Shown here piece after piece: positions 1 through 64,000 of a stretch of DNA of 64,000 nucleotides (the first letter of the stretch is position 1; each line of letters opens with the position of its first letter). Under the pieces are notes generated by a model. It worked only from the letters and a program-made list of their open reading frames with translations. It was not told the DNA's origin and made no database searches. Source of the DNA: Pseudobdellovibrio exovorus JSS. Its GTDB lineage: Bacteria > Bdellovibrionota > Bdellovibrionia > Bdellovibrionales > Bdellovibrionaceae. Location: positions 1 through 64,000 of the forward strand of contig NC_020813.1 in the NCBI RefSeq assembly GCF_000348725.1. The letters run 5' to 3'. Position numbers and translations under genes: made by a program.

Positions 1-1395
1 ATGGAATTAGACAGTTTATTTTGGAATCAGATCAAAACCACCATCAAAACGAAGAATGGGGCCAATAAATTATTAGAAAATTGGCTAGACCCTATTGAGC
101 TGATTAAGTCTGAAAAAACAGCAGATTCTTTAAAAATCACGTTTGGCGTCCCTAGTCAGTTCTTCTTCTTTTACGTTAATGAGCATTTAAAGGATAAAAT
201 CGCTCAGGAATTAAGGGAGCAATCCAATATTCCTGTCGAAATCGATTTCGTGGTTACAGGTAAAACCGCTAGTGACTACAACACCTCTTTACAAGATGTG
301 ATGCAGAATACAGAACAAGTCTTTCAGCAACCGGTACAGGTTGTGCCTGCAGGTCCTCGCCCTGTGGAAAACATCAATGAAGAGTTTACCTTTTCGACAT
401 TCGTTGTAGGTAAAAATTCTGAGTTCGCCCATGCCGCAACTTACAACGTCGCTTGTAACCCAGGTACGAATGACTACAATCCCCTCCTTATATATGGTCC
501 TTCTGGGATGGGTAAGACGCATCTATTAAATGCGGCCGGAAATCAAATCCGTCAAAACTATCCGCACTTGCGTATTGTCTATATTTCGGCTGAAAGATTT
601 TTGAATGAGTGTGTCTCTGCACTTCGTCGTCATGAAATGGATAAATTCCGTCAGAAATATCGTGAAAACACAGATGTTATTGTTGTCGATGACGTGCAAT
701 ACATCGGACGTGGTGAAGCTGTTCAAGAAGAGTTCTTCCATATGATCAACAGCTTTATCGAAAAGAAAAAGCAAGTGGTTCTGGCCAGCGATCGTATGCC
801 AAAAGATATTTTAGGTCTTGAAGATCGTTCGCGTACACGCCTAGAGCGCGGTTTGATTGCTGATATCACGATGCCGGATCTAGAAACTCGTTTGGCTATT
901 TTAAGATATAAAGCTGAAAATTATAATGTGCGCTTAAATGAAGACACGATTCAGTACATTGCTAAAATTTCTAAAAAATCTATTCGTGAACTTGAAGGCA
1001 ATTTAAAGAAAATAAAAATGTTCTCTGAGCTTCAAGGTCTGAGCATTAATCTGGAACTGGCGCGCAAAGTATTAGCACATCATGAAAACACAGTGACGAT
1101 TAGTATTGAGGAAATTCAGCGCATCGTGGCTGAGTACTACAAGATCCGTGTTACGGATTTAAAGTCCACTAGCCGCGCTAAACCGATTGTGGTGCCTCGT
1201 CAAATTGCCATGTATTTAATCAAAAAGTTTTTAGATAAGTCGTTAGTGGATATTGGTAAAGCCTTCGGTGGCAAGGACCATACAACGGTGATTAATTCTT
1301 TGGATAAAGTCGAGAATCTACAAAACCAAGATCCTCAATTTAAGAATGATATCGATGAGTTAATCAACCAAATCCACAATGTTACTGGTTTGTAA
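1..1395 (+). CDS. dnaA: Chromosomal replication initiator protein DnaA
   Basis: DnaA is the AAA+ ATPase that binds DnaA boxes and melts oriC. The 464-residue protein has the N-terminal interaction domain, a short linker (about 90-125), an AAA+ core with Walker A GPSGMGKT at 166-173 and Walker B VIVVDDVQYI near 229-238, and the C-terminal HTH domain with the signature GGKDHTTVINSLDKV. Length is typical. The window begins on its ATG, so its promoter and any upstream boxes cannot be seen. It is followed directly by oriC and dnaN, the classical order. Confidence 0.98.
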   Translation: MELDSLFWNQIKTTIKTKNGANKLLENWLDPIELIKSEKTADSLKITFGVPSQFFFFYVNEHLKDKIAQELREQSNIPVEIDFVVTGKTASDYNTSLQDVMQNTEQVFQQPVQVVPAGPRPVENINEEFTFSTFVVGKNSEFAHAATYNVACNPGTNDYNPLLIYGPSGMGKTHLLNAAGNQIRQNYPHLRIVYISAERFLNECVSALRRHEMDKFRQKYRENTDVIVVDDVQYIGRGEAVQEEFFHMINSFIEKKKQVVLASDRMPKDILGLEDRSRTRLERGLIADITMPDLETRLAILRYKAENYNVRLNEDTIQYIAKISKKSIRELEGNLKKIKMFSELQGLSINLELARKVLAHHENTVTISIEEIQRIVAEYYKIRVTDLKSTSRAKPIVVPRQIAMYLIKKFLDKSLVDIGKAFGGKDHTTVINSLDKVENLQNQDPQFKNDIDELINQIHNVTGL

Positions 1396-1415
1396 ATGTG
1401 GACTGTTGATAAAGG

Positions 1416-1424
1416 TGTGGATAA
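1416..1424 (-). promoter_or_regulatory. DnaA box, perfect consensus
   Basis: TGTGGATAA on the plus strand is the reverse complement of the consensus TTATCCACA. It lies 21 bases after the dnaA stop codon. Confidence 0.85.
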
Positions 1425-1454
1425 GGCAGTGAATAAAAATGAGGATAACTTTTT

Positions 1455-1463
1455 CGTGGATAA
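1455..1463 (-). promoter_or_regulatory. DnaA box, one mismatch
   Basis: CGTGGATAA differs from TGTGGATAA only in the first base. It has the same orientation as the box at 1416 and starts 39 bases after it. A further near-match (GAGGATAA) lies just before it. Confidence 0.6.
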
Positions 1464-1548
1464 CTGCTCAGATAGACGTAGTTTATTAGTTGAGATTTCC
1501 ACAAATAAAAGTTAATAATTTTAAGGATTTAGTATAAAAAAGCAGTTA

Positions 1549-1593
1549 CCCCCGCCCCTACTATTACTACTACTTTTATATATATATTATTAG
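1549..1593 (+). promoter_or_regulatory. Basal origin unwinding module: GC block, DnaA-trio run and AT tract
   Basis: A 10-base C-rich block is followed without a gap by five trinucleotides reading TAG or TAA on the minus strand, then about 20 bases of TA-rich sequence. In B. subtilis this arrangement loads DnaA on single-stranded DNA next to the unwinding element. The dnaN ribosome-binding site follows at once, so the element also lies in the dnaN leader. Confidence 0.75.
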
Positions 1594-1606
1594 GGAATTG
1601 AAGAGT

Positions 1607-2713
1607 ATGAAAATTGAGATTCAAAAAAAAGATCTTTTAGGCCTCTTAAGCAGAACTCAAAACATTGTAGAAAAAAGAAATACAATGCCGATCTTGGTGA
1701 ACGTTTTACTAGATGCCTCTGAAAATCAATTAAAGGCCTATGCAACGGACTTAGAGGTCAGCCTAACCGATCAGGTGCCTGCACAAATTAAAGAGGCTGG
1801 TAAGGTCGCTGTGAGCGCTAAGAGCCTTTTCGAAATCACGAAAGAACTTTTAGACGGACCAATCCAATTAATTAAAAAAGAAAATGACTGGTTAGAAATT
1901 AAACAGGGCAAGTTTCTTTCAAAGATCATTGGTGTGGCAGCTGAACAGTATCCAGTCTTCCCAACATACAGCTCAGAAAATTTTTCTAAAATGAATGCTG
2001 CTGAATTAAAGTTCATGATCGACAAAACAATCTACAGCGTTTCTAACGATGAAACTCGTTACCACTTGAATGGCGTTTATTTCGAGAAAGCAGACAAAGA
2101 CGTAATCACCATGGTCGCAACTGATGGCCATCGTCTGAGTTTAATTAAAAAAGAATTCAAAGGTTTAGCTCTTGCTGAAAAAGTGGGTGTGATCATTCCT
2201 AAAAAAGGTTTGTTCGAAATTAAAAAATTAATCGAGTCTTCAATCGAAGATGTTTACATCGCTGTTGAAGGATCTCAATTTATTTTAAAATCTGGTTCAT
2301 GTGTTTTGATGATTCGTTTGATCGAAGGTAAATATCCGAACTACAACCAGTTTATTCCACAGAAGTTTACACACAACATCGTTATTCCGCGCGATGCAAT
2401 TCTATCATCACTGAAACGTGTATCACTTTTGGCTAACCAAAAATCAAAAGCGATCTTGTTAAGTTTTTCTCAGGGCCGTTTGGAAATTACATCTAACAAT
2501 CCTGAATTGGGTGATGCCAAAGAAGAATTGGATATTCACTACAGCGGGCCGGATCTTAAAATCGGTTTTAACGCGCGCTACATTGAAGATGTTTTAAAAA
2601 ATATTGAACAAGAGGAAGTAGAGTTCGAATTGAACGATCAGCTTTCTCCGGGCGTTTTAAAAGCTCACAAGCGTGCAGACTACATCAACGTTGTCATGCC
2701 GATGAGAATTTGA
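1607..2713 (+). CDS. dnaN: DNA polymerase III beta sliding clamp
   Basis: DnaN forms the ring-shaped processivity clamp of DNA polymerase III. The 368-residue protein begins MKIEIQKKDLL, the usual N-terminus of the family, and ends with the conserved VMPMRI. I chose ATG 1607 because AGGGA at 1593-1597 is correctly spaced; an in-frame TTG at 1598 is also possible. Three clamp domains of about 120 residues fit the length. It lies between oriC and recF. Confidence 0.97.
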   Translation: MKIEIQKKDLLGLLSRTQNIVEKRNTMPILVNVLLDASENQLKAYATDLEVSLTDQVPAQIKEAGKVAVSAKSLFEITKELLDGPIQLIKKENDWLEIKQGKFLSKIIGVAAEQYPVFPTYSSENFSKMNAAELKFMIDKTIYSVSNDETRYHLNGVYFEKADKDVITMVATDGHRLSLIKKEFKGLALAEKVGVIIPKKGLFEIKKLIESSIEDVYIAVEGSQFILKSGSCVLMIRLIEGKYPNYNQFIPQKFTHNIVIPRDAILSSLKRVSLLANQKSKAILLSFSQGRLEITSNNPELGDAKEELDIHYSGPDLKIGFNARYIEDVLKNIEQEEVEFELNDQLSPGVLKAHKRADYINVVMPMRI

Positions 2714-2736
2714 TTCATCGGCTTGGATGATCGCAC

Positions 2737-3858
2737 GTGATCATTAAATCCCTTTCAGCTTCTTTCTTTCGTAATTTTGAACAGGTGGATATTCAGTTTA
2801 ATGAACGACTGAATATCATTATTGGTGATAATGGGCAGGGTAAAACCAATATCATCGAAGCTCTTTATTTACTGACCGAAGGTGAAAGTTTTCGTTACTC
2901 AAAAAATGAAAATCTAATTCAGCTTGGACAAAACGCATCTTTTATTCACACCAATATTTTGAATGAAGATCTGGATTACAAGCTCAGTATGAAGTTAACC
3001 TCTTCAAAAAAAGATATCCTCATTAACAACAAAGTTACCAACATTAATCGTCTGACTCGTTTTTCTTCAGTTTTGTTTTCACCAGAAAGTCTGAACATCA
3101 TCAAAGAGAGCTCTGATGAACGCCGTCAATTGGTAGACCAACTCGTAGCGCAAACGGCTTTGAATGGTGTTGATACGATTCGTGATTACAGAAAAGTTTT
3201 AAAAACACGTAATCGCCTTTTGAAAGATATCTCTGAAGAAAAAATAGATTACCGCATGGGTTTAGACACGCTAGAAAGCTTAAATCCGGCGTTCCTGAGG
3301 CTCGCAGCCGAGCTGACCTACCTTCGCCTACAGGCCCTAGAAGACATACGCCCACAGGTCGAAATGGCGCTAAATAACATCCATTCCAGCACTTCTGTGA
3401 AATTTGATTTTGAATACGTCTTTTCTGATCAAAATCATCGCAATTCTGACCTCGAAAAATTGCTAAATTTTATGCAAAATCGCATGTCGGAACTGCAAAA
3501 AGCAGAGTTAAAATCTGGGGTCTCTTTAGTGGGTCCTCAGAAGCATGATGTCATATTCCTATATAATGGAAATGACTCACGTTTTTACTGTTCGCAAGGG
3601 CAGCAAAGATCCATCATATTAGCTTACAAAATGGCGCAAATTGTGTATCATCAGAAGGTTCACGGTTTTTATCCGTTGCTACTGTTAGATGACGTTCTGT
3701 CTGAGCTTGATTTAAGCAAGCAAGAGTCGTTGATTTCGACCCTTAATCAGACCGAAACGCAAACGTTTGTGACCACCACCGATGTGTCACTTTTATCTAA
3801 ACTCAGCATGAATAAGGCCAGCGTTTTTAAAATTAAAAACGGACAAGTAGTTATCTAG
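2737..3858 (+). CDS. recF: DNA replication and repair protein RecF
   Basis: RecF is an SMC-like ATPase that helps load RecA at gapped DNA. The 373 residues include Walker A GDNGQGKTN near residue 31, an ABC-type signature SQGQQRSIIL and Walker B LLLLDDVLSELD near the C-terminus. The start is GTG; the nearby ATG at 2727 is in another frame. It sits 23 bases after dnaN, probably in the same transcript. Confidence 0.95.
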   Translation: MIIKSLSASFFRNFEQVDIQFNERLNIIIGDNGQGKTNIIEALYLLTEGESFRYSKNENLIQLGQNASFIHTNILNEDLDYKLSMKLTSSKKDILINNKVTNINRLTRFSSVLFSPESLNIIKESSDERRQLVDQLVAQTALNGVDTIRDYRKVLKTRNRLLKDISEEKIDYRMGLDTLESLNPAFLRLAAELTYLRLQALEDIRPQVEMALNNIHSSTSVKFDFEYVFSDQNHRNSDLEKLLNFMQNRMSELQKAELKSGVSLVGPQKHDVIFLYNGNDSRFYCSQGQQRSIILAYKMAQIVYHQKVHGFYPLLLLDDVLSELDLSKQESLISTLNQTETQTFVTTTDVSLLSKLSMNKASVFKIKNGQVVI

Positions 3859-6414
<2,556 letters not shown>

Positions 6415-6448
6415 TAAATTAACTTAGGATCGAGATAAGAAGATTATT

Positions 6449-8920
6449 ATGGAAAATACAGATAACTCAGAAAATCAAAAAGGTGTAACCAACATCGATA
6501 TCAATAAGGAAATGCGAGACGCTTATTTGCAGTACTCGATGTCCGTTATTGTGGGTCGTGCATTACCTGACGTACGTGATGGTTTAAAACCCGTTCACCG
6601 CCGTATTTTATTTGCTCAACATGAGCTTTCAAATACACACGATAAACCCTATAAAAAATCAGCCCGTGTTGTCGGTGACGTGATCGGTAAATACCATCCG
6701 CATGGTGACGTGGCTGTTTACGACACAATGGTGCGTATGGCGCAGGACTTTGCGATGCGCTTCCCGTTGATTGATGGTCAAGGTAACTTCGGTTCGGTCG
6801 ACGGAGATTCTCCGGCGGCACAACGTTACACTGAAGTGCGTATGACTCGCTTGGCAGAAGAACTTTTAGCTGACATCGAAAAAGAAACGGTTCCGTTCGG
6901 GCCGAACTACGATGACTCGTTAGAAATTCCTCTGATTTTACCTGCCAAATACCCTAATCTTTTGGTTAACGGTTCTGCGGGTATCGCGGTTGGTATGGCG
7001 ACGAATATTCCTCCGCACAATTTGGGCGAAGTGATCGATGGCTGTATCCACTTGATTCAAAATCCTGATTGTGGAATCGAAGAGTTAATCGAAAGAATTC
7101 CTGGTCCTGACTTCCCGACTGCAGGTCAAATCGCAGGTAAAGAAGGTATCCTTCAGGCATACCGTAAAGGTCGCGGAATCATCACGATCAAAGCAAAAAC
7201 AGAAATTGAAACGAAAAAAGATCACGAAGAAATTATCGTGACTGAAATTCCGTACCAAGTGAATAAAGCAAAACTTATTGAAAGTATTGCGGACCTTGTG
7301 CGTGAAAAAACAGTGGAAGGTATTTCTGATATTCGCGATGAGTCGTCTCGTGAAGGTATGCGTATCGTGATTATCTTGAAACGTGGTGAAAACTCATCAG
7401 TGGTGTTGAACCGCCTTTATAAGTTTACACAACTTCAAGTGAGCTTTGGTATTAACATGTTAGCTTTAGATGCGAAAAACCAACCGGTAGTTTTCGATCT
7501 AAAACGTATGTTAGAAGCCTTTGTTGAACATCGTCGTGATGTTGTGACGAAGCGCTGTATCTTCGAATTAAAGAAAGCTCAAGATCGCGCTCATATCTTA
7601 GAAGGTCTGAAAAAAGCTTTAGACCATATCGATGAAGTGATCGCGACAATCCGCGCTTCTAAAGAAGCCCATGCGGCCCGCGAAGCGTTGATGCAGAAAT
7701 TCTCGTTCACTGAAAGACAAGCTATTGCGATTTTAGAAATGCGCTTACAACGCCTAACAGGTTTAGAGCGCCAAAAAATCGTGGATGAGTTAGCTGAGTT
7801 GATGAAACAAATCGACTGGTTGAAGTTTGTATTATCTGATGTGCGTGAAGTTTATAAAATTATCGTAGCTGAATTAGAAGATATCAAAAAACGTTATTCA
7901 AACGAGCGCCGTACAGAAATCACTGGCGATCTTTCTGATATCGAAGATGAAGATCTAATTGCAGACGAGCCAATGGTGGTCACTGTTACTAACACAGGTT
8001 ACATCAAACGTATTTCAACTGAAGAATACCGCGTACAAAAACGCGGTGGTAAAGGTCTTAAAGGGATGGAAACTCGCGAAGAGGATTACGTCACGGATAT
8101 CTTTACGGCTTCAACTAAGACGATGCTGTTAGTCTTTACCGATAAAGGTAAAGTCTACTGGTGTAAGGTTCACCGCCTGCCAATGGGAACTCGTACTTCT
8201 AAAGGTAAAGCGATTGCCAATGTGGTGCAGTTGTCGCCTGGTGAAAAGGTACGTGCAATTCTTCCAGTAAATGAATTCAGTTCTAATAAAAATGTCGTGA
8301 TGTTAACTGAAAAAGGTATCATCAAAAAAACGACATTGGATGCGTTCTCGAATCCACGTCAGGCAGGTATCATCGCTTTAACTACGGATCTTGATGACCA
8401 AGTAGTAGCCGTGAGTCTTTCAGATGGACAAAGCGACATTTTCATCGCCACTCGCGAAGGTATGTCGATTCGTTTCAATGAAGATGATGTGCGTGCAATG
8501 GGTCGTTCAGCTCGTGGTGTAAAAGGTATTACCTTAGCAAAAGAAGATGTCGTTGTGGCGATGGAAGTTCTTGAAAAGAACACTCCAGATACCATCTTGA
8601 TGGTGACGTCTAAAGGTTATGGTAAACGCTCAGAAGTGAGCGAATACCGCGTACAAAGCAGAGGTGGTGTTGGTATTATCACTCAAAAAACAACTGATAA
8701 AGTTGGTAACGTTGTAGGAACGAAAAAAGTTTCTCCGCTACATGAGTTGATTTTATCTACAGATCAAGGCCAAGTTATCCGTATGAAAATTTCAGACATT
8801 TCTATTTTAGGTCGTAACACTCAAGGTGTACGTCTAATCAATTTGGACGAAAAGCAAGAGTTTGTTAAGGGGATTGCGGTGGTTGCTGATGAAGATAAAG
8901 CGGCCGAAGAAATCCACTAA
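6449..8920 (+). CDS. gyrA: DNA gyrase subunit A
   Basis: GyrA is the DNA-cleaving and rejoining subunit of gyrase. The 823-residue protein has the catalytic tyrosine Y127 in [11 protein letters not shown], and a C-terminal pinwheel domain with the GyrA box QKRGGKG, which wraps DNA and separates gyrase from topoisomerase IV. The quinolone-determining region around [10 protein letters not shown] looks normal. The C-terminal tail is slightly acidic ([10 protein letters not shown]). Confidence 0.98.
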
Positions 8921-8924
8921 GAAT

Positions 8925-9755
8925 ATGCGAGCGCAAATGGTTTTTCCATTTGTTGCTCGTTCGTTTCTAACCAGTGTAGTGCTATTTTTATTTTTTGGAC
9001 TCAGTTCCTGCAAGCCGGCGGCAGAAAGACTGTACGCTGACGCCAATGCAGAAATTAAAAAAGGTCATTATCGTATTGCTCTAGATCTTCTAGAGCGCAG
9101 TTCTGAAATTGCAAAAGACAGCAATATAAAATATCGCTATTTATCTGAAGCTGGAAGATTAGCTCGCTTTGAAATACAAGATTACGAACGTGCCATCCGA
9201 ATCTATCGACGTATTATTTTACAGTCTGAAGATGTAGAACAAAGACTGCGAGCGCAAGAAGCGATCTCAGAAATCTATTTGGAAAACCTACAAAATTACA
9301 ACATGGCTTTAAAAGAGTTACAGATTCTAGAGCCACTTTTGCATGACAACGAAAAAAAAGAAAAAGTTAAATTACGAATTGCTCAGACTCTTTATTTAAC
9401 GGGAAACTTTCAACAGGCTATGGAAGAAATTAAAGTTTCTTTGAAGTTTAGTGAAAAAGAAAAATTAAATTTTTTAAAAATCAAAGCTCAAGTTTTAGTA
9501 GCTCAAAAAAAATATAAGGAAGCCCTTGCTGAATATGAAAAAATTCTGCAAGCGGATGAAAAGTTTTTTGCGACTGAAAATCTTTTTATTGCGGCGTCTG
9601 TGGTGTATGAAGAAAATGAAGAGTATGCCGAAGCCCTTGCCTATTTAGACAAATACCAAGAACAAATTCCTGATAAAGCCTATCTTGAACTTCGCTACAA
9701 ACGTCTTCAAGAACGTATGGTCAACAAGCCTCTATTTAAAGGAAGACGCAAGTGA
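8925..9755 (+). CDS. TPR-repeat outer-membrane-type lipoprotein
   Basis: A 276-residue lipoprotein. From the ATG at 8925 it has an export signal ending in the lipobox GLSSC, then helical repeats typical of TPR proteins (ALDLLERSSEIAKDS, RAIRIYRRIILQSED, EALAEYEKILQADE). Such proteins usually act as assembly scaffolds; no specific role can be given. The start was moved from an upstream in-frame codon inside gyrA because only this one places the signal peptide at the N-terminus. It overlaps the next gene by 4 bases, which suggests coupling to the F0 ATP synthase genes. Confidence 0.8.
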   Translation: MRAQMVFPFVARSFLTSVVLFLFFGLSSCKPAAERLYADANAEIKKGHYRIALDLLERSSEIAKDSNIKYRYLSEAGRLARFEIQDYERAIRIYRRIILQSEDVEQRLRAQEAISEIYLENLQNYNMALKELQILEPLLHDNEKKEKVKLRIAQTLYLTGNFQQAMEEIKVSLKFSEKEKLNFLKIKAQVLVAQKKYKEALAEYEKILQADEKFFATENLFIAASVVYEENEEYAEALAYLDKYQEQIPDKAYLELRYKRLQERMVNKPLFKGRRK

Positions 9756-9955
9756 AGCCCAAAAAAAACAAATACGTCATTTTCAGTGCGATTGGCTTTG
9801 AACTGGTTTCGCTTATTTTAGTGGCTATATGGGCTGGAAACTATCTGGGTGAGCGAGGTTATGGAGACGCCGCGAAGGCCTTTTGCATCCTTGCCGCCTT
9901 TTTGGTTTGGTTTATTAGTCTGATTATTAAACTTAAGAGCATTAAAAATGATTAA
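9752..9955 (+). CDS. Small AtpZ/AtpI-like membrane protein
   Basis: A 67-residue protein with two hydrophobic segments (FSAIGFELVSLILVAIW and AFCILAAFLVWFISLII) and a glycine-rich connection containing YLGERGYGD. This layout is typical of the small AtpZ/AtpI-type proteins encoded before F0 ATP synthase subunits and implicated in assembly of the c-ring. The GTG start overlaps the stop of the preceding lipoprotein (GTGA). Its C-terminus overlaps the next gene. Confidence 0.65.
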   Translation: MKPKKNKYVIFSAIGFELVSLILVAIWAGNYLGERGYGDAAKAFCILAAFLVWFISLIIKLKSIKND

Positions 9956-10298
9956 AAACACAGCAGTTTCGATGGTTTTATACACTTTGCTGGCTGCGGG
10001 CTTGGGATATTATCTTTACGGCCCAGATCAGGCTTTCAGTATCGCTACTGGAGGCGTGATTATGCTTCTAACTTTGATGAGTTTTGTGATTGTTTTTGCA
10101 GTGGTTTTTTATAAAAAACTTATTGCGTTAGCGGTTTTCGTCATTATATTGAAGTACGTAATTCTAGGACTGATTTTATGGAATTTAAGCTCTGCAAAGT
10201 GGCTTAAACCGATTGGCTTAATCATTGGTTTAGCTTCGTTGTTGATCGCGATTTTGGTCGCCACTTTTATGAAATCTGTATCCAAAGAAAAGCTTTAA
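9948..10298 (+). CDS. atpI: ATP synthase subunit I-like membrane protein
   Basis: A 116-residue integral membrane protein with four predicted transmembrane segments, starting 8 bases inside the preceding small gene and placed just before atpB. Size, topology and position match ATP synthase protein I, a c-ring assembly factor. Sequence motifs of this family are weak, so the name rests mainly on position. Confidence 0.6.
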   Translation: MIKNTAVSMVLYTLLAAGLGYYLYGPDQAFSIATGGVIMLLTLMSFVIVFAVVFYKKLIALAVFVIILKYVILGLILWNLSSAKWLKPIGLIIGLASLLIAILVATFMKSVSKEKL

Positions 10299-10316
10299 AA
10301 TGTTTCTGGAGGCTTT

Positions 10317-11003
10317 ATGCATTTTAACTGGACGCAATTAATTCCTGGAGTAGGACACGACTATGTTCACGTAGCTACTTTGATTGTAGCTTCTGGTTTG
10401 ATTATCTTGATGGGCACAGTTGCTCGTGCAAGTTTAGGTAACGGCGAAACAGCAGTTATCCCAACTGGAAAATTTTCTGTACGCGGTCTGTTCGAAGTTT
10501 TCACTGAGTACATCGGTGGATTATCTGAACAAGTGATCGGTCACCACGGAAGAAAGTTTGCTCCGTACTTCGCAGCAATCTTCACTTACATCTTATTCAA
10601 CAACTTAGTGGGTATCGTTCCAGGGATGACTCCTGCGACGGAAAACTTCAATACGACTTTTGCTTTCGGTGTTTTTTCTTTCTTAGCGTACAACATCGTA
10701 GGTATTAAAGAAGGTGGTATCGGTTACTTGAAACATTTCTTGGGCCCAGTTATTTGGTTGGCTCCATTGATGTTGATCATCGAGTTGATTTCTCACGTTT
10801 TACGTCCATTAACTTTAGGTCTTCGTTTAGCGAACGTTATGACAGGTGACCACGCGGTATTATCAGTATTCTTGAACTTATCGCCAGTGGGTCCTGCGAT
10901 CCCGTTCTATGCACTCGGACTGCTTGTTTGTACAATTCAAGCGTTCGTATTTACATTATTATCAATGGTCTACATAGCTCTTGCAACAGCTCACGACCAC
11001 TAA
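10317..11003 (+). CDS. atpB: ATP synthase F0 subunit a
   Basis: Subunit a forms the stationary half of the proton channel against the c-ring. The 228-residue protein has five or six hydrophobic helices and the conserved helix with [18 protein letters not shown], whose GLRLAN arginine is the essential a-subunit arginine. An early HxxG-type region ([14 protein letters not shown]) also fits. A GGAGG site precedes the ATG. No b, delta or F1 genes follow, so the ATP synthase genes are split in this genome. Confidence 0.93.
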
Positions 11004-11019
11004 AACAAAGGAGAATCAC

Positions 11020-11355
11020 ATGAAAAAGGCATTATTATTTGCCACGACTTTATTCGCTTCTTTAGCAGCTTTTGCTCAAGAAGAAACAACTGCGGTTGTT
11101 GTAGCTACTACAAACTCTAACGCTGGCTTAGTAGCATTGAGTGCTGCTATCGCTATCGGTTTAGCGGTTGTTGCTGGTACTACAGCACAAGGTAAAGCTG
11201 CTGCTGCTGCTTTAGAAGGCATCGCTCGTAACCCAGCTGCTGGTGACAAACTTTTCACGCCACTTATCTTAGCTTTGGCTCTTATCGAGTCTTTAGTTAT
11301 CTTGGCGTTCCTAGTTGCGTTCATCAAAATCCCAGCTGCAACTTTCGGTTTCTAA
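11020..11355 (+). CDS. atpE: ATP synthase F0 subunit c, with N-terminal signal peptide
   Basis: Subunit c forms the rotor ring. The 111-residue precursor carries a signal peptide (cleavage probably after FAQ, residue 20), then two transmembrane helices joined by a polar loop with the family motif [10 protein letters not shown]. The ion-binding carboxylate is E90 in [10 protein letters not shown]. The ATG at 11020 follows an AAAGGAG site. A cleavable leader makes it longer than the usual 70-90 residue form. The TAA stop is the first codon of a 28-bp repeat. Confidence 0.93.
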
Positions 11356-11380
11356 GGTAGGCCGTACCTTATCCGGAAAT
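11353..11380 (+). repeat. Stop-codon-anchored repeat, TAAGGTAGGCC family (left copy)
   Basis: The 28 bp begin exactly with the atpE stop codon TAA and continue GGTAGGCCGTACC. They are perfectly repeated in inverse orientation at 11581-11608, which likewise begins with the stop codon of the converging gene. The unit is partly self-complementary (AAGGTA / TACCTT). Confidence 0.9.
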
Positions 11381-11431
11381 ATACGTGATTTGAGGTACAC
11401 TAAATTAAAAACCAGTAAATACTGGAAAAAG

Positions 11432-11466
11432 AAAAAGGCTGATCGAAAGATCGGCCTTTTTTATTT
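11432..11466 (+). terminator. Rho-independent terminator after atpE
   Basis: AAGGCTGATC and GATCGGCCTT pair around a GAAA loop and are followed by a T run. It lies in the convergent gap between atpE and pgm and may also work from the other side. Confidence 0.85.
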
Positions 11467-11580
11467 CTACGAAGCAATCAAATAAGCTATCAAAATAATA
11501 TTGTGAAATCTTGTGATTATAAAAAAGAAGCCGACGTTCAAGCCAGCTTCATGAGGGTCTATTTCTTGTAGTACCAATAG

Positions 11581-11608
11581 ATTTCCGGATAAGGTACGGC
11601 CTACCTTA
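11581..11608 (-). repeat. Stop-codon-anchored repeat, TAAGGTAGGCC family (right copy)
   Basis: This is the perfect inverted copy of 11353-11380. On the minus strand it begins with TAA at 11608-11606, the stop codon of the phosphomannomutase gene. Confidence 0.9.
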
Positions 11609-12973
11609 AAGGTACTGATTCACCACTGACATGATGTTGTCTTCAATGCGTTTCAAGCCGGCTTCGCTGTTAGATTCGAAACGAACAACGAGTACGGGTT
11701 GAGTGTTAGAGGCACGGCAAAGAGCCCAACCATCAGCAAAACTGATACGAATACCATCCAACAAATTCACTTTTACATCGGCGTCTTGGCTGTTTTGGAA
11801 TTTTTCTTTTACTTTTTCAACGATCAAAACTTTCTTTTCTTCAGTCGTATCGATACGAACTTCTGGAGTGTTGTAAGCCGAAGGAAGTCCCGCTAATAGT
11901 TCTGGAATTGTCTTGCCTGTTTTTGCGATGATTTCGCAAAGACGTAATCCAGCATAAGGAGCATCGTCATAACCATAGTTACGATCTGCGAAGAAAATGT
12001 GTCCGCTCATTTCTCCGCCGAAAGGAGCTTTTTCAACTTTGATTTTTTCTTTTACTAAGCTGTGGCCGGTCTTCCACATAATCGGCTCACCTTCTAGACG
12101 AGCGATTTCGTGGTACATGCGATCGGAGCACTTTACATCCCCTACGATCTTCGCACCTTTTTGTGTTTGTAAAACATCGCGTGCGAAGATTGTCATAAGT
12201 TCATCACCGTAGATCATTTTACCTGTGTGATCGACAACACCGATACGATCCGCGTCTCCGTCGAATCCAATACCGCAAACGGCTCCGGTCTCTTTTACTT
12301 TTTTAGCAAGATCCACTAGATTTTTTTCTACAGTTGGATCTGGATGGTGATTAGGGAAACGTCCATCTGGCTCTTCAAAAAGAATTTCAGGTTGTAAACC
12401 AGTGACATTGTATAGGCTGCGAACGATGCTGCCCGCAGCTCCGTTACCGCAATCTAAAACAACTTTGATGGGCTTGATCTGACCGAATTCTTTTTTGTAG
12501 CGCTCAAGATATTCAGGATGAATATCGTAATTTTTAATAGAGCCTTCACCATTCAAGAAGTTTCCTGCTTGCATGACCGCTTTTAAATTTTGGATTTCTT
12601 CACCGAAAATAGTTGTTTTGCCTAAAGAGACTTTAAAACCATTGTATTCAGGAGGATTGTGACTTCCTGTCACCATGATTGCGCCGTCTAAATCCAATTG
12701 AAATGTAGAGTAGTAACAAACCGGAGTCGTCACTAAACCTAGAATATAAACTTCAGCTCCGGTTTCTTTCATCCCTTGTGATAACTTTTCAACAATGGCT
12801 ACCGAAGATTGACGAGCATCGTATCCGATAGAAAGACGGCGATTTTGTTTATTTGTTTTATTAAATACATAGGTTCCGAACGCGCGACCTAATTGATAAG
12901 CGAAATCTAAATCGAATTGTTCGTTGAAAACTCCACGGATATCGTATTCGCGAAAGATAACAGGACTAAACAT
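11606..12973 (-). CDS. Phosphomannomutase/phosphoglucomutase
   Basis: This enzyme interconverts hexose 1- and 6-phosphates for sugar nucleotide and envelope polysaccharide synthesis. The 455 residues show the four-domain alpha-D-phosphohexomutase plan: N-terminal REYDIRG, phosphoserine loop TGSHNPPEYNG, metal loop DGDADRIG, sugar-binding GGEMSGHIFF and the C-terminal phosphate-binding region ending in FESNSEA. It is of the bifunctional AlgC/ManB type; substrate preference cannot be read from the sequence. Its start overlaps the end of pdxA by 8 bases. Confidence 0.92.
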   Translation of the reverse strand: MFSPVIFREYDIRGVFNEQFDLDFAYQLGRAFGTYVFNKTNKQNRRLSIGYDARQSSVAIVEKLSQGMKETGAEVYILGLVTTPVCYYSTFQLDLDGAIMVTGSHNPPEYNGFKVSLGKTTIFGEEIQNLKAVMQAGNFLNGEGSIKNYDIHPEYLERYKKEFGQIKPIKVVLDCGNGAAGSIVRSLYNVTGLQPEILFEEPDGRFPNHHPDPTVEKNLVDLAKKVKETGAVCGIGFDGDADRIGVVDHTGKMIYGDELMTIFARDVLQTQKGAKIVGDVKCSDRMYHEIARLEGEPIMWKTGHSLVKEKIKVEKAPFGGEMSGHIFFADRNYGYDDAPYAGLRLCEIIAKTGKTIPELLAGLPSAYNTPEVRIDTTEEKKVLIVEKVKEKFQNSQDADVKVNLLDGIRISFADGWALCRASNTQPVLVVRFESNSEAGLKRIEDNIMSVVNQYL

Positions 12974-13973
12974 TTTTTGCTCCTATAAGTTTCATATTAA
13001 GTTGTATAGCTTCTGACATCGAGGCGCTATTGGCTAGATTTTTATTAAATAGCTCGACTGCGGTGCCATGATCTACACTGGTTCTGACAAAAGGTAATCC
13101 CATTGTCAAATGCACGCCGGAATCCTGTCCGTGATGCATTTTAAACGGAATTAAGCCCTGATCATGGTAAAGGCAGACAAAGACAGAGTAGCGACTCCAG
13201 TTCTTTTTAAGAAAAGCTGCATCGGGAACTAAAGGGCCGTCCACATTTTTGGGTAACTTTTTGAAAAGCCGCGTTTCTATTTTTCCCAAAAGACCTTTTT
13301 CACCAGAGTGAGGATTAAGTCCTAAAACAGCTAAATTCTTTTTTGAATTTAAAAGCTGTCGTAAATCTTCTGCCGCCTTCAGTGCGCTAGAAAAAGTTTT
13401 AGCATTTAAAGAGGCTTCGACTTTTGAAAAAGGAATATGATCTGTGGCCAGCAACACATTAAAATCGCGGCCCACAAAGGCCATGAACATCTGATTTTTC
13501 TTAAAGAGGTCTCTGAAAATTCCGGTATGTCCTAATGGTTTGCGTGGAAGCTTCGCTGTGACGGATTTTGAAAGTGGGCCTGTGACTAAAGAATCTAAGT
13601 TTCCATCACGACAAGCTTTGCTGGCATCCAGAACCCATTGAGCTTCATGCGAAGTTAAAGCTAAATCCACAAGAAGATTATCCGGCAACTTGCCTTCAAC
13701 CAGATCTAGAAAATCTAAAGCTTGTTCTAAGCTGTGAAAAGTTAATCGCAGCCAGCTTTTATCGATCAATTTAAAATACTGAGGTTGCCATTTTTGTTGA
13801 TCACGATGGCGAAAAATAAAAAACAGACAACGATTCTTTTTTAAAGAAGGTTTGATTTTAGAAAGAGCTTTTGCGGTGACCTCGAAACCAATGCCATCGC
13901 GATCGCCGGTGGTCAGCGCAATCTTCAATAGGGAGGCATTTGTTTTTTTTGTTGAAGGTCTATGGCGTTTCAT
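12966..13973 (-). CDS. pdxA: 4-hydroxythreonine-4-phosphate dehydrogenase (PdxA)-like
   Basis: PdxA oxidises 4-phosphohydroxy-L-threonine in vitamin B6 synthesis. The 335-residue protein has GDRDGIGFEV near the N-terminus (usual form GDPAGIGPE), GPLSKSVTAK, a GHTGIFRDLF substrate loop, LGLNPHSGEKGLLG and CLYHDQGLIPFK, whose His-Asp pair belongs to the metal site. DRDG instead of DPAG is an uncommon variant. Both ends overlap neighbours (8 bp and 14 bp), so it is translationally coupled with a chaperone gene, an unexpected partner. Confidence 0.88.
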   Translation of the reverse strand: MKRHRPSTKKTNASLLKIALTTGDRDGIGFEVTAKALSKIKPSLKKNRCLFFIFRHRDQQKWQPQYFKLIDKSWLRLTFHSLEQALDFLDLVEGKLPDNLLVDLALTSHEAQWVLDASKACRDGNLDSLVTGPLSKSVTAKLPRKPLGHTGIFRDLFKKNQMFMAFVGRDFNVLLATDHIPFSKVEASLNAKTFSSALKAAEDLRQLLNSKKNLAVLGLNPHSGEKGLLGKIETRLFKKLPKNVDGPLVPDAAFLKKNWSRYSVFVCLYHDQGLIPFKMHHGQDSGVHLTMGLPFVRTSVDHGTAVELFNKNLANSASMSEAIQLNMKLIGAKNV

Positions 13974-14952
13974 TGTTCAGGTTTTCAATATGGGCCTGAG
14001 ACTTTTTAATTTCAAACCAGTTTTTTAACTGACGTTCGAAGTTTTGTTGAACAAGTCCCGCCTTGATTTGCTCTTTTACGCGAACAAAGTTGGGATCTAG
14101 AATTGTGTTTTTAGAAAGTAATTTAATGATGTGGTAACCAGTAGAGCCTTCGATGATTCCCGATGTTTCACCAACAGAAAGGCTTTCAACTCCTCTTTCA
14201 AGAGCCGGAGCAAACTCGCCAGACTTAAATGTTCCCAACACACCATCTTTATTGGCGCCGGGCGTTTCATCCACTTGATTAGCTAAAGATTCAAAGCTTT
14301 CGCCAGCACGAAGACGTTCTGAAGCTGCGCGTGCACGAGTAAGAGCAGCTTCATCACCACCCTTACGAGTCGAGAAAAAAATCTGAGCAATACGATATTC
14401 GCTCACGCTAGGGCGATAATTCGGAGCATTGGCGCGATAAACACTGTAAGCATCTTCATCTGTGATACGTAATTTGCTGATGATATCGCGTTCAAAAAAT
14501 GTCTGTCTTTCCATACGTGTTTTTAAGACGACTTTATATTGATCTACTGTGTAGCCTTGGCTTTTCATGTAGCTAGCGAATTCGGCGCTGCTCATTTGAT
14601 TTTTTTTAGCCATCTGTGAAATCTCGGCCGTTACTTGTTCGTCGGCCACGGTCATATTTTGGCGTTTGATTTCAGAGTCGACTAATTTTTCGCGAATTAA
14701 AAACTCTAGCTGAGCTTTTTTATTCCCCTTTAAAGATTCTACTTTGTTACCCAAAAGCAGAGTTTCATCAACAGAACCAATACGATCAATACGCTTATCC
14801 ATGTCCGCTAAATCAGACTGTAAGATAATTTCTTCATTAACGATGGTGATGATTTTGTTTACGACTTCTTTTGCATGAGCCTGTGAAGAGGCCACTAAAG
14901 ACGAAAAAAACAGAAAAGAAATAGCGAATAATTTTACAAATAACATTTTCAT
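13960..14952 (-). CDS. SurA-like periplasmic peptidyl-prolyl isomerase/chaperone
   Basis: SurA-type chaperones escort outer-membrane proteins through the periplasm. The 330 residues start with a signal peptide (cleavage after AHA near residue 27), followed by the SurA N-terminal chaperone domain (VNKIITIVNEEIILQSDL) and one parvulin domain (EYRIAQIFFSTRKGGDE to GSTGYHIIKLL). E. coli SurA has two parvulin domains; this one has one. It is the last of three neighbouring isomerase genes on the minus strand and overlaps pdxA by 14 bases. Confidence 0.85.
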   Translation of the reverse strand: MKMLFVKLFAISFLFFSSLVASSQAHAKEVVNKIITIVNEEIILQSDLADMDKRIDRIGSVDETLLLGNKVESLKGNKKAQLEFLIREKLVDSEIKRQNMTVADEQVTAEISQMAKKNQMSSAEFASYMKSQGYTVDQYKVVLKTRMERQTFFERDIISKLRITDEDAYSVYRANAPNYRPSVSEYRIAQIFFSTRKGGDEAALTRARAASERLRAGESFESLANQVDETPGANKDGVLGTFKSGEFAPALERGVESLSVGETSGIIEGSTGYHIIKLLSKNTILDPNFVRVKEQIKAGLVQQNFERQLKNWFEIKKSQAHIENLNNETP

Positions 14953-14974
14953 ATATACGAGTCCAAAGTGGTTA

Positions 14975-15988
14975 TTACTGGGTTTCTACTCTAATTGACT
15001 CTAGCATATTTAGGTTTTTTTTGACCTTATATCTTTTAATTTGCTCATCGAGCCATGCCGTAAATCGCGCGGTTTCACGCAGAGCTTGAACTTCTGCTAA
15101 GACCTCGGCACGGCTTTCTTCAAAGGTTCTAATGCGAAAAGCGCGGCGTTGAAGCAGTTTGAATATATGCATGCCTTCAGACATCTTGATGGGCCCGAAG
15201 ACTTCTCCGTTACGATATTTAAAGACCTTTTCTAGCTCTGGAGCCGAATCCTTTTCAACCCAGCCATAAACATCTTCAGATTCATTCGTATAGGCAGAAG
15301 AATACTTTTTGGCAACTTCAGTGAAGTTCTGCGTGCGCAACAACTTGCGGACAATTTCAGCCTGATTTTCATCATTCACCAAAATATGCGCTAATAAAAC
15401 AGATTCACGCTGTTCATACTGAGTGCGATGGTTGTTGTAGTAAGATAGCAGTTCTTCTTCTGTGACGGGATTGGCTCCGGCATTAAGACTTTCAAAAAGG
15501 CGTTTTTTGCGTAAGCCAGATTCTACCTTGCTGATCCACTGAGAATAGTTCATACCTGCTTCAGCCAGTGCTTCACGAAAAGCGGCATCGGAAGGATAAG
15601 AAGAAACAAAAAACTTAACTTCTTTATCGAGCTCTTCTTTGGTGATTTTTAATTTATTTTCCTCAAACCAAAAATCAATAAAGGTAGAAATAATAAAATC
15701 ATTCACAATTTGGTTTTTAAAAACAGTTAGCGTCTGTGGATCTTTAGCCGATAAAGCATCAAGATTTTTAAGTTTGGTTGCGAGCTCTTGCGAAAAATCC
15801 TGAGCCGACAACTGTGCATTTTCAATTTTAACAATGGGCTTAGTCAGAATTTTGTTCGAGATGAAATCACAAGAACTTAAAAACGAAAACGCCCCAACAA
15901 GAATAATGGGGCGAAGATAAGTCAACTTAACCGACTGGCGAGTCGACTTATGAGTTGATCTATTAGTCAACAAGGCTCGAGTTAACAT
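14975..15988 (-). CDS. PrsA/SurA-like peptidyl-prolyl isomerase lipoprotein
   Basis: A 337-residue protein with a long N-region, a hydrophobic stretch and the lipobox FLSSC near residue 40, so it is probably lipid-anchored. A SurA-like N domain follows, then a parvulin domain (ESVLLAHILVNDENQ to MSEGMHIFKLLQRR). The ATG start overlaps the upstream isomerase gene by 26 bases; later non-ATG starts would shorten the N-region but lack a clear ribosome-binding site. Confidence 0.82.
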   Translation of the reverse strand: MLTRALLTNRSTHKSTRQSVKLTYLRPIILVGAFSFLSSCDFISNKILTKPIVKIENAQLSAQDFSQELATKLKNLDALSAKDPQTLTVFKNQIVNDFIISTFIDFWFEENKLKITKEELDKEVKFFVSSYPSDAAFREALAEAGMNYSQWISKVESGLRKKRLFESLNAGANPVTEEELLSYYNNHRTQYEQRESVLLAHILVNDENQAEIVRKLLRTQNFTEVAKKYSSAYTNESEDVYGWVEKDSAPELEKVFKYRNGEVFGPIKMSEGMHIFKLLQRRAFRIRTFEESRAEVLAEVQALRETARFTAWLDEQIKRYKVKKNLNMLESIRVETQ

Positions 15989-16796
15989 TTATTTGGTAGT
16001 TCTTTTTAATTTGATTAAAGAAAGCATCGAATACGGCTTTACGTTTAACGTCGAATACAGCCATACGAATTTCACGTTTAGGAGCCTCTTCGTAACTGCG
16101 TCTTCCTGTCATTTTCACAATGTGGTAACCGAATGCAGTTTCAACAAGGTTAGATGAGATCTCGCCATTTTTTAAACCGATAACGGCATTGTAATAGGCT
16201 GGAACCAATGATGTCTTTGACTGCCAACCGACGTCTCCGCCTAAGTTTTTAGTTGTGATGTCGTCCGAGTAAAGACGAACAAGTTCTTCAAAGCTTCTTT
16301 TCGAAGAGCGAACTTCTTTCAAGATATCTTCTGCACGCTTACGAGCTTCAGCACGTTGTGCTGCCGTTGCACCAGGTTTCACTTCAATCAAGATATCAGA
16401 AAGACGAATCTGAGGGTTTTGCGCGTACCATGCACGCATTTCACCATCTGTGATCGTGTTGTTTTCGATTTTATTACCCAATTCTTTTTCTAGAAAAACT
16501 TTGTAAAGCTCTTGGTTTACACGTTCTTGAAACACAGGATCTTTTTCGACTCCGCGTTTACGCGCTTCCTGTACACCCACTTCAAAGCGAACAAGCTCTT
16601 CTAAGAAAGTTTTTTTATCAGGAGGGTTAACTAGAACTTGGCTTGCAACTTCATTATATTTTTTATTGAACTCACCCAAAGTGATTCTTTTGCTGCCGAC
16701 TGTAGCAACGACTGTGTTGTCGTTTCTTTGTTGAGCTTGTTGCTGCGCAAAGACAGTAGAAGAAGCAAATAGAGTAACGAATAAAATCCATTTCAT
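15963..16796 (-). CDS. Parvulin-type periplasmic peptidyl-prolyl isomerase
   Basis: The 277-residue protein carries a signal peptide (cleavage after VFA), a helical N domain (RITLGEFNKKYNEVASQV) and a parvulin domain (IRLSDILIEVKPG to TAFGYHIVKMTG). The ATG at 16796 was preferred over in-frame TTG 16805 and ATG 16802 because AAAGGA is correctly placed only for it. It starts a run of three overlapping or closely spaced chaperone genes. Confidence 0.86.
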   Translation of the reverse strand: MKWILFVTLFASSTVFAQQQAQQRNDNTVVATVGSKRITLGEFNKKYNEVASQVLVNPPDKKTFLEELVRFEVGVQEARKRGVEKDPVFQERVNQELYKVFLEKELGNKIENNTITDGEMRAWYAQNPQIRLSDILIEVKPGATAAQRAEARKRAEDILKEVRSSKRSFEELVRLYSDDITTKNLGGDVGWQSKTSLVPAYYNAVIGLKNGEISSNLVETAFGYHIVKMTGRRSYEEAPKREIRMAVFDVKRKAVFDAFFNQIKKNYQINVNSSLVD

Positions 16797-16832
16797 AGGC
16801 ATCAATCCTTTGTTGTCATTCCAACCTAAATG

Positions 16833-17501
16833 TTAACGCCTAATTGTGGAAACACCAAACAAATCGGCAGCTTGCTGCCTAGCCCCAAACAATTGGTCCT
16901 GTAGCTTTTTTGCAAGCTCTGGCGAGCGAGGATCATCGGCTTTCGTGATTGGGCCCAAAGGTCCAGTCCAGACGATCACGACCCTAGCAAAAGGTTTAGG
17001 AAAATAAGTTTGATTCCACGAGCGAGGAAATCTCCATGCAGATTCACAGTAAGCTCCACCGGAATAAATTTCTGATTTCATCAAGCGCGACATTTCAAAA
17101 ATTCCCGGCTTCACTTCGTAGATAGGTCCTTTTGGTCCATCAACAGCGACACCACAGCTCGAACCATTTTTTGTTAGCTCGATTAAACCTTTCAGCGCCG
17201 AAACTCCACCGCGGGTCGAAGAGCCTCGCGAAGTTTTTCCACCAAAAAGTTTATAGATGGTGTTCATCATTTCGCCGTCTTTGCTTGTGGAAATCATCGT
17301 GGATAAGCGGTAACGGCGAACTAAAAAAAGCAAAGCGATTTCGTCCCCGTGAAAATGGGCTAAAACAAAGGAGGTTTTATTTTTAAGATGATTCTTTAAA
17401 GATTCAGGTTCGTGAAGCTCTATGCGCCAGCTCCACGAAATCAGTCGGTAAATCAACCAAACGATCGAACCGACTAAAATTCCACGAAGCTTATGCCACA
17501 T
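16833..17501 (-). CDS. DUF374 family lysophospholipid acyltransferase-like protein
   Basis: The 222-residue protein has an N-terminal hydrophobic segment and the motifs of the DUF374 branch of the PlsC/LPLAT acyltransferases: AHFHGDEIAL (catalytic His-Asp region), STSKDGEMMN, RGSSTRGGVSALKG and VAVDGPKGP. Members are thought to acylate lipid A or other glycolipids at the inner membrane; the acceptor is unknown here. It lies 36 bases upstream of the isomerase operon and probably belongs to it. Confidence 0.8.
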   Translation of the reverse strand: MWHKLRGILVGSIVWLIYRLISWSWRIELHEPESLKNHLKNKTSFVLAHFHGDEIALLFLVRRYRLSTMISTSKDGEMMNTIYKLFGGKTSRGSSTRGGVSALKGLIELTKNGSSCGVAVDGPKGPIYEVKPGIFEMSRLMKSEIYSGGAYCESAWRFPRSWNQTYFPKPFARVVIVWTGPLGPITKADDPRSPELAKKLQDQLFGARQQAADLFGVSTIRR

Positions 17502-17528
17502 ACGGATTACACCAAAAGCCCACTAAAA

Positions 17529-18497
17529 TTAGTGAGCTAGGATTTTTTTGAATTCTTCAGTTAATTTCGGAACGATTTCAAAAGCATCACCTACGATTCC
17601 GTAAGTTGCCTTTTGGAAGATCGGTGCATTTGGATCGTTGTTAATAGCTACGATCACTTTACTTCCGCTCATTCCCGCTAAATGTTGAATCGCGCCCGAA
17701 ATACCAACCGCAATGTACAAAGTCGGAGCCACAGTTTTACCTGTTTGACCCACTTGCATTGAGTGTCCAACCCAGCCAGCATCCACAACGGCACGAGACG
17801 CACCAACGGTTGCCCCCAGTACAGACGCCAAGTCATTTAACATAGAAAAGTTAGCCGCTTCTTTTAAACCACGACCACCAGAAACAACAACGTTAGCTTC
17901 TGTTAAATCTAATTTTTCAGAGGCACCTTTAACGACTTCTTTAATCAAAGTTTTTAAGCTTGGTTTTGTGAACGCATGTTCAGTGATAGTTGCTGTTTTA
18001 GATGTATCGGCTGCTGCTACAGGTAATTGATTGGCGCGCATCAAGACGATTTTAGTTGCGGCGTTTTCAAATTGAGCTGTTGCAAAACATTTTCCAGCGT
18101 ACATTGGTTTTTTAACTTTAACATCATCACCAGAAACAGTGATTTCAGTTCCGTCAGAAACAACGCCGGCACCGATTTTAGCAGCTACACGTGGGAAAAG
18201 ATCTTTACCAGAAGAAGAAGCAGAAGCGAGTACAAGGCTGGCTCCGGCTTGTTGAATAGCTTCTGCCGCAGCAACCGAGAATAACTCTGGATTGTAAGCG
18301 TCGTAAGCTGTGTCTGCACACAATAGAACTTCTTGAGCTCCGTGATGTGCCAATTGAGCTGCGCCTGTTTTAGCTTGAGATCCTAAAGCTAAAGCAACAA
18401 CGGGCTTCCCTGTTGTGGCAGCAAACTGTAAAAGCTCTTGTGAGCTACGTTTAAGGTTTCCATTTTGAAATTCAGTAAAAACTAAAACTTTAGACAT
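17529..18497 (-). CDS. etfA: Electron transfer flavoprotein alpha subunit
   Basis: EtfA binds FAD and passes electrons from acyl-CoA dehydrogenases to the membrane quinone pool. The 322-residue protein has the C-terminal FAD-binding motifs GRGLKEAANF, GASRAVVDAGW, GQTGKTVAPTLYIA and GISGAIQHLAGM. It follows etfB by 25 bases. The pair is transcribed away from sdhCAB, so two respiratory electron-entry systems share a divergent promoter region. Confidence 0.95.
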   Translation of the reverse strand: MSKVLVFTEFQNGNLKRSSQELLQFAATTGKPVVALALGSQAKTGAAQLAHHGAQEVLLCADTAYDAYNPELFSVAAAEAIQQAGASLVLASASSSGKDLFPRVAAKIGAGVVSDGTEITVSGDDVKVKKPMYAGKCFATAQFENAATKIVLMRANQLPVAAADTSKTATITEHAFTKPSLKTLIKEVVKGASEKLDLTEANVVVSGGRGLKEAANFSMLNDLASVLGATVGASRAVVDAGWVGHSMQVGQTGKTVAPTLYIAVGISGAIQHLAGMSGSKVIVAINNDPNAPIFQKATYGIVGDAFEIVPKLTEEFKKILAH

Positions 18498-18522
18498 GTG
18501 ATAATCCTTTTAACTTTCAGAG

Positions 18523-19299
18523 TTATAATACTTTCGCTTCATCGCGAAGAGCCGTGATCAACTGAGACACCTGTGAAGCCGCATCGCCAGTTAAAAGTTT
18601 AACTGCCGGTTTTTCTGGTGGCAGAGAGAATCCTGCGTATTTAACTTTTTGTTCAGTTCCAGCAATCCCTAAAGATGAAAATTCAACTTCTTTGATCACT
18701 TTCTTTTTTGCTTTCATAATTCCTGGAAGGCTGGCGTAACGAGGCATATTTAAGCCTTTATTCGCTGCGATCAAAGATGGGTTCACCATTTGAACGACTT
18801 CTTTAGCTCCACCTTCAACATCGCGCTCAACAGTTACATTTTCAGCTGTATACTCTGTTTTAGAAACGACACTTGTGTGTGGGATGTTTAAAAATTCAGC
18901 TACCATTTGTGGAACTGAAGATTGGTTGGCATCGATAGACAACTTACCAGCGAAGATTAAATGAGCTCCGCCTTCTGCTGTGATCGCTTGAGCCAAGGCT
19001 TTGGCTGTAGAATAGGCATCTAGGTTTTCAGGAGAGTTGATCACGATGGCTTCATCAGCACCCATCGCTAAAGCTGTTCTTAAAGCTTCAACGGCACGAG
19101 CTTTCGGGCCAGAAGTGATGGCAAAAACTTGGGCACCGGCATTTTTTTCTTTAAATTTAACAGCCTCTTCAACGGCATGTTCATCATAAGGGTTCATAAC
19201 CCATTTAATTCCGGCCGTATCAATACCCGATCCGTCCGCTGCGATTTTAATTTTTGTTTCAGTATCTGGCACCTGTTTCAGGCAGACAAAAATCTTCAT
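18523..19299 (-). CDS. etfB: Electron transfer flavoprotein beta subunit
   Basis: EtfB binds AMP and forms the heterodimer with EtfA. The 258-residue protein begins MKIFVCLKQVPDTETKI, the family N-terminus, and contains MNPYDEHAVEEAVK, the ALAMGADEAI segment and the ETF-beta signature region VEREVEGGAKE-like (here VERDVEGGAKE). I chose ATG 19299 because GAGAGG is well spaced before it; an upstream in-frame ATG at 19353 would add 18 residues not typical of the family. Confidence 0.95.
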   Translation of the reverse strand: MKIFVCLKQVPDTETKIKIAADGSGIDTAGIKWVMNPYDEHAVEEAVKFKEKNAGAQVFAITSGPKARAVEALRTALAMGADEAIVINSPENLDAYSTAKALAQAITAEGGAHLIFAGKLSIDANQSSVPQMVAEFLNIPHTSVVSKTEYTAENVTVERDVEGGAKEVVQMVNPSLIAANKGLNMPRYASLPGIMKAKKKVIKEVEFSSLGIAGTEQKVKYAGFSLPPEKPAVKLLTGDAASQVSQLITALRDEAKVL

Positions 19300-19503
19300 A
19301 AAAAACCTCTCAATGTTTAAGCTCTTAGTCTTATCCGAAGTGTGAAATAACATGAACCAATTAGTGAATGAAAGCCCAAATTAACATGTTGCAAAACATC
19401 CGACTAAAGTCAGGTGTGTAAAGTGACAAGATTACCCGCGAGGAGTAAGTTGAAAAGTAAATGATAATGGAATCGTAGAAAACGAATACCTAAGGAAACC
19501 ACT
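19300..19503. promoter_or_regulatory. Divergent etfBA / sdhCAB promoter region
   Basis: A 204-bp gap lies between the divergent etfB and sdhC starts. I see no clear operator; a GAGGAG-like stretch and AT-rich words occur near 19438-19470. It must hold at least one promoter in each direction. Confidence 0.4.
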
Positions 19504-20166
19504 ATGTTGCAGTTTTTGAAGTCGACCGTTGGTCGCAAGTACCTCATGGGCCTGACAGGTCTTGTGTGGATGGGTTTTATCTTCGGTCATATGGCCGGAA
19601 ATATGCTGATTTTTGTCAGCGCAGATGCATTCAATGCCTACGGGCACGCGATTGTTTCAAACAAGTTATTGCTTTATGGAACAGAAGCGGTGTTGAGCGC
19701 AGCGATTTTAGTTCACATCGTAACAGCTATCAGCTTAACGATTGAAAACCGCAAATCAAAAGGTTCTCGTTATGCGGTTGCGCCGAATAAGCAAAAGGCA
19801 CCTGTTTTGGCGTCTCGCTTTATGGCGGCTCAGGGGTCGGCGATTTTAGCTTTTATTATTATTCATTTGATCACGTTTAAATACGGTCAGTACTATGAAA
19901 CAACAGTTAATGGTGTGGTGATGCGTGATCTTCATAAGTTGGTTGTAGAAAGCTTTCAGGTTCCAGCGTACACAGTTTGGTACTTAGTCGCGCTTGTTTT
20001 ACTTTTTTTCCACTTAAGTCACGGAGCCGCTTCGATCTTTCAATCGTTCGGATTTCTTGAGCGCAAAATGCAATCGGGAATCAAAAAGTTCGCGTGGGCC
20101 TATGCGATTGTTGTGGCCGGTGGTTTTATCTCTCAACCTTTATATGTTTTCTTCTTTTACAGATAG
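19504..20166 (+). CDS. sdhC: Succinate dehydrogenase cytochrome b subunit
   Basis: SdhC anchors the complex in the membrane and carries heme b. The 220-residue protein has five hydrophobic helices with well-placed histidines (FIFGHMAGN, LVHIVTAIS, IIIHLITFK, FFHLSHGAA) as in the single-anchor, Bacillus/Wolinella-type b558 subunit. No separate sdhD follows, which agrees with this type. The order sdhC-sdhA-sdhB is the usual one for the class. Confidence 0.93.
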   Translation: MLQFLKSTVGRKYLMGLTGLVWMGFIFGHMAGNMLIFVSADAFNAYGHAIVSNKLLLYGTEAVLSAAILVHIVTAISLTIENRKSKGSRYAVAPNKQKAPVLASRFMAAQGSAILAFIIIHLITFKYGQYYETTVNGVVMRDLHKLVVESFQVPAYTVWYLVALVLLFFHLSHGAASIFQSFGFLERKMQSGIKKFAWAYAIVVAGGFISQPLYVFFFYR

Positions 20167-20175
20167 GCGAAGAAT

Positions 20176-22092
20176 ATGTCAGTGATTTTAGATAGCAAAA
20201 TTCCAAGCGGTTCGATTGATAAAAAATGGACGGATCACAAGTTCAAAATCAAATTAGTAAATCCAGCGAATAAAAGAAAACACAGCGTGATCGTTGTGGG
20301 AACTGGCTTAGCAGGAGCTTCTGCGGCGGCTTCTTTGGGTGAGCTGGGTTATCGTGTAAAAGCTTTTTGTGTGCATGAGTCTCCGCGCCGCGCCCACTCG
20401 GTAGCAGCACAGGGTGGTATCAACGCCGCTAAAAATTACCAAAATGATGGCGACTCGATCTATCGTCTTTTCTATGACACAGTTAAAGGCGGAGACTTCC
20501 GCGCACGCGAAGCTAACGTTTATCGTCTAGCAGAAGTTTCTGTAAACATCATCGACCAAGCGGTAGCACAAGGTGTTCCACTGGCGCGTGATTACGGCGG
20601 ATTATTAGCCAATCGCTCTTTCGGTGGAGCGCAAGTTTCCAGAACATTCTATGCTCGCGGACAAACAGGACAGCAATTGTTGTTGGGTGCGTACTCGTCG
20701 ATGATGAGACAAGTTGACCTTGGCAATGTGCAGTTGAACTCTCGTCGCGAGATGTTGGATTTAGTTGTGATTGATGGAAAAGCGCGTGGAATTATTGTGC
20801 GCAATCTGTTGACGGGCGAACTGGAATCACATGTTGCAGACGCGGTGATTTTGGCAACCGGTGGCTACTCAAACGTATTCTATCTTTCTACAAATGCGAT
20901 GGCCTGTGCGGTAACAGCTGCATGGAAAGCTCACAAACAAGGCTCTTATTTTGCAAACCCTTGTTACACGCAAATCCACCCGACTTGTATTCCTGTTCAT
21001 GGTGAAAACCAGTCGAAATTAACATTGATGTCTGAGTCATTACGTAATGACGGACGCGTTTGGGTTTCTAAAAAACAAGGCGATATGCGCCGTCCATCAG
21101 AAATCCCTGAAAATGAAAGAGATTACTACTTAGAGCGTATTTACCCGAGCTTCGGTAACTTGGCTCCGCGTGACGTTTCGTCCCGCCAAGCGAAGTTCCG
21201 CGTTGATGAAGGTCACGGGGCACAAGGTGAACAAGCGGTTTACTTGGATTTCAAAGACAGTATCAACCGCCTTGGCGAAGATAAAATTGCTGAGCGCTAT
21301 GGAAATCTGTTCCAGATGTACGACAAAATCACAGGTGAAAATCCATACAAACAACCAATGCGCATCTACCCTGCTCCTCACTACACCATGGGTGGCTTGT
21401 GGGTGGACTACAACTTAATGAGTACAATTCCAGGTCTATTTGTTGCCGGCGAAGCGAACTTCTCGGATCACGGAGCGAACAGATTGGGAGCTTCGGCATT
21501 GATGCAAGGTCTAGCAGATGGTTACTTCGTGTTGCCATACACAGTGGGTGATTACATCGCTAATCATAAATTCACTGAGATCAAAGACAATCACGATGCT
21601 CTTCGTACAGCTGAAGAAAACGTAGAAAAAGAAATCAAACACATGATGAGTATCCAAGGAACTCGCACGGTGGAAAGCCTGCATAAAGAGTTAGGTCGTA
21701 TCATGTGGAACAAATGCGGAATGTCTCGTAACAAAGCGGGCTTAACAGAAGCGATTGGTGAAATTGCAGCCTTAAGAAAAACATTCTGGAATGAAGTTCG
21801 TATCCCAGGTGCAGCTAACGAGGTGAACACTGAGTTAGAAAAAGCAGGCCGCGTAGCGGACTTCTTAGAGCTTGGCGAATTGATGTGTCGTGATGCTTTG
21901 GTGCGCGAAGAATCTTGTGGTGGTCACTTCCGTGACGAACACCAAGTAGACGGCGAAGCCAAGCGTGATGACGAAAACTTCTGCCACGTAGCTGCGTGGG
22001 AGTGGAATGGTGATGCTGACAAAGCACAGACACGCCACACAGAAGAGTTGAAATTTGATAACGTTCACTTAGCGACAAGATCGTATAAATAA
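20176..22092 (+). CDS. sdhA: Succinate dehydrogenase/fumarate reductase flavoprotein subunit
   Basis: SdhA oxidises succinate using covalent FAD. The 638-residue protein has the FAD-binding [20 protein letters not shown], the FAD-attachment histidine in [15 protein letters not shown], the active-site region HPTCIPVHG and the C-terminal [10 protein letters not shown]. The length is in the range of the Bacillus/Wolinella-type enzymes. Ten bases separate it from sdhC. Confidence 0.96.
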
Positions 22093-22114
22093 GCTAAAGA
22101 CAAGGCAGATGACG

Positions 22115-22906
22115 ATGGAAGCGAAAAAAAATATCAATCTGAAGTTAAAAGTATGGCGTCAAAAAGGTGCTGGAACCAAAGGTCAGTTCGTAACTTATGA
22201 AGCGAATGGTATCTCTCCGGACGCCTCTTTTTTAGAGATGTTAGACTATGTCAATGAAGGCCTTATCCAAAAAGGTGATGATCCAATCGTATTCGACCAT
22301 GATTGCCGTGAAGGTATCTGTGGAAGCTGCGGTTTTATGATCAATGGAAATGCTCATGGACCTGAACGTGGAACAACGGTCTGTCAGCTTCACATGCGTC
22401 ACTTCAAAGATGGCGAAGAGCTTGTCCTTGAACCATGGAGAGCCAAAGCATTCCCAATCATTAAAGACTTGATGTGTGACCGCTCAGCCCTAGATCGCAT
22501 TATCTCATCTGGTGGATACATCTCTGTTAATACTGGAAATGCACAAGATGCGAATAACTTACCAATTCCTAAACCAGATGCAGACGAGGCGTTCTTGTCG
22601 GCAGCTTGTATCGGTTGTGGAGCCTGCGTCGCTTCTTGTAAAAACGCCTCTGCGGCTCTGTTTACAAGTGCGAAGATCACTCACATGGCTTTACTTCCTC
22701 AAGGTAAGGTCGAGCGCGGTCAACGTGCTTTGAACATGGTTTCACAAATGGATGCAGAGGGCTTTGGTGCTTGTACAAGTACAGGGGCTTGCTCGGCTTC
22801 ATGTCCAAAGGATATTTCATTAATCAATATCGCGAAAATGAACCGCGAATACCTATTAGCGACCATCACCCAGAAGGAAGAGATGGCCGAAGGTGGGGCT
22901 GGCTAG
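22115..22906 (+). CDS. sdhB: Succinate dehydrogenase iron-sulfur subunit
   Basis: SdhB carries three iron-sulfur clusters between FAD and quinone. The 263-residue protein has the 2Fe-2S motif [15 protein letters not shown] with the later C in GTTVCQLHM, the 4Fe-4S motif [13 protein letters not shown] and the [13 protein letters not shown] cluster site. ATG 22115 is preferred to ATG 22109 because of spacing from AAGG at 22102-22105. Its TAG stop is the first codon of a dispersed repeat, and a terminator follows. Confidence 0.95.
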
Positions 22907-22930
22907 GTGCCAGGCCCTGTTTACGGACGC
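22904..22930 (+). repeat. Stop-codon-anchored repeat, TAGGTGCCAGGCC family
   Basis: 27 bp starting on the sdhB stop codon. The identical 27-mer occurs on the minus strand at 48125-48151 (dnaB stop). Two-mismatch copies lie at 34057 and 54110, again starting on stop codons. Confidence 0.9.
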
Positions 22931-22936
22931 ACTGCC

Positions 22937-22964
22937 AAAAAGGGAGCGACAAGCTCCCTTTTTA
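22937..22964 (+). terminator. Rho-independent terminator after sdhB
   Basis: AAAAAGGGAGC and GCTCCCTTTTT pair around a GACAA loop with a T run on the 3' side. It directly follows the repeat. Confidence 0.88.
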
Positions 22965-22995
22965 TTTTGTATAATCGCATTAAAGGAGTTTAAGG

Positions 22996-23940
22996 ATGAA
23001 CGACTTTATTAAGATCTTTTTGGTTCTTTGTGGCGTTGTGGCCTCGTTTTTATTTGGTCGTAGTTTTGGTGAAAAGACTTTCAAAGAAACACCGGATTAC
23101 AGATCTGTTGTGCAAAGTAATGAAGAATTAAACTTTGCTCGCAGTGATTTAGAAAACATCAAAATCAAATTACAAAACGTCACCGACACGGCCGCCAACA
23201 AAAAAACGGATGAGCTGTTAACACAGATCTTTCAAATTTTTGAATCGGACATGGGTTTAAAAATCCAAAATAAAGATCAGATCGTACAAAAAGCGGCTGA
23301 TGTCGCAAAGACAGCCGAAGAAAAAACAACCGCATTGGCTGCTGCCGAGGCAAAACTAAAATCGGTAGCCACCGCTGCAAATGATGAAAAAAAAGAAGAC
23401 ACTCAAGAAGCCGAAAAGTCAGCTGTTCGTACAGCGAAAAATTGGACGCGCACGAATCTGAACAAGTTTAAATCTTACGAGTGGATGGTGACAAACTCTT
23501 CTGGAAACACATCGACACTGAGCGATCTTAAAAAAGTTCAGATCCGCAATATCGCCTCTTTTTTACGAGATGCCGAGGTAGCGGATACACAGTGTGAAAG
23601 CTTCTATGGATCTTACAAAGGCAGCGTGCGCGACATCGACAATCGCTATTTTGGTTCGATGGAATTTGAGTTAAAACGCAACGAAGACAGCGAAAATCTT
23701 GCCGGAAAAGTTTCATGGTACAACAACGATCAAGCCTTTTCTGAAAATCTACGCAATGACTGTGGTAAAAAAATAGATGGACTCAGTGGGCGTGTCTTTT
23801 CGATCAGTGCCGATAAATACGTGCAGATCTACAAACTCAATAACTTCGACAAAACTGCCGGAAACTTCTACGAAGTTCTACCCAACGGCACAACGAAGAT
23901 CATCGGATCTTTTGTGTTGAATCGTGTGGATAAGTTTTAA
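22996..23940 (+). CDS. Membrane-anchored coiled-coil protein, function unknown
   Basis: The 314-residue protein has one N-terminal membrane segment (IFLVLCGVVASFLFGRSFG), a charged, alanine-rich coiled-coil region about residues 30-140 and a globular C-terminal domain with two cysteines (DTQCESF and NDCGKKI) that could form a disulfide. Topology suggests an inner-membrane anchor with a periplasmic C-domain. GGAGTTTAAGG precedes the ATG. A terminator lies on each side, so it is a single-gene unit. No family was recognised. Confidence 0.75.
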   Translation: MNDFIKIFLVLCGVVASFLFGRSFGEKTFKETPDYRSVVQSNEELNFARSDLENIKIKLQNVTDTAANKKTDELLTQIFQIFESDMGLKIQNKDQIVQKAADVAKTAEEKTTALAAAEAKLKSVATAANDEKKEDTQEAEKSAVRTAKNWTRTNLNKFKSYEWMVTNSSGNTSTLSDLKKVQIRNIASFLRDAEVADTQCESFYGSYKGSVRDIDNRYFGSMEFELKRNEDSENLAGKVSWYNNDQAFSENLRNDCGKKIDGLSGRVFSISADKYVQIYKLNNFDKTAGNFYEVLPNGTTKIIGSFVLNRVDKF

Positions 23941-23975
23941 CAGACAAATTTTAAGCCTTCCGAAGCTTCAGACAG

Positions 23976-24022
23976 CTGTAAAATAAAAAAGGGACTTGAT
24001 CAGTCCCTTTTTTATTTTACAG
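23976..24022. terminator. Long symmetrical (bidirectional) terminator
   Basis: A 47-bp perfect inverted repeat has arms CTGTAAAATAAAAAAGGGACT and its complement around TGATC. A runs and T runs on both sides would let it terminate transcripts from either direction. Confidence 0.85.
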
Positions 24023-24142
24023 AACTCGTTTCGGAATGCTTAAAAATTACTGGTTACAAATGGGTAGGTATTCGTCTGTGCAACAAAACGTGACATTGTC
24101 TAAATAGTCAACTTGGTTTACTATATTGATATAGGAGGCCAA

Positions 24143-24973
24143 ATGAAGACCTTTATTTATCAGAATCAGAAGCTGAACTATGTGGATCAGGGGCGCGGTG
24201 AAACTATTGTTTTTGTGCATGGTACGCCAACAAGCTCTAGCGAATATGAACAGGTCATTGCGGAGCTATCCAAAGATTATCGCTGTCTGGCTTTAGATCA
24301 TTTAGGGTTTGGCTTATCGGATAAACCTGAAAATGGCGACTATACAATATCGGCTCATCAAAAACGCTTGGAGTCTTGGCTTCAGCATTTACAGATCAAA
24401 CAGCTTCATTTATTTGTACACGATTTTGGCGGAGTGATCGGCTTACCGCTTTTACAGAAAAGCGATCTGCAAATCAAATCTGTAACACTTGCGAATACAT
24501 GGCTTTGGCCATTGATTGAAACTGAGCCACAGATGCAATCGCAGAAAGCTCTAGTGACTTCAGGAGTCTTTCCCTTTCTTTATCGTCACTTTAATTTTTC
24601 AGCGAAAGTGTTGTTAAAAATGGCTTGGGGAAAAAGACGGCCATTGAGCCGCCAGAGACATAGATTTTATAGGAATCATTTTCCCAATCGAAAATCACGC
24701 GAAGGAACAGTTGGCTTTTTGAAGTCGCTATTTGATTTTACAAATCCTTGCTGGCAGCAGCCGTCTGTTTTACAAACTTTAAAAAACAAACCTGTACAAT
24801 TTATTTGGGGAGAGGCGGATAAACTGATCTCTTCACGCAATTTACAAAGATGGCATGAGTCTTTGCCGGAATCCAAGATTTACAAACTTCATGATGTCGG
24901 GCACTTTGTTGCAGAAGAGGCTCCTGAAGACGTAATCGAAAAACTAAAACAATTTATTGATCAAAACAAATGA
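24143..24973 (+). CDS. Alpha/beta hydrolase, haloalkane-dehalogenase-like
   Basis: The 276-residue protein follows the haloalkane dehalogenase/Renilla luciferase plan: oxyanion loop HGTPTSS, CLALDHLGFGLSDKP, nucleophile D94 in FVHDFGGVIG, IWGEADKL with the acid, and H254 in DVGHFVAEEAP. True dehalogenases have HGNPTSS and a Trp after the nucleophile Asp for halide binding; here these are Thr and Phe, so halide hydrolysis is doubtful. ATG 24143 follows AGGAGG. It overlaps a MarR gene by 4 bases. Confidence 0.82.
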   Translation: MKTFIYQNQKLNYVDQGRGETIVFVHGTPTSSSEYEQVIAELSKDYRCLALDHLGFGLSDKPENGDYTISAHQKRLESWLQHLQIKQLHLFVHDFGGVIGLPLLQKSDLQIKSVTLANTWLWPLIETEPQMQSQKALVTSGVFPFLYRHFNFSAKVLLKMAWGKRRPLSRQRHRFYRNHFPNRKSREGTVGFLKSLFDFTNPCWQQPSVLQTLKNKPVQFIWGEADKLISSRNLQRWHESLPESKIYKLHDVGHFVAEEAPEDVIEKLKQFIDQNK

Positions 24974-25440
24974 AAAAAAAACATCACATAAATGAAATAG
25001 AAGTTGAAGCTTCCAAAATAAATCTTAAACAGCCTCTAGGTAGATTTTTAATAATTCTATTTCGTCAGTTTGAAGAGGAGCTGATGGCCGAGCTTTCAAA
25101 AAAGGGTCACAGAACTATTTCTGCGGCTGACCTAAATGTGCTTCGCCATATAGATCCAAAGGGGATTTCAGCTAATCGCATTGCCGAGCTTGCAGGAGTC
25201 AGCAAACAAGCGATCAGTAAACAGATAAATAAATTGGATAAAGACGGCTTAATAAAAAGAGAAGTCGATACAGAAGATCAGCGCGCACAACAAATCGCCT
25301 TCACCAAGAAAGGTGAAAAACTGATTTATGACAGCATTGCGATTATTGAAAAAATAGAAAATAGATTTGCGAATATTTTAGGTGGAAGTGCGCAATTAGA
25401 AAAAGTTAAAAGCTCTTTAAATCGTCTGATTGATAAATAA
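24970..25440 (+). CDS. MarR-family transcriptional regulator
   Basis: The 156-residue protein has the MarR winged-helix plan: GISANRIAELAGVSKQAISK as the recognition helix region, KLDKDGLIKREVDTEDQRAQQ as the wing, and long flanking dimer helices. Its ATG overlaps the hydrolase stop (ATGA), so it probably controls its own operon in response to a small molecule that the hydrolase handles. Confidence 0.88.
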   Translation: MKKKHHINEIEVEASKINLKQPLGRFLIILFRQFEEELMAELSKKGHRTISAADLNVLRHIDPKGISANRIAELAGVSKQAISKQINKLDKDGLIKREVDTEDQRAQQIAFTKKGEKLIYDSIAIIEKIENRFANILGGSAQLEKVKSSLNRLIDK

Positions 25441-25474
25441 AAACCCCTGAAGTCGTCCTAACGTCAGGGGTTTT
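25439..25474 (+). terminator. Rho-independent terminator after marR gene
   Basis: AAAACCCCTGA pairs with TCAGGGGTTTT around a 13-base loop, followed by T-rich sequence. Confidence 0.85.
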
Positions 25475-25556
25475 CTTTTTTTCTTTGCAGATCGGCTTAT
25501 GTGAGCAGGGAGTTTTTTCTTCAGTCGCAACAACAATAACTAAAGGAAAAAACTAT

Positions 25557-25814
25557 TTAAGCTTTCTTGCGATACTCGGGCGAGTGACCTTCTTCTGTGC
25601 TTCCCTCATCCTGAGTGAAATCAAAAGAAAGTTGTTTGCTAGTGAAGTTAACGATTTTCTCTGGGTGCCTCTGAATTTCTTTTCTTTCAGAGGGAGTTTG
25701 CACGTTAACACCAGTAGACTGTTTAATTAGATATTTCATAAACGCTTCTTTGGCCGCATCAGAAGCTTGAGGGTTAAAACCCATCTCTTTCATTAAATCG
25801 CCGGCTTTTTTCAT
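25557..25814 (-). CDS. Small conserved-looking hypothetical protein
   Basis: An 85-residue, mostly helical and charged soluble protein (KKAGDLMKEMGFNPQASDAAKEAF at the N-terminus gives the flavour in two parts). GAGGGG lies 5 bases before its ATG, supporting it as real. It has no signal peptide or recognised domain. It converges on the marR terminator. Confidence 0.6.
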   Translation of the reverse strand: MKKAGDLMKEMGFNPQASDAAKEAFMKYLIKQSTGVNVQTPSERKEIQRHPEKIVNFTSKQLSFDFTQDEGSTEEGHSPEYRKKA

Positions 25815-26175
25815 AGTTCCCCTCTTCCTTGAAGTACTTTGTGTCCGCTTAAAATTAAATTTTTAGGATGAAAGTCTAGGTAGAAGGTCGAAGATGAAGA
25901 TCAATGATGCTGTCTGTTTGTAAGACTCTTGATGCGGGATGTGGGGGTTAACCGTCGCCGTATTGCGCATTTTTGTTCGAGCTATAACGACTTGTTATGT
26001 GCGGTCGCGTTAAGTGTAGGAAAACACTAAAGAAAGACGCGTTGCAAGATAAAATGTCAACCGCTTTTAGTCCAGATTCATGGTCCAGATTAAAAAAGAG
26101 ATAGTCACTCGACTCTACGATGGTACTATTTTGGAACCAACAAACACAGTTCTGTCTCAGGGAAGGAGAACAAAC
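25815..26175. other. Intergenic region upstream of the subtilase
   Basis: About 360 bp without a convincing gene. It holds the leader of the small minus-strand gene, a weak hairpin at 26006-26041 (AGTGT/ACACT flanked by CGCG words) and an 8-bp direct repeat TCCAGATT at 26071-26078 and 26084-26091. The subtilase frame is open back to 26080, but the ribosome-binding site and signal peptide place the start at 26176. Confidence 0.4.
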
Positions 26176-27816
26176 ATGCTCAATGGAAGAGCCATTAAAT
26201 TTTTCGCGACTGCGTCTTTAGCTTTGTCAGTAACGGCAACAGCTCATGCTAACTTAGAACAGGTTGAAGCTGTACCAGGCGAATATATCGTACGCCTTAA
26301 GCCATCTATTAAAGAGATGAGCGCAACTCAAGTTGCTCGTTCTTTAGGTGCTTATGTTAAATCGACAATTCCTTCACAGAACATCGTAGTAGTTAAAAGA
26401 GCTACTTTCGAAACAGCGGACTCAGCTATTAAAACAATGGCTCAAAGTTCACTAGTTGATGTTGTGGAACCAAACTACATTTATAGAATCAACAAAACTT
26501 CAAACGATCCAATGATGGAGCAACTTTGGGGTTTAAAAAACTTCGGTCAAAAAGATCCTAAAGGCCAAGTTGGTGTTGCTGGTATTGACGTAGGTAACAT
26601 TGAACAAGCATGGGACATCACAACTGGTGATCCTAATATGGTGATCGCGGTTATCGATACAGGTGTTGATTTCAATCACCCTGATTTGAAACCAAACCTT
26701 TGGGTAAATGAAGCTGAGGCTAACGGCCAAGCTGGTATCGATGACGACAACAATGGTGTTATCGACGATATCCATGGTTACAACTCAATCACAAACACTG
26801 GTAATGCAACGGATGACCAAGGTCACGGTTCTCACTGTGCTGGTACTATCGCTGCTAAAGGTGATAATGGTATCGGTATCGTAGGTGTTGTTTGGGATGC
26901 GAAAATCATGGCAGTTAAATTCTTGGACAGAAATGGTTCAGGAACTTTAGAAAACGCTCTTAAATCTATCGACTACGCAACTAAAATGGGTGCGAAAGTG
27001 ATGAGTAACTCTTGGGGTGGCGGCGGATTCTCGCAAACTCTATTAGATGCTATCAAAAGATCAAATGAAGCTGGCGCGATCTTCATCGCAGCTGCTGGTA
27101 ACTCAAACCAAGATAACGATGCTCGCCCTGCATACCCTGCTACTTATGATGTTCCAAATATCATTTCTGTAGCGGCTATCGACAACAAAGGTGCGAAAGC
27201 AAGTTTCTCTAGCTATGGTAAACGTACAGTTCACATCGGTGCACCTGGTGTTAACGTTTGGTCTTCTACTGGCGGTAGCTACGCTTCTTTCTCTGGAACT
27301 TCAATGGCGACTCCACACGTATCAGGTGTTGCAGCATTGGTTTGGGGATATGAGCCAAGCTTAACAGCGTTGGAATTAAAACAACGTCTTTTAGCTACAG
27401 CGACTCCAATCGCTGGTTTGAAAAACAGAGTAAGAACTAATGGTATGGTTAACGCTTACGCGGCTTTGACTAACACAGTTCCACCACCAGATGTAAACGA
27501 TCCAGCTAACTGGAACTCTGTTCCTGCTGAATACGCATCTTCTAGCCCATACGCTAAAAACACGAACGAGACTTACGAAGTTCATGTTGAAGGTGCTAAC
27601 GAATTCGCATTGTACTTTGAAAAGTTCGACACAGAAGCCAACTATGATACTTTACAGTTGGTTGCTGCTGACGGAACTATCATCCAGACCCTGAGCGGAA
27701 ACAATGATGACGTGTTCTCTGCTCCGGTGACTGGAAACTATGTAAAACTAGTTTTCAAATCTGATGCTTCAGTTGAAAAAACTGGTTGGAAAATCACTAA
27801 AATCGCAATTCGCTAA
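26176..27816 (+). CDS. Secreted subtilisin-like serine protease (S8) with CUB-like C-terminus
   Basis: A 546-residue exported protease. It has a signal peptide cleaved after AHA, an I9-type propeptide (PGEYIVRLKPS to VVEPNYIYRIN), and an S8 catalytic domain with D161 (VIDTGVDFNHPDL), H217 (GHGSHCAGT), oxyanion N309 (AAAGNSN) and S376 (SGTSMATPHVSG). The last 80 residues (FDTEANYDTLQL, VKLVFKSDASVEKTGW) resemble a CUB/pre-peptidase-type beta domain. AAGGAG precedes the ATG. A digestive or processing role outside the cytoplasm fits a predator. Confidence 0.92.
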   Translation: MLNGRAIKFFATASLALSVTATAHANLEQVEAVPGEYIVRLKPSIKEMSATQVARSLGAYVKSTIPSQNIVVVKRATFETADSAIKTMAQSSLVDVVEPNYIYRINKTSNDPMMEQLWGLKNFGQKDPKGQVGVAGIDVGNIEQAWDITTGDPNMVIAVIDTGVDFNHPDLKPNLWVNEAEANGQAGIDDDNNGVIDDIHGYNSITNTGNATDDQGHGSHCAGTIAAKGDNGIGIVGVVWDAKIMAVKFLDRNGSGTLENALKSIDYATKMGAKVMSNSWGGGGFSQTLLDAIKRSNEAGAIFIAAAGNSNQDNDARPAYPATYDVPNIISVAAIDNKGAKASFSSYGKRTVHIGAPGVNVWSSTGGSYASFSGTSMATPHVSGVAALVWGYEPSLTALELKQRLLATATPIAGLKNRVRTNGMVNAYAALTNTVPPPDVNDPANWNSVPAEYASSSPYAKNTNETYEVHVEGANEFALYFEKFDTEANYDTLQLVAADGTIIQTLSGNNDDVFSAPVTGNYVKLVFKSDASVEKTGWKITKIAIR

Positions 27817-27864
27817 TTAAGATATTTAGACGAAATTTCGATTACAAAAAGTATTAAAAGTACT

Positions 27865-27897
27865 ACAAAAGAGGAGCAAGCCAGCTCCTCTTTTTGT
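27865..27897 (+). terminator. Rho-independent terminator after the protease
   Basis: ACAAAAGAGGAGC and GCTCCTCTTTTTGT pair around AAGCCA, with T runs after. Confidence 0.88.
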
Positions 27898-28027
27898 TTT
27901 TAAAAGCAAAAAATCAAGTCGCCAGCAAGAGTAGAAACTCTAACTTCAAGTCTAAAGGTCCCCCCTAGCAGAACCTGTTTAATGCTCGACTAGTACTATC
28001 ATGTTACACTTAGAAATACAGAACGTG

Positions 28028-28666
28028 ATGAGTATGAAAACGCTAAAGAAGAACTTTTTTAAAAGAAATTTTCTAGCTTTCCCTAAGGGAAATTTGCATA
28101 TCTTTGCTATTTTCATTCTAGCTTTTGGCCTTTGTTTGGTGGCCAAAGCGGAAGAGTTCGATTTAGATGTTCTAGACTTAGATGTAGTCAGCACCGATTC
28201 AATCAAAACGATTTCATTTCATAATGAGACGTTTTTTATAAATGTTGATAAAAAAGATGCCAATGAAGATTTGAAGACCCTGTATTTACACATGGAGGGT
28301 GCGGGAAACTTTTCTAAGCGCTTGGTTTATCATAAGTTTAAACAAGAAAATGGCGTGCTCGGGGTCGTTCAAGAAACAAAATCCTTTTTTACAGATTTAA
28401 AAAAAGACAGTCCGACGGCAGAGTTTCGCGTTTACACCGCTGCGGATAAAGTCACGAAGTGTATTGAGTTCGTCTATGAACGAGGAACACATTGGCAATA
28501 TGTATTAGTGAAAGTTAGCCCTGAAGAGGATGGCAAGATAAGCATGTCAGAGTATGCCCATCGTGCAGAATTGGCGAATCAAACAATTTCTTTCGAAGAA
28601 TTTAAAGCCGAGAATATGCAGAAACGCGAGGCTCTGTGGAAAGAACTTCGCGAGCTACCATTTTAG
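28028..28666 (+). CDS. Secreted protein of unknown function
   Basis: A 212-residue protein with a long basic N-region, a hydrophobic segment and probable cleavage at AKA-EE near residue 42. The mature part is acidic, then mixed alpha/beta; it has one cysteine (TKCIEFVYERG). ATG 28028 and ATG 28034 are both possible, with a weak ribosome-binding site. No family recognised. It converges on the alpha/beta hydrolase gene. Confidence 0.65.
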   Translation: MSMKTLKKNFFKRNFLAFPKGNLHIFAIFILAFGLCLVAKAEEFDLDVLDLDVVSTDSIKTISFHNETFFINVDKKDANEDLKTLYLHMEGAGNFSKRLVYHKFKQENGVLGVVQETKSFFTDLKKDSPTAEFRVYTAADKVTKCIEFVYERGTHWQYVLVKVSPEEDGKISMSEYAHRAELANQTISFEEFKAENMQKREALWKELRELPF

Positions 28667-28698
28667 ATTTTTAAAAAAGCGAGTTTGTAAGTAGTCGT

Positions 28699-29661
28699 TT
28701 AAGTCGTCTTATGACGAGCCAAAAAATCTGCCAGCTTCAAGTTCACATAATCTGGGAAATCCAGCTGACTGCAGTGGGACCCATAGGGAATCAATAAAAA
28801 TTCAGAATGTTTAACAAGATCATGCATCTCGCGCTGAAAAGATGTTGGTGTGATCATGTCGCGGTCGCCAGCAATAACGAATGTAGGGCAAGCCACACGA
28901 GGCAGAACATCAGTTGCGTCGAACTTTAAAAGCTGTTCAAAGAGTTCAAAGAAATAAGGTAATTCAAGACGAGAAACTCCCCGTCCATACATTTCGATGT
29001 CTTTAAATTGAGTTAGCTTGATGTTGAAACCACCGGATAATGCGGCAATTTGAAAGGCCACGGGATTGTCTATCAACCCTTTCCACAGATTATTCCACAG
29101 ATCAGGGTACTTGCGATGTTGCTCGCGGATAAAATGGAAAAGAGGTTCGACAAATTCAAGTCCAAAAAGCTTTTTCAAGGGATTACGGGCAAAACCATTA
29201 ATAAAGGTCATAGAGGAAAACAGCTCAGGAAACTGCTCGTAAGTTTTAATCAAATAGGGAACGCCGAAGCTGTGGCCTACAAAATGAGCCTGCTTTAGAT
29301 TCAAATGTTTTAAAAGTCCTTTGATATCAAAAGCTAAGTGTTCGTAAGTTAAGTTGTTGAGGTTATTCACTGGAGTACTTTTGTGGTGACCACGAATATC
29401 AAATAAAATCACCTGATGAGTTTTTGAAAAGTATTCGACCTGATTGTGCCAGTGATTCATCAGACAGGCGATGCCGTAAATGAAAACAAGAGGTTCACCT
29501 TTTCCACGCACTTCATAATAAATCGGTGTTCCGTCAATCGCATTAAAATAGCCAGTTTGCTTTTCAATAAATTGTGGAGATCCAGATGCAGAGGCTTCGG
29601 ATTCAGATTTTTTGCTGGAAGAAGACACTGATGAAGACGAGGTGTTTTTTTTCTGGCTCAT
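28699..29661 (-). CDS. Alpha/beta hydrolase
   Basis: The 320-residue protein has a serine-rich, low-complexity N-terminus of about 28 residues, then a standard alpha/beta hydrolase: nucleophile Ser in FVGHSFGVPYLI, the acid in IAGDRDMITP and the His in PYGSHCSQLDFP. It resembles esterases and carboxylesterases of the BioH/3-oxoadipate lactonase group; the substrate is unknown. The ATG overlaps the stop of the FHA gene (ATGA), so both are co-translated. Confidence 0.85.
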   Translation of the reverse strand: MSQKKNTSSSSVSSSSKKSESEASASGSPQFIEKQTGYFNAIDGTPIYYEVRGKGEPLVFIYGIACLMNHWHNQVEYFSKTHQVILFDIRGHHKSTPVNNLNNLTYEHLAFDIKGLLKHLNLKQAHFVGHSFGVPYLIKTYEQFPELFSSMTFINGFARNPLKKLFGLEFVEPLFHFIREQHRKYPDLWNNLWKGLIDNPVAFQIAALSGGFNIKLTQFKDIEMYGRGVSRLELPYFFELFEQLLKFDATDVLPRVACPTFVIAGDRDMITPTSFQREMHDLVKHSEFLLIPYGSHCSQLDFPDYVNLKLADFLARHKTT

Positions 29662-30338
29662 ATTAAAATACTCAATTCGATGGTGCTGGAAGAGACGCGT
29701 AAAAAGTCTCCGTTGTTAATAACGTGTTGATCAAAAGGTTGCCCGTTAATGGTCGCTTTATCGCCGCAAAGATTTTCAATGTAAGCTTTGTCCCCGATTT
29801 GAAAGAAGCGCGCCACTCGCGGAGGGGATGCCGGATCTTTTAAATTGAGGTCTAAACTGTTGTAGCCGAGCTCGCGCGGGCCGTAGCTGAGGGTGTAAAC
29901 GTCCTCGTATTGAGGTCCCTGAGTAAAGCTCAAACGAACAGGATGTAAAAAGAAGAAAATCTCGGTTGAGGTCTGGCGAGCGGGATTATTTTCAAGCCAG
30001 TCTTTGAAGTCCTCCACCCAATTTGTGCCCTTCAGGGAGCGGACGTGTTCGACCACTTTGAATCCGGTCTGCCCGAGGTGAAAAACAAGGCCTTGAATCA
30101 AGGTGGCGCGATCGACCTCTTCAAAACCAAGACGCATGCGACTTGGAGCTAAACATTCGATATTCCACTGTTTTTTTGAATCTAAAGCGATAACTGCGTG
30201 AAGCTCGGCCATTTCGCTGTCCGTAAAGGCAAAGGCCTCTTGCCCATAGCCCTGCTGGCGGCCTAATTGTAGGCCGTTCTTCAGTGAAATGCGCTTTCCT
30301 TTGTGGTCTCCGTCGAGGACTTCGAGCTCTAATCTCAT
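29658..30338 (-). CDS. FHA-domain protein with two FHA-like halves
   Basis: A 226-residue soluble protein. The first half has the FHA pattern (ISLKNGLQLGRQQG, then ELHAVI in place of the usual SxxH). The second half again has FHA-like ends (LGYNSLDLNLKDPA, NLCGDKATINGQPF, INNGDFLRV). FHA domains bind phosphothreonine proteins in signalling or secretion. In the first half the canonical Ser before xxH is Ala-Glu, so phosphopeptide binding may rest on the second half. It is divergent from rpsF. Confidence 0.72.
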   Translation of the reverse strand: MRLELEVLDGDHKGKRISLKNGLQLGRQQGYGQEAFAFTDSEMAELHAVIALDSKKQWNIECLAPSRMRLGFEEVDRATLIQGLVFHLGQTGFKVVEHVRSLKGTNWVEDFKDWLENNPARQTSTEIFFFLHPVRLSFTQGPQYEDVYTLSYGPRELGYNSLDLNLKDPASPPRVARFFQIGDKAYIENLCGDKATINGQPFDQHVINNGDFLRVSSSTIELSILI

Positions 30339-30474
30339 GTATTTGCTTCCTAAAAAACATATTACGTCTTCGAATCAGGGCTTGTCCACTGGACGCTTAG
30401 GTGTTAGACCAGTAGAACACAAAAGTCATCCTTGCTCCCCCATTGTGGAGGGGGCTTTAACCGAAAGGAATATC
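30339..30474 (+). promoter_or_regulatory. rpsF leader with C-rich/G-rich hairpin
   Basis: The leader of the ribosomal block contains a hairpin at 30434-30455 (CTCCCCC against GAGGGGG around ATTGTG) just before the GAAAGGAA ribosome-binding site. Autoregulatory S6:S18 leaders in other bacteria are short hairpins in this position, but I cannot match the specific binding motif. Confidence 0.35.
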
Positions 30475-30939
30475 ATGGATCTTAAGGCAGAACTTAAGCG
30501 TCCGTACGAGGTTGTTATCCTTGTACACCCAGACGCAACAGTTGAAGAGCAAAAAGCTCTTTTCACAAAAAACAAAGCAACAATCGAGAACTACAAAGGC
30601 TCTATCCACTCTTTGGAAACTTGGGGTAAAAGAACTTTGGCGACTCCGATCGGCAAATTAAGAAAAGCTGTGTACTTTCACGCTTTCTTTGAAGCTGATC
30701 CGCAAGCGATTATCGAACTTGAGCGTACTATGCGCATCAACGATAAAGTATTGCGCTTTATGCACACTAAACTTGACGAAAGAACTCCGCTTGCTAAGCA
30801 CGCTGAATCTTTCAAAAAAGGTTTAGCTGAATCAGCTCAACGCGAAAAAGAGCGTGAAGCAAAAGCTCAGTTGCGTCGTCAAGCGGCTCAACAAGCTCGC
30901 TCTGAAAAGTTCGAGAAGTACGATAAAGAAGAAGCTTAA
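30475..30939 (+). CDS. rpsF: 30S ribosomal protein S6
   Basis: S6 is the 30S platform protein that pairs with S18. The 154-residue protein begins MDLKAELKRPYEVVILVHP and has KNGSIHSLETWGKRTLATPIGK-like core (here YKGSIHSLETWGKRTLA) and FMHTKLDERTP. The C-terminus is extended by about 45 charged, Arg/Lys/Gln-rich residues compared with E. coli. Start at 30475 follows AAAGGAA. rpsR is not next to it, unlike most genomes. Confidence 0.94.
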   Translation: MDLKAELKRPYEVVILVHPDATVEEQKALFTKNKATIENYKGSIHSLETWGKRTLATPIGKLRKAVYFHAFFEADPQAIIELERTMRINDKVLRFMHTKLDERTPLAKHAESFKKGLAESAQREKEREAKAQLRRQAAQQARSEKFEKYDKEEA

Positions 30940-30957
30940 TCAACAGTCTAATACGAT

Positions 30958-31854
30958 ATGAGCTTGCCGACTAATCCGAAGAATAAAAAACTTATCGTCT
31001 TGGCGCTGATCAGCGCCACGGCTTCTGTTCTTTTTTCTTTTATGGGCTCGCCATTTTTGCGTGCCTTTGCGGCGTCGGCTAAGTCGTATGTGTTCTGGTT
31101 GACGGGTTTAGTTTTAATCGGATTGATGTTTGCCACAGGCTCTCAAAATTACAAGGTGTCAGAAACAGCGGTTTATGTCGGAGCGATTTGGATGACTTTG
31201 GGCTCTTACAGTGAACTTGAAAAGCGCGGAATTAAATGGAAGTTTGCAATGCCGACTTCTTTGGTTCTGGGACTCTTATTCGCTTTAGCTGGATACTTTT
31301 TAGTGTTGAAAAACCTGAGCGCAGATCACAGTTTGATTGAGCTGGTAGCCCCTTTACACGAAGCTCTGACCAAGGCTTTCCCGAGTATTTCTTTGGAACA
31401 AAGCGATTTGATCAGTTACCTTCCCGGCATATTCTTAGCCAGCTTGGCAGGATCGTTGGGTTTGGGCTTTGTTTTTGAAGCCAATGTCTTCAGAATGTTT
31501 CGTTTAAAGAGAGAGCGTATCGCTTCAAGCTTGCGTTGGTTGGAATTCAGACTTCCAGATTTCGCAGTTTGGTTAACGCTTTTTGCAATCCTGTTTACGG
31601 TTGAAAACTTCGGATTCAAACCTCTGCAAACAGTTGGAATCAACTGGTTAGTGGTGGCCTCTGTTGGTCTTTTCTTTCAAGGATTAACAGTAATTGAATT
31701 TATGATTCGTTTTTATCGTCTAGGATTGTTTACTAGAACCGCTATCTATTTGTTGATCGTTCTTCAGTTGGCTCCCTTTGTCGTTTTAGTGGGGCTTGTA
31801 GATTACTGGGCTGACTTCAGAAAGCTCGTAAGAAAAAAATTAAAAACGACATAA
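30958..31854 (+). CDS. DUF2232-like polytopic membrane protein
   Basis: The 298-residue protein has about eight hydrophobic segments. Its position between rpsF and rplI and its size match the DUF2232 (YybS-like) family found there in many bacteria. The biochemical role is unknown. Spacing is 18 bases on each side, so it belongs to the ribosomal-protein transcript. Confidence 0.68.
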   Translation: MSLPTNPKNKKLIVLALISATASVLFSFMGSPFLRAFAASAKSYVFWLTGLVLIGLMFATGSQNYKVSETAVYVGAIWMTLGSYSELEKRGIKWKFAMPTSLVLGLLFALAGYFLVLKNLSADHSLIELVAPLHEALTKAFPSISLEQSDLISYLPGIFLASLAGSLGLGFVFEANVFRMFRLKRERIASSLRWLEFRLPDFAVWLTLFAILFTVENFGFKPLQTVGINWLVVASVGLFFQGLTVIEFMIRFYRLGLFTRTAIYLLIVLQLAPFVVLVGLVDYWADFRKLVRKKLKTT

Positions 31855-31871
31855 TTTAAAGTGAGGATAAT

Positions 31872-32315
31872 ATGAAAGTTATTTTACAAAAAGATGTTAA
31901 AGACTTAGGAAAAGTCGGAGACCTAGTAAGTGTTTCTGAAGGTTTCGCAAGAAACTTGTTGTTCCCAAGAAAATTGGCTTTAGAAGCTACTGAAAAAAGA
32001 GTGAACGAATACAATCACTTGAAACGTGTTGCTGAATCTAAAAAGAAAAAAGCAGTTGCTGAACGCCAAGAACTTTTGAACAAAATCAAAGGAACTACTG
32101 TTGGTTTCAAATTGAATGCTGGTGATAACGACAAGTTATTCGGTACAGTGACGACTTTGGATATCTCTAAAGCTTTAGACGCTCAAGGTTTCTCTGTGGA
32201 TAAAAAAGACATTCACTTAGAAGAGCAAATCAAAGTTTTAGGAACTCATAAAGCGACAATCAAATTGGGTGAAGGCCTAGAGACTTCTATTCAAGTTGCT
32301 GTTGAGCGCGCGTAA
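31872..32315 (+). CDS. rplI: 50S ribosomal protein L9
   Basis: L9 binds 23S rRNA and extends from the L1 stalk base. The 147-residue protein has the family N-terminus MKVILQKDVKDLGKVGDLV and VSEGFARNLLFPRKLA, a long connecting helix (about 45-75) and the C-domain with LFGTVTTLDISKAL. The length is canonical. A terminator follows. Confidence 0.97.
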   Translation: MKVILQKDVKDLGKVGDLVSVSEGFARNLLFPRKLALEATEKRVNEYNHLKRVAESKKKKAVAERQELLNKIKGTTVGFKLNAGDNDKLFGTVTTLDISKALDAQGFSVDKKDIHLEEQIKVLGTHKATIKLGEGLETSIQVAVERA

Positions 32316-32351
32316 TTTTTACGGCTAAGCTTTTAATGAGCAAATAAACGG

Positions 32352-32382
32352 AAAAGGACCCTGAAAGGGGTCCTTTTTTATT
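32352..32382 (+). terminator. Rho-independent terminator after rplI
   Basis: AAAAGGACCC pairs with GGGTCCTTTT around TGAAAG, followed by a run of T. Confidence 0.9.
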
Positions 32383-32418
32383 TTAAGAGCATGAACCAAA
32401 CAGCCGATAAGGTTCATT

Positions 32419-34059
32419 ATGAGATTATTTTTTCTAACCACCCTTTTCTGCCTTTCGGCGTTTGCGCGCCTAACCGATAACCAAGTTGAAATTAAAGTAG
32501 AGCCAACTCCAACTCAAAAGCAGCTTCAACTGATTCCGAAAAAGGGATTCCATTTGAATGCAGAAGCACCCGCTTCGGCCACCTTTGATCAAAGTAAGTC
32601 ATCGTCAAAACCGGAATCAAAAACGGAACAGCTATTTACCTTTGCCATTCCTAATAAAGCCGCCACGGCAAATTTGAGTTACTACGTCTGTGACGATAAG
32701 AAAACTGTTTGCGAGCGCCACCAGCACAGTGTGAATTTAAAAACGGGCTCTGTAAAAGTAGAAGCAAAAGCCAAAGAAGAAAATAAAGCGATTTACAATC
32801 GTGCCCAAGATGTTCAATTGACCAGTAAAAATGGTAAACCTACGCTATTGGTATTTTCGGCTCCATGGTGTCCAGCCTGTTTGCGTATGCAGACAGAAAA
32901 CTTCAATCAGTTAGCTGTAAAAAACGAGCTGAAAAAAGTGAACTTTGCCAAATTGAATGTGGATATCACCGACAATGCCGAGTTATCAGAAAAGTTTGGT
33001 GTTCGCGCTATTCCCACAATGGTTTTATTAGATAAAGATGGAAATGAAACCTATCGTTGGTTGGATTTTCAGGCTCCCAAAAGCTTTGCTGCCGAACTGA
33101 AGCGCGAGGCCGCCCAAGCCCATCTATTTTTGGAAACTAAGAAAAAAGCAGAAATGGCTGACGCAAAAGCCGCTAGAGTTTTAGGGCTTCGTGCTTTTAA
33201 CGCCTTTGAGTTTGAAGAGGCGCTTAAGTGGTTTTCATTTACAAAAAGTGCAGAGGACTTGAAATACAAATTGGCCTCGGAAGTTAAAGTCGCACAAGAG
33301 AAATACTCAAAAGATATTGAAAAAGAAAAAAACAATTATCTGCAAACACTAGAAAAATCAATCGTGTTGACCACAGCGGAATTAGACAAGATAGATTGGT
33401 CTATTAGCTACTTGGAAGCGAAAAAAGAATTAAAGCTCATCAACGACGAATCAAAAACAAAAGCACAGGAAGTTCTTCAACAAATAGATCAGTTGATTGC
33501 TAAGCCACAGGCGGCGCAAAAAGCATTTAAGAATGCCACCTATGGAAATTATGATGGCTTTGAAAAAGAAGAGCTGCTGTATATGAAAGATCGTATTTAC
33601 AATGTGCTCGAGCTAAAAGAAGAAAAAGATAAAAATCGCCAAGCGCTATCAAAATCAATCGCCGCGAAAAAACTAAGCGTAAAGCGCCCAGGCGAGATGT
33701 TAATGGGAATTGTGTACACGCGCATGGCAGAAGATAATGCAAAAGCAGAAGCCATGTATGAAAGCCTTATCAAGGAATACCCACACAGTTACGTCTATTA
33801 TGAAAAGTACGCGCGGTTTCTTTTAAGAAATAAGAACACGGAAAAAGCATTGGCGCAGACGAATGAAGCCTTGAAGTATCCAGAAGGAAACTTACCGCAG
33901 CTCAGTCTGCTAAAGGCCAATGTCTTAAAAGAGCTGAACAAAAAAGACGAAGCATTAAGCCTAATCGACCAAATTCTGAAAAGTGACTATGTCCAGCATA
34001 AGAAGTACGCCGTGACGGTAAAACGGCTGAATGATCTAAAACAAGAGCTTAAAAACTAG
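32419..34059 (+). CDS. Exported thioredoxin-fold protein with TPR-like C-terminus
   Basis: The 546-residue protein has a signal peptide (cleavage after AFA), an N-terminal beta domain like the one before DsbD-type thioredoxins (CDDKKTVCERH), then a thioredoxin domain with active site SAPWCPACLRMQ and cis-proline AIPTMVLL, and about 300 residues of helical TPR-like repeats. It is probably a periplasmic disulfide reductase or isomerase with a protein-binding tail. The WCPAC dithiol is unusual beside WCGPC. The stop TAG begins a dispersed repeat. Confidence 0.82.
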   Translation: MRLFFLTTLFCLSAFARLTDNQVEIKVEPTPTQKQLQLIPKKGFHLNAEAPASATFDQSKSSSKPESKTEQLFTFAIPNKAATANLSYYVCDDKKTVCERHQHSVNLKTGSVKVEAKAKEENKAIYNRAQDVQLTSKNGKPTLLVFSAPWCPACLRMQTENFNQLAVKNELKKVNFAKLNVDITDNAELSEKFGVRAIPTMVLLDKDGNETYRWLDFQAPKSFAAELKREAAQAHLFLETKKKAEMADAKAARVLGLRAFNAFEFEEALKWFSFTKSAEDLKYKLASEVKVAQEKYSKDIEKEKNNYLQTLEKSIVLTTAELDKIDWSISYLEAKKELKLINDESKTKAQEVLQQIDQLIAKPQAAQKAFKNATYGNYDGFEKEELLYMKDRIYNVLELKEEKDKNRQALSKSIAAKKLSVKRPGEMLMGIVYTRMAEDNAKAEAMYESLIKEYPHSYVYYEKYARFLLRNKNTEKALAQTNEALKYPEGNLPQLSLLKANVLKELNKKDEALSLIDQILKSDYVQHKKYAVTVKRLNDLKQELKN

Positions 34060-34111
34060 GTGCCAGGCCGTGTTTACGGACACGCTGCGTCCGTAAACAC
34101 GGCCTGGCACC
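34057..34111. repeat. Stop-codon-anchored repeat forming a 23-bp perfect palindromic hairpin
   Basis: TAGGTGCCAGGCC begins on the stop codon of the thioredoxin/TPR gene. Two inverted copies of the unit (34059-34081 and 34089-34111) pair perfectly over 23 bp around ACGCTGC. No T run follows, so it is not a standard intrinsic terminator, although such a stem could stall RNA polymerase or protect a 3' end. Confidence 0.92.
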
Positions 34112-34114
34112 AAC

Positions 34115-34130
34115 TCGAACGAAGCCGAAC
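34115..34130 (+). promoter_or_regulatory. CGAAC direct repeat upstream of the TIGR02147 gene
   Basis: TCGAAC (34115-34120) and CCGAAC (34125-34130) repeat with 10-bp period, 84 bases before the start at 34214. Another CGAAC lies at 34152. The same arrangement precedes three further units in this locus. Confidence 0.65.
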
Positions 34131-34213
34131 ACAAATTATAGATTGGCTCGAACGTGGGTGATATTTTTGGTGACGGGTTCGTCCGTGTCAGACAGAAATC
34201 AGGGCAGACTATT

Positions 34214-35014
34214 ATGACAAATGTATTCTTATACGTAGATTTTCGCGAGTTTTTAAGGGACGAGCTGCAAAGACGTTCTTTGCGTAACTCAAAGTACTCT
34301 TTACGTGCCTTTGCTCGTGATATTGGAATGAGTATTTCCCGCCTATCTGAAACACTTTCGTCCACGGCGGGGATTTCGATGTCTACGGGGCAGCTTATTG
34401 CCCAACGTCTGAAGATGTCAGATGTGGAAAAAGAATACTTCTTAAATTTGATTATGGCTAAGCACGGGCGCACGCCAGAGGTCCGCAAGAAAGCTCAGCG
34501 CCGTATAAAGCAATACAAAGCCCGACGTATTTTTATTCAACTACGCGAAAACCATAAGGAATTACTTTCGAAGTGGTATTATTTGCCGCTGATTGAGTTA
34601 TTGGGAATGCGGTGCGAACTCAGCTCAGCTGAGATATCTAAAATTCTGGATATTTCCCAAGAAGAGGTTGTCGCGGCGTCGCTGTTCTTGGCTGAAAAAG
34701 GCCAGATCGTACGTAATGAAAATGGAGTTTGGCGTAAGGCGAATATCTTTCAAAAAATTGAAAGCTCTACCCCTGCCACAGCGATTCGTCAGTTTCATCG
34801 TGACGTTCTAAAAAGGGCCGCAGCCGCCATAGAGGCGCAACCTATTGAAAAGAGGAAGTATTTATCCAGCTACTTTACGATCAGAAAAGAAAACATCGCG
34901 GAAGCAAGGCAGGATATAGAGCGTTTTAATCAGTGGTTTTTGAAGAAATATGTCACTGAAAAAAATGCAGACTCAGTCTATGTTTTTGCTATACAACTGT
35001 TTGGCTTAGAGTAA
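34214..35014 (+). CDS. TIGR02147 (DUF4423-like) family probable transcriptional regulator
   Basis: A 266-residue protein that begins MTNVFLYVDFREFLRDEL, the hallmark start of TIGR02147 proteins (YxDYRxFLxD), followed by YSLRAFARDIGMSISRLSETL as an HTH-like unit, an ISMSTGQLIAQRLKMSDVEKEYF segment and a C-terminal winged-helix-like half (SSAEISKILDISQEEV). The family is rich in Bdellovibrio and Fibrobacter; its function is not established. ATG 34214 has AGGGCAG before it. The next gene follows after 9 bases. Confidence 0.78.
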   Translation: MTNVFLYVDFREFLRDELQRRSLRNSKYSLRAFARDIGMSISRLSETLSSTAGISMSTGQLIAQRLKMSDVEKEYFLNLIMAKHGRTPEVRKKAQRRIKQYKARRIFIQLRENHKELLSKWYYLPLIELLGMRCELSSAEISKILDISQEEVVAASLFLAEKGQIVRNENGVWRKANIFQKIESSTPATAIRQFHRDVLKRAAAAIEAQPIEKRKYLSSYFTIRKENIAEARQDIERFNQWFLKKYVTEKNADSVYVFAIQLFGLE

Positions 35015-35023
35015 TTTTGTGGT

Positions 35024-35749
35024 ATGTCTGGGGTCAGAGTGAAGATTTTAATTTTGAGCCTTTTATCTGTATTTAGTATGTCAGTTGCTGCTCGTGGAAA
35101 CAGTGGCGGCAGCGGAGCGACCACTGTCGGTGACGGCGGACATGTCGTTGTTTGTTATGACAACAGCCAATCTAAAAAAGAAGTTCAATTATTAGATCTT
35201 TTTGAAATGGAAGCTTTGGGCTACCCGACAACATTTGCATTGGGGAACGCACAGGTTCCACTGGCGAATAAGGTGTGGATGGGAATGACTCGTCTTCAAA
35301 GTCACTTGGGCTTAAGCAATGCCGAGGTAGACGAAATGGTCTACGCGGCCGATCGGTTTATGCGGTTTCCTTACGATCCATGGGAAACAGGGATGAGATC
35401 TTTTTTCGGTTATTTTCTACAGGCAAAGCCAGTTGAAGTTAGAAGAAGCGTCTTTGACGAAATGGAGCGTCGAGGTTGCCGGCTTGAAGTGGCCGTGATC
35501 CGTCCTGACTTAGATGCCGAGCGTGCTAGTACCGAGAACTATAAATCTATATGTAGTCGTAGCTTCGCAGGCTTTCACTATTGTTTTTTAATGAATACAG
35601 ATCTTATCCGAAAGATGGATAAGGACCAAAAAGCCTGTTTGATCATCCATGAAGTCCTAAGATTCTTACCTAAGGAAAAAAAGATTCAGAGTGAGCGAGC
35701 TTTACGACGCCACACGTATTACGCCTGCACGGGCCAATTGGCTGTATAA
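35024..35749 (+). CDS. Secreted GATTVGDGGH-family protein, copy 1
   Basis: A 241-residue exported protein with a signal peptide (cleavage near VAA-RG) and then SGATTVGDGGHVVVCYD. It is paralogous to the protein at 36340: shared features are LLDLFEMEALG, FPYDPWE, a C-terminal cysteine pair and KACLIIHEVLRFLPKEKK. The HExxR stretch resembles a degenerate zincin motif, but the third ligand is missing, so protease activity is doubtful. It probably shares a transcript with the TIGR02147 gene. Confidence 0.75.
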   Translation: MSGVRVKILILSLLSVFSMSVAARGNSGGSGATTVGDGGHVVVCYDNSQSKKEVQLLDLFEMEALGYPTTFALGNAQVPLANKVWMGMTRLQSHLGLSNAEVDEMVYAADRFMRFPYDPWETGMRSFFGYFLQAKPVEVRRSVFDEMERRGCRLEVAVIRPDLDAERASTENYKSICSRSFAGFHYCFLMNTDLIRKMDKDQKACLIIHEVLRFLPKEKKIQSERALRRHTYYACTGQLAV

Positions 35750-35755
35750 TTTAAG

Positions 35756-35771
35756 CGGAACACCTCCGAAC
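35756..35771 (+). promoter_or_regulatory. CGAAC direct repeat upstream of the DUF2059-like gene
   Basis: CGGAAC (35756-35761) and CCGAAC (35766-35771) repeat with 10-bp period, 101 bases before the next gene start. Confidence 0.65.
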
Positions 35772-35871
35772 ACTTTCTACAGACACATTCTTTGAACTGA
35801 CAATCAACATGGTAGGATATTTTTCTTAAAGGCATGTGAAAAGCTGCGCGTAAAAGAAAAAGAGGTCCTAC

Positions 35872-36324
35872 ATGATAAACAGACGAAGTCCATTTTTCAT
35901 CTCGGCAATTATTTTTATGCTATTTATTAGCACGAATAGCTTCGCAATTGAAACTAGGGTCGCTAGTGAAAAAGAAAAATTAGCGAAGGAATATCTGAAT
36001 ATCATGGGATTTGAAAACGAATCGCGAGAATCTTATGAGTCGCTACAGATGCGCATAACGAAAAGCAATCCGGCGTCAGGTGAAAAAATGAAGGCACCCG
36101 AGTTGACGGCCCGATACATTCAACAACTAGATCAAGCTTTGGTAAAAACAGTTACAGATGTCTTTTCTGAAGACGAGTTAAGGAAAACAGTGGCCCTTTT
36201 AAAAACCTCTTATGGAAAAACATTTGCAGAAGGTCATCGTAAATTCATGAAGAAATACATTGAAAATGTGAATGTCGTTATGGGCGAAATTTATAAAAAA
36301 GGTTTGGCTGGTAATCACGAATAG
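35872..36324 (+). CDS. Small exported DUF2059-like protein
   Basis: The 150-residue protein has a signal peptide (cleavage after SFA) and a helical mature part with LAKEYLNIMGF and VFSEDELRKTVALLKTSYGKTF, reminiscent of the DUF2059 family of secreted helical proteins. The next gene begins 16 bases later, so both are one unit. A role inside this locus is unknown. Confidence 0.68.
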   Translation: MINRRSPFFISAIIFMLFISTNSFAIETRVASEKEKLAKEYLNIMGFENESRESYESLQMRITKSNPASGEKMKAPELTARYIQQLDQALVKTVTDVFSEDELRKTVALLKTSYGKTFAEGHRKFMKKYIENVNVVMGEIYKKGLAGNHE

Positions 36325-36339
36325 TTTTAAGGGATTAAA

Positions 36340-37047
36340 ATGAAAAGTATAAATTTGATGTTGGCCTTGATGTTGGGCATGGCCTTTTCTTTTTCGGCTT
36401 GGGCCGAAGAAGGAGCCACCACCGTAGGTGATGGCGGACATGTTGTGATTTGTAAAACCCCAGAGGGATGGTCTGCTGGGCGATTATTAGATTTATTTGA
36501 AGCAGAGGTCTTGGGGAAATCTGTGATTTTTGATTTAGGAAGTGAAGAGCTGAGCATAATAGACAAAGTGAGCTTAGGACTGTCACGGGCGCAAGAAACC
36601 CTTAACTTGAAAAGCGGCGAAATAAACTCAATGCTGTCCGTAGCTGAAAGATTTTTAAAGTTTCCCTATGATCCGTGGAAAAGAGCTAAAACGGAAAATG
36701 GCGGCGCCGTTTATGCCATTAAAGCAAAAGATCCGTTAGTCAGTCGACAAGTCTATTACGAGCTAGAGCGCCGCAACTGTTACGTTGATACAGTTGTGAT
36801 TCATCCAGACTTCAGCGATAGAAGATCGCAACAAACTAAAACTTACGAGAATATCTGCCTGGCAAATGTAATTGGTCTTCGCCAATGTTTTTTAACAAAC
36901 ACACGACATTTAAGAACAATGAGCTCAGATGAAAAAGCCTGTTTAGTGATACATGAAACTTTGCGGTTTTTACCTCAGTCAAAGAGCTTTAAAAAAGATT
37001 CAGATTTACGTCGCATGACGTATCAAATTTGTACAGGTCAGATTTGA
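36340..37047 (+). CDS. Secreted GATTVGDGGH-family protein, copy 2
   Basis: The 235-residue protein has a signal peptide (cleavage after AWA) and is a paralogue of the protein at 35024: GATTVGDGGHVVICKTPEG, LLDLFEAEVLG, KFPYDPWKR and EKACLVIHETLRFLPQSK are shared, as are the cysteine positions. Overall similarity looks moderate. The GG-rich start followed by xVVxC is common among small secreted proteins of Bdellovibrio, as far as I know; the function is unknown. Confidence 0.75.
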   Translation: MKSINLMLALMLGMAFSFSAWAEEGATTVGDGGHVVICKTPEGWSAGRLLDLFEAEVLGKSVIFDLGSEELSIIDKVSLGLSRAQETLNLKSGEINSMLSVAERFLKFPYDPWKRAKTENGGAVYAIKAKDPLVSRQVYYELERRNCYVDTVVIHPDFSDRRSQQTKTYENICLANVIGLRQCFLTNTRHLRTMSSDEKACLVIHETLRFLPQSKSFKKDSDLRRMTYQICTGQI

Positions 37048-37062
37048 TCGAACATTCCGAAC
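37048..37062 (+). promoter_or_regulatory. CGAAC direct repeat upstream of PP-loop gene 1
   Basis: TCGAAC (37048-37053) and CCGAAC (37057-37062) repeat with 9-bp period, 70 bases before the start at 37132. Confidence 0.6.
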
Positions 37063-37100
37063 GGATAAAGGACTCGATTTAAAACAGAACAGAGGACCCC

Positions 37101-37145
37101 ATGATAGCATTTTTGCATCAGGGGGTTGTCTGTGTTTGTATCTGA
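37101..37145 (+). CDS. Possible 14-codon leader ORF overlapping PP-loop gene 1
   Basis: An ATG with a good AGAGGA site opens MIAFLHQGVVCVCI and ends at TGA 37143-37145, inside the start of the larger gene in another frame. The AGGGGG site of the larger gene lies within it. It could couple or modulate translation, or be chance. Confidence 0.3.
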   Translation: MIAFLHQGVVCVCI

Positions 37146-38265
37146 AGAACGTACGCTGAATGGCGAACGTATACATTATATTGAGGTGGCAGAGGCAAGA
37201 GGGCGTTTAAGCACGCCGTTACAGCATGCCGTTGAGGCCGCATTGAAAATTCAACAGCAAGCCGAAATAGCCCGATTGCCGATAAAGCTTTTTCTGAGCG
37301 GCGGAATTGATTCAGAAGCCATGGCCCGCGCTTTCTTAGCTGCCCGTGTTCCCTTTACTGCGGTGATCGCTCGTTACAATCAAGATATGAATTTCCATGA
37401 TTACGAAACGGCAATTCCCTTCTGCGAGCAATTCGGCATTAAGATCGAGTTTATCGACATTGATGTGTATCAGTTTTTAGAAAAAGAAGAGCATCTGGCC
37501 TATGGACATGAGCTGGGGTGCCGTTCACCGCAGCTTGCTGTGTATATGCATATATTAGATCAGGTGGACGGGTTTCCTGTTTTGGCGGGGAATCCGATTT
37601 TTCCGATTCTTAATGGCGGAGCAGAACAGATCAAACAGGGAATACAAACGGGCCGATTGCTACTTGAGCGTGTGATGGGTCTTTCAGATCAAACGCAAGC
37701 CTCTCTGCTGCGCTATTTTGAAAAACGTCAACGCCGAGGTGAGCCGTTCTTTTTTCAATCGTCTTCTGCGCTGATAATGTCATTCCTAAAACTACAGAGC
37801 ACCATTCAAGAGATTGTGCGCGAAGAAAAAACATACACCTATCAAATGAAGTGCCGCGCTTATCGTGATGGTGGTTTTGATGTAGAGCCACGAGCAGACA
37901 AATACACAGGTTTTGAAAAGTATCGTGAAGAGTACGACAAAAGATTAAATACACAGTATGGAAAAGGATTTGATAGAAAGTTCCGTGAACCGCTCGAAAA
38001 GATGAACCCACTTCTGACTGAAAAAACACAGCTCCCAGTTCCCAGCGAAGTCATAGAACTTATTTTTGCGGAAACCATCCGTATGACAAGACCAAATGAA
38101 CTCAACAGACGAAGGGCCTTGTTACAGATGATGATGATTTCTGTCGGTGTACTGTCGCCACTTCCCGCGTGGGCTCTGTCGTGTTGTTGTGATTATGCGA
38201 ATAACCTCGGCTGTATCATCACGAGTCCGGCTGGCTGTAAAGCCCATTTAGCTACATGTTATTAA
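37132..38265 (+). CDS. PP-loop ATPase (asparagine-synthetase-like) with C-terminal Tat-like signal and six-cysteine tail, copy 1
   Basis: The 377-residue protein has a PP-loop SGGIDS at 56-61, as in asparagine synthetase and other adenylating N-type ATP pyrophosphatases, without a glutaminase domain. Residues 75-310 include HELGCRSPQLAVYM and GFPVLAGNPIFPI. The C-terminus is unexpected: NRRRALLQ at 325-332, a hydrophobic run ending PAWA, then 29 residues with cysteines at 351, 352, 353, 361, 369 and 376. GTG 37132 follows AGGGGG; TTG 37126 is an alternative. The next gene is its paralogue. Confidence 0.8.
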   Translation: MFVSEERTLNGERIHYIEVAEARGRLSTPLQHAVEAALKIQQQAEIARLPIKLFLSGGIDSEAMARAFLAARVPFTAVIARYNQDMNFHDYETAIPFCEQFGIKIEFIDIDVYQFLEKEEHLAYGHELGCRSPQLAVYMHILDQVDGFPVLAGNPIFPILNGGAEQIKQGIQTGRLLLERVMGLSDQTQASLLRYFEKRQRRGEPFFFQSSSALIMSFLKLQSTIQEIVREEKTYTYQMKCRAYRDGGFDVEPRADKYTGFEKYREEYDKRLNTQYGKGFDRKFREPLEKMNPLLTEKTQLPVPSEVIELIFAETIRMTRPNELNRRRALLQMMMISVGVLSPLPAWALSCCCDYANNLGCIITSPAGCKAHLATCY

Positions 38266-38323
38266 CGGCTCAAAATTAAACGCGAAAGGAAAACATAAAG
38301 ATAGCTGAATTTTAATCAAAAAC

Positions 38324-38339
38324 CCGAACGCGACCGAAC
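38324..38339 (+). promoter_or_regulatory. CCGAAC direct repeat upstream of PP-loop gene 2
   Basis: CCGAAC at 38324-38329 and 38334-38339 repeat perfectly with 10-bp period, 88 bases before the start at 38427. Confidence 0.68.
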
Positions 38340-38426
38340 GCTTTAGCGGTGGCCTTGGTTTAAAAGAAAATAAAAACAGAGATAATGTGGGAACTGCTTT
38401 ACGAACATTTAGCATTGGAGTTCCCT

Positions 38427-39581
38427 ATGGTTTCCTTTCAAGCAAAAACTGCGAAAGAATCTTTATTATCTGAAAGCCGGATATTAAACGGAGAAAAAAT
38501 TCATTCGATTGAAGTTGCAAAAGTTTTTGCAGATCTAAGCTCACCCATAGAGCACGCGATGACCAAGGCGAAAGAAATTGCTCGAACAGCATGGGCTAAT
38601 AATTTAGAAATTAAACTATTCCTCAGTGGTGGTATTGATTCCGAGGCGATGGCGCGAGCTTTTTTAGCAGCAGGTATTCCTTTTGTCGCGGTGATTGGTC
38701 GCTACAACCAGAATATGAATGAACATGACTACGTCACGGCGATATCGTTCTGCGATCAATTCCATATTCCTATGCAGTTTCTAGATGTGGATGTGTATCA
38801 GTTTCTAGAAGATGAGGGTCATTTGGCCTATGGACACGAACTAGGATGTCGTTCACCCCAGCTTGCTGTGTACATGTATATGTTAGATCAAATCGAAGGT
38901 TTTCCGGTCTTAGCGGGCAATCCTATATTTCCTATTTTGAAAAATTCGGGAAGTGAGCTTAGAAAAGAACTCTCTACTGGAAGCTTTGAAATGGAGCGTG
39001 TTGTGGGCCTTTCAGATCAGACACAGGCTGTGCTTTTTCGTTATTTTGAAAAACGTCAACGTCTAGGTGTTCCTTTTTTCTTTCAATCCTGTGCTGAGTT
39101 GATGATGTCGTTTTTAAATTTAGAAAGTACAATCGAAGCTATGACTAGTGGTCGAAAGAATTATAGCTATGAAATGAAGTGTCGCGCTTATCGTGATGGT
39201 GGTTTTGATGTAGAGCCACGAGCAGACAAATACACAGGCTTTGAAAAGTATCGTGAAGAGTACGATAAAAGATTAAACACACAGTATGGAAAAGGATTTG
39301 ATCAAAAATTTCGTCAGCCATTAGAAATGTTAAATCCACTTCTGGCTGAAAAGATATATCTACCTTTACCTGCTCAGGTGACAGAAAAACTTTTTAGAAA
39401 ACTTTCATCTTTATTTAAATCGGATGCGAACATGAGCCGTCGAGGAATCTTGGCTGGAGTGGCCGCCGCTGCTTTTGGATTATTAATCCCGCTTCCGGCA
39501 AATGCATTGATGTGGTGTTGCTGTTCGGATGGGAACTGTTTTTCAACAACGCCGAAAATGTGCAAACAAATGTGCCTTTAA
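38427..39581 (+). CDS. PP-loop ATPase (asparagine-synthetase-like) with C-terminal Tat-like signal and six-cysteine tail, copy 2
   Basis: A 384-residue paralogue of the preceding gene. PP-loop SGGIDS is at 67-72 and HELGCRSPQLAVYM and GNPIFPI are kept. The C-terminus holds a clear twin-arginine signal, SRRGILAG at 337-344, hydrophobic run, PANA cleavage-type site, then 24 residues with cysteines at 364, 365, 366, 371, 379 and 383. TTGGAG precedes ATG 38427; ATG 38385 would add 14 residues. A 120-bp block encoding YRDGGFDVEPRADKY is nearly identical in DNA between the two copies. Confidence 0.8.
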   Translation: MVSFQAKTAKESLLSESRILNGEKIHSIEVAKVFADLSSPIEHAMTKAKEIARTAWANNLEIKLFLSGGIDSEAMARAFLAAGIPFVAVIGRYNQNMNEHDYVTAISFCDQFHIPMQFLDVDVYQFLEDEGHLAYGHELGCRSPQLAVYMYMLDQIEGFPVLAGNPIFPILKNSGSELRKELSTGSFEMERVVGLSDQTQAVLFRYFEKRQRLGVPFFFQSCAELMMSFLNLESTIEAMTSGRKNYSYEMKCRAYRDGGFDVEPRADKYTGFEKYREEYDKRLNTQYGKGFDQKFRQPLEMLNPLLAEKIYLPLPAQVTEKLFRKLSSLFKSDANMSRRGILAGVAAAAFGLLIPLPANALMWCCCSDGNCFSTTPKMCKQMCL

Positions 39582-39597
39582 GAAAAAAGAATAAAAA

Positions 39598-39789
39598 TTA
39601 TTGGCCTTTTTCTGGGCTGACGCCGTAGAAAACTTCGTCAAGGTAGATCAGTAAGCATTGTCTTAGATCTTCGACAGTCATCTCTTTTGGATCGACTTCT
39701 AGTGCGCGGATGGCGGCGAAAAGCTCTGTTTCGATGGTATCAGCATCAATTTGAGTTCGCTTAGCAAATTGTTCTAAAACTCGTCCCAT
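39598..39789 (-). CDS. Small helical hypothetical protein
   Basis: A 63-residue acidic protein (MTVEDLRQCLLIYLDEVFYG near its C-terminal part) with no signal peptide. A GGAGG site 7 bases before its ATG supports it. No domain was recognised. It converges on PP-loop gene 2 with a 16-base gap. Confidence 0.6.
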   Translation of the reverse strand: MGRVLEQFAKRTQIDADTIETELFAAIRALEVDPKEMTVEDLRQCLLIYLDEVFYGVSPEKGQ

Positions 39790-40163
39790 GCTCGCCTCCT
39801 GCTTGCAAATCTGACTGAATTCAAAACCTCTTCAAAACTTCGTTGAGTCGATGTTTGTAGTGCCCGCTAAGGGTCCATCATGGACATCTTAGTTGGTTTC
39901 ATACAGACAGCTTCATCAAAGCAAAAGGTTAAATAACAGACAACCGGAAACAGCCCCCAGTTTTAAATTAGGCGTAATGTCCAGTAAACAGATCTGAGGC
40001 CCAAAATAAAGGGTTACTAAATCGAAATTGAGCGTCTTTTCTCCTAAATCCCGCGCCCATCGCTGACGATAGAGGTTCGTGAAGATGGAGCGATCCAAAT
40101 CTAAATAAGGATTAATTTCCTTATTAGGAAAGATCGAAGGTGGATCATGAGTATTCTTGCTGA
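39790..40163. other. Divergent intergenic region with an inverted repeat
   Basis: About 370 bp between the small minus-strand gene and the S24 repressor; I see no convincing gene. AATAAGGA / TCCTTATT at 40104-40125, 38 bases before the repressor start, could be an operator for autoregulation. A minus-strand open frame at 39916-40098 lacks a ribosome-binding site and was not called. Confidence 0.45.
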
Positions 40164-40913
40164 GTGAGCAAAAAAGAAAAGCCCGCGCGGTACAAAAACG
40201 AAAAGTTTCTGAAAGCTTTGGGGCGTCACTGTCAGCAACTCAGAATCAAAAAAGGCTACACGATAGATCGTCTGTATCGTGAAGGCGATCAGTTGAGTAC
40301 CTCAGCGATTCATCGTTTAGAAAATGGTGCCGCAGATACTCAGATCAGCGTCTTTTATCGTTACGCTCAAGTTCTGGGTTTAGAGTTACAGGATTTATTC
40401 AAGTTTGAAGTTCCTACAGAAAAATCAAAAAAGATTTTACCATTTGATGAGGACAATCCAGAAAGACCGAAATCTTGTGTTCCCTACTATGACATTCATG
40501 TGGCTGCTGGAGCGTTCGATCAGCAAAAGCTAAACCAGCAAGATCCAAGTGGTTGGGTTAAAATTGAAAACCTGCGCAATCAAACAGAATATTTTGCAAC
40601 TCATGTCAAAGGCCGCTCGATGGAGCCAGCGATTCCGTCAGGTTCTTTATGTCTTTTTCGCTTTTATCAAGGTGGAACTCGTCAGAATAAAATCTTCTTA
40701 GTGAAATCCCGCGGTGTTTTAGATCCAGAAACAAATGAATCTTTCGTTGTTAAAAAATACAAACGCCTGAGCACAGTTGAAGATGATGAAAACAGATCTA
40801 AAGTGGTCGTACATCTTCTATCAGAAAATACGACCTACCCTCCGATCGTGTTGATGGCTTCAGATGAAACTCAAATTGAAGTGATGGCTGAGTTTATCGA
40901 AGTTCTCGAGTAA
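40164..40913 (+). CDS. HTH-XRE / S24 peptidase-type repressor
   Basis: The 249-residue protein has an N-terminal Cro/CI-type HTH (LRIKKGYTIDRLYREG, STSAIHRLENG) and a C-terminal LexA/CI-like S24 domain with the serine in HVKGRSMEPAIPSGSL and the lysine in SFVVKKYKRL. YDIHVAAGAF marks the region where LexA-type proteins have their cleavage Ala-Gly. It could respond to DNA damage or be non-cleaving. The start is GTG. No phage genes surround it, so it is probably a chromosomal regulator, perhaps of the adjacent pilin-like cluster. Confidence 0.82.
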   Translation: MSKKEKPARYKNEKFLKALGRHCQQLRIKKGYTIDRLYREGDQLSTSAIHRLENGAADTQISVFYRYAQVLGLELQDLFKFEVPTEKSKKILPFDEDNPERPKSCVPYYDIHVAAGAFDQQKLNQQDPSGWVKIENLRNQTEYFATHVKGRSMEPAIPSGSLCLFRFYQGGTRQNKIFLVKSRGVLDPETNESFVVKKYKRLSTVEDDENRSKVVVHLLSENTTYPPIVLMASDETQIEVMAEFIEVLE

Positions 40914-40939
40914 GTCCTTAGAACAACTGCAAACGGGCA

Positions 40940-42721
40940 CTAACAACCACTTGGCAAGTGTGCTGGCCACCATTCTGGGCTATTGCCACAACCACAGAAA
41001 ATACTTGGCGTTGTGGGTGCTGGACTTGACCATGTATTCCCACAGCAACGACGAGTGCCACTCGTGCAACCACTGCAACTTGTCGCTCCGTGAGCAGCCG
41101 CACACGCGGTACCGCCATTAGCTGCCGGAGTCGTCACAGTAAATGTTTTTAAACCAGAGGCATCACAACCACTCCACGAGCCAACACAATTCACTGGCGC
41201 TGGGGTTGATGGTCCACCACCACCGCCAGTTGCGGCGACACAGCCCGGTCCACCAACCCAAACACAGCCATTCGGAGTACAACCACCATAAGGAACTCCC
41301 GATGCCGACATACATGCGGCATAAGAAGCTGAGCCTGCGCCATGCTGTCCACTTCCGCTGTAAGGATAACTGCAAGACCAAGAGCCACAGTAACACGCGC
41401 AATTGCAAGGCATGGTCGTTCCCTCAGGGACAGAGCAGGCAGCTCCGCCATTCGCAGCTGGCGTTGTTACAACATATGTTGAGTTTCCAGAACTTGTTAG
41501 ACATGGCGTCCACGCGCCGACACAATCCACAGGAGCGCCACAAGACTGAGGATTACAGCTTTGTGATTGAGTCTGTCCATTTGTCGCCGGACAGGCTGTT
41601 CCACCATTGGCGGCCGGAGTCGTAACAGTGTAAGTACGAGTCTGAGTTCCGCCACCACAACTGGCAGAACAAGAACTCCATGCACTCCAATCTCCGGCAC
41701 AGTTGACCGGAGTTGATGGTGGAGCACAGGCCGCTGTGTTACACGTGCGAGTTTCACCATCAACGTGAGGGCATGCGGCTCCCCACTGATTTGCAGGAAC
41801 ATCAACAGTGTAAGTTTGAGTTCCTCCACCGCACATCACAGAGCAGGCACCCCAGTTTCCAGAGCAATTTTGAGTACAAGTCGGATTGGTGTAGCTTCCA
41901 CTCAGCGAAGCCGTGTTGTTAACGACACTGCAAACTCTTGTTTCTTGTTGGCACCGACTTCCGGTTGGCACAGAAGGTGTCGCATAAAAAGTGTAAGCAG
42001 CCGAGTGGCTTAAGTTGATTCCATTTTGATCACATGTCACCACATTGAGGTCTGTTAAAGAAAGTACGCGTCGACTGATGGTGACATCATAAGAGCCAAC
42101 TTTTGTGTCACCAGCTCTCGCATTAATAAAGTTTTTCATCAGATGATTGTCAGAGGGATTGAAAACCATTTTAGCATTGATCGTTAGTGTAAGACCACTT
42201 GTTGAGGCGGCCTCATTCACATACCAATTTATGATGTAACCAATAGGACAGTTGTCGTTTCCAGCTCCGGTTGGTGAAAAACCAGAACACTTTGTTCCCT
42301 TTTCCGTGAAACCAGCACTACTTGTTGTGCGGCCATCGTAAAAAACCTGACCACCGCCTGTTCCTGAATTGTAAAGTACAATACGATCAAGTGACGGAGA
42401 ATAAGCTGAGGCGACGAGCGATGTTGCACATGTCGTGCGATTTCGCAGGCAGGCCATATTGGCATTAACGGAGGCGTTGATGGTATTTTGAATGGCTTGA
42501 TTCTGTTGCAGAATTTCAGAAAAGCTATTTTTAAGCTTTAAGAGCTCATCACGTAGCTGAACCTTTTTTTGTTCTTGAGTTGAAAAGCTCATCATATTGA
42601 TAACAGCCAAGCTGACAACGGCACCAAGAGCCACGGCGACCATAAGTTGAATCAAGCTGACACCACGATTATTAATAAAGAATAGCTTCTTTATATTCCA
42701 CCACCTCTGTACGTTCCGCAT
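40940..42721 (-). CDS. Type IV pilin-like protein with thrombospondin type-1-like repeats, copy A
   Basis: The 593-residue protein starts with a prepilin leader (cleavage after G20) and hydrophobic helix VSLIQLMVAVALGAVVSLAV. Position +5 of the mature protein is Gln, not the usual Glu. A pilin-like globular domain to about 280 is followed by Cys/Trp-rich thrombospondin-type repeats at about 286-332 (WGACSVMCGGGTQTYTV), 341-394, 400-440 and 512-550, and a Cys-rich end. It is probably a surface-exposed minor pilin with an adhesive region. Its base composition is visibly richer in G+C than its neighbours. Confidence 0.82.
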   Translation of the reverse strand: MRNVQRWWNIKKLFFINNRGVSLIQLMVAVALGAVVSLAVINMMSFSTQEQKKVQLRDELLKLKNSFSEILQQNQAIQNTINASVNANMACLRNRTTCATSLVASAYSPSLDRIVLYNSGTGGGQVFYDGRTTSSAGFTEKGTKCSGFSPTGAGNDNCPIGYIINWYVNEAASTSGLTLTINAKMVFNPSDNHLMKNFINARAGDTKVGSYDVTISRRVLSLTDLNVVTCDQNGINLSHSAAYTFYATPSVPTGSRCQQETRVCSVVNNTASLSGSYTNPTCTQNCSGNWGACSVMCGGGTQTYTVDVPANQWGAACPHVDGETRTCNTAACAPPSTPVNCAGDWSAWSSCSASCGGGTQTRTYTVTTPAANGGTACPATNGQTQSQSCNPQSCGAPVDCVGAWTPCLTSSGNSTYVVTTPAANGGAACSVPEGTTMPCNCACYCGSWSCSYPYSGSGQHGAGSASYAACMSASGVPYGGCTPNGCVWVGGPGCVAATGGGGGPSTPAPVNCVGSWSGCDASGLKTFTVTTPAANGGTACAAAHGATSCSGCTSGTRRCCGNTWSSPAPTTPSIFCGCGNSPEWWPAHLPSGC

Positions 42722-42973
42722 GTGTGAAGTCTAATATCCCAAAAGGTTAGAAGAAAACTCATTTCAGTTTAAAAAAATAAGACTAGAGCTGCAATACTTT
42801 TAAGATAACTATTTAAAACCACAGTATATTTTAATAAACTGTTTTGCTTTGATCCAGAGATTAGTTCAGTCTAGAGACATCACGTTTTTGTTTGTGTTTT
42901 AAGATCAAAAACTGAATCATAGGTCCAAGGTTTAAGATTAGCTTTAACAGTAAAATTGCAAAGGAAGGCAGCA

Positions 42974-43360
42974 ATGAATAACACTCATTCAAAATTTTTT
43001 GGCTATGTTTTATGGATTTTCGGTTTTACAGGAGCTCACCGCTTTTATTACGGAAAACAAATCACAGGAACAATCTGGTTTTTCACATTAGGTCTTTTGG
43101 GCGTTGGTTGGATTATCGACTTCTTTTTGATTCCCTCAATGGATCGTGAGGCCGATCTTAAATACACCGCGGGTCGATATGATTTTTCAATGGCATGGGT
43201 GCTTTTGACCTTCTTAGGATTTTTAGGAATTCATCGCTTCTACATTGGAAAAATTGGAACAGGAATTATCTGGCTTTTAACCGGAGGTGTCTTCGGTTTG
43301 GGTTATCTTTATGATCTGTGGAATCTAAACGGCATGATTTCCGAAGCGAATAGAACTTAG
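42974..43360 (+). CDS. TM2-domain membrane protein (two TM2 units)
   Basis: The 128-residue protein holds two copies of the TM2 module: [20 protein letters not shown] and [20 protein letters not shown], each with a paired transmembrane hairpin, connected by [16 protein letters not shown]. The function of TM2 proteins in bacteria is mostly unknown. ATG 42974 follows AAGGAAGG; an earlier in-frame ATG at 42956 adds only six residues. Confidence 0.85.
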
Positions 43361-43403
43361 TATTTAAAGCGAAAAATCATTCATTACAATCTTTTAACAA
43401 TTG

Positions 43404-43435
43404 AGCCCCCAGTAAAAAGGGGGCTTTTCTTTTTA
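43404..43435 (+). terminator. Rho-independent terminator after the TM2 gene
   Basis: AGCCCCC and GGGGGCT pair around AGTAAAAA, followed by a T-rich run. Confidence 0.85.
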
Positions 43436-43501
43436 AGCGGTAATTTCTTGCCGCCCGCATTTTAAAGCTTCTTGTTTGAAATTTCAGAATAAAACGAGGA
43501 G

Positions 43502-43519
43502 TTTACAAAAATTTGTAAA
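43502..43519. promoter_or_regulatory. Inverted repeat before pilin-like copy B
   Basis: TTTACAAA and TTTGTAAA pair around AA, 76 bases before the GTG start. It could be an operator; the binding protein is unknown. Confidence 0.4.
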
Positions 43520-43594
43520 ACAAAAAATCAGCCCTATAATTTTATTATTGTTTAATGACGAGAATTGCTTGAGCCAATAACAAAGGAATATTGC

Positions 43595-45043
43595 GTGTCG
43601 CGACTGAGATTAAACACTAAGGGGATAGGTCTTTTACAATTATTACTGGCTGTGGGATTGGGAAGCATCGTGAGCTTAGCATTTGTTAACGCTCTTCAAG
43701 TTTCTGATCACGAGCAAAGAAAACTACAACTTAGAAACGAGTTGTTAGCTATAAAAAATCATTTCGCCAGCACGTTACATCAGGATCAAACTTTTCTTAA
43801 TACGATCGCCGCACTCGAAAATACAAATATGCAGTGTCTACGTGATCGCACCGTTTGTGATGCGGGATTTGTTGGAAGTGAGTACTCGCCATTGCAAGAA
43901 CGACTCGTTCTTTATAATCAGTCCCCGAGTCCGGGTCAGATTTTTTACGACGGCCGCGCAACAAGCAGTACAGGGTTCACAACAAAAGGAGCCACGTGTA
44001 CAGGGTTTTCTGCCACTGGCGCAGGAAACAGTGACTGCCCGATTGGTTTTATCACAACATGGTACTTAAGCGATGTCGGCTCTTATAAAGGAGTCGCTCT
44101 TACACTGAATGCAAAGATGGTTTTTAACCCTGCAGACGATCATCCTTTGAAGCGATTTTTTTATGCGCAGCACGTGGACACCGTTCTGGGTTCTTATGAC
44201 ATTGCGGTTACTAAGCGCGTGAAGTCTCTTGTAAATAATGAAGTTCTTCACTGCGAAGAAAATGGCGTGCAATTAAATCATGGTGCCGGAAGAGTTTTCT
44301 ATCAGACAGCAGGTGTTCCTGTTGGAAGTCGTTGTCAGCAAGAAACTCGTCTTTGTACGATTGTGAACAATGTGCCGGAGTTGTCAGGAACATTTAATCA
44401 GCCGAGCTGTGCACAAGCTTGTTCGGGCGAGTGGAGTGCGTGCAGTGCTCCCTGTGGTGGCGGAACACAGACCTTTACACAGATCGTGGAAGCCAATGAG
44501 TTTGGTCCCGCCTGTGCTCACTCTAACGGAGAACAACGTGCGTGTAACACAATGGCCTGTGGTAACAACTGCATGGGCGATTGGGGCGCTTGTACCGGAG
44601 GCGTTCAGCGATACAACGTCACGCTTCCAGCAGGAATTGGAGGTGATAGTTGTCCCTACGCTGACGGACAAACTCGCAGTTGCACCAGCGAAGGAAAATG
44701 GGTGAAAACAGGAGTCGCGAACAACGTGCATGGACTTGGTTACAACTCTCTTTGTCATCCTTATAAAAGTCTTTTGCCCCTTTGCTTGATGCAGGTGATT
44801 TATCACATAGATGGAAGTCAGTATTGCGAAAGCTATGTATTGAACGACTTGAATGGACTCCTTAATCCAGTCTTAAATACATTAAGTACCTGTGGAAACT
44901 TTTCCCCAGATACAGCGGTTTGTAATCCGGGACAGAGTATGACAATGGTTTCTGCCTTCTATGTTTTAAAGGGAGGAAATTTATTAACGAATTTATTCGA
45001 TTTACAGAATGTGACGACAAGTTATTCGTGTGTGGCAAAATAA
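43595..45043 (+). CDS. Type IV pilin-like protein with thrombospondin type-1-like repeats, copy B
   Basis: A 482-residue member of the same family. Leader ends NTKG, followed by IGLLQLLLAVGLGSIVSLAF, again with Gln at +5. The pilin-like domain and the SRCQQETRLCTIVNNVPELSG linker are shared with copies A and D, and two thrombospondin-like units follow (WSACSAPCGGGTQTFTQ, MGDWGACTGGVQRYNVTLP). The last 115 residues differ from the other copies and hold several cysteines. GTG 43595 has AAAGGA 7 bases before it. Confidence 0.8.
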   Translation: MSRLRLNTKGIGLLQLLLAVGLGSIVSLAFVNALQVSDHEQRKLQLRNELLAIKNHFASTLHQDQTFLNTIAALENTNMQCLRDRTVCDAGFVGSEYSPLQERLVLYNQSPSPGQIFYDGRATSSTGFTTKGATCTGFSATGAGNSDCPIGFITTWYLSDVGSYKGVALTLNAKMVFNPADDHPLKRFFYAQHVDTVLGSYDIAVTKRVKSLVNNEVLHCEENGVQLNHGAGRVFYQTAGVPVGSRCQQETRLCTIVNNVPELSGTFNQPSCAQACSGEWSACSAPCGGGTQTFTQIVEANEFGPACAHSNGEQRACNTMACGNNCMGDWGACTGGVQRYNVTLPAGIGGDSCPYADGQTRSCTSEGKWVKTGVANNVHGLGYNSLCHPYKSLLPLCLMQVIYHIDGSQYCESYVLNDLNGLLNPVLNTLSTCGNFSPDTAVCNPGQSMTMVSAFYVLKGGNLLTNLFDLQNVTTSYSCVAK

Positions 45044-45077
45044 AACGTCTAAGAATTAGAAAAATCTAATCTATATA

Positions 45078-45107
45078 AAAGTCATCAGAGGACACACTGA
45101 TGACTTT
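45078..45107. terminator. Hairpin after pilin-like copy B
   Basis: AAAGTCATCAG and CTGATGACTTT pair perfectly over 11 bp around AGGACACA. The T run is short (TTT), so it is a weak terminator or a transcript-end stabiliser. Confidence 0.55.
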
Positions 45108-45203
45108 CCAGCGCAATCCGAAGCAGTTTATAAACACGATCAAGTCATTTCCATTGCTGACAAAATCTTTATCTTTTTCACTAGGAAGATAAGGATTTTT
45201 AGA

Positions 45204-45816
45204 ATGAGCAATAAGGGTGTCGGAATAATACAGCTACTCGTCGCTGTGGGTTTAGGTAGTGTCGTCAGTATGGGCGTCATCAGCATGATGCATTTTTCAA
45301 ATCAAGAGCAGAAAAAAATTCATCTGCGCTCAGAGCTTGTCGCTATTCAAACGCGTTTTGCCGAAGTTCTTCACAACGACAAGACCTTTCTTAATACAGT
45401 TGCTTCTTCCGCAAATCCTAACATGGCCTGCTTGCGCAATCGTACGGCCTGTGCGGCTAGTTATGTGTCATCCGGCTACACACCAACACTTGATCGTATC
45501 GCGATTGTTCATCCAGCATCATCAGATGGAAGAATTTTTTATGATGGACGCTCTACAAGCACAGCAGGATTTACAGAAAAAGGAGCCGACTCCCGCAGCA
45601 AATGGAGGTACAGCTTGTGCTGTACCTGCGGGAACAACAGCAACTTGCACGTGTAGTTGCTACTGCAGCTCTTGGGGTTGTAATTATCCGTATAATGGGA
45701 GTGGCAAACACAGCGCCTCTACGAAAGCAGCCTGTATGGCGGCTAATGGACAGTCTTCTGGCGGTTGTACAACAAATGGATGTGTATGGGTCGGAGGGCC
45801 AGGCAACTGTCAGTAG
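45204..45816 (+). pseudogene. Deleted, frameshifted pilin/thrombospondin-repeat gene, copy C
   Basis: The frame from ATG 45204 (AAGGA site) reads a pilin-like N-terminus with VGIIQLLVAVGLGSVVSM and is identical in plan to copies A, B and D as far as FTEKGA near 45588, where it runs into unrelated codons and stops at 45654-45656. In another frame the bases from 45587 to 45816 encode TPAANGGTACAVPAGTT and CSCYCSSWGCNYPYNGSG, homologous to the Cys-rich part of copy A. A deletion of about 290 codons out of frame explains both. It may be inactive or a cassette for recombination. Confidence 0.78.
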
Positions 45817-45833
45817 TTTCAAAATTATGAAAA

Positions 45834-46346
45834 TTACTTCTTAACGTTTTTCGGCTTAGAAGTTTTTACGACTTTCCATTCATCGCCAGTTTTTTCAAGG
45901 TTGGCGGTGAAGGTTTTCACATCAGATTTGATGTCTTCTAAGCTAGCGGGTTCACGGCTATTTTTTGCAATCTCGTGAAAAACCTCTTGTAGGGACATTT
46001 TATCTAATTTTTCGCGAGGAATAAATGCGGCCATAAAAATTAAACCGCCTAAAGCATCACCAGGCTCTGTCTTTGTTACAGTTACAGTCGCTTTATTTTC
46101 TTCAATTTTAATATCACTAAACTCAAAGTTTGTTTTTTCAACTACGTAATTTTTTAAACTTGTTTTGAAGCGACTTTCTTTACTTCCTAAAAGGTCTGTT
46201 GCTGATTTCTCGGCAGCTTTTGCTAAGGAGTCTTTACTGAACTCTGTTTTTAAAGCTTTGTGGACCTGATCTTCAGGGGAAGAGGTGCAGTTAGTTAAAG
46301 TTAAAGTTGCCACGATAGCCAAAAACAGTTTCAAAGTCAGTTTCAT
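45834..46346 (-). CDS. Lipoprotein of unknown function
   Basis: The 170-residue precursor has a signal with lipobox LTNC (cysteine about residue 20). The mature part reads as a helix (EDQVHKALKTEFSKDSLAKA) and a beta-rich domain with KATVTVTKTEPGDA, then KTFTANLEKTGDEWKVVKTSK, similar in style to NTF2-like or DUF4878 lipoproteins. GGAG is 6 bases from ATG 46346. It lies between copies C and D of the pilin-like family. Confidence 0.72.
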   Translation of the reverse strand: MKLTLKLFLAIVATLTLTNCTSSPEDQVHKALKTEFSKDSLAKAAEKSATDLLGSKESRFKTSLKNYVVEKTNFEFSDIKIEENKATVTVTKTEPGDALGGLIFMAAFIPREKLDKMSLQEVFHEIAKNSREPASLEDIKSDVKTFTANLEKTGDEWKVVKTSKPKNVKK

Positions 46347-46425
46347 GAGTTTCTCCTTCAGAGCTTGTTTGATGAAGCTGTTTCGGCTGTTTATTTTGTA
46401 AAAATAAGGGGGGTAAACAAAAAAA

Positions 46426-47964
46426 CTAATGGCAGCTTGGGTTCGTGTAGCAATTTGAGCCGTCAGACCCCGGCCCGCAGGGATAACAGTCCCAATATTG
46501 AGTACCCATGCCAGAAGGTCCACCGCTACCTCGAATTGGACCGCTTTGATAATGTGATGGAAATGGACACTGACCTACATAAGCAGCGCCCCAACTGCAT
46601 GTTTCACTGTCTCCTATATGGGCCATGCCTGTGCAGGCGGTCATTGGGAAGCATGGCACCTCTGGGCACGCGTGTGTGTTACAAGCTTGGGATTCCGTTT
46701 GTCCATTTGTCGCAGAACAAGCGGCTCCACCATTCGCCGCTGGAGTTGTAATGGTGAAGGTGCGCGCTTGCGTCCCGCTACCACAAGGTTTTGAACATGT
46801 GCTCCACGCTCCCCATGAACCGACACAGTCGGTGCTTGGAGTCGCTGCGCAACTTTGAGTTGCCCCATTCGCGTGTGTACAGGCCGTTCCCCCGCCACTG
46901 GCTGGAGTCGTGACGATAAATGTTTGTGATCCCGCTGTACATGGTCCCCATGCACCAACGCAATTAACAGGCACTGCTGGCGGAGCACAAGCTGCCGTAT
47001 TACAGGTGCGAGTTTCACCAGCAGCGTGAGGGCATGCGGCTCCCCACTGATTTGCAGGAACATCAACAGTGTAAGTTTGTGTTCCACCACCACACGCCAC
47101 GGAACAAGGCCCCCATGCGCCAGAACAGTTTTGCACGCAGGTCGAATTGGTGTAGTTACCACTTAATGACGGAGTGTTATTCACCACGCTGCAAACGCGC
47201 GTTTCCTGTTGGCAACGGCTTCCCAAAGGAACACTGCTGGTCGCATAAAAAACATAACCAGCCGAGTGATGTAGTGTCACTCCCCCTTCAGAGCAGGACA
47301 CGACAGACAAATTACTTAAAGATAAAACACGCTTACTGACGATGACATCATATTGCCCTACGCGTGTATCAGAACCAGTTGCATTCACAAAAGTTTTTAA
47401 AGGATGTGTATCCGAAGGATTAAAAACGAGCTTTGCGGTTATCGTCAGCGTAAGACCTTGATCAGAACTCGTCTGATTGACATACCAATTGGTGATATAA
47501 CCAATAGGACAGGCGTCGTTGCCCGCTCCTGCTGCGGAAAACCCAGTGCACTTCGTTCCCTTTTCCGTGAAGCCCGCACTACTCGAAGCGCGGCCATCAT
47601 AAAAAATCTGACCACCATTAGGGCCGGAATTGTAAATAGCAATCCGATCAAGAGTTGGAGAATAACCTGAAGCCACTAGCGACGCGGCACAAGCTGTACG
47701 ATTGCGTAAACACGCCATATTGGTATTGGCTGTGGCCGCGATAGTATTGAGGATACTTTGATCTTGATGAAGAACTTCGGAAAAACTATTTTTCAATTTT
47801 AGCAAGTCATTGCGGAACTGAGCTCTTTTCTGCTCTTGATTTGAAAAACCCATCATATTGATAACAGCCACACTGACGATTGTGGCTAAGCCCACACCCA
47901 CCATCAGTTGAATCAAACTGAAACCAGCAGAGTTTAAAGAAAGTCTTTCTGTTACGTTCCGCAT
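46426..47964 (-). CDS. Type IV pilin-like protein with thrombospondin type-1-like repeats, copy D
   Basis: A 512-residue member starting MRNV, exactly like copy A. The leader ends NSAG, followed by FSLIQLMVGVGLATIVSVAV, with Gln at +5. Pilin-like domain, then thrombospondin-type repeats (WGPCSVACGGGTQTYTV, WGPCTAGSQTFIVTT, WGAWSTCSKPCGSGTQARTF) and a C-terminal Cys-rich segment unlike copy A. A stem-loop covers the start codon and the presumed ribosome-binding site. It shares a 55-bp identical segment with copy A. Confidence 0.82.
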   Translation of the reverse strand: MRNVTERLSLNSAGFSLIQLMVGVGLATIVSVAVINMMGFSNQEQKRAQFRNDLLKLKNSFSEVLHQDQSILNTIAATANTNMACLRNRTACAASLVASGYSPTLDRIAIYNSGPNGGQIFYDGRASSSAGFTEKGTKCTGFSAAGAGNDACPIGYITNWYVNQTSSDQGLTLTITAKLVFNPSDTHPLKTFVNATGSDTRVGQYDVIVSKRVLSLSNLSVVSCSEGGVTLHHSAGYVFYATSSVPLGSRCQQETRVCSVVNNTPSLSGNYTNSTCVQNCSGAWGPCSVACGGGTQTYTVDVPANQWGAACPHAAGETRTCNTAACAPPAVPVNCVGAWGPCTAGSQTFIVTTPASGGGTACTHANGATQSCAATPSTDCVGSWGAWSTCSKPCGSGTQARTFTITTPAANGGAACSATNGQTESQACNTHACPEVPCFPMTACTGMAHIGDSETCSWGAAYVGQCPFPSHYQSGPIRGSGGPSGMGTQYWDCYPCGPGSDGSNCYTNPSCH

Positions 47965-47985
47965 AAGTCTTATCTTAAGCGGAAC
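47956..47985 (-). promoter_or_regulatory. Stem-loop over the start codon of pilin-like copy D
   Basis: On the transcript GTTCCGC (47985-47979) pairs with GCGGAAC (47962-47956), and TAAG pairs with CTTA inside, around ATAAGA. The AUG and AAG-rich binding site lie in the structure, which could lower translation. Confidence 0.5.
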
Positions 47986-48124
47986 AACCCTGAAGGCCAA
48001 GAGCTTCAAGGCTTTCAGCGCCAGAGTCTCAAATCAACACAGTGAAAAAACAAACTAATGTGTTTGCTGCTATTTGAAAAACTTAAGATGACGTAAGCTC
48101 TTTATAATTTCAATTTTCTACGGC

Positions 48125-48151
48125 GCGTCCGTAAACAGGGCCTGGCACCTA
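48125..48151 (-). repeat. Stop-codon-anchored repeat, TAGGTGCCAGGCC family
   Basis: On the minus strand it starts with the dnaB stop codon TAG (48151-48149) and is identical over 27 bp to the copy at the sdhB stop (22904-22930). Confidence 0.9.
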
Positions 48152-49552
48152 CGTTGTCGGAGCAAAGTTACGCGGCTTCGAGCCCGGCATTGGTGGCGGA
48201 GCTTGCGGCGGCGGTAACGGAGACACCACAGATTTGTCGGCATCGCGGAAAAGATTGTACTTTCCGTCGAAACGCAGATCCACATCACCTGTCGGACCAT
48301 TACGTTGTTTTGCGATGATGACTTTAGCAGCCCCTTGTTTTTCAGGAGACTCTTTGTCGTAGTAATCTTCACGATAGAGCATCATGATAACGTCGGCATC
48401 TTGCTCGATAGAACCAGACTCACGTAAGTCAGATAACATCGGACGACGATCAGAACGACCCTCAACTCCACGATTTAACTGAGCTAAGGCAATAATAGGA
48501 ACTTGCAGTTCTTTGGCAATAGCTTTTAGGCTTTTAGAAATTTCGGCAACTTCACGCTCACGGCTATCCACTTTTTGTTTCAAGCTCATCAACTGCAAGT
48601 AATCGATCATAATGCAATCCAACTGACCCATAGCTTTTAAGCGACGGCAGCGGGCGCGGATCTCGAAAGGTGAAATCCCGGAAGTTTCATCAATATATAA
48701 AGGAGCATCTGCAATCGTTCCGCAGGCATTCATCAATTTCTGCCATGAGGTATCCTGAATACGACCTGTACGGATTTCTCCGATCGAGATTTTCGCTTCG
48801 GCGGCAATCACCCTCATCATCAAAGACTCTTTCGACATCTCGACCGAGAAGTAAGCCACAGTCTTTTTAGCTCTTAGAGCCATGTGGGACGCGATATTCA
48901 AGCTGAATGCGGTTTTACCCATAGAAGGACGGGCCGCGATAATAATCAACTCGCCGGGATTAAACCCTGAAGTCATTTTATCTAAGTCAGTGAACCCACT
49001 TGGAATACCTGTTACATCCGCTTTGCGGTTGTAAAGTTCTTCGATTTTTTTAAAGGAATTGGTAACGATATCACGCGGACCTTCTAGGCCGGTGCCGTTC
49101 TTCTTTTCGCCGACTTTTAAAATTTCGCTTTCAGCAAAATCCAAAAGGGATTCAGCGTTTTCATAATCAGAACCGAAGGCTTTTTCGATCAAGCCACTAG
49201 ATGTTCCGATCAGGCGTCTTAATAAAGACTTCTCGTGGATGATTTTAGCGTGCGAATCGATGTTCGCAGCAGAAACCACTTTATCTAATAGAGATAACAA
49301 ATACTCGGGTCCACCAATAAGATCCAATTCGTTCTTATGTTGAAGGGAATTGGTAACGGTAACCAGATCGATAGGCTGTGCTTTTTGATGTAAGTCTGCG
49401 ATGGTGCGATAAATGATTTGGTGGGCTGGTTTATAGAAGTCGTTAGCTTCAATAAGGTCTGAGACCTGATCGAACGCTTCACGTTCTAACATTAAACCAC
49501 CAAGAACTGAGAACTCGGCCTCTAGATTTTGAGGCGGTAGTTTCTGACTCAT
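48149..49552 (-). CDS. dnaB: Replicative DNA helicase DnaB
   Basis: DnaB is the hexameric helicase at the replication fork. The 467-residue protein has the N-terminal helical domain (LPPQNLEAEFSVLGGLMLE), the linker and a RecA-like core with Walker A ARPSMGKTAF, then VDYLQLM-like Walker B (here IDYLQLM) and the HxxR region (LMMLYREDYY). It has a proline-rich C-terminal tail. It faces away from the upstream fis gene, which is followed by its own terminator. Confidence 0.96.
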   Translation of the reverse strand: MSQKLPPQNLEAEFSVLGGLMLEREAFDQVSDLIEANDFYKPAHQIIYRTIADLHQKAQPIDLVTVTNSLQHKNELDLIGGPEYLLSLLDKVVSAANIDSHAKIIHEKSLLRRLIGTSSGLIEKAFGSDYENAESLLDFAESEILKVGEKKNGTGLEGPRDIVTNSFKKIEELYNRKADVTGIPSGFTDLDKMTSGFNPGELIIIAARPSMGKTAFSLNIASHMALRAKKTVAYFSVEMSKESLMMRVIAAEAKISIGEIRTGRIQDTSWQKLMNACGTIADAPLYIDETSGISPFEIRARCRRLKAMGQLDCIMIDYLQLMSLKQKVDSREREVAEISKSLKAIAKELQVPIIALAQLNRGVEGRSDRRPMLSDLRESGSIEQDADVIMMLYREDYYDKESPEKQGAAKVIIAKQRNGPTGDVDLRFDGKYNLFRDADKSVVSPLPPPQAPPPMPGSKPRNFAPTT

Positions 49553-49584
49553 CTAAACCCCTCTAGATTGGAAGTCTGAAAAGC

Positions 49585-49620
49585 AAAAAAATAAGGACTC
49601 TTCATCAGAGTCCTTATTCC
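49585..49620 (-). terminator. Rho-independent terminator after the Fis-like gene
   Basis: On the minus strand AATAAGGACTCT pairs with AGAGTCCTTATT around GATGA, followed by TTTTTTT. It separates the Fis-like gene from dnaB. Confidence 0.85.
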
Positions 49621-49637
49621 CTATATCTTAATATATA

Positions 49638-49994
49638 TTATTGAGCCAAAGTTGCAGTTGGTGCAACTGTTGTTTCAGGAGCTACAGCAAGAATTTGCGC
49701 GCCTTTTTTAGGTTTCAATTTGTAGTTGTCGATTTTCTTTTTCAAAGTGTTACGGTTGATACCCAACATTAAAGCCGTTTTAACTTGGTTACCGTTGTAA
49801 GCTTTAAGAGCTAGCTCGATCAATGGTTTCTCAACTTGCTCTAATACGATATTGTACAAGCCATTCAACTCTACTTGAGCTTCTTTTTGCTGTTGGAATA
49901 AAACTTCCAATTTGCTTTTCACTAATTTCTCAAGGCTCACTTGTTGTAAGTTAGCTACAAAAAGATTTTCTGAGTTGTTAAGGTTCGGCGTCAT
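49638..49994 (-). CDS. Fis-family DNA-binding protein
   Basis: The 118-residue protein has the Fis-type C-terminal HTH ([37 protein letters not shown]), also found in NtrC C-termini, and a helical N-terminal part. A tail of about 20 Ala/Thr/Pro residues follows the HTH. It is likely a nucleoid protein or global regulator; the target is unknown. It lies between queE and dnaB. Confidence 0.85.
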
Positions 49995-50029
49995 GAGTCT
50001 CCCTCGTGTTATGTTTTAAAATCTGCGGG

Positions 50030-50680
50030 TCATACCCCGCGTTGTGTGGGTAACCAAATATACTTATGTTGCTGCAAATGCAACATCACTTTTAGCTTTT
50101 TTTGCAAAATTCTTTCGGCCAACCACTTTTCAGATACTTGGCCGTGAGATGGACTAAACAACACAGTAAAATTTTTAAATAAATCATATTGACGACAAAA
50201 TTGTTCTGACCATTCCAAATCTTTTTCAGAAGAAATAACAAATTTATATTCAGTTGGAATTCTGTGTTTTTCAGAGGAGAAATCGATGTTTTCTAAAAGA
50301 AAACTATCAGCCGCACCACTATCAGGAGTTTTTACGTCAAGAATAATTTTAACTCGTGGGTCAACGTGTTTAACGCTTTTAGATCCACTCGTTTCTAAAG
50401 AAACTTTGTGCCCTTGGTCACATAGAATGTTGATAAGTTTGTGGATTTCCGGCTGCAGCAAAGGTTCCCCGCCAGTAATACAAATATATTCGGCGTCATG
50501 GCTTTTGACGACATCGAGAATTTTTTCCAAACTCAAAAATTCTCCTTCGTGATACGAATACTTTGTATCGCAATAGGTACAGCGCAGGTTACAGCCTGTT
50601 GTGCGTATAAACACAGTCCTGTTGCCGGCATAGGTGCTTTCGCCCTGAATCGAATAGAAAATCTCGTTAATTTTAATCAT
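50030..50680 (-). CDS. queE: 7-carboxy-7-deazaguanine synthase (radical SAM)
   Basis: QueE ring-contracts carboxytetrahydropterin in queuosine synthesis. The 216-residue protein has IFYSIQGESTYAGNRTVFIR, the radical-SAM cluster CNLRCTYC (CxxxCxxC), then ITGGEPLLQPE and the C-terminal LHKYIWL-like end (here QHKYIWLP). No other queuosine genes were seen in the window. Confidence 0.9.
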   Translation of the reverse strand: MIKINEIFYSIQGESTYAGNRTVFIRTTGCNLRCTYCDTKYSYHEGEFLSLEKILDVVKSHDAEYICITGGEPLLQPEIHKLINILCDQGHKVSLETSGSKSVKHVDPRVKIILDVKTPDSGAADSFLLENIDFSSEKHRIPTEYKFVISSEKDLEWSEQFCRQYDLFKNFTVLFSPSHGQVSEKWLAERILQKKLKVMLHLQQHKYIWLPTQRGV

Positions 50681-50773
50681 TTGGAAGGCAAGGGAATCCC
50701 ACCCTCCATTGATAAAGTCAAGCTGGGCACCCTATTCCAGAGGGATTTGCTTGCAGAGAGCTTTAAAAGCTTT

Positions 50774-51025
50774 TTAAAGGAGGCCTGTAAGCAGTTTTTT
50801 TAAGTCCGGCGAGTGGCGATCTACCAGTTCTCCAGTCGCATATCGGTGTAAGATACTCCCAATAAGGGTTTGATAGGGTATTCCTAGGCGTAAAGCCTCA
50901 GTTTTGAGTTCAGATAAAACGACAGACTCTAAACGAATACTAATAGGCGTTTTAGCCGCATCGGCAGAGACCTTTGGGGTTCCTTCGCGTTTTTTTAAAG
51001 ACTTTAAATCATATTCCTTTTTCAT
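50774..51025 (-). CDS. brnA: BrnA-like antitoxin
   Basis: An 83-residue protein: basic N-terminus, ISIRLESVVLSELKTEALRLGIPYQTLIG as a ribbon-helix-helix pattern split here for length, and a C-terminal tail that could wrap the toxin. BrnA neutralises BrnT and represses their operon. It overlaps the toxin gene by 17 bases, and toxin-first order is the rule for this family. Confidence 0.8.
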   Translation of the reverse strand: MKKEYDLKSLKKREGTPKVSADAAKTPISIRLESVVLSELKTEALRLGIPYQTLIGSILHRYATGELVDRHSPDLKKLLTGLL

Positions 51026-51293
51026 ATTGCACTCGCTCTTTTAAGGTCGCCCGCCTTGAGCTGATGATACGGATAACAGTCCCATCCGCTCGCTCACAAA
51101 AGACAACCAGTAATAAATTTAGTTTTTCCGAGAGGCCAATCCGAATGAACCGATCTTCTATTTCAAAGCTGTGTTCAGGATCATAGAACTCAACTGAAGA
51201 ACCTGTTGTCCAAACTGTCTGGGCCTCTTCGAACCAAACGCCATGTTTTTCGTAGTTGACGTGATTTTTGATTTCACTCCACTCAAAATACAT
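51009..51293 (-). CDS. brnT: BrnT-like ribonuclease toxin
   Basis: BrnT is a RelE-like mRNA-cleaving toxin. The 94-residue protein has FEWSEIKNHVNYEKHGVWFEEAQ (read as FEWxExKNxxNxxKHG, then FEEAQTVW), IGLSEKLNLLLVVFCER, and RIISSRRATLKERVQYE, the family's hallmark ends. ATG 51293 follows AAGG; an earlier ATG at 51305 is also possible. The gene precedes brnA on the same strand. Confidence 0.82.
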   Translation of the reverse strand: MYFEWSEIKNHVNYEKHGVWFEEAQTVWTTGSSVEFYDPEHSFEIEDRFIRIGLSEKLNLLLVVFCERADGTVIRIISSRRATLKERVQYEKGI

Positions 51294-51314
51294 GTACACC
51301 TTCATTGTATTCTA

Positions 51315-51326
51315 TTGTATATACAA
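51315..51326. promoter_or_regulatory. Palindrome upstream of brnT
   Basis: TTGTATATACAA is a perfect 12-bp palindrome about 20 bases upstream of the toxin start, overlapping the likely promoter. It is a good candidate for the BrnA operator. A further TTGTAT word lies just downstream. Confidence 0.6.
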
Positions 51327-51664
51327 AAACAAGCCCCGAACATACAAACGGCTCAATTCGATTTAAAATCATATTCAAGCTCCCTTTCCGCGCTTTTCTG
51401 CGTCACTTCAGTGCCATCTGCAAAATAAGGGCATCCCGCTCTCTCAAATAAAGACAGTCCTTTTTCCATAAGGCGGACGCTTCGGATAGCGCTTGTTTGG
51501 TGTTTGAACGGATAAAAAAGAAGCTATAAAGCGATTAAATCGTTCGCGAAGTCAGAAATTAAAGAAAAACTGGACCTGACTAGACCCTTGGACTTTTGCA
51601 CAATGTACGTATCAGCCGTAAATTAATAGAGTGATGAGCCCAGCTCTCAGGATGTGAAGCTGTA
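51327..51664. other. Intergenic region between brnT and ftsK
   Basis: About 340 bp with no convincing gene. AGACCCTTGGAC at 51586-51597 resembles GACCCTTGGAC at 59053 after tal, which suggests a small shared element or a promoter word. AT-rich sequence around 51540-51630 probably holds the ftsK promoter. Confidence 0.35.
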
Positions 51665-54112
51665 ATGAATGTTTTTTTCAAAAAGTTTAAAAGCGAAATA
51701 CGATCTATAGCCCTGTTCGGCTTAGCTTTATTTATCGGGTTAGCGTTAATCAGCTACAATCCTAAAGATCCATCCCTCAATTCTATGGGGAACAACGGAC
51801 TAAACGCTTTAAATTACTGTGGTATTTTAGGAAGCTTCCTTGCTGATGCAATCTATCAGCTTTTCGGATTGCCAGCATGGATTATGGTGGCGGGTCTATT
51901 TCATCTGTCTTTCTTAAGTTTCAAAGGCGAAAGCATCGAGTGGCGCAATGTGCGCTTGGTTTGGGTCACGCTTTTGATCTGCTGTGTTTCCGCATTGATG
52001 TCGATTTACTGGAGTGAAGCCAAAGTCTTCGATCGCCAAATTTTCTTAGGTGGTCTTTTAGGTGTGGGCCTATCAAAGGGATTGATCGGTGTTTTAAATA
52101 GTGTTGGCGCCCAGATTTTACTGTGGGCTTTAACAGCGATGCTGATCGTTTTCTGTTTCGAAGTCAGCGTCAATGACCTTGTGATGAAAGCCATGAGCTT
52201 TTTACATGATCGCATGGAAGATCTGGCTCGTTCAGATTGGTTAAAGAAGTTAAAAGCGACGTCGTTAAAACCAGCGAAGACAGCGAAAAAAGAAACGAAA
52301 GCCAAAGATAAAACGACAGAGACGATTCTAGTTGAAACGAAAAACTTAATTCCAGAACCAAAATTGAAGTTGGCTGTGGAAGAAGAAGACGATGAATCAA
52401 CACCTTCCACATCGCGCTCAACAAGAGCTGCTGTTCATGCCGATAGCGACGAAGACGCAGAGGACATGGACGCTTCAGCCGAAGCCGGTGAAGAGGACGA
52501 TGAAGATGTTGAGGTTTCTGCGTACGAACCTCCTGCCCGCCGCAAAGTGACTCTGCAAGCGAAGACTCCGCGCAAAGTGGCGAATTGGACGATGCCGAAA
52601 TTATCTCTGCTAGAAGATCCGCCATTAAGTCGCATTAAAATGGACGAAAAAGAAATTCGTCGTAAAGCGGACATCACTCTTGAAAAATTAAAACAATTTG
52701 ATGTGAACGGACAAATCGTTGCGGCTAAACCGGGCCCGATGGTGACCATGTTTGAATTCAAACCAAACGTGGATGTGCGTGTAAATAAAGTGACGGATAT
52801 GGCAGACGATTTAGCGTTGGCCCTTTCGGCGGAATCTTTACGTATCATTGCTCCCATTCCAGGTCGCGATGTTATCGGGATTGAAACTTCAAATGCTCAG
52901 CGCGAAACTGTTTATTTAAAAGACCTTCTGGCAGATGAAACATTCTGGTCTGACGATATTAAGTTGCCGATCGCCTTAGGAAAACAAACCAATGGCGAAC
53001 CTAAAATCGTCGATCTTCGCAAAATGCCACACTTATTGATTGCAGGAACTACGGGTTCAGGAAAATCTGTTTTCACTGTTTCTACGATCACAGGATTTTT
53101 ATTCAAACATTCTCCGAAGACATTAAGAATGATTTTGGTGGATCCAAAGCAAGTGGATCTGGCGGCATTTTCAGATATTCCTCACTTAATCATGCCACCG
53201 ATTCGCGAGCCGAAAAAAGCGGTCTTTGCTCTTCGCTGGGCTGTTAAGGAAATGGAAAAGCGCTATAAATCCATGAGTAAATTTGGCGCGCGTAACATCG
53301 AACAGTTCAATGATATCGTTGAGAAGTTCAACGCAGACAAAATTGCGGAGCACGAAAAAGTAAATGCCGAGTATGAAAACCAAGGCATTATGAAATTGGA
53401 ACAGTACTATTACACTCCGCAACCGTATATTGTGATTGTGGTAGAAGAGTTCGGTGACTTGATGGCTGTTGACAAACAAAACGTCGAACAGAATATCGTG
53501 CGCTTAGCTCAGATGGCTCGTGCTTGTGGAATGCATTTGATGCTGGCGATGCAGTCTCCGCGTAAAGAAGTGGTTACGGGTTTAATTAAAACCAATATCC
53601 CAGGTCGTATTAGCTTTAAAGTGGCATCGAAAATGGATTCTCGCATTATCTTGGATGAGCAAGGGGCAGAACGTCTTCTTTCTCAGGGGGATATGTTGGC
53701 TCTTGTCGGTGGAACATCAAAAGCAATTCGCCACCATGGTCCTTACTTAAAAGAGACAGAAATCAACGGAGTTGCAAAATTCTGGTCTGATCAGGGTGAA
53801 CCAGAGTTTGATGCTTTAGCGATGCGAGCTCTTGATGGCGGACCAACTCAGGGAAGCTTTGCGGGCATGGGTGCCGATGGCGACTTTGGCGGAGATTTCG
53901 CTGGCGAAGAGGAATACGACGAACGCTATGATGAGATCCTAGCTTGGGCAGCGACTCAAAAAGCCATTTCGGCCTCGTTAATTCAAAGACGATTTAAATT
54001 AGGCTACCCGCGAGCGGCACGTTTAATCGAGCTGTTCGAGCGCGAAGGCGTTGTTGGGCCAGCGAATGGAAGTAAACCTCGCGCCGTTCTGGTTGCGAGC
54101 CACGCCGAATAG
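51665..54112 (+). CDS. ftsK: DNA translocase FtsK/SpoIIIE
   Basis: FtsK anchors at the septum and pumps chromosome DNA through it. The 815-residue protein has four N-terminal membrane helices (about 1-175), a charged acidic linker (about 200-310, DDESTPSTSRST, DMDASAEAGEEDDEDVE), the motor with Walker A GTTGSGKSV near 460 and Walker B IVIVVEEFGDLM near 590, and a C-terminal gamma domain (AWAATQKAISASLIQRRFKLG). The long acidic linker is notable. The TAG stop begins a dispersed repeat. Confidence 0.95.
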   Translation: MNVFFKKFKSEIRSIALFGLALFIGLALISYNPKDPSLNSMGNNGLNALNYCGILGSFLADAIYQLFGLPAWIMVAGLFHLSFLSFKGESIEWRNVRLVWVTLLICCVSALMSIYWSEAKVFDRQIFLGGLLGVGLSKGLIGVLNSVGAQILLWALTAMLIVFCFEVSVNDLVMKAMSFLHDRMEDLARSDWLKKLKATSLKPAKTAKKETKAKDKTTETILVETKNLIPEPKLKLAVEEEDDESTPSTSRSTRAAVHADSDEDAEDMDASAEAGEEDDEDVEVSAYEPPARRKVTLQAKTPRKVANWTMPKLSLLEDPPLSRIKMDEKEIRRKADITLEKLKQFDVNGQIVAAKPGPMVTMFEFKPNVDVRVNKVTDMADDLALALSAESLRIIAPIPGRDVIGIETSNAQRETVYLKDLLADETFWSDDIKLPIALGKQTNGEPKIVDLRKMPHLLIAGTTGSGKSVFTVSTITGFLFKHSPKTLRMILVDPKQVDLAAFSDIPHLIMPPIREPKKAVFALRWAVKEMEKRYKSMSKFGARNIEQFNDIVEKFNADKIAEHEKVNAEYENQGIMKLEQYYYTPQPYIVIVVEEFGDLMAVDKQNVEQNIVRLAQMARACGMHLMLAMQSPRKEVVTGLIKTNIPGRISFKVASKMDSRIILDEQGAERLLSQGDMLALVGGTSKAIRHHGPYLKETEINGVAKFWSDQGEPEFDALAMRALDGGPTQGSFAGMGADGDFGGDFAGEEEYDERYDEILAWAATQKAISASLIQRRFKLGYPRAARLIELFEREGVVGPANGSKPRAVLVASHAE

Positions 54113-54136
54113 GTGTCAGGCCCTGTTTACGGACAC
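54110..54136 (+). repeat. Stop-codon-anchored repeat, TAGGTGTCAGGCC variant
   Basis: It starts on the ftsK stop TAG and differs from the sdhB copy by two bases. CCCTGT...ACAGGG around it (54121-54140) can form a small hairpin. Confidence 0.88.
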
Positions 54137-54245
54137 AGGGCAGCATATTCCAAAACTGAGTTTGTTTAGGTTTGCAAGCGTCACAATTCCTGTGGTGTGA
54201 TTACTCTACTAAATAAAAATTAAGACTCAAACTCAAGGAGGATAT

Positions 54246-54818
54246 ATGTTTAAGTCATTCGTAATGGCAGCAGCCATGATCGTGAGCGCGTCTGCTCATG
54301 CACACACTACAGTTGCAGAATCACTATTCGCAGCTCAACAACCCTACATTCAAGAAGCAGTTGTAGCTTTCGGTTTAGACTGGAAAGTTGGACAAGAAAA
54401 CAACTACAAATTGAACATGGGTGGATTCTTGAACGGATCTATGAAAATGTACGTTCGTGAAATTTCTGCTGATGGTATTTGGATGGTTCAAGATGTGGAC
54501 ATGATGATCCAAAAACAAAAAGTTGAAGTTCTAATCGACCCATCTAACGGACAAATCAAAAAAATGTTAGTTAATGGTAAAGAGCAAGAACCACCAAAAT
54601 CTGACTTCGAATTGATCGATCAAAAAGAAGATCGCGTGACTGTTCCAGCGGGAACTTTTGATGCTATCTACTTGAAAATCAAAGACAATGCTAACAACGG
54701 CCAAATCGCTGAGCAATGGGTTAACCCTCGCGATATCCCTCTTTCTGGTATGTTGCAGTCAAAAGCTGACAGCCAAATGGGAAAGGTGACAATTCAATTA
54801 ACTTCGTTTAAGAAGTAA
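54246..54818 (+). CDS. Secreted protein of unknown function
   Basis: The 190-residue protein has a signal peptide cleaved after AHA and a beta-rich mature part with YKLNMGGFLNGSMKMYVREI, DSGQIK-like turns and RVTVPAGTFDAIYLKIKD. The PAGTFDAIYLK segment occurs in bacterial lipoprotein-carrier-like or DUF3108-like proteins, so a role near the envelope is possible. GGAGG is 6 bases before the ATG. A terminator follows inside the next gene's start. Confidence 0.75.
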   Translation: MFKSFVMAAAMIVSASAHAHTTVAESLFAAQQPYIQEAVVAFGLDWKVGQENNYKLNMGGFLNGSMKMYVREISADGIWMVQDVDMMIQKQKVEVLIDPSNGQIKKMLVNGKEQEPPKSDFELIDQKEDRVTVPAGTFDAIYLKIKDNANNGQIAEQWVNPRDIPLSGMLQSKADSQMGKVTIQLTSFKK

Positions 54819-54820
54819 GG

Positions 54821-55678
54821 ATGAATTGTTTTTTATCAACAACCAAAAAAGCCGCGCTAAAAAACGCGGCTTTTTTATTGGGAATAACTCTTCTTGTTCT
54901 TTCTGCTGAAGCCCAAAACAAAAATATCAGCAATACCTTTGAATCCACGAAAAAGCAGGCCACCGAACTTCTTTTGCAAAAAAAGAAAACACAAGCCATT
55001 CAATTAGTTCGCGCCTATGAACAAAAAATTTCCAATACAGCCTCAAAAATCGAAGCGCAAGAGTTGATGGTGAATATCTCTCAGAAGTTCCTTTCGCGCA
55101 CGACCCAAGAGGCCTATGAAAACTCGTTAAACATCACCGTTGAAAGCTTAAAAGACGCAGTAAAAAGCAACGAGCAGTGTCTTTCGTTAGACCCAAATCA
55201 CCTTGATTGCCTCATTCAAAAAATGCGTCTGTACACGCGTGAAAAAAATCCTAAGGCGGCTCGTGCCGTTTTGTCTGATATTAAAGCGATCGCAGCTAAC
55301 ACGTCCTATGATGTTTGGCTCAGCCTCATGGCAGATCGTCGGTTACCCAACTTCAGCAGTCGTCAGATATTAAAAACGCTGCCCGAAAATCCACAGGAAG
55401 ATCAATTTCCTCTGATTATTTTAGAGTTAGAGCGTTCATTTGTAGCTAAAAACTATTCACGTGCGCGGGATCTGCTGGGATACCTTGAAAAACACTTTTC
55501 TGATTGGCCAGATCTGTCTTTCTATCAAGACAAAATCGACCGCGAGTCTGGCGAAGGCAGTGAGGTCCTATCCGAACAGCAAACAGTTCAATACAGCAAC
55601 AAATGTAAAAATTTAAGCAAGACAATTGCCCGTAAGTTTCGGTATGATTTTGATCTCTGCCTGCGTACGAACGAATAA
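54821..55678 (+). CDS. Exported TPR-like protein
   Basis: The 285-residue protein reads from ATG 54821 with a signal peptide (KKAALKNAAFLLGITLLVLS, cleavage after AEA), helical repeats (QAIQLVRAYEQKIS, NEQCLSLDPNHLDC, AARAVLSDIKAIAAN) and a C-terminal CKNLSKTIARKFRYDFDLC cysteine pair. It starts 2 bases after the preceding stop. Oddly, a perfect intrinsic terminator lies inside its signal-peptide codons (54845-54876). A later start would remove the signal peptide, so this start is kept. Confidence 0.72.
   Translation: MNCFLSTTKKAALKNAAFLLGITLLVLSAEAQNKNISNTFESTKKQATELLLQKKKTQAIQLVRAYEQKISNTASKIEAQELMVNISQKFLSRTTQEAYENSLNITVESLKDAVKSNEQCLSLDPNHLDCLIQKMRLYTREKNPKAARAVLSDIKAIAANTSYDVWLSLMADRRLPNFSSRQILKTLPENPQEDQFPLIILELERSFVAKNYSRARDLLGYLEKHFSDWPDLSFYQDKIDRESGEGSEVLSEQQTVQYSNKCKNLSKTIARKFRYDFDLCLRTNE
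54845..54876 (+). terminator. Intrinsic terminator inside the signal-peptide codons of the TPR-like gene
   Basis: AAAAAAGCCGCG pairs with CGCGGCTTTTTT around CTAAAAAA. It closes the preceding secreted-protein transcript, yet it lies 24 bases into the next reading frame, so read-through or attenuation would control the second gene. Confidence 0.85.
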
Positions 55679-55692
55679 GGGGGATCGACCAC

Positions 55693-55884
55693 GTGAAAAA
55701 ACAGATTTTATTTCTTATGGCCATTACAGCTTTAAGCTCATTGGGTTTTTCCTGTGGAATCAAGGGACCACCACTTCCTCCGTTGCAGCCAGAAACAATA
55801 CAAAAACAAAAAGCACAAGAAGCCGCAGCGGCGACGCCGTCTGATGCGACTCCTGATTCGACGACTAAAAAGAAAACTCAATGA
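55693..55884 (+). CDS. lptM: LptM-like small lipoprotein
   Basis: A 63-residue lipoprotein with signal and lipobox GFSC, then GIKGPPLPP, the hallmark of LptM (YifL), which helps mature the LPS transporter LptDE. A Thr/Ala-rich tail follows. The GTG start has GGGGG upstream. It overlaps dapF by 4 bases, the same adjacency as yifL-dapF in E. coli, which supports the assignment. Confidence 0.75.
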   Translation: MKKQILFLMAITALSSLGFSCGIKGPPLPPLQPETIQKQKAQEAAAATPSDATPDSTTKKKTQ

Positions 55885-56663
55885 GCTTGTTAAAAACCCA
55901 TTTGATTTCAGGAGCGGGAAATACTTTCCACGTGAGCTTTGATGGTCACGATGAATTCACTTTGTGGGGAGCCGACAAGCGCAAAGAGATCACTCGCCGT
56001 GTCTGTGCTGAAAACAAAGCCGACGGATTTATTTTTCTTCAGGCGGCCTTAGAGCAAGAAAATCACTATCGTTGGTTTTTCTATAATAACGATGGCTCTG
56101 ATGCCGAAATGTGCGGGAATGCCACTCGCTGTGTGGGCTACTACATTAAAAACATTTTGAAGAATGCCGCAACTCACTGGAGTCTACAAACTGTTGCCGG
56201 AGCGATTCGTATTGATTTTGTTAATACTGAATCCTTTAAAATCACCATGACACCGATTCAGCGCTATGATTCCTCTTTGGGATTTTTCTGTGATACGGGG
56301 GTGCCACATCTGGTGCTGGAACGTCAGGAAATATTACAAGATGAAGTGACTCGTCAGGCCTCGCGCAAACTGCGCTTTCACGAAGAGTTCCAACCACGTG
56401 GAACCAATGTGACTCAGGTCGTATTGGAAGATGACCCCAAAAAAGTGAAAGCAGTTTCGTACGAGCGCGGAGTCGAAGACTTCACTGATGCCTGCGGCAC
56501 AGGAGCCATGGCGGCGGCTTTCTACAACTTAACTAAACGCGGTGAAAGTGAAACTCAGGTTGAAATGCCGGGGGGAACACTTATGATGAATTTATTTGAT
56601 CTGGATAAACCCACAATGACGGGTCCTGCCATTTTATTAGGGAGTTACGAATATGAAATCTAG
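55881..56663 (+). CDS. dapF: Diaminopimelate epimerase
   Basis: DapF converts LL- to meso-diaminopimelate for lysine and peptidoglycan. The 260-residue protein has the two catalytic cysteines in AEMCGNATRC and DACGTGAMAAAF, with the NxGSDAEMCGN-type phosphate-free active site. Its ATG overlaps the lptM stop; dapA starts 11 bases before its end. It heads a dap operon. Confidence 0.93.
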   Translation: MSLLKTHLISGAGNTFHVSFDGHDEFTLWGADKRKEITRRVCAENKADGFIFLQAALEQENHYRWFFYNNDGSDAEMCGNATRCVGYYIKNILKNAATHWSLQTVAGAIRIDFVNTESFKITMTPIQRYDSSLGFFCDTGVPHLVLERQEILQDEVTRQASRKLRFHEEFQPRGTNVTQVVLEDDPKKVKAVSYERGVEDFTDACGTGAMAAAFYNLTKRGESETQVEMPGGTLMMNLFDLDKPTMTGPAILLGSYEYEI

Positions 56664-57543
56664 AACGGATTACAAAGGTGCTATTTCGGCCATTCCAACA
56701 CCATTTCTAAACAAACAGGTTGATTTTGAATCCTTGAAAAAGATGATCGAGTTTCAACTTAAGGGTGGCATCTGCGGTTTCGTAGTGAATGGAACAACGG
56801 CAGAAAGTCCGACGCTCTCATGGGAAGAAGTTGAAAAAATCTATAAGCTCGTGCGCGAAATTGCGGGAACGCGTGTTCCGGTTATCGTGGGTACAGGCTC
56901 GAACAGCACAGATGACACTGTCGAAACCACTCAAAAAGCAGAAAAGCTAGGAGCCGATGCGGCGTTGGTGGTGGTGCCTTACTACAACAAACCTCCACAG
57001 CGCGGACTTGTGGCTCATTTCACTGAAGTGGCGACAAACGCGAACTTGCCAATCGTGATGTACAATGTTCCGGGTCGTACGATCACGGGTATGACAGCAG
57101 AAACCATTGCTGAGCTGACAAAAGTTAAAAATATTTTTGCGATCAAAGAAGCCAGCGGCGATATCGCCTTTGATGAAAAACTAAAACCACTGGTGCCAGC
57201 AGATTTTGTTATGCTTTCGGGTGATGATCCAACTTACCCTCAGTTTTTAAAGCTGGGCGGTTCCGGTGTGATTTCAGTGATGTCGAATGTAATCCCTGCT
57301 GAGTGCGCTCGCTGGTATGACATGGCCCAATCAGGCAAATGGGGCGAGCTAGAAGCTGATTTCGGTCGTTACAAAAAATTTATTTCTCAAATGTATCTGG
57401 AAGCGAACCCAATCCCATTGAAATGGATCATGTACAAAATGGGATTGTTTAAGTCTCCGGAAATGCGCCTACCGCTAGTGGCTTTGGACTCTGTTCATCA
57501 CGAACCACTAGCCGGTGAAATGAAAACATTAGGGTTGATCTAA
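56653..57543 (+). CDS. dapA: 4-hydroxy-tetrahydrodipicolinate synthase
   Basis: DapA condenses pyruvate with aspartate semialdehyde. The 296-residue TIM barrel has GTTAESPTLSWEE, the tyrosine in MYNVPGRT, the Schiff-base lysine in FAIKEASGD and GDDPTYPQFL. The length is canonical. It overlaps dapF by 11 bases and is followed by dapB after one base. Confidence 0.95.
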   Translation: MKSRTDYKGAISAIPTPFLNKQVDFESLKKMIEFQLKGGICGFVVNGTTAESPTLSWEEVEKIYKLVREIAGTRVPVIVGTGSNSTDDTVETTQKAEKLGADAALVVVPYYNKPPQRGLVAHFTEVATNANLPIVMYNVPGRTITGMTAETIAELTKVKNIFAIKEASGDIAFDEKLKPLVPADFVMLSGDDPTYPQFLKLGGSGVISVMSNVIPAECARWYDMAQSGKWGELEADFGRYKKFISQMYLEANPIPLKWIMYKMGLFKSPEMRLPLVALDSVHHEPLAGEMKTLGLI

Positions 57544-57544
57544 T

Positions 57545-58285
57545 ATGAAAATCAGAATCGGTCTTTTCGGTGGCAGCGGTAAAATGGGTAAAGCTGTCGA
57601 GCAAATGCTGCCGTTGTTGAAAACAAAAAATAACCTAGAACCATTCCTTTGTATCGGTAAAGATCGTTCGGGCCTATTTGCAATCAGTGCCAGTGACATT
57701 CATGATGTCGAAGCGGACATTCTAGCTGATGTGGATGTGTGGATTGAGTTCACTTCGGATAAAGGTTTGAAAGAGCTTTTAAAAGCCACTGAAAAATTTA
57801 AAACTCCGATTGTTTCCGGCTCGACAGGTCTTAGCGAGGCAGATTTCAAGAATTTGAAAAAAGCCGCCGGCAAAAGAAAAATTTTCTGGGCGTCTAATAT
57901 GAGCCCAGGATTATGGGCTTTCCGTCAGGCGATGAAGGGCTTAAGCCATATTTCGCATTTTGATTTTGCTATGGAAGAGTTGCATCACACGCAAAAAAAA
58001 GACAATCCCAGCGGCACAGCGAAAACCTTGCACAGTGATTTAGAAAAAATCGTGGGTAAAAAAGTTTCAGCTCCGGTGGGCTATCGCTTAGGTGGAATTT
58101 TCGGAGTTCACAAGCTATTCGCTGCTTCTTCCAATGAAGTGATCACGCTTCAGCATCAGGCTTTGAATCGTACCGTCTTTGCTGAAGGTGCGCTGTTGGC
58201 CGCTGACTGGTTGGCGGGCTCAGTGAAAAAAGCGGGATACTATTCTATGGACGATATGATGCTTTCGAAACGCGTTAAAAAGTAA
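57545..58285 (+). CDS. dapB: 4-hydroxy-tetrahydrodipicolinate reductase
   Basis: DapB reduces the dapA product with NAD(P)H. The 246-residue protein has the nucleotide-binding GGSGKMGKAVEQ, GSTGLSE, the catalytic EELHHTQKKDNPSGTAKTL and the C-terminal dimer region. It is the last of three dap genes in a row. Confidence 0.93.
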   Translation: MKIRIGLFGGSGKMGKAVEQMLPLLKTKNNLEPFLCIGKDRSGLFAISASDIHDVEADILADVDVWIEFTSDKGLKELLKATEKFKTPIVSGSTGLSEADFKNLKKAAGKRKIFWASNMSPGLWAFRQAMKGLSHISHFDFAMEELHHTQKKDNPSGTAKTLHSDLEKIVGKKVSAPVGYRLGGIFGVHKLFAASSNEVITLQHQALNRTVFAEGALLAADWLAGSVKKAGYYSMDDMMLSKRVKK

Positions 58286-58303
58286 TACAGAAGGGAAAAC
58301 ACA

Positions 58304-58951
58304 ATGAAATTTTTTATCGACTCAGCAGATGTAAATGAAATCAGAGCCGCCAACGAAAGAGGTTGGGTTGATGGCGTAACAACAAATCCAACTTTGGTTG
58401 CCAAATCAGGTCGCTCTTTTGAAGACGTGATCAAAGAAATCTGCACGATCACCACAGGCCCTGTTTCTGCAGAGGTGATTTCATTAAAAGCCGATGAAAT
58501 GGTTAAAGAGGGCGTGGCCCTAGCAAAATGGGCTGACAACGTCGTGGTAAAAATCCCGATGTGCGAAGATGGAATGATCGCTGTTAAAAAATTAACTGCG
58601 GAAGGCATTAAAACCAATGTGACTTTAGTCTTCACACCAATGCAGGCGATCTTGGCGGCAAAAGCTGGCGCCACAATGGTGTCACCGTTTGTTGGCCGTC
58701 TTGATGATATTGGAAACGATGGCATGGCCATGGTAAACGATGTGGTGCAAATCTATCGTAACTACGATTTTGCCACAGAAGTTCTAGTAGCGTCGGTTCG
58801 CGGACCATTGCACTTACAGCAGGCCGCTTTAATCGGTGCGGATATCGCGACAATTCCTTACAAAGTGATGCAACAGATGACAGGTCATCCGTTGACGACG
58901 AAGGGGATAGACATGTTCTTAGCCGATTGGAACAAAGCCAAGGGTCAGTAA
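58304..58951 (+). CDS. tal: Transaldolase / fructose-6-phosphate aldolase-like (TalC type)
   Basis: The 215-residue short transaldolase begins [20 protein letters not shown], has [14 protein letters not shown], the Schiff-base lysine in [11 protein letters not shown] and [13 protein letters not shown]. Short TalC-type proteins are transaldolases or fructose-6-phosphate aldolases; sequence alone cannot tell them apart. It probably belongs to the dap transcript (18-base gap). Its last codons and stop lie in the arm of a long inverted repeat. Confidence 0.92.
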
Positions 58952-59064
58952 AGACTCTGATCCTGCGTTGCCTTCGTCAACCCTTCCCTGCGGCGTGGAT
59001 AAACCACGCCTCAGTCAGGCTTTCCTCGTCGCCTTGGCTCAGAGCCTTTCTTGACCCTTGGACA
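58938..59064. repeat. Long imperfect inverted repeat overlapping the tal stop codon
   Basis: About 125 bp fold into one long hairpin: outer arms CCAAGGGTCA / TGACCCTTGG, inner GGCGTGG / CCACGCC around ATAAA (centre 59001), with AGACTCTGATCC / GGCTCAGAGCCT between. The structure is imperfect in the middle. It resembles a small non-autonomous element or a strong 3' hairpin; the tal stop lies in the left arm. Confidence 0.75.
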
Positions 59065-59169
59065 GTTTAAAAATTCGAAAACTGAACTCTATATAAAATA
59101 TAGATCAAACAGGTGTGAGCGAAGCTTTTGCATAAAGGCTTCGCTATGGAAAATTTTGGGAAAAGAAAT

Positions 59170-59185
59170 TTGCTAAATTTAGCAA
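59170..59185. promoter_or_regulatory. 16-bp palindrome upstream of the HTH locus
   Basis: TTGCTAAATTTAGCAA is a perfect palindrome 20 bases upstream of the small ORF at 59205. It is a likely operator for the HTH protein encoded downstream. Confidence 0.65.
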
Positions 59186-59204
59186 CTTTTCATAAAATCA
59201 AATT

Positions 59205-59327
59205 ATGAGCCGTCAAGAGTATCGACTACCCTTGATGGTGAATAAGCGGTTTATCAATAAGGTGATTATTGATTCACATTATAAGAAAAAACACGGCAAC
59301 TCGATGAACAGATGTATTTGGGCGTAA
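59205..59327 (+). pseudogene. Degraded toxin-like ORF upstream of the HTH gene
   Basis: The frame codes 40 residues (MSRQEYRLPLMVNKRF, VIIDSHYKKKHGNS) and stops at 59325. A one-base shift near 59303 joins it to DEQMYLGVINAHRRS in the frame that ends at 59350. The IxDxHYxxKH pattern resembles small toxin-associated proteins found next to HTH antitoxins. This looks like a frameshifted remnant; a short intact peptide cannot be excluded. Confidence 0.4.
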
Positions 59328-59362
59328 TCAATGCCCACAGAAGATCATAGGTGAAGATTTAT

Positions 59363-59668
59363 ATGGGAATGCCAAAGCAGACAGAGCTAAGAAGAGTTCG
59401 GAAAAAGCTGAAAAAAATGGAAGGAACGTTGGCACTTAATCCGAACGCAACGGCTTTAGAGCGATTTCGTTGGAATCTGCATCAAAAGTTTGTGGAATAT
59501 AAGTTGGATAAAAACATGACTCAAAAGGAAATGGCACAAAAACTTAAAGTAGATGAAAGCCATATCAGTAAAATACTTAATTATCGCTTAGATGAGTTTT
59601 CCACAGATCGCCTAATTCTGTTATATGCAAAGCTGAATCCCAAAGTTAAACTTGAAGTTGGATCTTAA
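59363..59668 (+). CDS. XRE-family HTH protein, antitoxin-like
   Basis: The 101-residue protein has a basic N-terminal helix (RRVRKKLKKMEG) and a HTH with NMTQKEMAQKLKVDESHISKILN and STDRLILLYAKLNP, as in HigA-type antitoxins. ATG 59363 is preferred (AGGTGAAGA upstream); GTG 59351 is possible. With the palindrome and broken upstream ORF it looks like a remnant toxin-antitoxin locus. A GTGCC/GGCAC hairpin follows the stop. Confidence 0.72.
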   Translation: MGMPKQTELRRVRKKLKKMEGTLALNPNATALERFRWNLHQKFVEYKLDKNMTQKEMAQKLKVDESHISKILNYRLDEFSTDRLILLYAKLNPKVKLEVGS

Positions 59669-59683
59669 GTGCCTCGAGGGCAC
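59669..59683 (+). terminator. Short hairpin after the HTH gene
   Basis: GTGCC and GGCAC pair around TCGAG directly after the stop codon. An alternative CGAGG/CCTCG pairing overlaps. No strong T run, so it is a weak terminator at best. Confidence 0.4.
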
Positions 59684-59774
59684 CTCGACTTTGGGACTTT
59701 TAATTGTATTTCTGATGAGTGAATACTTGGCTTTTCTTGGCTTGGCGGAGCCTGTTTGTTACGCTTGAACCAGT

Positions 59775-60218
59775 ATGAATTGGATGAAGAAGTTGGGGGT
59801 TCTGTGCGCCGGATTGTATCTGGTGGGCTGCCAAACCTCAGGTTACATGATTGAAGAGTCGAACTATTCAGTTAAGCAGCATCGTATTGCCATTACACAG
59901 GCAATGGGTCCGATCAATACTGTTAGTGCCAATGGGCGCGAGCTGACCTCGGTTTACCATGACCGCAGCCTGAAAAATATCGAGGTCACCCCGAAAGTAA
60001 AAGAGCGCTATTACACAAAAGCTATTATTTTAGGCCCCCGTCGCCCCTATCGAGTTTCGGTGGTGGTAAAGGCTGAAGAGCGAGATCCCGACACCGGTCG
60101 CTTTATGGAGGTCGGAATTGAAGAAGATCTGAGCCGCCGTCGTGCCTTGAGTATCCTCCAGATGCTTAACCAAAGTCCTGCTCCGAGTGGTATATTTGAC
60201 GAAGAGATGCCCTTCTAA
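59775..60218 (+). CDS. Lipoprotein of unknown function
   Basis: The 147-residue protein has a signal with lipobox LVGC and a mixed mature domain with ITQAMGPINTVSANGRELTS and EDLSRRRALSILQMLNQ. No family was recognised. It precedes a large exported protein by 29 bases, so the two are probably co-expressed at the envelope. Confidence 0.72.
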   Translation: MNWMKKLGVLCAGLYLVGCQTSGYMIEESNYSVKQHRIAITQAMGPINTVSANGRELTSVYHDRSLKNIEVTPKVKERYYTKAIILGPRRPYRVSVVVKAEERDPDTGRFMEVGIEEDLSRRRALSILQMLNQSPAPSGIFDEEMPF

Positions 60219-60247
60219 GTATCCTATTTGAGTAGTCAGGAGCTGAA

Positions 60248-62230
60248 TTGACCATTTATTCGCTTACATTGTCATTGATGGTGGCATCGGTGTTTTTGTT
60301 TTCATCGAAAACAGAGCAATCGCGCGTAGTCACTATTCAGCGTCCACTGGTGATTACTCAAGAAAGAAAATCACCGGCCTTCTATGCTTATCAGCAGGCG
60401 CAAAAATTAAACGAGCGAAAACCTGCGGCTGTCTATAATAATGCTCCTTCTACACACTTAAGCACTTACAGTATCAAGCCAGAAAAAATACAACTGCAAG
60501 TGACAGAAATGAAACTCAGTAAACGTGAATTTGCTACGTTGGATGAAAGTGGCATGAGGATCGCTGTTTTTTCAAATCCACTTCAAAATGATTTCATGGA
60601 CCCAGCACACGAGCGCGTTGTGGCTGAAGACTTTGTAACGAACGAACAAAAAGCCGACATGGGTTCTGCGGTTTCCGCTTTGACTCCTGAGGCGACTGTT
60701 TTATCTCCGGATAAAAAGTGGGCGACGATCAAAGGAAAATTCGAATTGATCGACGGAGTCGGCATCGTAGATCACTACATTGAAATTCGTCGCATCGAAG
60801 AGGGCATTTCACGTGAAGTGGGACAAATCGATTTGATGACGGGATCTTACGCTATCGAAATAGAGTCACCGCAAGGTTACTTGGTGGCTCAAGTACGCGA
60901 TCGCAGCACGGGAGGCTTAGTTGGAGAAGATCGTGCCCGCCTATTTAATTTACAGAGTAAAGGGCAGTATTTCGAAGGACCATTTATTCGCGTTGGCCAA
61001 CCACCAACATTGGCGATCAATTTAAGTTATAGTGGTGGAAATGGCAGCGGAGGCAGCGGAAAAAGTGCGATCAGTACAAAATCTGCAAAAGCTGTCGTTC
61101 CAGACAGTGCGTCTACTTTTTCTTCAGCAGTCAACAGTGTGGCGACAGCGACGTTGTTTGATAACCAAAATACGTTGGCTCAAGTGAACGATAAATTCAG
61201 CAACATTGGTTTGTGGTCGGCGACAATTTCTAGATTTTATGATCCTAGCCGTGTTTATAAAAACGTAACGACTATTCGTCAGACGGCAGATAAAAATGAA
61301 ACGTCCGTGTTTACTTCTAAGTGGATTGAAGGCGTTGTTGAATATGTAGCTGACTTACAGAAAATCAGTTACCGCAGTAAAAATGCTCCGATTCTTATTG
61401 GAAGAGTTTTAGTTGATGGTAAACCTGTGGCTGGTGCCGAGGTGATGATCGAAAGTCATTTGGGACTTCAACCGATTTATTTCGATCAATTTATGATCCC
61501 AAGTATCAGCGCTAAGACCACCTCTGAAAATGGCTATTTCATGTTTGTCGGGCTGGATGTGGGAGCCTATAAAGTTTCAGCGATTCGCCGCCAACAAGCT
61601 TTAGGTGGACAAATGTTCTTAGCTGAAGCAGATGCCATTGCTTTTCAAAATATCGCGGCACAAAGCACATTGCGCAGTAAAACATTGCGCAGCTTTGATG
61701 CGTTCAGCTCGGAACTTGTGGAAACGGAAGCTTACGCATCAGAATCTCAGGCCGATGTTATTGAAACAAATGGTGGCAAAGCTCAAATGCAAAGTTATGC
61801 AGAAACGGGTTTAAGCGAAGTGATTGTGAAGCCACAAGATGCACGCTATTTATCAGTTCGCTACAACTACAATTCAAGACAAGACTACTTGCACTTGCCG
61901 CAAGTTCAAGAGGAATGGCTGCTGCAGGCGATTCGCACGTATAAAATCAATGTGATGCCACAAAGCGGAGTCATTATTGGTTTCACGCGGGACCTTGTTT
62001 ATGATGCTTATCTTGTAAGTGAGAGCTTTTCTAAAAACGATGTTCTTTACTTCGATTCAACTGGGCACGTCACCACGACACTGACTACAGGTGGCGGATT
62101 TATTCTTTTCAATGTTCCCGTGGGAATGCGCGAAGTGGTTCTGCAAGAGCGCAAAACAGATCGTATTTTTTCTCAGGTTTTCAATGTCTTAGATCATCAG
62201 ATCTCGGTCAGTCATTTTCAAAAAGATTAA
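60248..62230 (+). CDS. Exported protein with carboxypeptidase-regulatory-like domain
   Basis: A 660-residue protein with an N-terminal hydrophobic segment (YSLTLSLMVASVFLFSS) that may be an uncleaved anchor or signal. The middle has a Gly/Ser-rich linker (SGGNGSGGSGKSAIS), then a CarboxypepD_reg-type beta sandwich (ILIGRVLVDGKPVAGAEVMIES, TTSENGYFMFVGLDVGAYKV). The rest is beta-rich. TTG start follows CAGGAG. A surface or periplasmic structural role fits; the exact function is unknown. Confidence 0.7.
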   Translation: MTIYSLTLSLMVASVFLFSSKTEQSRVVTIQRPLVITQERKSPAFYAYQQAQKLNERKPAAVYNNAPSTHLSTYSIKPEKIQLQVTEMKLSKREFATLDESGMRIAVFSNPLQNDFMDPAHERVVAEDFVTNEQKADMGSAVSALTPEATVLSPDKKWATIKGKFELIDGVGIVDHYIEIRRIEEGISREVGQIDLMTGSYAIEIESPQGYLVAQVRDRSTGGLVGEDRARLFNLQSKGQYFEGPFIRVGQPPTLAINLSYSGGNGSGGSGKSAISTKSAKAVVPDSASTFSSAVNSVATATLFDNQNTLAQVNDKFSNIGLWSATISRFYDPSRVYKNVTTIRQTADKNETSVFTSKWIEGVVEYVADLQKISYRSKNAPILIGRVLVDGKPVAGAEVMIESHLGLQPIYFDQFMIPSISAKTTSENGYFMFVGLDVGAYKVSAIRRQQALGGQMFLAEADAIAFQNIAAQSTLRSKTLRSFDAFSSELVETEAYASESQADVIETNGGKAQMQSYAETGLSEVIVKPQDARYLSVRYNYNSRQDYLHLPQVQEEWLLQAIRTYKINVMPQSGVIIGFTRDLVYDAYLVSESFSKNDVLYFDSTGHVTTTLTTGGGFILFNVPVGMREVVLQERKTDRIFSQVFNVLDHQISVSHFQKD

Positions 62231-62244
62231 AGCTAAAATTCGAT

Positions 62245-63537
62245 TTAAGCTTCGATTTCACTTAGAACAAGAGTTTTAAAGAAGTCTCCGCGCTCTTCAA
62301 AACTTTTGAATTCATCAAGACTTGTTCCACCGGGACTTAGTAAAACCACATCTCCAGCATGAGCCCTTTTTTGACAGAAATTAATCGCAGAGCCGAGCTT
62401 TGTGAAGTATTCACCATGTAATCCCGATTTATCGCGGGCCAATTCGCCGCAAGCACCGAAGAAGACACAGTTGATGTTTTCATGTGTGCTCAGCACAGCC
62501 AAATCTTGCCATGGAAGATTCTTATCGCGCCCGCCCAACAAAAGGTAAAGCTTATTAGAAGGAGAGATATTTTCTAAGCAGCCTTTTGTGGCGACTAACA
62601 CAGAATCCATTGCTGTCGCTTTGCTGTCATTTACATAAGTCACTTGGTTGATGTTCGCGACAAACTCCATGCGGTGGGAAAGTCCACGATAATGGGTCAT
62701 CTCGAGCAGAGCTTTTTCAGGCCAATTCGCAGCGATGGCGATTTCTGCGGCCACGGCAAAGTTGTCTTTATTGTGTGAACCAATAAGGAAAAGTCGCGGC
62801 ATTAAATCCTGTCGGGATGAATTGTCAGCATGAACCAAGCGATAAGGGCACTGAGCTTTCGAAGCATAGTGGACGGCATCGGCAGAGGTTTTATTAATCA
62901 CACATAATGTGCGAGTTATTTCAGTGATACGCATTTTCGTCATGTAGTATTCAGTCAGGTCATTGTAGCGTTCAAGATGATTCGCCGACAGGAACGTAAT
63001 AATAGAGTAGTCTAATTTAAGCGGACCACAGTTTTCTAATTGGTAACTGGAAAGCTCTAAAGCCACCCAAGTGGCACGCGGCTCACCTTGTAGAACCCGT
63101 AAAGCGTAATCACAAAGTGGAGTTCCAAGGTTGCCTCCGGCAAATGAGTGGGAATCAAAGGCTTTCATTCCGAAACCCAAAAGCGAGGTCACCGTGCTTT
63201 TGCCGACACTACCGGTGATGCCAATTACTTTTTCAGTGCTTAACACGCTGGCGCCTAAACCAATTTCAGATGTTAAGAAGACACCTTCCTGTACCATTTG
63301 CTGAATCCAGTCGGTTTTCAAAGAAAAACCTGGCGAAACCACTAATGTCTGTGGACGGCGTTCGCGTAATTTTGCTGGATCTTGAATTTGAGCAGACGGA
63401 TTTTTGTCGTCAAAAGTGACGATTTGATCTGAAGAAAACCCCGCAGCGTTGAGTAATTTCAAAGCGGACAAACCACTTTTTCCTAAACCAATGATGGCAA
63501 TAGGTGGCTTTAGATTTTTCAGATAAGAAGTGTTCAT
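62245..63537 (-). CDS. murD: UDP-N-acetylmuramoylalanine-D-glutamate ligase
   Basis: MurD adds D-glutamate to the peptidoglycan precursor. The 430-residue protein has the N-terminal Rossmann start IAIIGLGKSGLSALKLL, ATP loop GITGSVGKSTVTSLLG, NHLERYNDLTEYYMTKM and YVNDSKATAMDSV, and the C-terminal SPGGTSLDEFKSFEERGDFF. No other mur genes are in the window. It converges on the exported protein with a 14-base gap. Confidence 0.93.
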   Translation of the reverse strand: MNTSYLKNLKPPIAIIGLGKSGLSALKLLNAAGFSSDQIVTFDDKNPSAQIQDPAKLRERRPQTLVVSPGFSLKTDWIQQMVQEGVFLTSEIGLGASVLSTEKVIGITGSVGKSTVTSLLGFGMKAFDSHSFAGGNLGTPLCDYALRVLQGEPRATWVALELSSYQLENCGPLKLDYSIITFLSANHLERYNDLTEYYMTKMRITEITRTLCVINKTSADAVHYASKAQCPYRLVHADNSSRQDLMPRLFLIGSHNKDNFAVAAEIAIAANWPEKALLEMTHYRGLSHRMEFVANINQVTYVNDSKATAMDSVLVATKGCLENISPSNKLYLLLGGRDKNLPWQDLAVLSTHENINCVFFGACGELARDKSGLHGEYFTKLGSAINFCQKRAHAGDVVLLSPGGTSLDEFKSFEERGDFFKTLVLSEIEA

Positions 63538-63571
63538 ACTTTGAATTTAAACAGAATTGTGAAACAATGTC

Positions 63572-64000
63572 ATGGTGAGTTTACTTTATACCGCGATAAT
63601 CAGCGACCTACACTTAACCGATCCGGAACCGCCACGACATCAAACGAAGTCGCGCCATCCGCTTTGGAAAAAATTTAAAACTAAAGAGTTTTACATTGAT
63701 GAGTCTCTGGTGCAGTTCTTAGATTTTATTCAAAAAGAAGCTAAGGGAAATCCGGTAGAATTAATTTTGAATGGCGACATTTTTGACTTTGATAGTGTGA
63801 TGTCTTTGCCGGATAAACCTTTGTACAAAGTTAATTGGCTTGAAAAGCGCCGCGGACTTTTTCCCCGACAGGAAAAATCACTATTTAAAATTAAAGTGAT
63901 TTTAGAAGAGCACAAACCTTTCATGGATGCTCTTCGTAAATTTATTTTAAATGGTCACAAAGTGGTGTTGATTCCAGGAAATCACGATGTGGAACTTCAT
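63572..64000 (+). CDS. Calcineurin-like metallophosphoesterase (partial)
   Basis: A reading frame opens at ATG 63572 and runs to the window end without a stop (143 codons). It has the metallophosphatase signatures ISDLHL near residue 10, LNGDIFDFD and the closing PGNHDVELH. The family includes UDP-2,3-diacylglucosamine hydrolase-like and other phosphoesterases; the C-terminal half needed to decide is missing. The start is 34 bases from murD, divergent from it. Confidence 0.85.
   Translation, partial: MVSLLYTAIISDLHLTDPEPPRHQTKSRHPLWKKFKTKEFYIDESLVQFLDFIQKEAKGNPVELILNGDIFDFDSVMSLPDKPLYKVNWLEKRRGLFPRQEKSLFKIKVILEEHKPFMDALRKFILNGHKVVLIPGNHDVELH

What the first reader, a model, noticed from the sequence alone, without database searches (positions are those of the whole stretch)
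34115..38339. CCGAAC direct repeats with one helical turn spacing before four transcription units
Seen: (C/T)CGAAC or CGGAAC pairs with 10-bp period occur at 34115, 35756, 38324 (9-bp at 37048), each 70-101 bases before the next start codon, and I saw no such pair elsewhere in the window. They precede the TIGR02147 gene, the DUF2059-like/GATTVGDGGH unit and both PP-loop genes. Inference: a common activator or repressor, most simply the TIGR02147 protein, controls all four units, making this 5-kb block a regulon and one functional system.
Basis: partly seen in the sequence, partly recalled or inferred. Interest (0 to 1): 0.82.

Follow-up and report, generated by a model that had tools for sequence, protein, structure and literature searches.

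The report
Operator and regulon of TIGR02147 regulators
The paired CCGAAC boxes in front of four gene units look like the landing sites of the DNA-binding protein made by the first of those genes, and similar boxes before relatives of that gene across a phylum of predatory-type bacteria reveal, for the first time as far as I could find, the binding code of this large unstudied regulator family.

Summary
Tandem (Y)(C/G)GAAC pairs lie at 34115, 35756, 37048 and 38324, all on the + strand, upstream of four co-oriented units. The whole 2.66-Mb genome holds only five other pairs of this form and three other CGAACN5CGAAC matches; all eight lie inside genes. Chance of four within 4.3 kb is about 1e-8.

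In 200 bp upstream of 109 TIGR02147 genes, an unbiased screen of 2,312 4-mer/spacing combinations ranks GAAC at exactly 10 bp first (15 loci, 0.97 expected). The screen of inverted pairs ranks AACA-N3-TGTT first (26 vs 0.26), the core of a GAACA-N3-TGTTC palindrome. The palindrome replicated in 43 further genes: 12/43 vs 3/247 controls. The base 5' of GAAC covaries with one recognition-helix residue, also after allowing for the tree (P about 2e-4). The operator sits 16 bp upstream of a sigma70-type -35 box, an activator-like position.

So this is a local, autoregulated TIGR02147 regulon; direct binding is strongly inferred, activation likely, both untested. "One functional system" is plausible, not shown. 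I found no published TIGR02147 operator.

The parts
34115..34130 (+). operator 1, TCGAAC-N4-CCGAAC (10-bp period), 84-99 bp before the TIGR02147 gene
34147..34154 (+). single extra half-site CTCGAACG after operator 1
34214..35014 (+). TIGR02147/DUF4423 regulator: XRE-type HTH (recognition helix 41-48, specificity residue R47) plus winged-helix C-terminal domain
   Evidence: TIGR02147 9e-31, DUF4423 3e-24; AlphaFold2 model pLDDT 88.7
35024..35749 (+). exported protein with ATTVGDGGHVVVC motif, 9 bp after the regulator (same operon)
   Evidence: 112 of 148 TIGR02147 genes are followed by an ORF with an export-signal-like start, 72 of 148 with a 4-nt overlap
35756..35771 (+). operator 2, CGGAAC-N4-CCGAAC
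36340..37047 (+). second exported ATTVGDGGHVVIC protein, 44% identical to the first; same operon as 35872-36324
37048..37062 (+). operator 3, TCGAAC-N3-CCGAAC (9-bp period)
37126..38265 (+). PP-loop ATPase (SGGIDSE) with C-terminal RR/hydrophobic segment and Cys-rich tail
38324..38339 (+). operator 4, CCGAAC-N4-CCGAAC
38430..39581 (+). second PP-loop ATPase, 63% identical to the first, with its own RR/Cys-rich tail (ORF open from 38385)

Best explanation
The four paired boxes are operators of the TIGR02147 protein encoded at 34214-35014. The protein is predicted to have an XRE-type HTH joined to a winged helix. It probably binds GAAC half-sites, as tandem half-sites one helical turn apart here and, in many relatives, as a GAACA-N3-TGTTC palindrome with an extra tandem half-site. 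In relatives with a palindrome the operator centre lies about 51 bp upstream of the transcription start, 16 bp before the -35 box. I infer that in the window it likewise lies just upstream of weak -35 elements, where the bound protein would recruit RNA polymerase. It would thus activate its own operon (TF + exported protein) and three neighbouring units (exported-protein pair, PP-loop 1, PP-loop 2). Shown: the sites, their exclusivity in the genome, the family-wide operator, its fixed promoter geometry and the residue-base covariation. Inferred: direct binding by this protein, activation rather than repression, and the shared purpose of the four units.
For: Sites real and, of all genome matches examined, the only intergenic ones. 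Upstream of 109 TIGR02147 genes, 8-mer direct repeats at 10 bp occur in 11 loci against 0-0.7 expected, and no other spacing from 6 to 40 bp stands out. Unbiased 4-mer screens: GAAC at 10 bp P 2e-13 (best of 2312); inverted AACA-N3-TGTT P 2e-42 and GAAC-N5-GTTC P 2e-26. Second set of 43 genes: palindrome 12/43 vs 3/247 (P 9e-9), tandem 3/43 vs 2/247 (P 0.025). The base 5' of GAAC covaries with the recognition-helix residue (window R47): best of 71 columns; Arg/Lys with purine 18/21, with pyrimidine 2/15; Fisher 2e-5; tree-aware simulation P about 2e-4. R47 lies in predicted helix 41-48. -35 box at +16/+17 from the palindrome centre in 25 of 46 loci, reached in 0 of 500 shuffles. Other loci (L203, L193, L214, L221) carry a second operator near the TIGR02147 gene, mostly before a gene for an exported protein. 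The four window promoters are not recent copies of one another outside the boxes.
Against: Canonical operators are found upstream of only 55 of 152 TIGR02147 genes, so many members use other sequences or lack autoregulation. The window protein is one of two exceptions to the residue-base rule (Arg with C), the other being L068. The window sites lack the inverted third half-site, and one has a 9-bp period. Promoter elements after the window sites are weak, most of all before the TIGR02147 gene itself. Paralogous TIGR02147 genes elsewhere in the same genome (e.g. 206566, 1212703, 1583016) could in principle bind the sites. No binding or expression data.
Confidence: 0.82

Rival explanations
1. 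The same operators, but TIGR02147 acts as a repressor of its own and the neighbouring units.
For: Autorepression is common among XRE-type regulators (general knowledge). The effector is unknown. The single half-site at 34147-34154 falls between operator 1 and the TF start codon.
Against: In relatives the palindrome lies upstream of the -35 box at one fixed helical phase (+16/+17 in 25 of 46 loci), as expected for contact with RNA polymerase; a simple roadblock repressor needs neither that position nor the phase.
Confidence: 0.25
2. The boxes belong to another regulator with a GAAC half-site, such as LexA (GAAC-N4-GTTC in Gram-positives, GTTC-N7-GTTC in alphaproteobacteria) or the nearby S24-peptidase XRE protein at 40164-40913.
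For: The half-site resembles these LexA boxes (PMC3323433, PMC8565304), and an XRE + S24 gene follows PP-loop 2.
Against: This genome's lexA (439555) has TTACACTGTAA upstream, the Bdellovibrio-type TTAC-N3-GTAA box, and no GAAC box. The spacings differ (10 bp tandem, N5 palindrome), and GAAC at 11 bp occurs in none of the 109 TIGR02147 upstream regions. The boxes track TIGR02147 genes across the phylum. No such pair lies before the S24 gene.
Confidence: 0.04
3. The repeats are by-products of tandem duplication of one promoter with no present regulatory role.
For: PP1/PP2 and the two VGDGGH proteins are paralogous pairs.
Against: Promoter sequence outside the boxes is not clearly alike in any of the six pairs (largest difference from shuffled about 1.8 sd). 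The boxes differ in spacing and spacer. The same boxes recur before unrelated promoters in other families.
Confidence: 0.03
4. Chance: a motif picked out by eye.
For: CGAAC is not rare (60 + and 55 - copies in the window), and pairs genome-wide are no more common than the reversed control.
Against: Four of nine genome pairs fall in 4.3 kb, all intergenic and co-oriented (P about 1e-8), and the same core and period came first in an unbiased screen of relatives.
Confidence: 0.01

Closest known systems
TIGR02147 (NCBIfam) / DUF4423 (PF14394) family
   Same: Regulator at 34214-35014 matches both above their curated cut-offs.
   Different: No operator, regulon or function has been reported that I could find: TIGR02147 occurs in no paper of the library, DUF4423 in one proteomics table (Bd3700; PMC12546842).
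XRE/Cro-CI-type HTH regulators with an adjoining effector domain
   Same: N-terminal five-helix XRE-like HTH, palindromic operator, likely autoregulation (weak sequence match to HigA).
   Different: The C-terminal half is a MarR/ArsR-like winged helix; no solved full-length relative (no Foldseek match at E<=0.001); tandem half-sites at 10 bp beside the palindrome; activator-like placement.
LexA boxes (GAAC-N4-GTTC; GTTC-N7-GTTC)
   Same: GAAC half-site, palindrome or direct repeat.
   Different: Spacing is N5 (palindrome) or 10 bp (tandem). This genome's own lexA carries a TTAC-N3-GTAA box.
Local self-controlled regulons (a regulator plus adjacent operons with the same operator)
   Same: Regulator autoregulates and controls neighbours that share its operator.
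   Different: Targets are exported proteins with a G(N/D)GG-type motif and PP-loop enzymes with Cys-rich exported tails, an unstudied combination.

Membership tests
TIGR02147 / DUF4423 regulators | match to TIGR02147 and PF14394 above curated cut-off | tested here: met
   107.3 bits vs 50; 86.3 vs 30
TIGR02147 / DUF4423 regulators | conserved YSLRAFARDL-x-SRLSE HTH signature | tested here: met
   alignments A1 and A2
TIGR02147 operator (defined here) | GAAC half-sites in 10-bp tandem and/or GAACA-N3-TGTTC palindrome within 200 bp upstream | tested here: met
   three window sites have the 10-bp tandem form, one the 9-bp form; none is a full palindrome
TIGR02147 operator (defined here) | base 5' of GAAC is purine when the helix residue is Arg/Lys | tested here: not met
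   window protein has R47 but C 5' of GAAC in seven of its eight half-sites; L068 is the other exception
TIGR02147 operator (defined here) | direct binding by the TIGR02147 protein | not testable with these tools
   needs EMSA or DAP-seq
LexA/SOS box | Bdellovibrio-type TTAC-N3-GTAA | tested here: not met
   the four sites differ from it; lexA of this genome carries TTACACTGTAA
PP-loop ATPases (QueC, NAD synthase, Asn synthase superfamily) | SGGxDS motif | tested here: met
   SGGIDSE in both proteins, SGGxDS in most homologues; family matches below curated cut-offs
DUF2059 | Pfam match of the 35872-36324 protein | tested here: not met
   no DUF2059 match at E<=0.1

The most novel reading that the evidence does not exclude
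TIGR02147 regulators form a large set of mutually insulated self-activating switches in Bdellovibrionota: each paralogue reads its own variant of the GAACA-N3-TGTTC/tandem operator through one helix residue, and each drives itself plus exported Gly-rich proteins. In the window such a switch would additionally control PP-loop enzymes whose Cys-rich, Tat-like tails are exported (RiPP-like) products.
Probability: 0.2. Interest if true: 0.85.

Novelty: new variant of a known kind. Interest (0 to 1): 0.66.

Why it matters
TIGR02147 is among the commoner uncharacterised regulator families of Bdellovibrio-type bacteria: 167 of 196 related genomes have a match, many of them ten or more. It has no published function that I could find. 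An operator, a helix residue linked to one operator base and a promoter geometry turn it from an annotation into something that can be tested and used to predict regulons genome by genome, and they point to exported proteins as its usual targets.

Tried and rejected
Genome-wide over-representation of CGAACN5CGAAC: not seen (5 hits vs 8 in the reversed control); the signal is local. Orthologous blocks in relatives: none found; the exported VGDGGH proteins have only short N-terminal matches elsewhere. CGAAC pairs near other PP-loop genes: none before them (the two matches in those loci, L014/L061 and L018, are well away from the gene). Defence system: PADLOC gives only weak QueC matches for the PP-loop proteins and a marginal PDC-M21A match for the regulator. 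DUF2059: no Pfam support. Foldseek gave only partial MarR-like matches, E>0.01.

Full report
CHECKING THE OBSERVATION. All four pairs are in the sequence at the stated places: 34115-34130 TCGAAC-GAAG-CCGAAC, 35756-35771 CGGAAC-ACCT-CCGAAC, 37048-37062 TCGAAC-ATT-CCGAAC, 38324-38339 CCGAAC-GCGA-CCGAAC. No further CGAAC pair with a period of 8-12 bp exists in the window on either strand. In the complete genome (2,657,893 bp) the pattern YSGAACN{3,4}YSGAAC has nine matches, four of which are these; the reversed control has fourteen. The other five, and the three further CGAACN5CGAAC matches, lie inside open reading frames. The motif is therefore not over-represented genome-wide, but its intergenic copies are confined to this 4.3-kb block; the Poisson probability of four there is 2e-9 to 1e-8.

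ANATOMY. The sites precede four co-oriented units. Unit 1: TIGR02147 regulator (34214-35014) and, 9 bp later, an exported ATTVGDGGHVVVC protein. Unit 2: a 150-aa exported protein (35872-36324) and a second VGDGGH protein (36340-37047). Unit 3: PP-loop protein 1 (37126-38265). Unit 4: PP-loop protein 2 (38430-39581). The regulator passes the curated cut-offs of TIGR02147 and DUF4423. AlphaFold2 (56-sequence alignment, pLDDT 88.7) gives an XRE-like five-helix HTH (recognition helix 41-48), a long helix and a winged-helix domain; profile and Foldseek matches are to HigA (HTH) and to MarR/ArsR/AdcR (winged helix), all weak.

THE FAMILY TEST. I collected TIGR02147 genes from relatives; 109 distinct proteins with their upstream DNA entered the test. 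The proteins are diverse: 80 clusters at 45% identity. Maximal direct repeats of 8 or more bp in the 200 bp upstream occur at a period of exactly 10 bp in 11 loci; controls from farther upstream and from the gene bodies predict 0 to 0.7, and no other period from 6 to 40 stands out. A screen of inverted repeats ranks AACA-N3-TGTT first (26 vs 0.26, P 2e-42) and GAAC-N5-GTTC second (20 vs 0.44). Typical full operators carry both elements: L082 ACCGAACAGTACCGAACACTTTGTTCGGT, L146 GCGAACACAAGCGAACACTTTGTTCGC, L096 TCGAACACCTTCGAACACTATGTTCGAA, L166 CAGAACAATGTAGAACACTTTGTTCTG. A second set of 43 further genes, not used to find the motif, replicates the palindrome (12/43 vs 3/247, P 9e-9) and, weakly, the tandem (3/43 vs 2/247, P 0.025). 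Altogether 55 of 152 genes carry a canonical operator (tandem 18, palindrome 45) against 7 tandem and 7 palindrome matches in 864 control windows.

WHO READS IT. The base immediately 5' of GAAC differs among loci but is usually the same on both arms. Among 71 alignment columns of the N-terminal region, the one that best predicts it is the residue SxS[X]LSE in the recognition helix (window R47): Arg/Lys goes with a purine in 18 of 21 and with a pyrimidine in 2 of 15 (Fisher 2e-5; P about 2e-4 in a simulation on the protein tree). This is what direct recognition by the TIGR02147 protein predicts. The window protein is one of the two exceptions (Arg with C), so other residues matter too.

HOW IT PROBABLY WORKS. 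Relative to the palindrome centre a -35 box starts at +16 or +17 in 25 of 46 loci (0 of 500 shuffles), with -10 elements 16-18 bp on. The -10 ends 6-8 bp before the start codon in many of these genes, so their mRNAs look leaderless. The operator centre then lies near -51, upstream of and in fixed phase with the core promoter, the place of an activator; sequence between these elements is otherwise unconserved, so the phase is selected rather than inherited. In the window the corresponding distance to the best promoter candidates is about -45 to -56 for three units with weak -35 elements; for the TF itself no good promoter is visible. Activation is my preferred reading (about 0.7 given binding), not a demonstrated one.

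REGULON. In L203, L193, L214 and L221 a second palindrome with a similar or identical half-site stands near the TIGR02147 gene, in three of the four directly before a gene whose product starts with an export-signal-like sequence; L200 carries a further tandem CGGAAC site after its TF operon. 112 of 148 TIGR02147 genes are followed by an ORF with an export-signal-like start, 72 of 148 with a 4-nt overlap, often with a G(N/D)GG motif after the signal (61 of 148). The window block fits this plan and adds two PP-loop enzymes.

RIVALS. LexA: this genome's lexA carries the TTAC-N3-GTAA box known for B. bacteriovorus. S24-XRE protein downstream: no such pair before it. Recent duplication of one promoter: flanks outside the boxes are not clearly alike. 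Chance: refuted.

LIMITS. Everything here is sequence and model evidence. No close strain of this species was available, so conservation of the four window sites themselves is untested. Relatives carry unnamed handles in the whole-genome set; the named loci are mostly metagenome-assembled Bdellovibrionota. Fibrobacter members of TIGR02147 were not reached. Literature search covered open-licence PMC papers only.

Noticed in passing
window 34059-34111: Perfect 23-bp inverted repeat (-50 kcal/mol, z -12) ending just before operator 1; its arm GGTGCCAGGCC[GCT]TGTTTACGG occurs 16 times on each strand of the genome with up to 3 mismatches and never in the reversed control: a REP/REPIN-like dispersed palindrome.
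   Followed up: partly
window 37126-38265 and 38430-39581; L051 6900-8207; L047 7309-7800; L055 6652-6999: A PP-loop (SGGxDSE) family, often multi-copy per genome in Bdellovibrionales, is fused to, or neighboured by, RR-signal (Tat-like) Cys-rich tails or peptides (e.g. ...ALSCCCDYANNLGCIITSPAGCKAHLATCY); looks like an enzyme with its own exported Cys-rich product, RiPP-like.
   Followed up: partly
window 37840-37990 vs 39168-39318: PP1 and PP2 share a near-identical DNA tract (140 of 151 bases; one 60-bp stretch 98%) inside genes otherwise 37-80% identical in 60-bp windows, suggesting gene conversion or strong constraint.
   Followed up: no
L082, L091, L146, L193, L203 and others, upstream of the TIGR02147 start codon: TIGR02147 genes with a palindromic operator often have the -10 element 6-8 bp before ATG, i.e. 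apparently leaderless mRNAs.
   Followed up: partly
L041 1399-1420 (G000:C1:1212703 paralogue): The closest paralogue of the window regulator (43% identity) in the same genome has its own 10-bp tandem repeat upstream, TGCTTCGGATTGCTTCGGA (TCCGAAGCAATCCGAAGCA on the other strand), a related but different half-site, and is also followed by a secreted VGDGG protein.
   Followed up: partly
L047 5854-6228: A truncated TIGR02147 (HTH half only, 124 aa) sits 2 bp before a PP-loop gene elsewhere in the same genome, a second link between the two families.
   Followed up: no

Follow-up and report, generated by a model that had tools for sequence, protein, structure and literature searches.

PP-loop enzymes with a Tat-like signal and a six-cysteine tail at the C-terminus in Pseudobdellovibrio exovorus: a candidate RiPP-like fusion system

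Two adjacent genes of Pseudobdellovibrio exovorus JSS each encode a PP-loop enzyme that runs on into a Tat-like signal and a short six-cysteine tail, and sequence comparison suggests that this tail is, in all likelihood, a precursor peptide exported by Tat, with the PP-loop enzyme as its partner. This reading of the tail is favored because stand-alone genes for such peptides occur in relatives, because their leader co-occurs with the closest enzyme clade, and because fused and stand-alone forms share a DUF2059-like follower. A functional link between enzyme and peptide appears to be well supported, and the evidence inclines us slightly to regard the enzyme as the modifier of the peptide. The system is a RiPP-like candidate, a borosin-like fusion with a Tat leader, and it falls outside every family tested.

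The fused genes and their C-terminal segments

The window, by which we mean the whole stretch of 64,000 nucleotides that was analysed, begins at dnaA of a Bdellovibrio-type chromosome of 2.66 Mb. Two ORFs, 37126–38265 and 38385–39581, are open, uninterrupted, adjacent and in frame, and a good ribosome-binding site precedes both of the likely starts within them, GTG 37132 and ATG 38427. A first-pass annotation, made from the DNA sequence alone, had described paired SGGIDS paralogues at this site; both were found intact (63% identical), and its gene starts agree with ours. The features are as follows.

37132..38265, + strand: fused gene 1, encoding a PP-loop enzyme, linker, Tat-like signal and six-cysteine tail (likely GTG start, AGGGGG upstream)
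37297..37314, + strand: PP-loop SGGIDS of gene 1 (SGG-DS is invariant in all family members)
37900..37917, + strand: KYTGFE motif of gene 1 (Lys, Gly and Glu invariant; candidate catalytic lysine)
38104..38175, + strand: C-terminal Tat-like signal of gene 1 (NRRRALLQ ... PAWA)
38176..38262, + strand: predicted released peptide 1, 29 residues with six Cys (LSCCCDYANNLGCIITSPAGCKAHLATCY)
38427..39581, + strand: fused gene 2, a paralogue with 63% identity to gene 1 (likely ATG start, GGAG upstream)
38625..38642, + strand: PP-loop SGGIDS of gene 2
39228..39245, + strand: KYTGFE motif of gene 2
39435..39506, + strand: C-terminal Tat signal, as predicted, of gene 2 (SRRGILAG ... PANA)
39507..39578, + strand: predicted released peptide 2, 24 residues with six Cys (LMWCCCSDGNCFSTTPKMCKQMCL)

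Each fused protein consists of a PP-loop ATP-pyrophosphatase of ~320 residues, a flexible and variable linker of ~30 residues, an RR pair, a hydrophobic run, an AxA site and the tail, such that the last ~75 residues comprise the linker, the Tat signal and the short six-cysteine segment. With a slash placed after the AxA site, gene 1 ends in NRRRALLQ...PAWA/LSCCC... (29-residue tail) and gene 2 in SRRGILAG...PANA/LMWCCC... (24-residue tail). The succession of RR segment, hydrophobic run, AxA and short tail that had been read at PAWA and PANA in the first pass is present in both ORFs, and the cysteine order reported with it, CCC-C-C-C in which Cys4 and Cys5 are seven residues apart, is the same in both tails, which are 43% identical to one another (E 8e-4). 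When a 400-kb sample of the same genome was taken together with the window as a background (464 kb, 518 ORFs), the combination of RR, hydrophobic run and cysteine-rich C-terminal tail was observed in these two ORFs alone, and no small Tat-signal cysteine-rich ORF was found in it.

The traits of a Tat substrate were all found, namely an RR pair, a moderately hydrophobic run, an AxA site and Tat machinery in the genome, which encodes TatC; NRRRALLQ of gene 1 is a weak Tat motif. We look on Tat export of the fused tails as likely, as far as can be judged from the primary structure. A lipoprotein reading was rejected by eye; the stretch before the first Cys misfits a lipobox in gene 2 and is a poor fit in gene 1. 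It is also conceivable that translation of the tail begins on its own at an in-frame codon inside the gene, with the fused tail as a by-product of overlapping genes, and a methionine or GTG codon does lie 1–8 residues ahead of each RR (ATG 39432 in gene 2, in gene 1 an ATG that precedes NRRR, and a GTG in the third fused gene described below). However, ATG 39432 is without a good ribosome-binding site, and no stop codon follows the enzyme, so that the fused form would still be made; separate translation is thus considered very improbable.

The enzyme domain

Scans of the fused proteins (P0001 and P0002, the latter from gene 2) against Pfam, NCBIfam, PHROGs and PADLOC yielded weak matches to PP-loop families and nothing stronger. 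QueC (PF06508) scored 15.9 and 15.8 bits against a gathering cut-off of 22, hence the proteins do not qualify as QueC members, and PF00733 scored 15.0 bits for P0001 against a cut-off of 21 and was unlisted for P0002. A profile comparison with the PDB, for which an alignment of 25 sequences was used, gave weak matches to the PP-loops of NAD synthetase and thiouridylase. The domain containing SGGIDS occupies residues 24–345 of P0002, and an AlphaFold2 model of this protein has pLDDT >90 over most of residues 30–340 and <50 over 365–398. The model predicted for the third fused protein presents the same picture, with residues 356–435 at <50. Since pLDDT is <50 over the tail in both models, the tail is predicted to be disordered and to lie outside the well-folded core, not packed into the enzyme; burial in the enzyme core, a matter which the first-pass annotation had left to structure prediction, is seen neither in P0002 nor in this homologue.

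The core carries a PP-loop synthetase fold with SGGxDS, its best structural matches having Z scores of 14.1–13.4. The closest folds are those of beta-lactam synthetase (1mc1, Z 14.1), E. coli asparagine synthetase B (13.6) and carbapenam synthetase (12.6), followed by weaker matches to LarE and NAD synthetases (Z 10–11). Among 13 bacterial members of the family the invariant residues are S81, G82, G83, D85 and S86, together with R279-x-x-K282-x-x-G285-x-E287. K282, within the RxxKxTGFE motif, has a plausible spacing for a catalytic lysine; an attempt to match it to the catalytic lysine of asparagine synthetases by profile alignment failed, with hhalign covering the PP-loop half alone. The asparagine-synthetase-like enzyme proposed in the first pass therefore stands as regards the fold, which is nearest the asparagine-/beta-lactam-synthetase group, whereas in sequence the alignment is limited to the PP-loop half. 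Because the C-terminal catalytic half is unalignable by sequence to asparagine synthetase, the reaction type is one suggested by the fold.

This fold, shared with the asparagine synthetase B, beta-lactam synthetase and lasso cyclase group, would permit ATP-driven amide bond formation. The fused proteins differ from that group in that a glutaminase domain is absent, PF00733 falls below its cut-off and the second half cannot be aligned. No lasso-peptide leader peptidase or RRE was seen beside the fused genes, which together with the PF00733 scores places them outside the lasso peptides as tested.

Relatives and stand-alone peptides

A scan of 85,000 species returned matches to the PP-loop family in Bdellovibrionota only, the family being present in 24 of the 369 genomes of the phylum; viral contigs also contain members, one of them fused to a GNAT domain, and searches of phage records and plasmids gave no enzyme match. 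The genome of P. exovorus harbors five further paralogues of ~305–325 residues, all without a tail, which had gone unnoticed in the first reading. A third fused gene was identified in Bdellovibrio sp. LF-bin-439 (G010), with a product 50% identical and a tail of the form ...FAQA/ASCACC...C...C...C. Because this assembly is independent, a frameshift or assembly error as the origin of the fused form was rejected. In a maximum-likelihood tree the three fused genes make up one clade (100/100) that adjoins a clade of tail-less enzymes, and the pair in the window is a later duplication within the fused clade; the fusion is shown to have arisen once, with intact fusions in two species. Between the two genes of the window there is a near-identical DNA tract (37860–38000 vs. 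39190–39320, the RADKYTGFEKYREEYDKR region, P0002 residues ~258–320) with diverged flanks, a sign of recent gene conversion that was likewise missed at first pass.

Whether these tails are functionless extensions, arisen by chance or in decay, bears on the same comparison. The linker and signal do diverge fast between the two paralogues (dN 0.77–0.83), but the number of Cys residues, the RR pair, the hydrophobicity and the AxA site have been kept across three fused genes in two species despite the diverged tails, and none of the 518 background ORFs offered a comparable case; a chance or decaying extension is scarcely credible to us.

Besides the fused form, relatives encode a stand-alone Tat-signal cysteine peptide beside the same type of enzyme, which supports the tail as a putative separate functional unit. 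In P. exovorus a gene for MQSRRQFLKGASRIISTLAVAQVGVYAIGAAFKNLDGSMRAYGLKMCDGHSGCLYCC... adjoins the tail-less paralogue at 108 kb (locus L029), and a Tat-signal protein with four C-terminal cysteines adjoins that at 94 kb (L030); in G049, of a different family of the same order, a Tat-Cys peptide gene lies upstream of the PP-loop gene (L037). The L029 and L037 peptides share a leader that extends beyond the hydrophobic run, and the conserved leader of the stand-alone type reads SRRxFL...GSAFKxLDGSxVAGA/K, followed by a variable core with 4–8 cysteines. Profile searches retrieved further stand-alone peptides in G010 (contigs C95, C132 and C176, with contig-end pieces on C63 and C30). Among the four closest sequences the leaders are 48–67% and the cores 20–38% identical, a conserved leader with a variable core being the typical pattern of precursor peptides; a fifth sequence (L229) has a more diverged leader. 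The leader/core pattern of RiPPs is thus found in the stand-alone relatives, and the fused tails share with them only the signal architecture and the cysteines; the alignable features are the RR pair, the hydrophobic run, the AxA site and the Cys residues, and nothing further. Comparison of the peptide cores with known structures gave chance-level matches only, and the L029 peptide had no match in plasmids. In L029 (9309–9800) the Tat-signal six-cysteine peptide is followed by Peptidase_S74 (tailspike chaperone), an unusual place for this self-cleaving domain.

Strong matches to the leader were confined to three of the 369 genomes of the phylum (G000, G010 and G049), all of them among the four in which the closest PP-loop clade is represented (hypergeometric 5e-7, uncorrected for relatedness). 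As to whether the tail is fused or separate in relatives, a question raised at first pass, both forms were found: it is fused in G010 and separate beside tail-less paralogues. Homologues without the tail, which the first-pass annotation had held to count against its reading, do exist; they do not refute it, as some of them have the peptide as a neighboring gene. The stand-alone genes bear equally on the other choice it had offered, in which the tail anchors the enzyme at the membrane. The hydrophobic run would in that case be inserted by Tat or YidC, and the Cys tail would only hold or sense in the periplasm. Such a topology, with the RR cytoplasmic and a short tail in the periplasm, would suit the sequences, and the hydrophobic run is strong in both (mean Kyte-Doolittle 1.9–2.4). 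Yet genes of the same architecture stand alone with no enzyme to anchor, the AxA lies directly before the cysteines, and the tail-less paralogues need no anchor; for the first of these reasons above all, we now grade anchoring as quite unlikely.

The neighborhood of the fused genes was compared with that of the stand-alone peptides, and four genes lie upstream of the pair.

34154..35014, + strand: TIGR02147/DUF4423 regulator-like gene (NCBIfam E 1e-30; Pfam DUF4423; homologues at L221, L222, L220 and L029)
35024..35749, + strand: secreted 'GDGGHVV' protein (phmmer E 9e-5 to L222_2347 of a G010 peptide locus; no Pfam match above cut-off)
35872..36324, + strand: small secreted protein in the position of the DUF2059-like protein of peptide cassettes (a comparison of position alone)
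36340..37047, + strand: second secreted 'GDGGHVV' protein, like 35024–35749 by eye, possibly of the same unit (position only)

Regulator-like genes of the TIGR02147/DUF4423 type thus occur in the window, close to the L029 enzyme and in the vicinity of the G010 peptide loci. Small secreted DUF2059-like genes lie 3' of the stand-alone peptide genes in G010, and the gene that follows the fused enzyme gene of that genome is homologous to one of them (phmmer E 8e-8) and matches that of a third locus, L229 (HMM E 5e-10). Given this shared DUF2059-like/regulator cassette, the fused tail appears to occupy the place of the stand-alone precursor.

Around half the loci of the bacterial family encode a Tat-signal protein within five genes, vs. 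~1 convincing case per 518 background ORFs, the ratio being approximate as the hydrophobicity threshold was set slightly lower in the neighborhood scan. At L035, L036, L031 and L047 neither a Tat nor a peptide gene was found nearby, and there are phage members without one, so that the PP-loop family is not tied to this peptide alone; G010, for its part, has stand-alone peptide genes that adjoin no PP-loop gene. Some members neighbor a YcaO and SagC-like pair, accompanied by a candidate precursor that ends in ...GSCCVGSILSSSGSAATGGSCT, and others have a nitroreductase (SagB-like by sequence), AspH, PhyH, HTTM, radical SAM or GNAT as neighbors. Tailoring-type neighbors of this kind, which may serve peptides or small molecules, lend support, not proof, to PP-loop enzymes acting on peptides.

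The strongest competitor sees in the tail a disulfide-rich miniprotein that is secreted and stays unmodified, the fusion merely coupling expression or tethering an inactive peptide until signal peptidase acts, and the substrate of the enzyme lying elsewhere. Six cysteines at variable spacing would fit three disulfides, one stand-alone peptide carries the C-terminal Peptidase_S74, an autoprocessing/folding device, and there are PP-loop relatives in phages and at other loci without a peptide. The repeated pairing of enzyme clade and peptide, by fusion, adjacency and co-occurrence, is however hard to explain without a functional interaction, and the wider PP-loop family is encoded near peptide-modifying enzymes. 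We consider an unmodified miniprotein unlikely, if deserving of serious consideration.

Several loci of the family have features of their own. A Bdellovibrionota contig (L064, 60–5776; L164, 2836–6066) encodes YcaO, a SagC-like protein, AspH, a Tat-signal protein, a PP-loop enzyme and, as a candidate precursor, a product of 78 residues that ends in ...SCCVGSILSSSGSAATGGSCT, and is likely a thiazole/oxazole peptide cluster with a PP-loop gene. At L039 (11304–11993) a 229-residue product with a Gly/Ser/Cys-rich N-terminal part and a Hint domain adjoins a Tat-signal protein, with a PP-loop gene near, and is possibly a source of a peptide freed by self-cleavage. A Tat-signal protein of ~330 residues, for which Pfam gave no confident match, is encoded close to PP-loop genes at several loci (L033, 9242–10513; L040, 2779–3771; L042, 9191–10463; L163, 9236–10345), beside an ORF of 58–81 residues in L033 and L042 and PhyH dioxygenases in L040 and L042; these loci are a second, unexplained type of cassette. 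At L030 (6173–9469) the PP-loop gene stands between the Tat four-cysteine peptide gene and two genes for products of 134 and 520 residues with no confident match to a known family, possibly a second peptide operon.

Proposed mechanism and known systems

The fused genes are, on balance, probably a self-carrying peptide system in which the enzyme modifies the tail, Tat threads it and the peptide is released. The N-terminal 320 residues would function as an ATP-consuming PP-loop enzyme of the asparagine-/beta-lactam-synthetase type, without the glutaminase domain. The tethered tail would enter the cytoplasmic active site, either its own or that of a dimer partner, where the enzyme might adenylate a carboxyl or amide group and thereby create a new bond in the peptide, as an intramolecular amide or a conjugation. 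TatBC would then bind the internal RR and the tail would be threaded while the enzyme remains inside; cleavage by signal peptidase after the AxA would free a cysteine-rich peptide of 24–29 residues. We infer Tat export, cleavage and modification, together with the chemistry and any toxic, metal-binding or signaling role.

Precedents are known from other systems. In borosins of the OphMA type the enzyme is N-terminal and the core C-terminal within one polypeptide, and a single enzyme family includes fused as well as split forms (PMC11395268); the present proteins have the same order and the same coexistence of forms, but they contain a PP-loop ATPase in place of a methyltransferase, a Tat signal between enzyme and core, and a Cys-rich core. 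The borosin N-methyltransferase domain is absent, Pfam and NCBIfam giving weak PP-loop-type matches alone. Bufferins and other MNIO RiPPs have an export signal peptide as leader of a Cys-rich precursor, which is described as rare among bacterial RiPPs (PMC12452194). That likeness extends to the present peptides, whereas theirs are Sec signals with MNIO and DUF2063-type partners and here the signals are of Tat type with a PP-loop enzyme; no MNIO or DUF2063-type partner was found in the four genes upstream of the window pair or in the part of the stand-alone cassettes inspected. Some PP-loop enzymes of the QueC family, including CBASS Cap9 and QatC, join a nucleobase covalently to a protein partner (PMC11996544, PMC13279940), and conjugation to a protein by a QueC-like enzyme is thus a precedent (PMC11996544). 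The weak QueC matches seen here cover the PP-loop half alone and lie below cut-off, and no deazaguanine genes or defense partners were identified at the fused genes. An internal Tat signal that translocates a C-terminal domain is known from the Streptomyces Rieske protein (PMC13186574).

A literature search on PP-loop enzymes with Tat signals and on Bdellovibrio with RiPPs found no account of this system. It is tentatively suggested that a new class of ribosomal peptides is represented, in which a PP-loop ligase is followed by an internal Tat signal and its own Cys-rich substrate, which it modifies in the cytoplasm before Tat threads the tail out for release; relatives would have a split form, made up of Tat leader peptides and a PP-loop enzyme acting in trans. 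If true, the system would join a PP-loop enzyme–substrate fusion, a Tat signal as leader and an internal Tat signal releasing a short peptide, of which no joint description was found in the literature, and a predatory bacterium would thereby yield a peptide product that is defined and open to testing, as well as a natural case for how Tat deals with a tail that follows a folded domain in the cytoplasm. Two search handles would be gained, namely the leader SRRxFL...GSAFKxLDGSxVAGA and the PP-loop family with RxxKxTGFE.

Downstream of the fused genes, the window encodes three prepilin-like proteins with thrombospondin-type repeats (WGxCSxxCGGGTQT) at 40940–42721 (−), 43565–45043 and 46426–48009 (−), along with an apparently broken copy of such a gene at 45204–45816. 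The occurrence of these genes in both orientations would be consistent with an expanding, recombining family.
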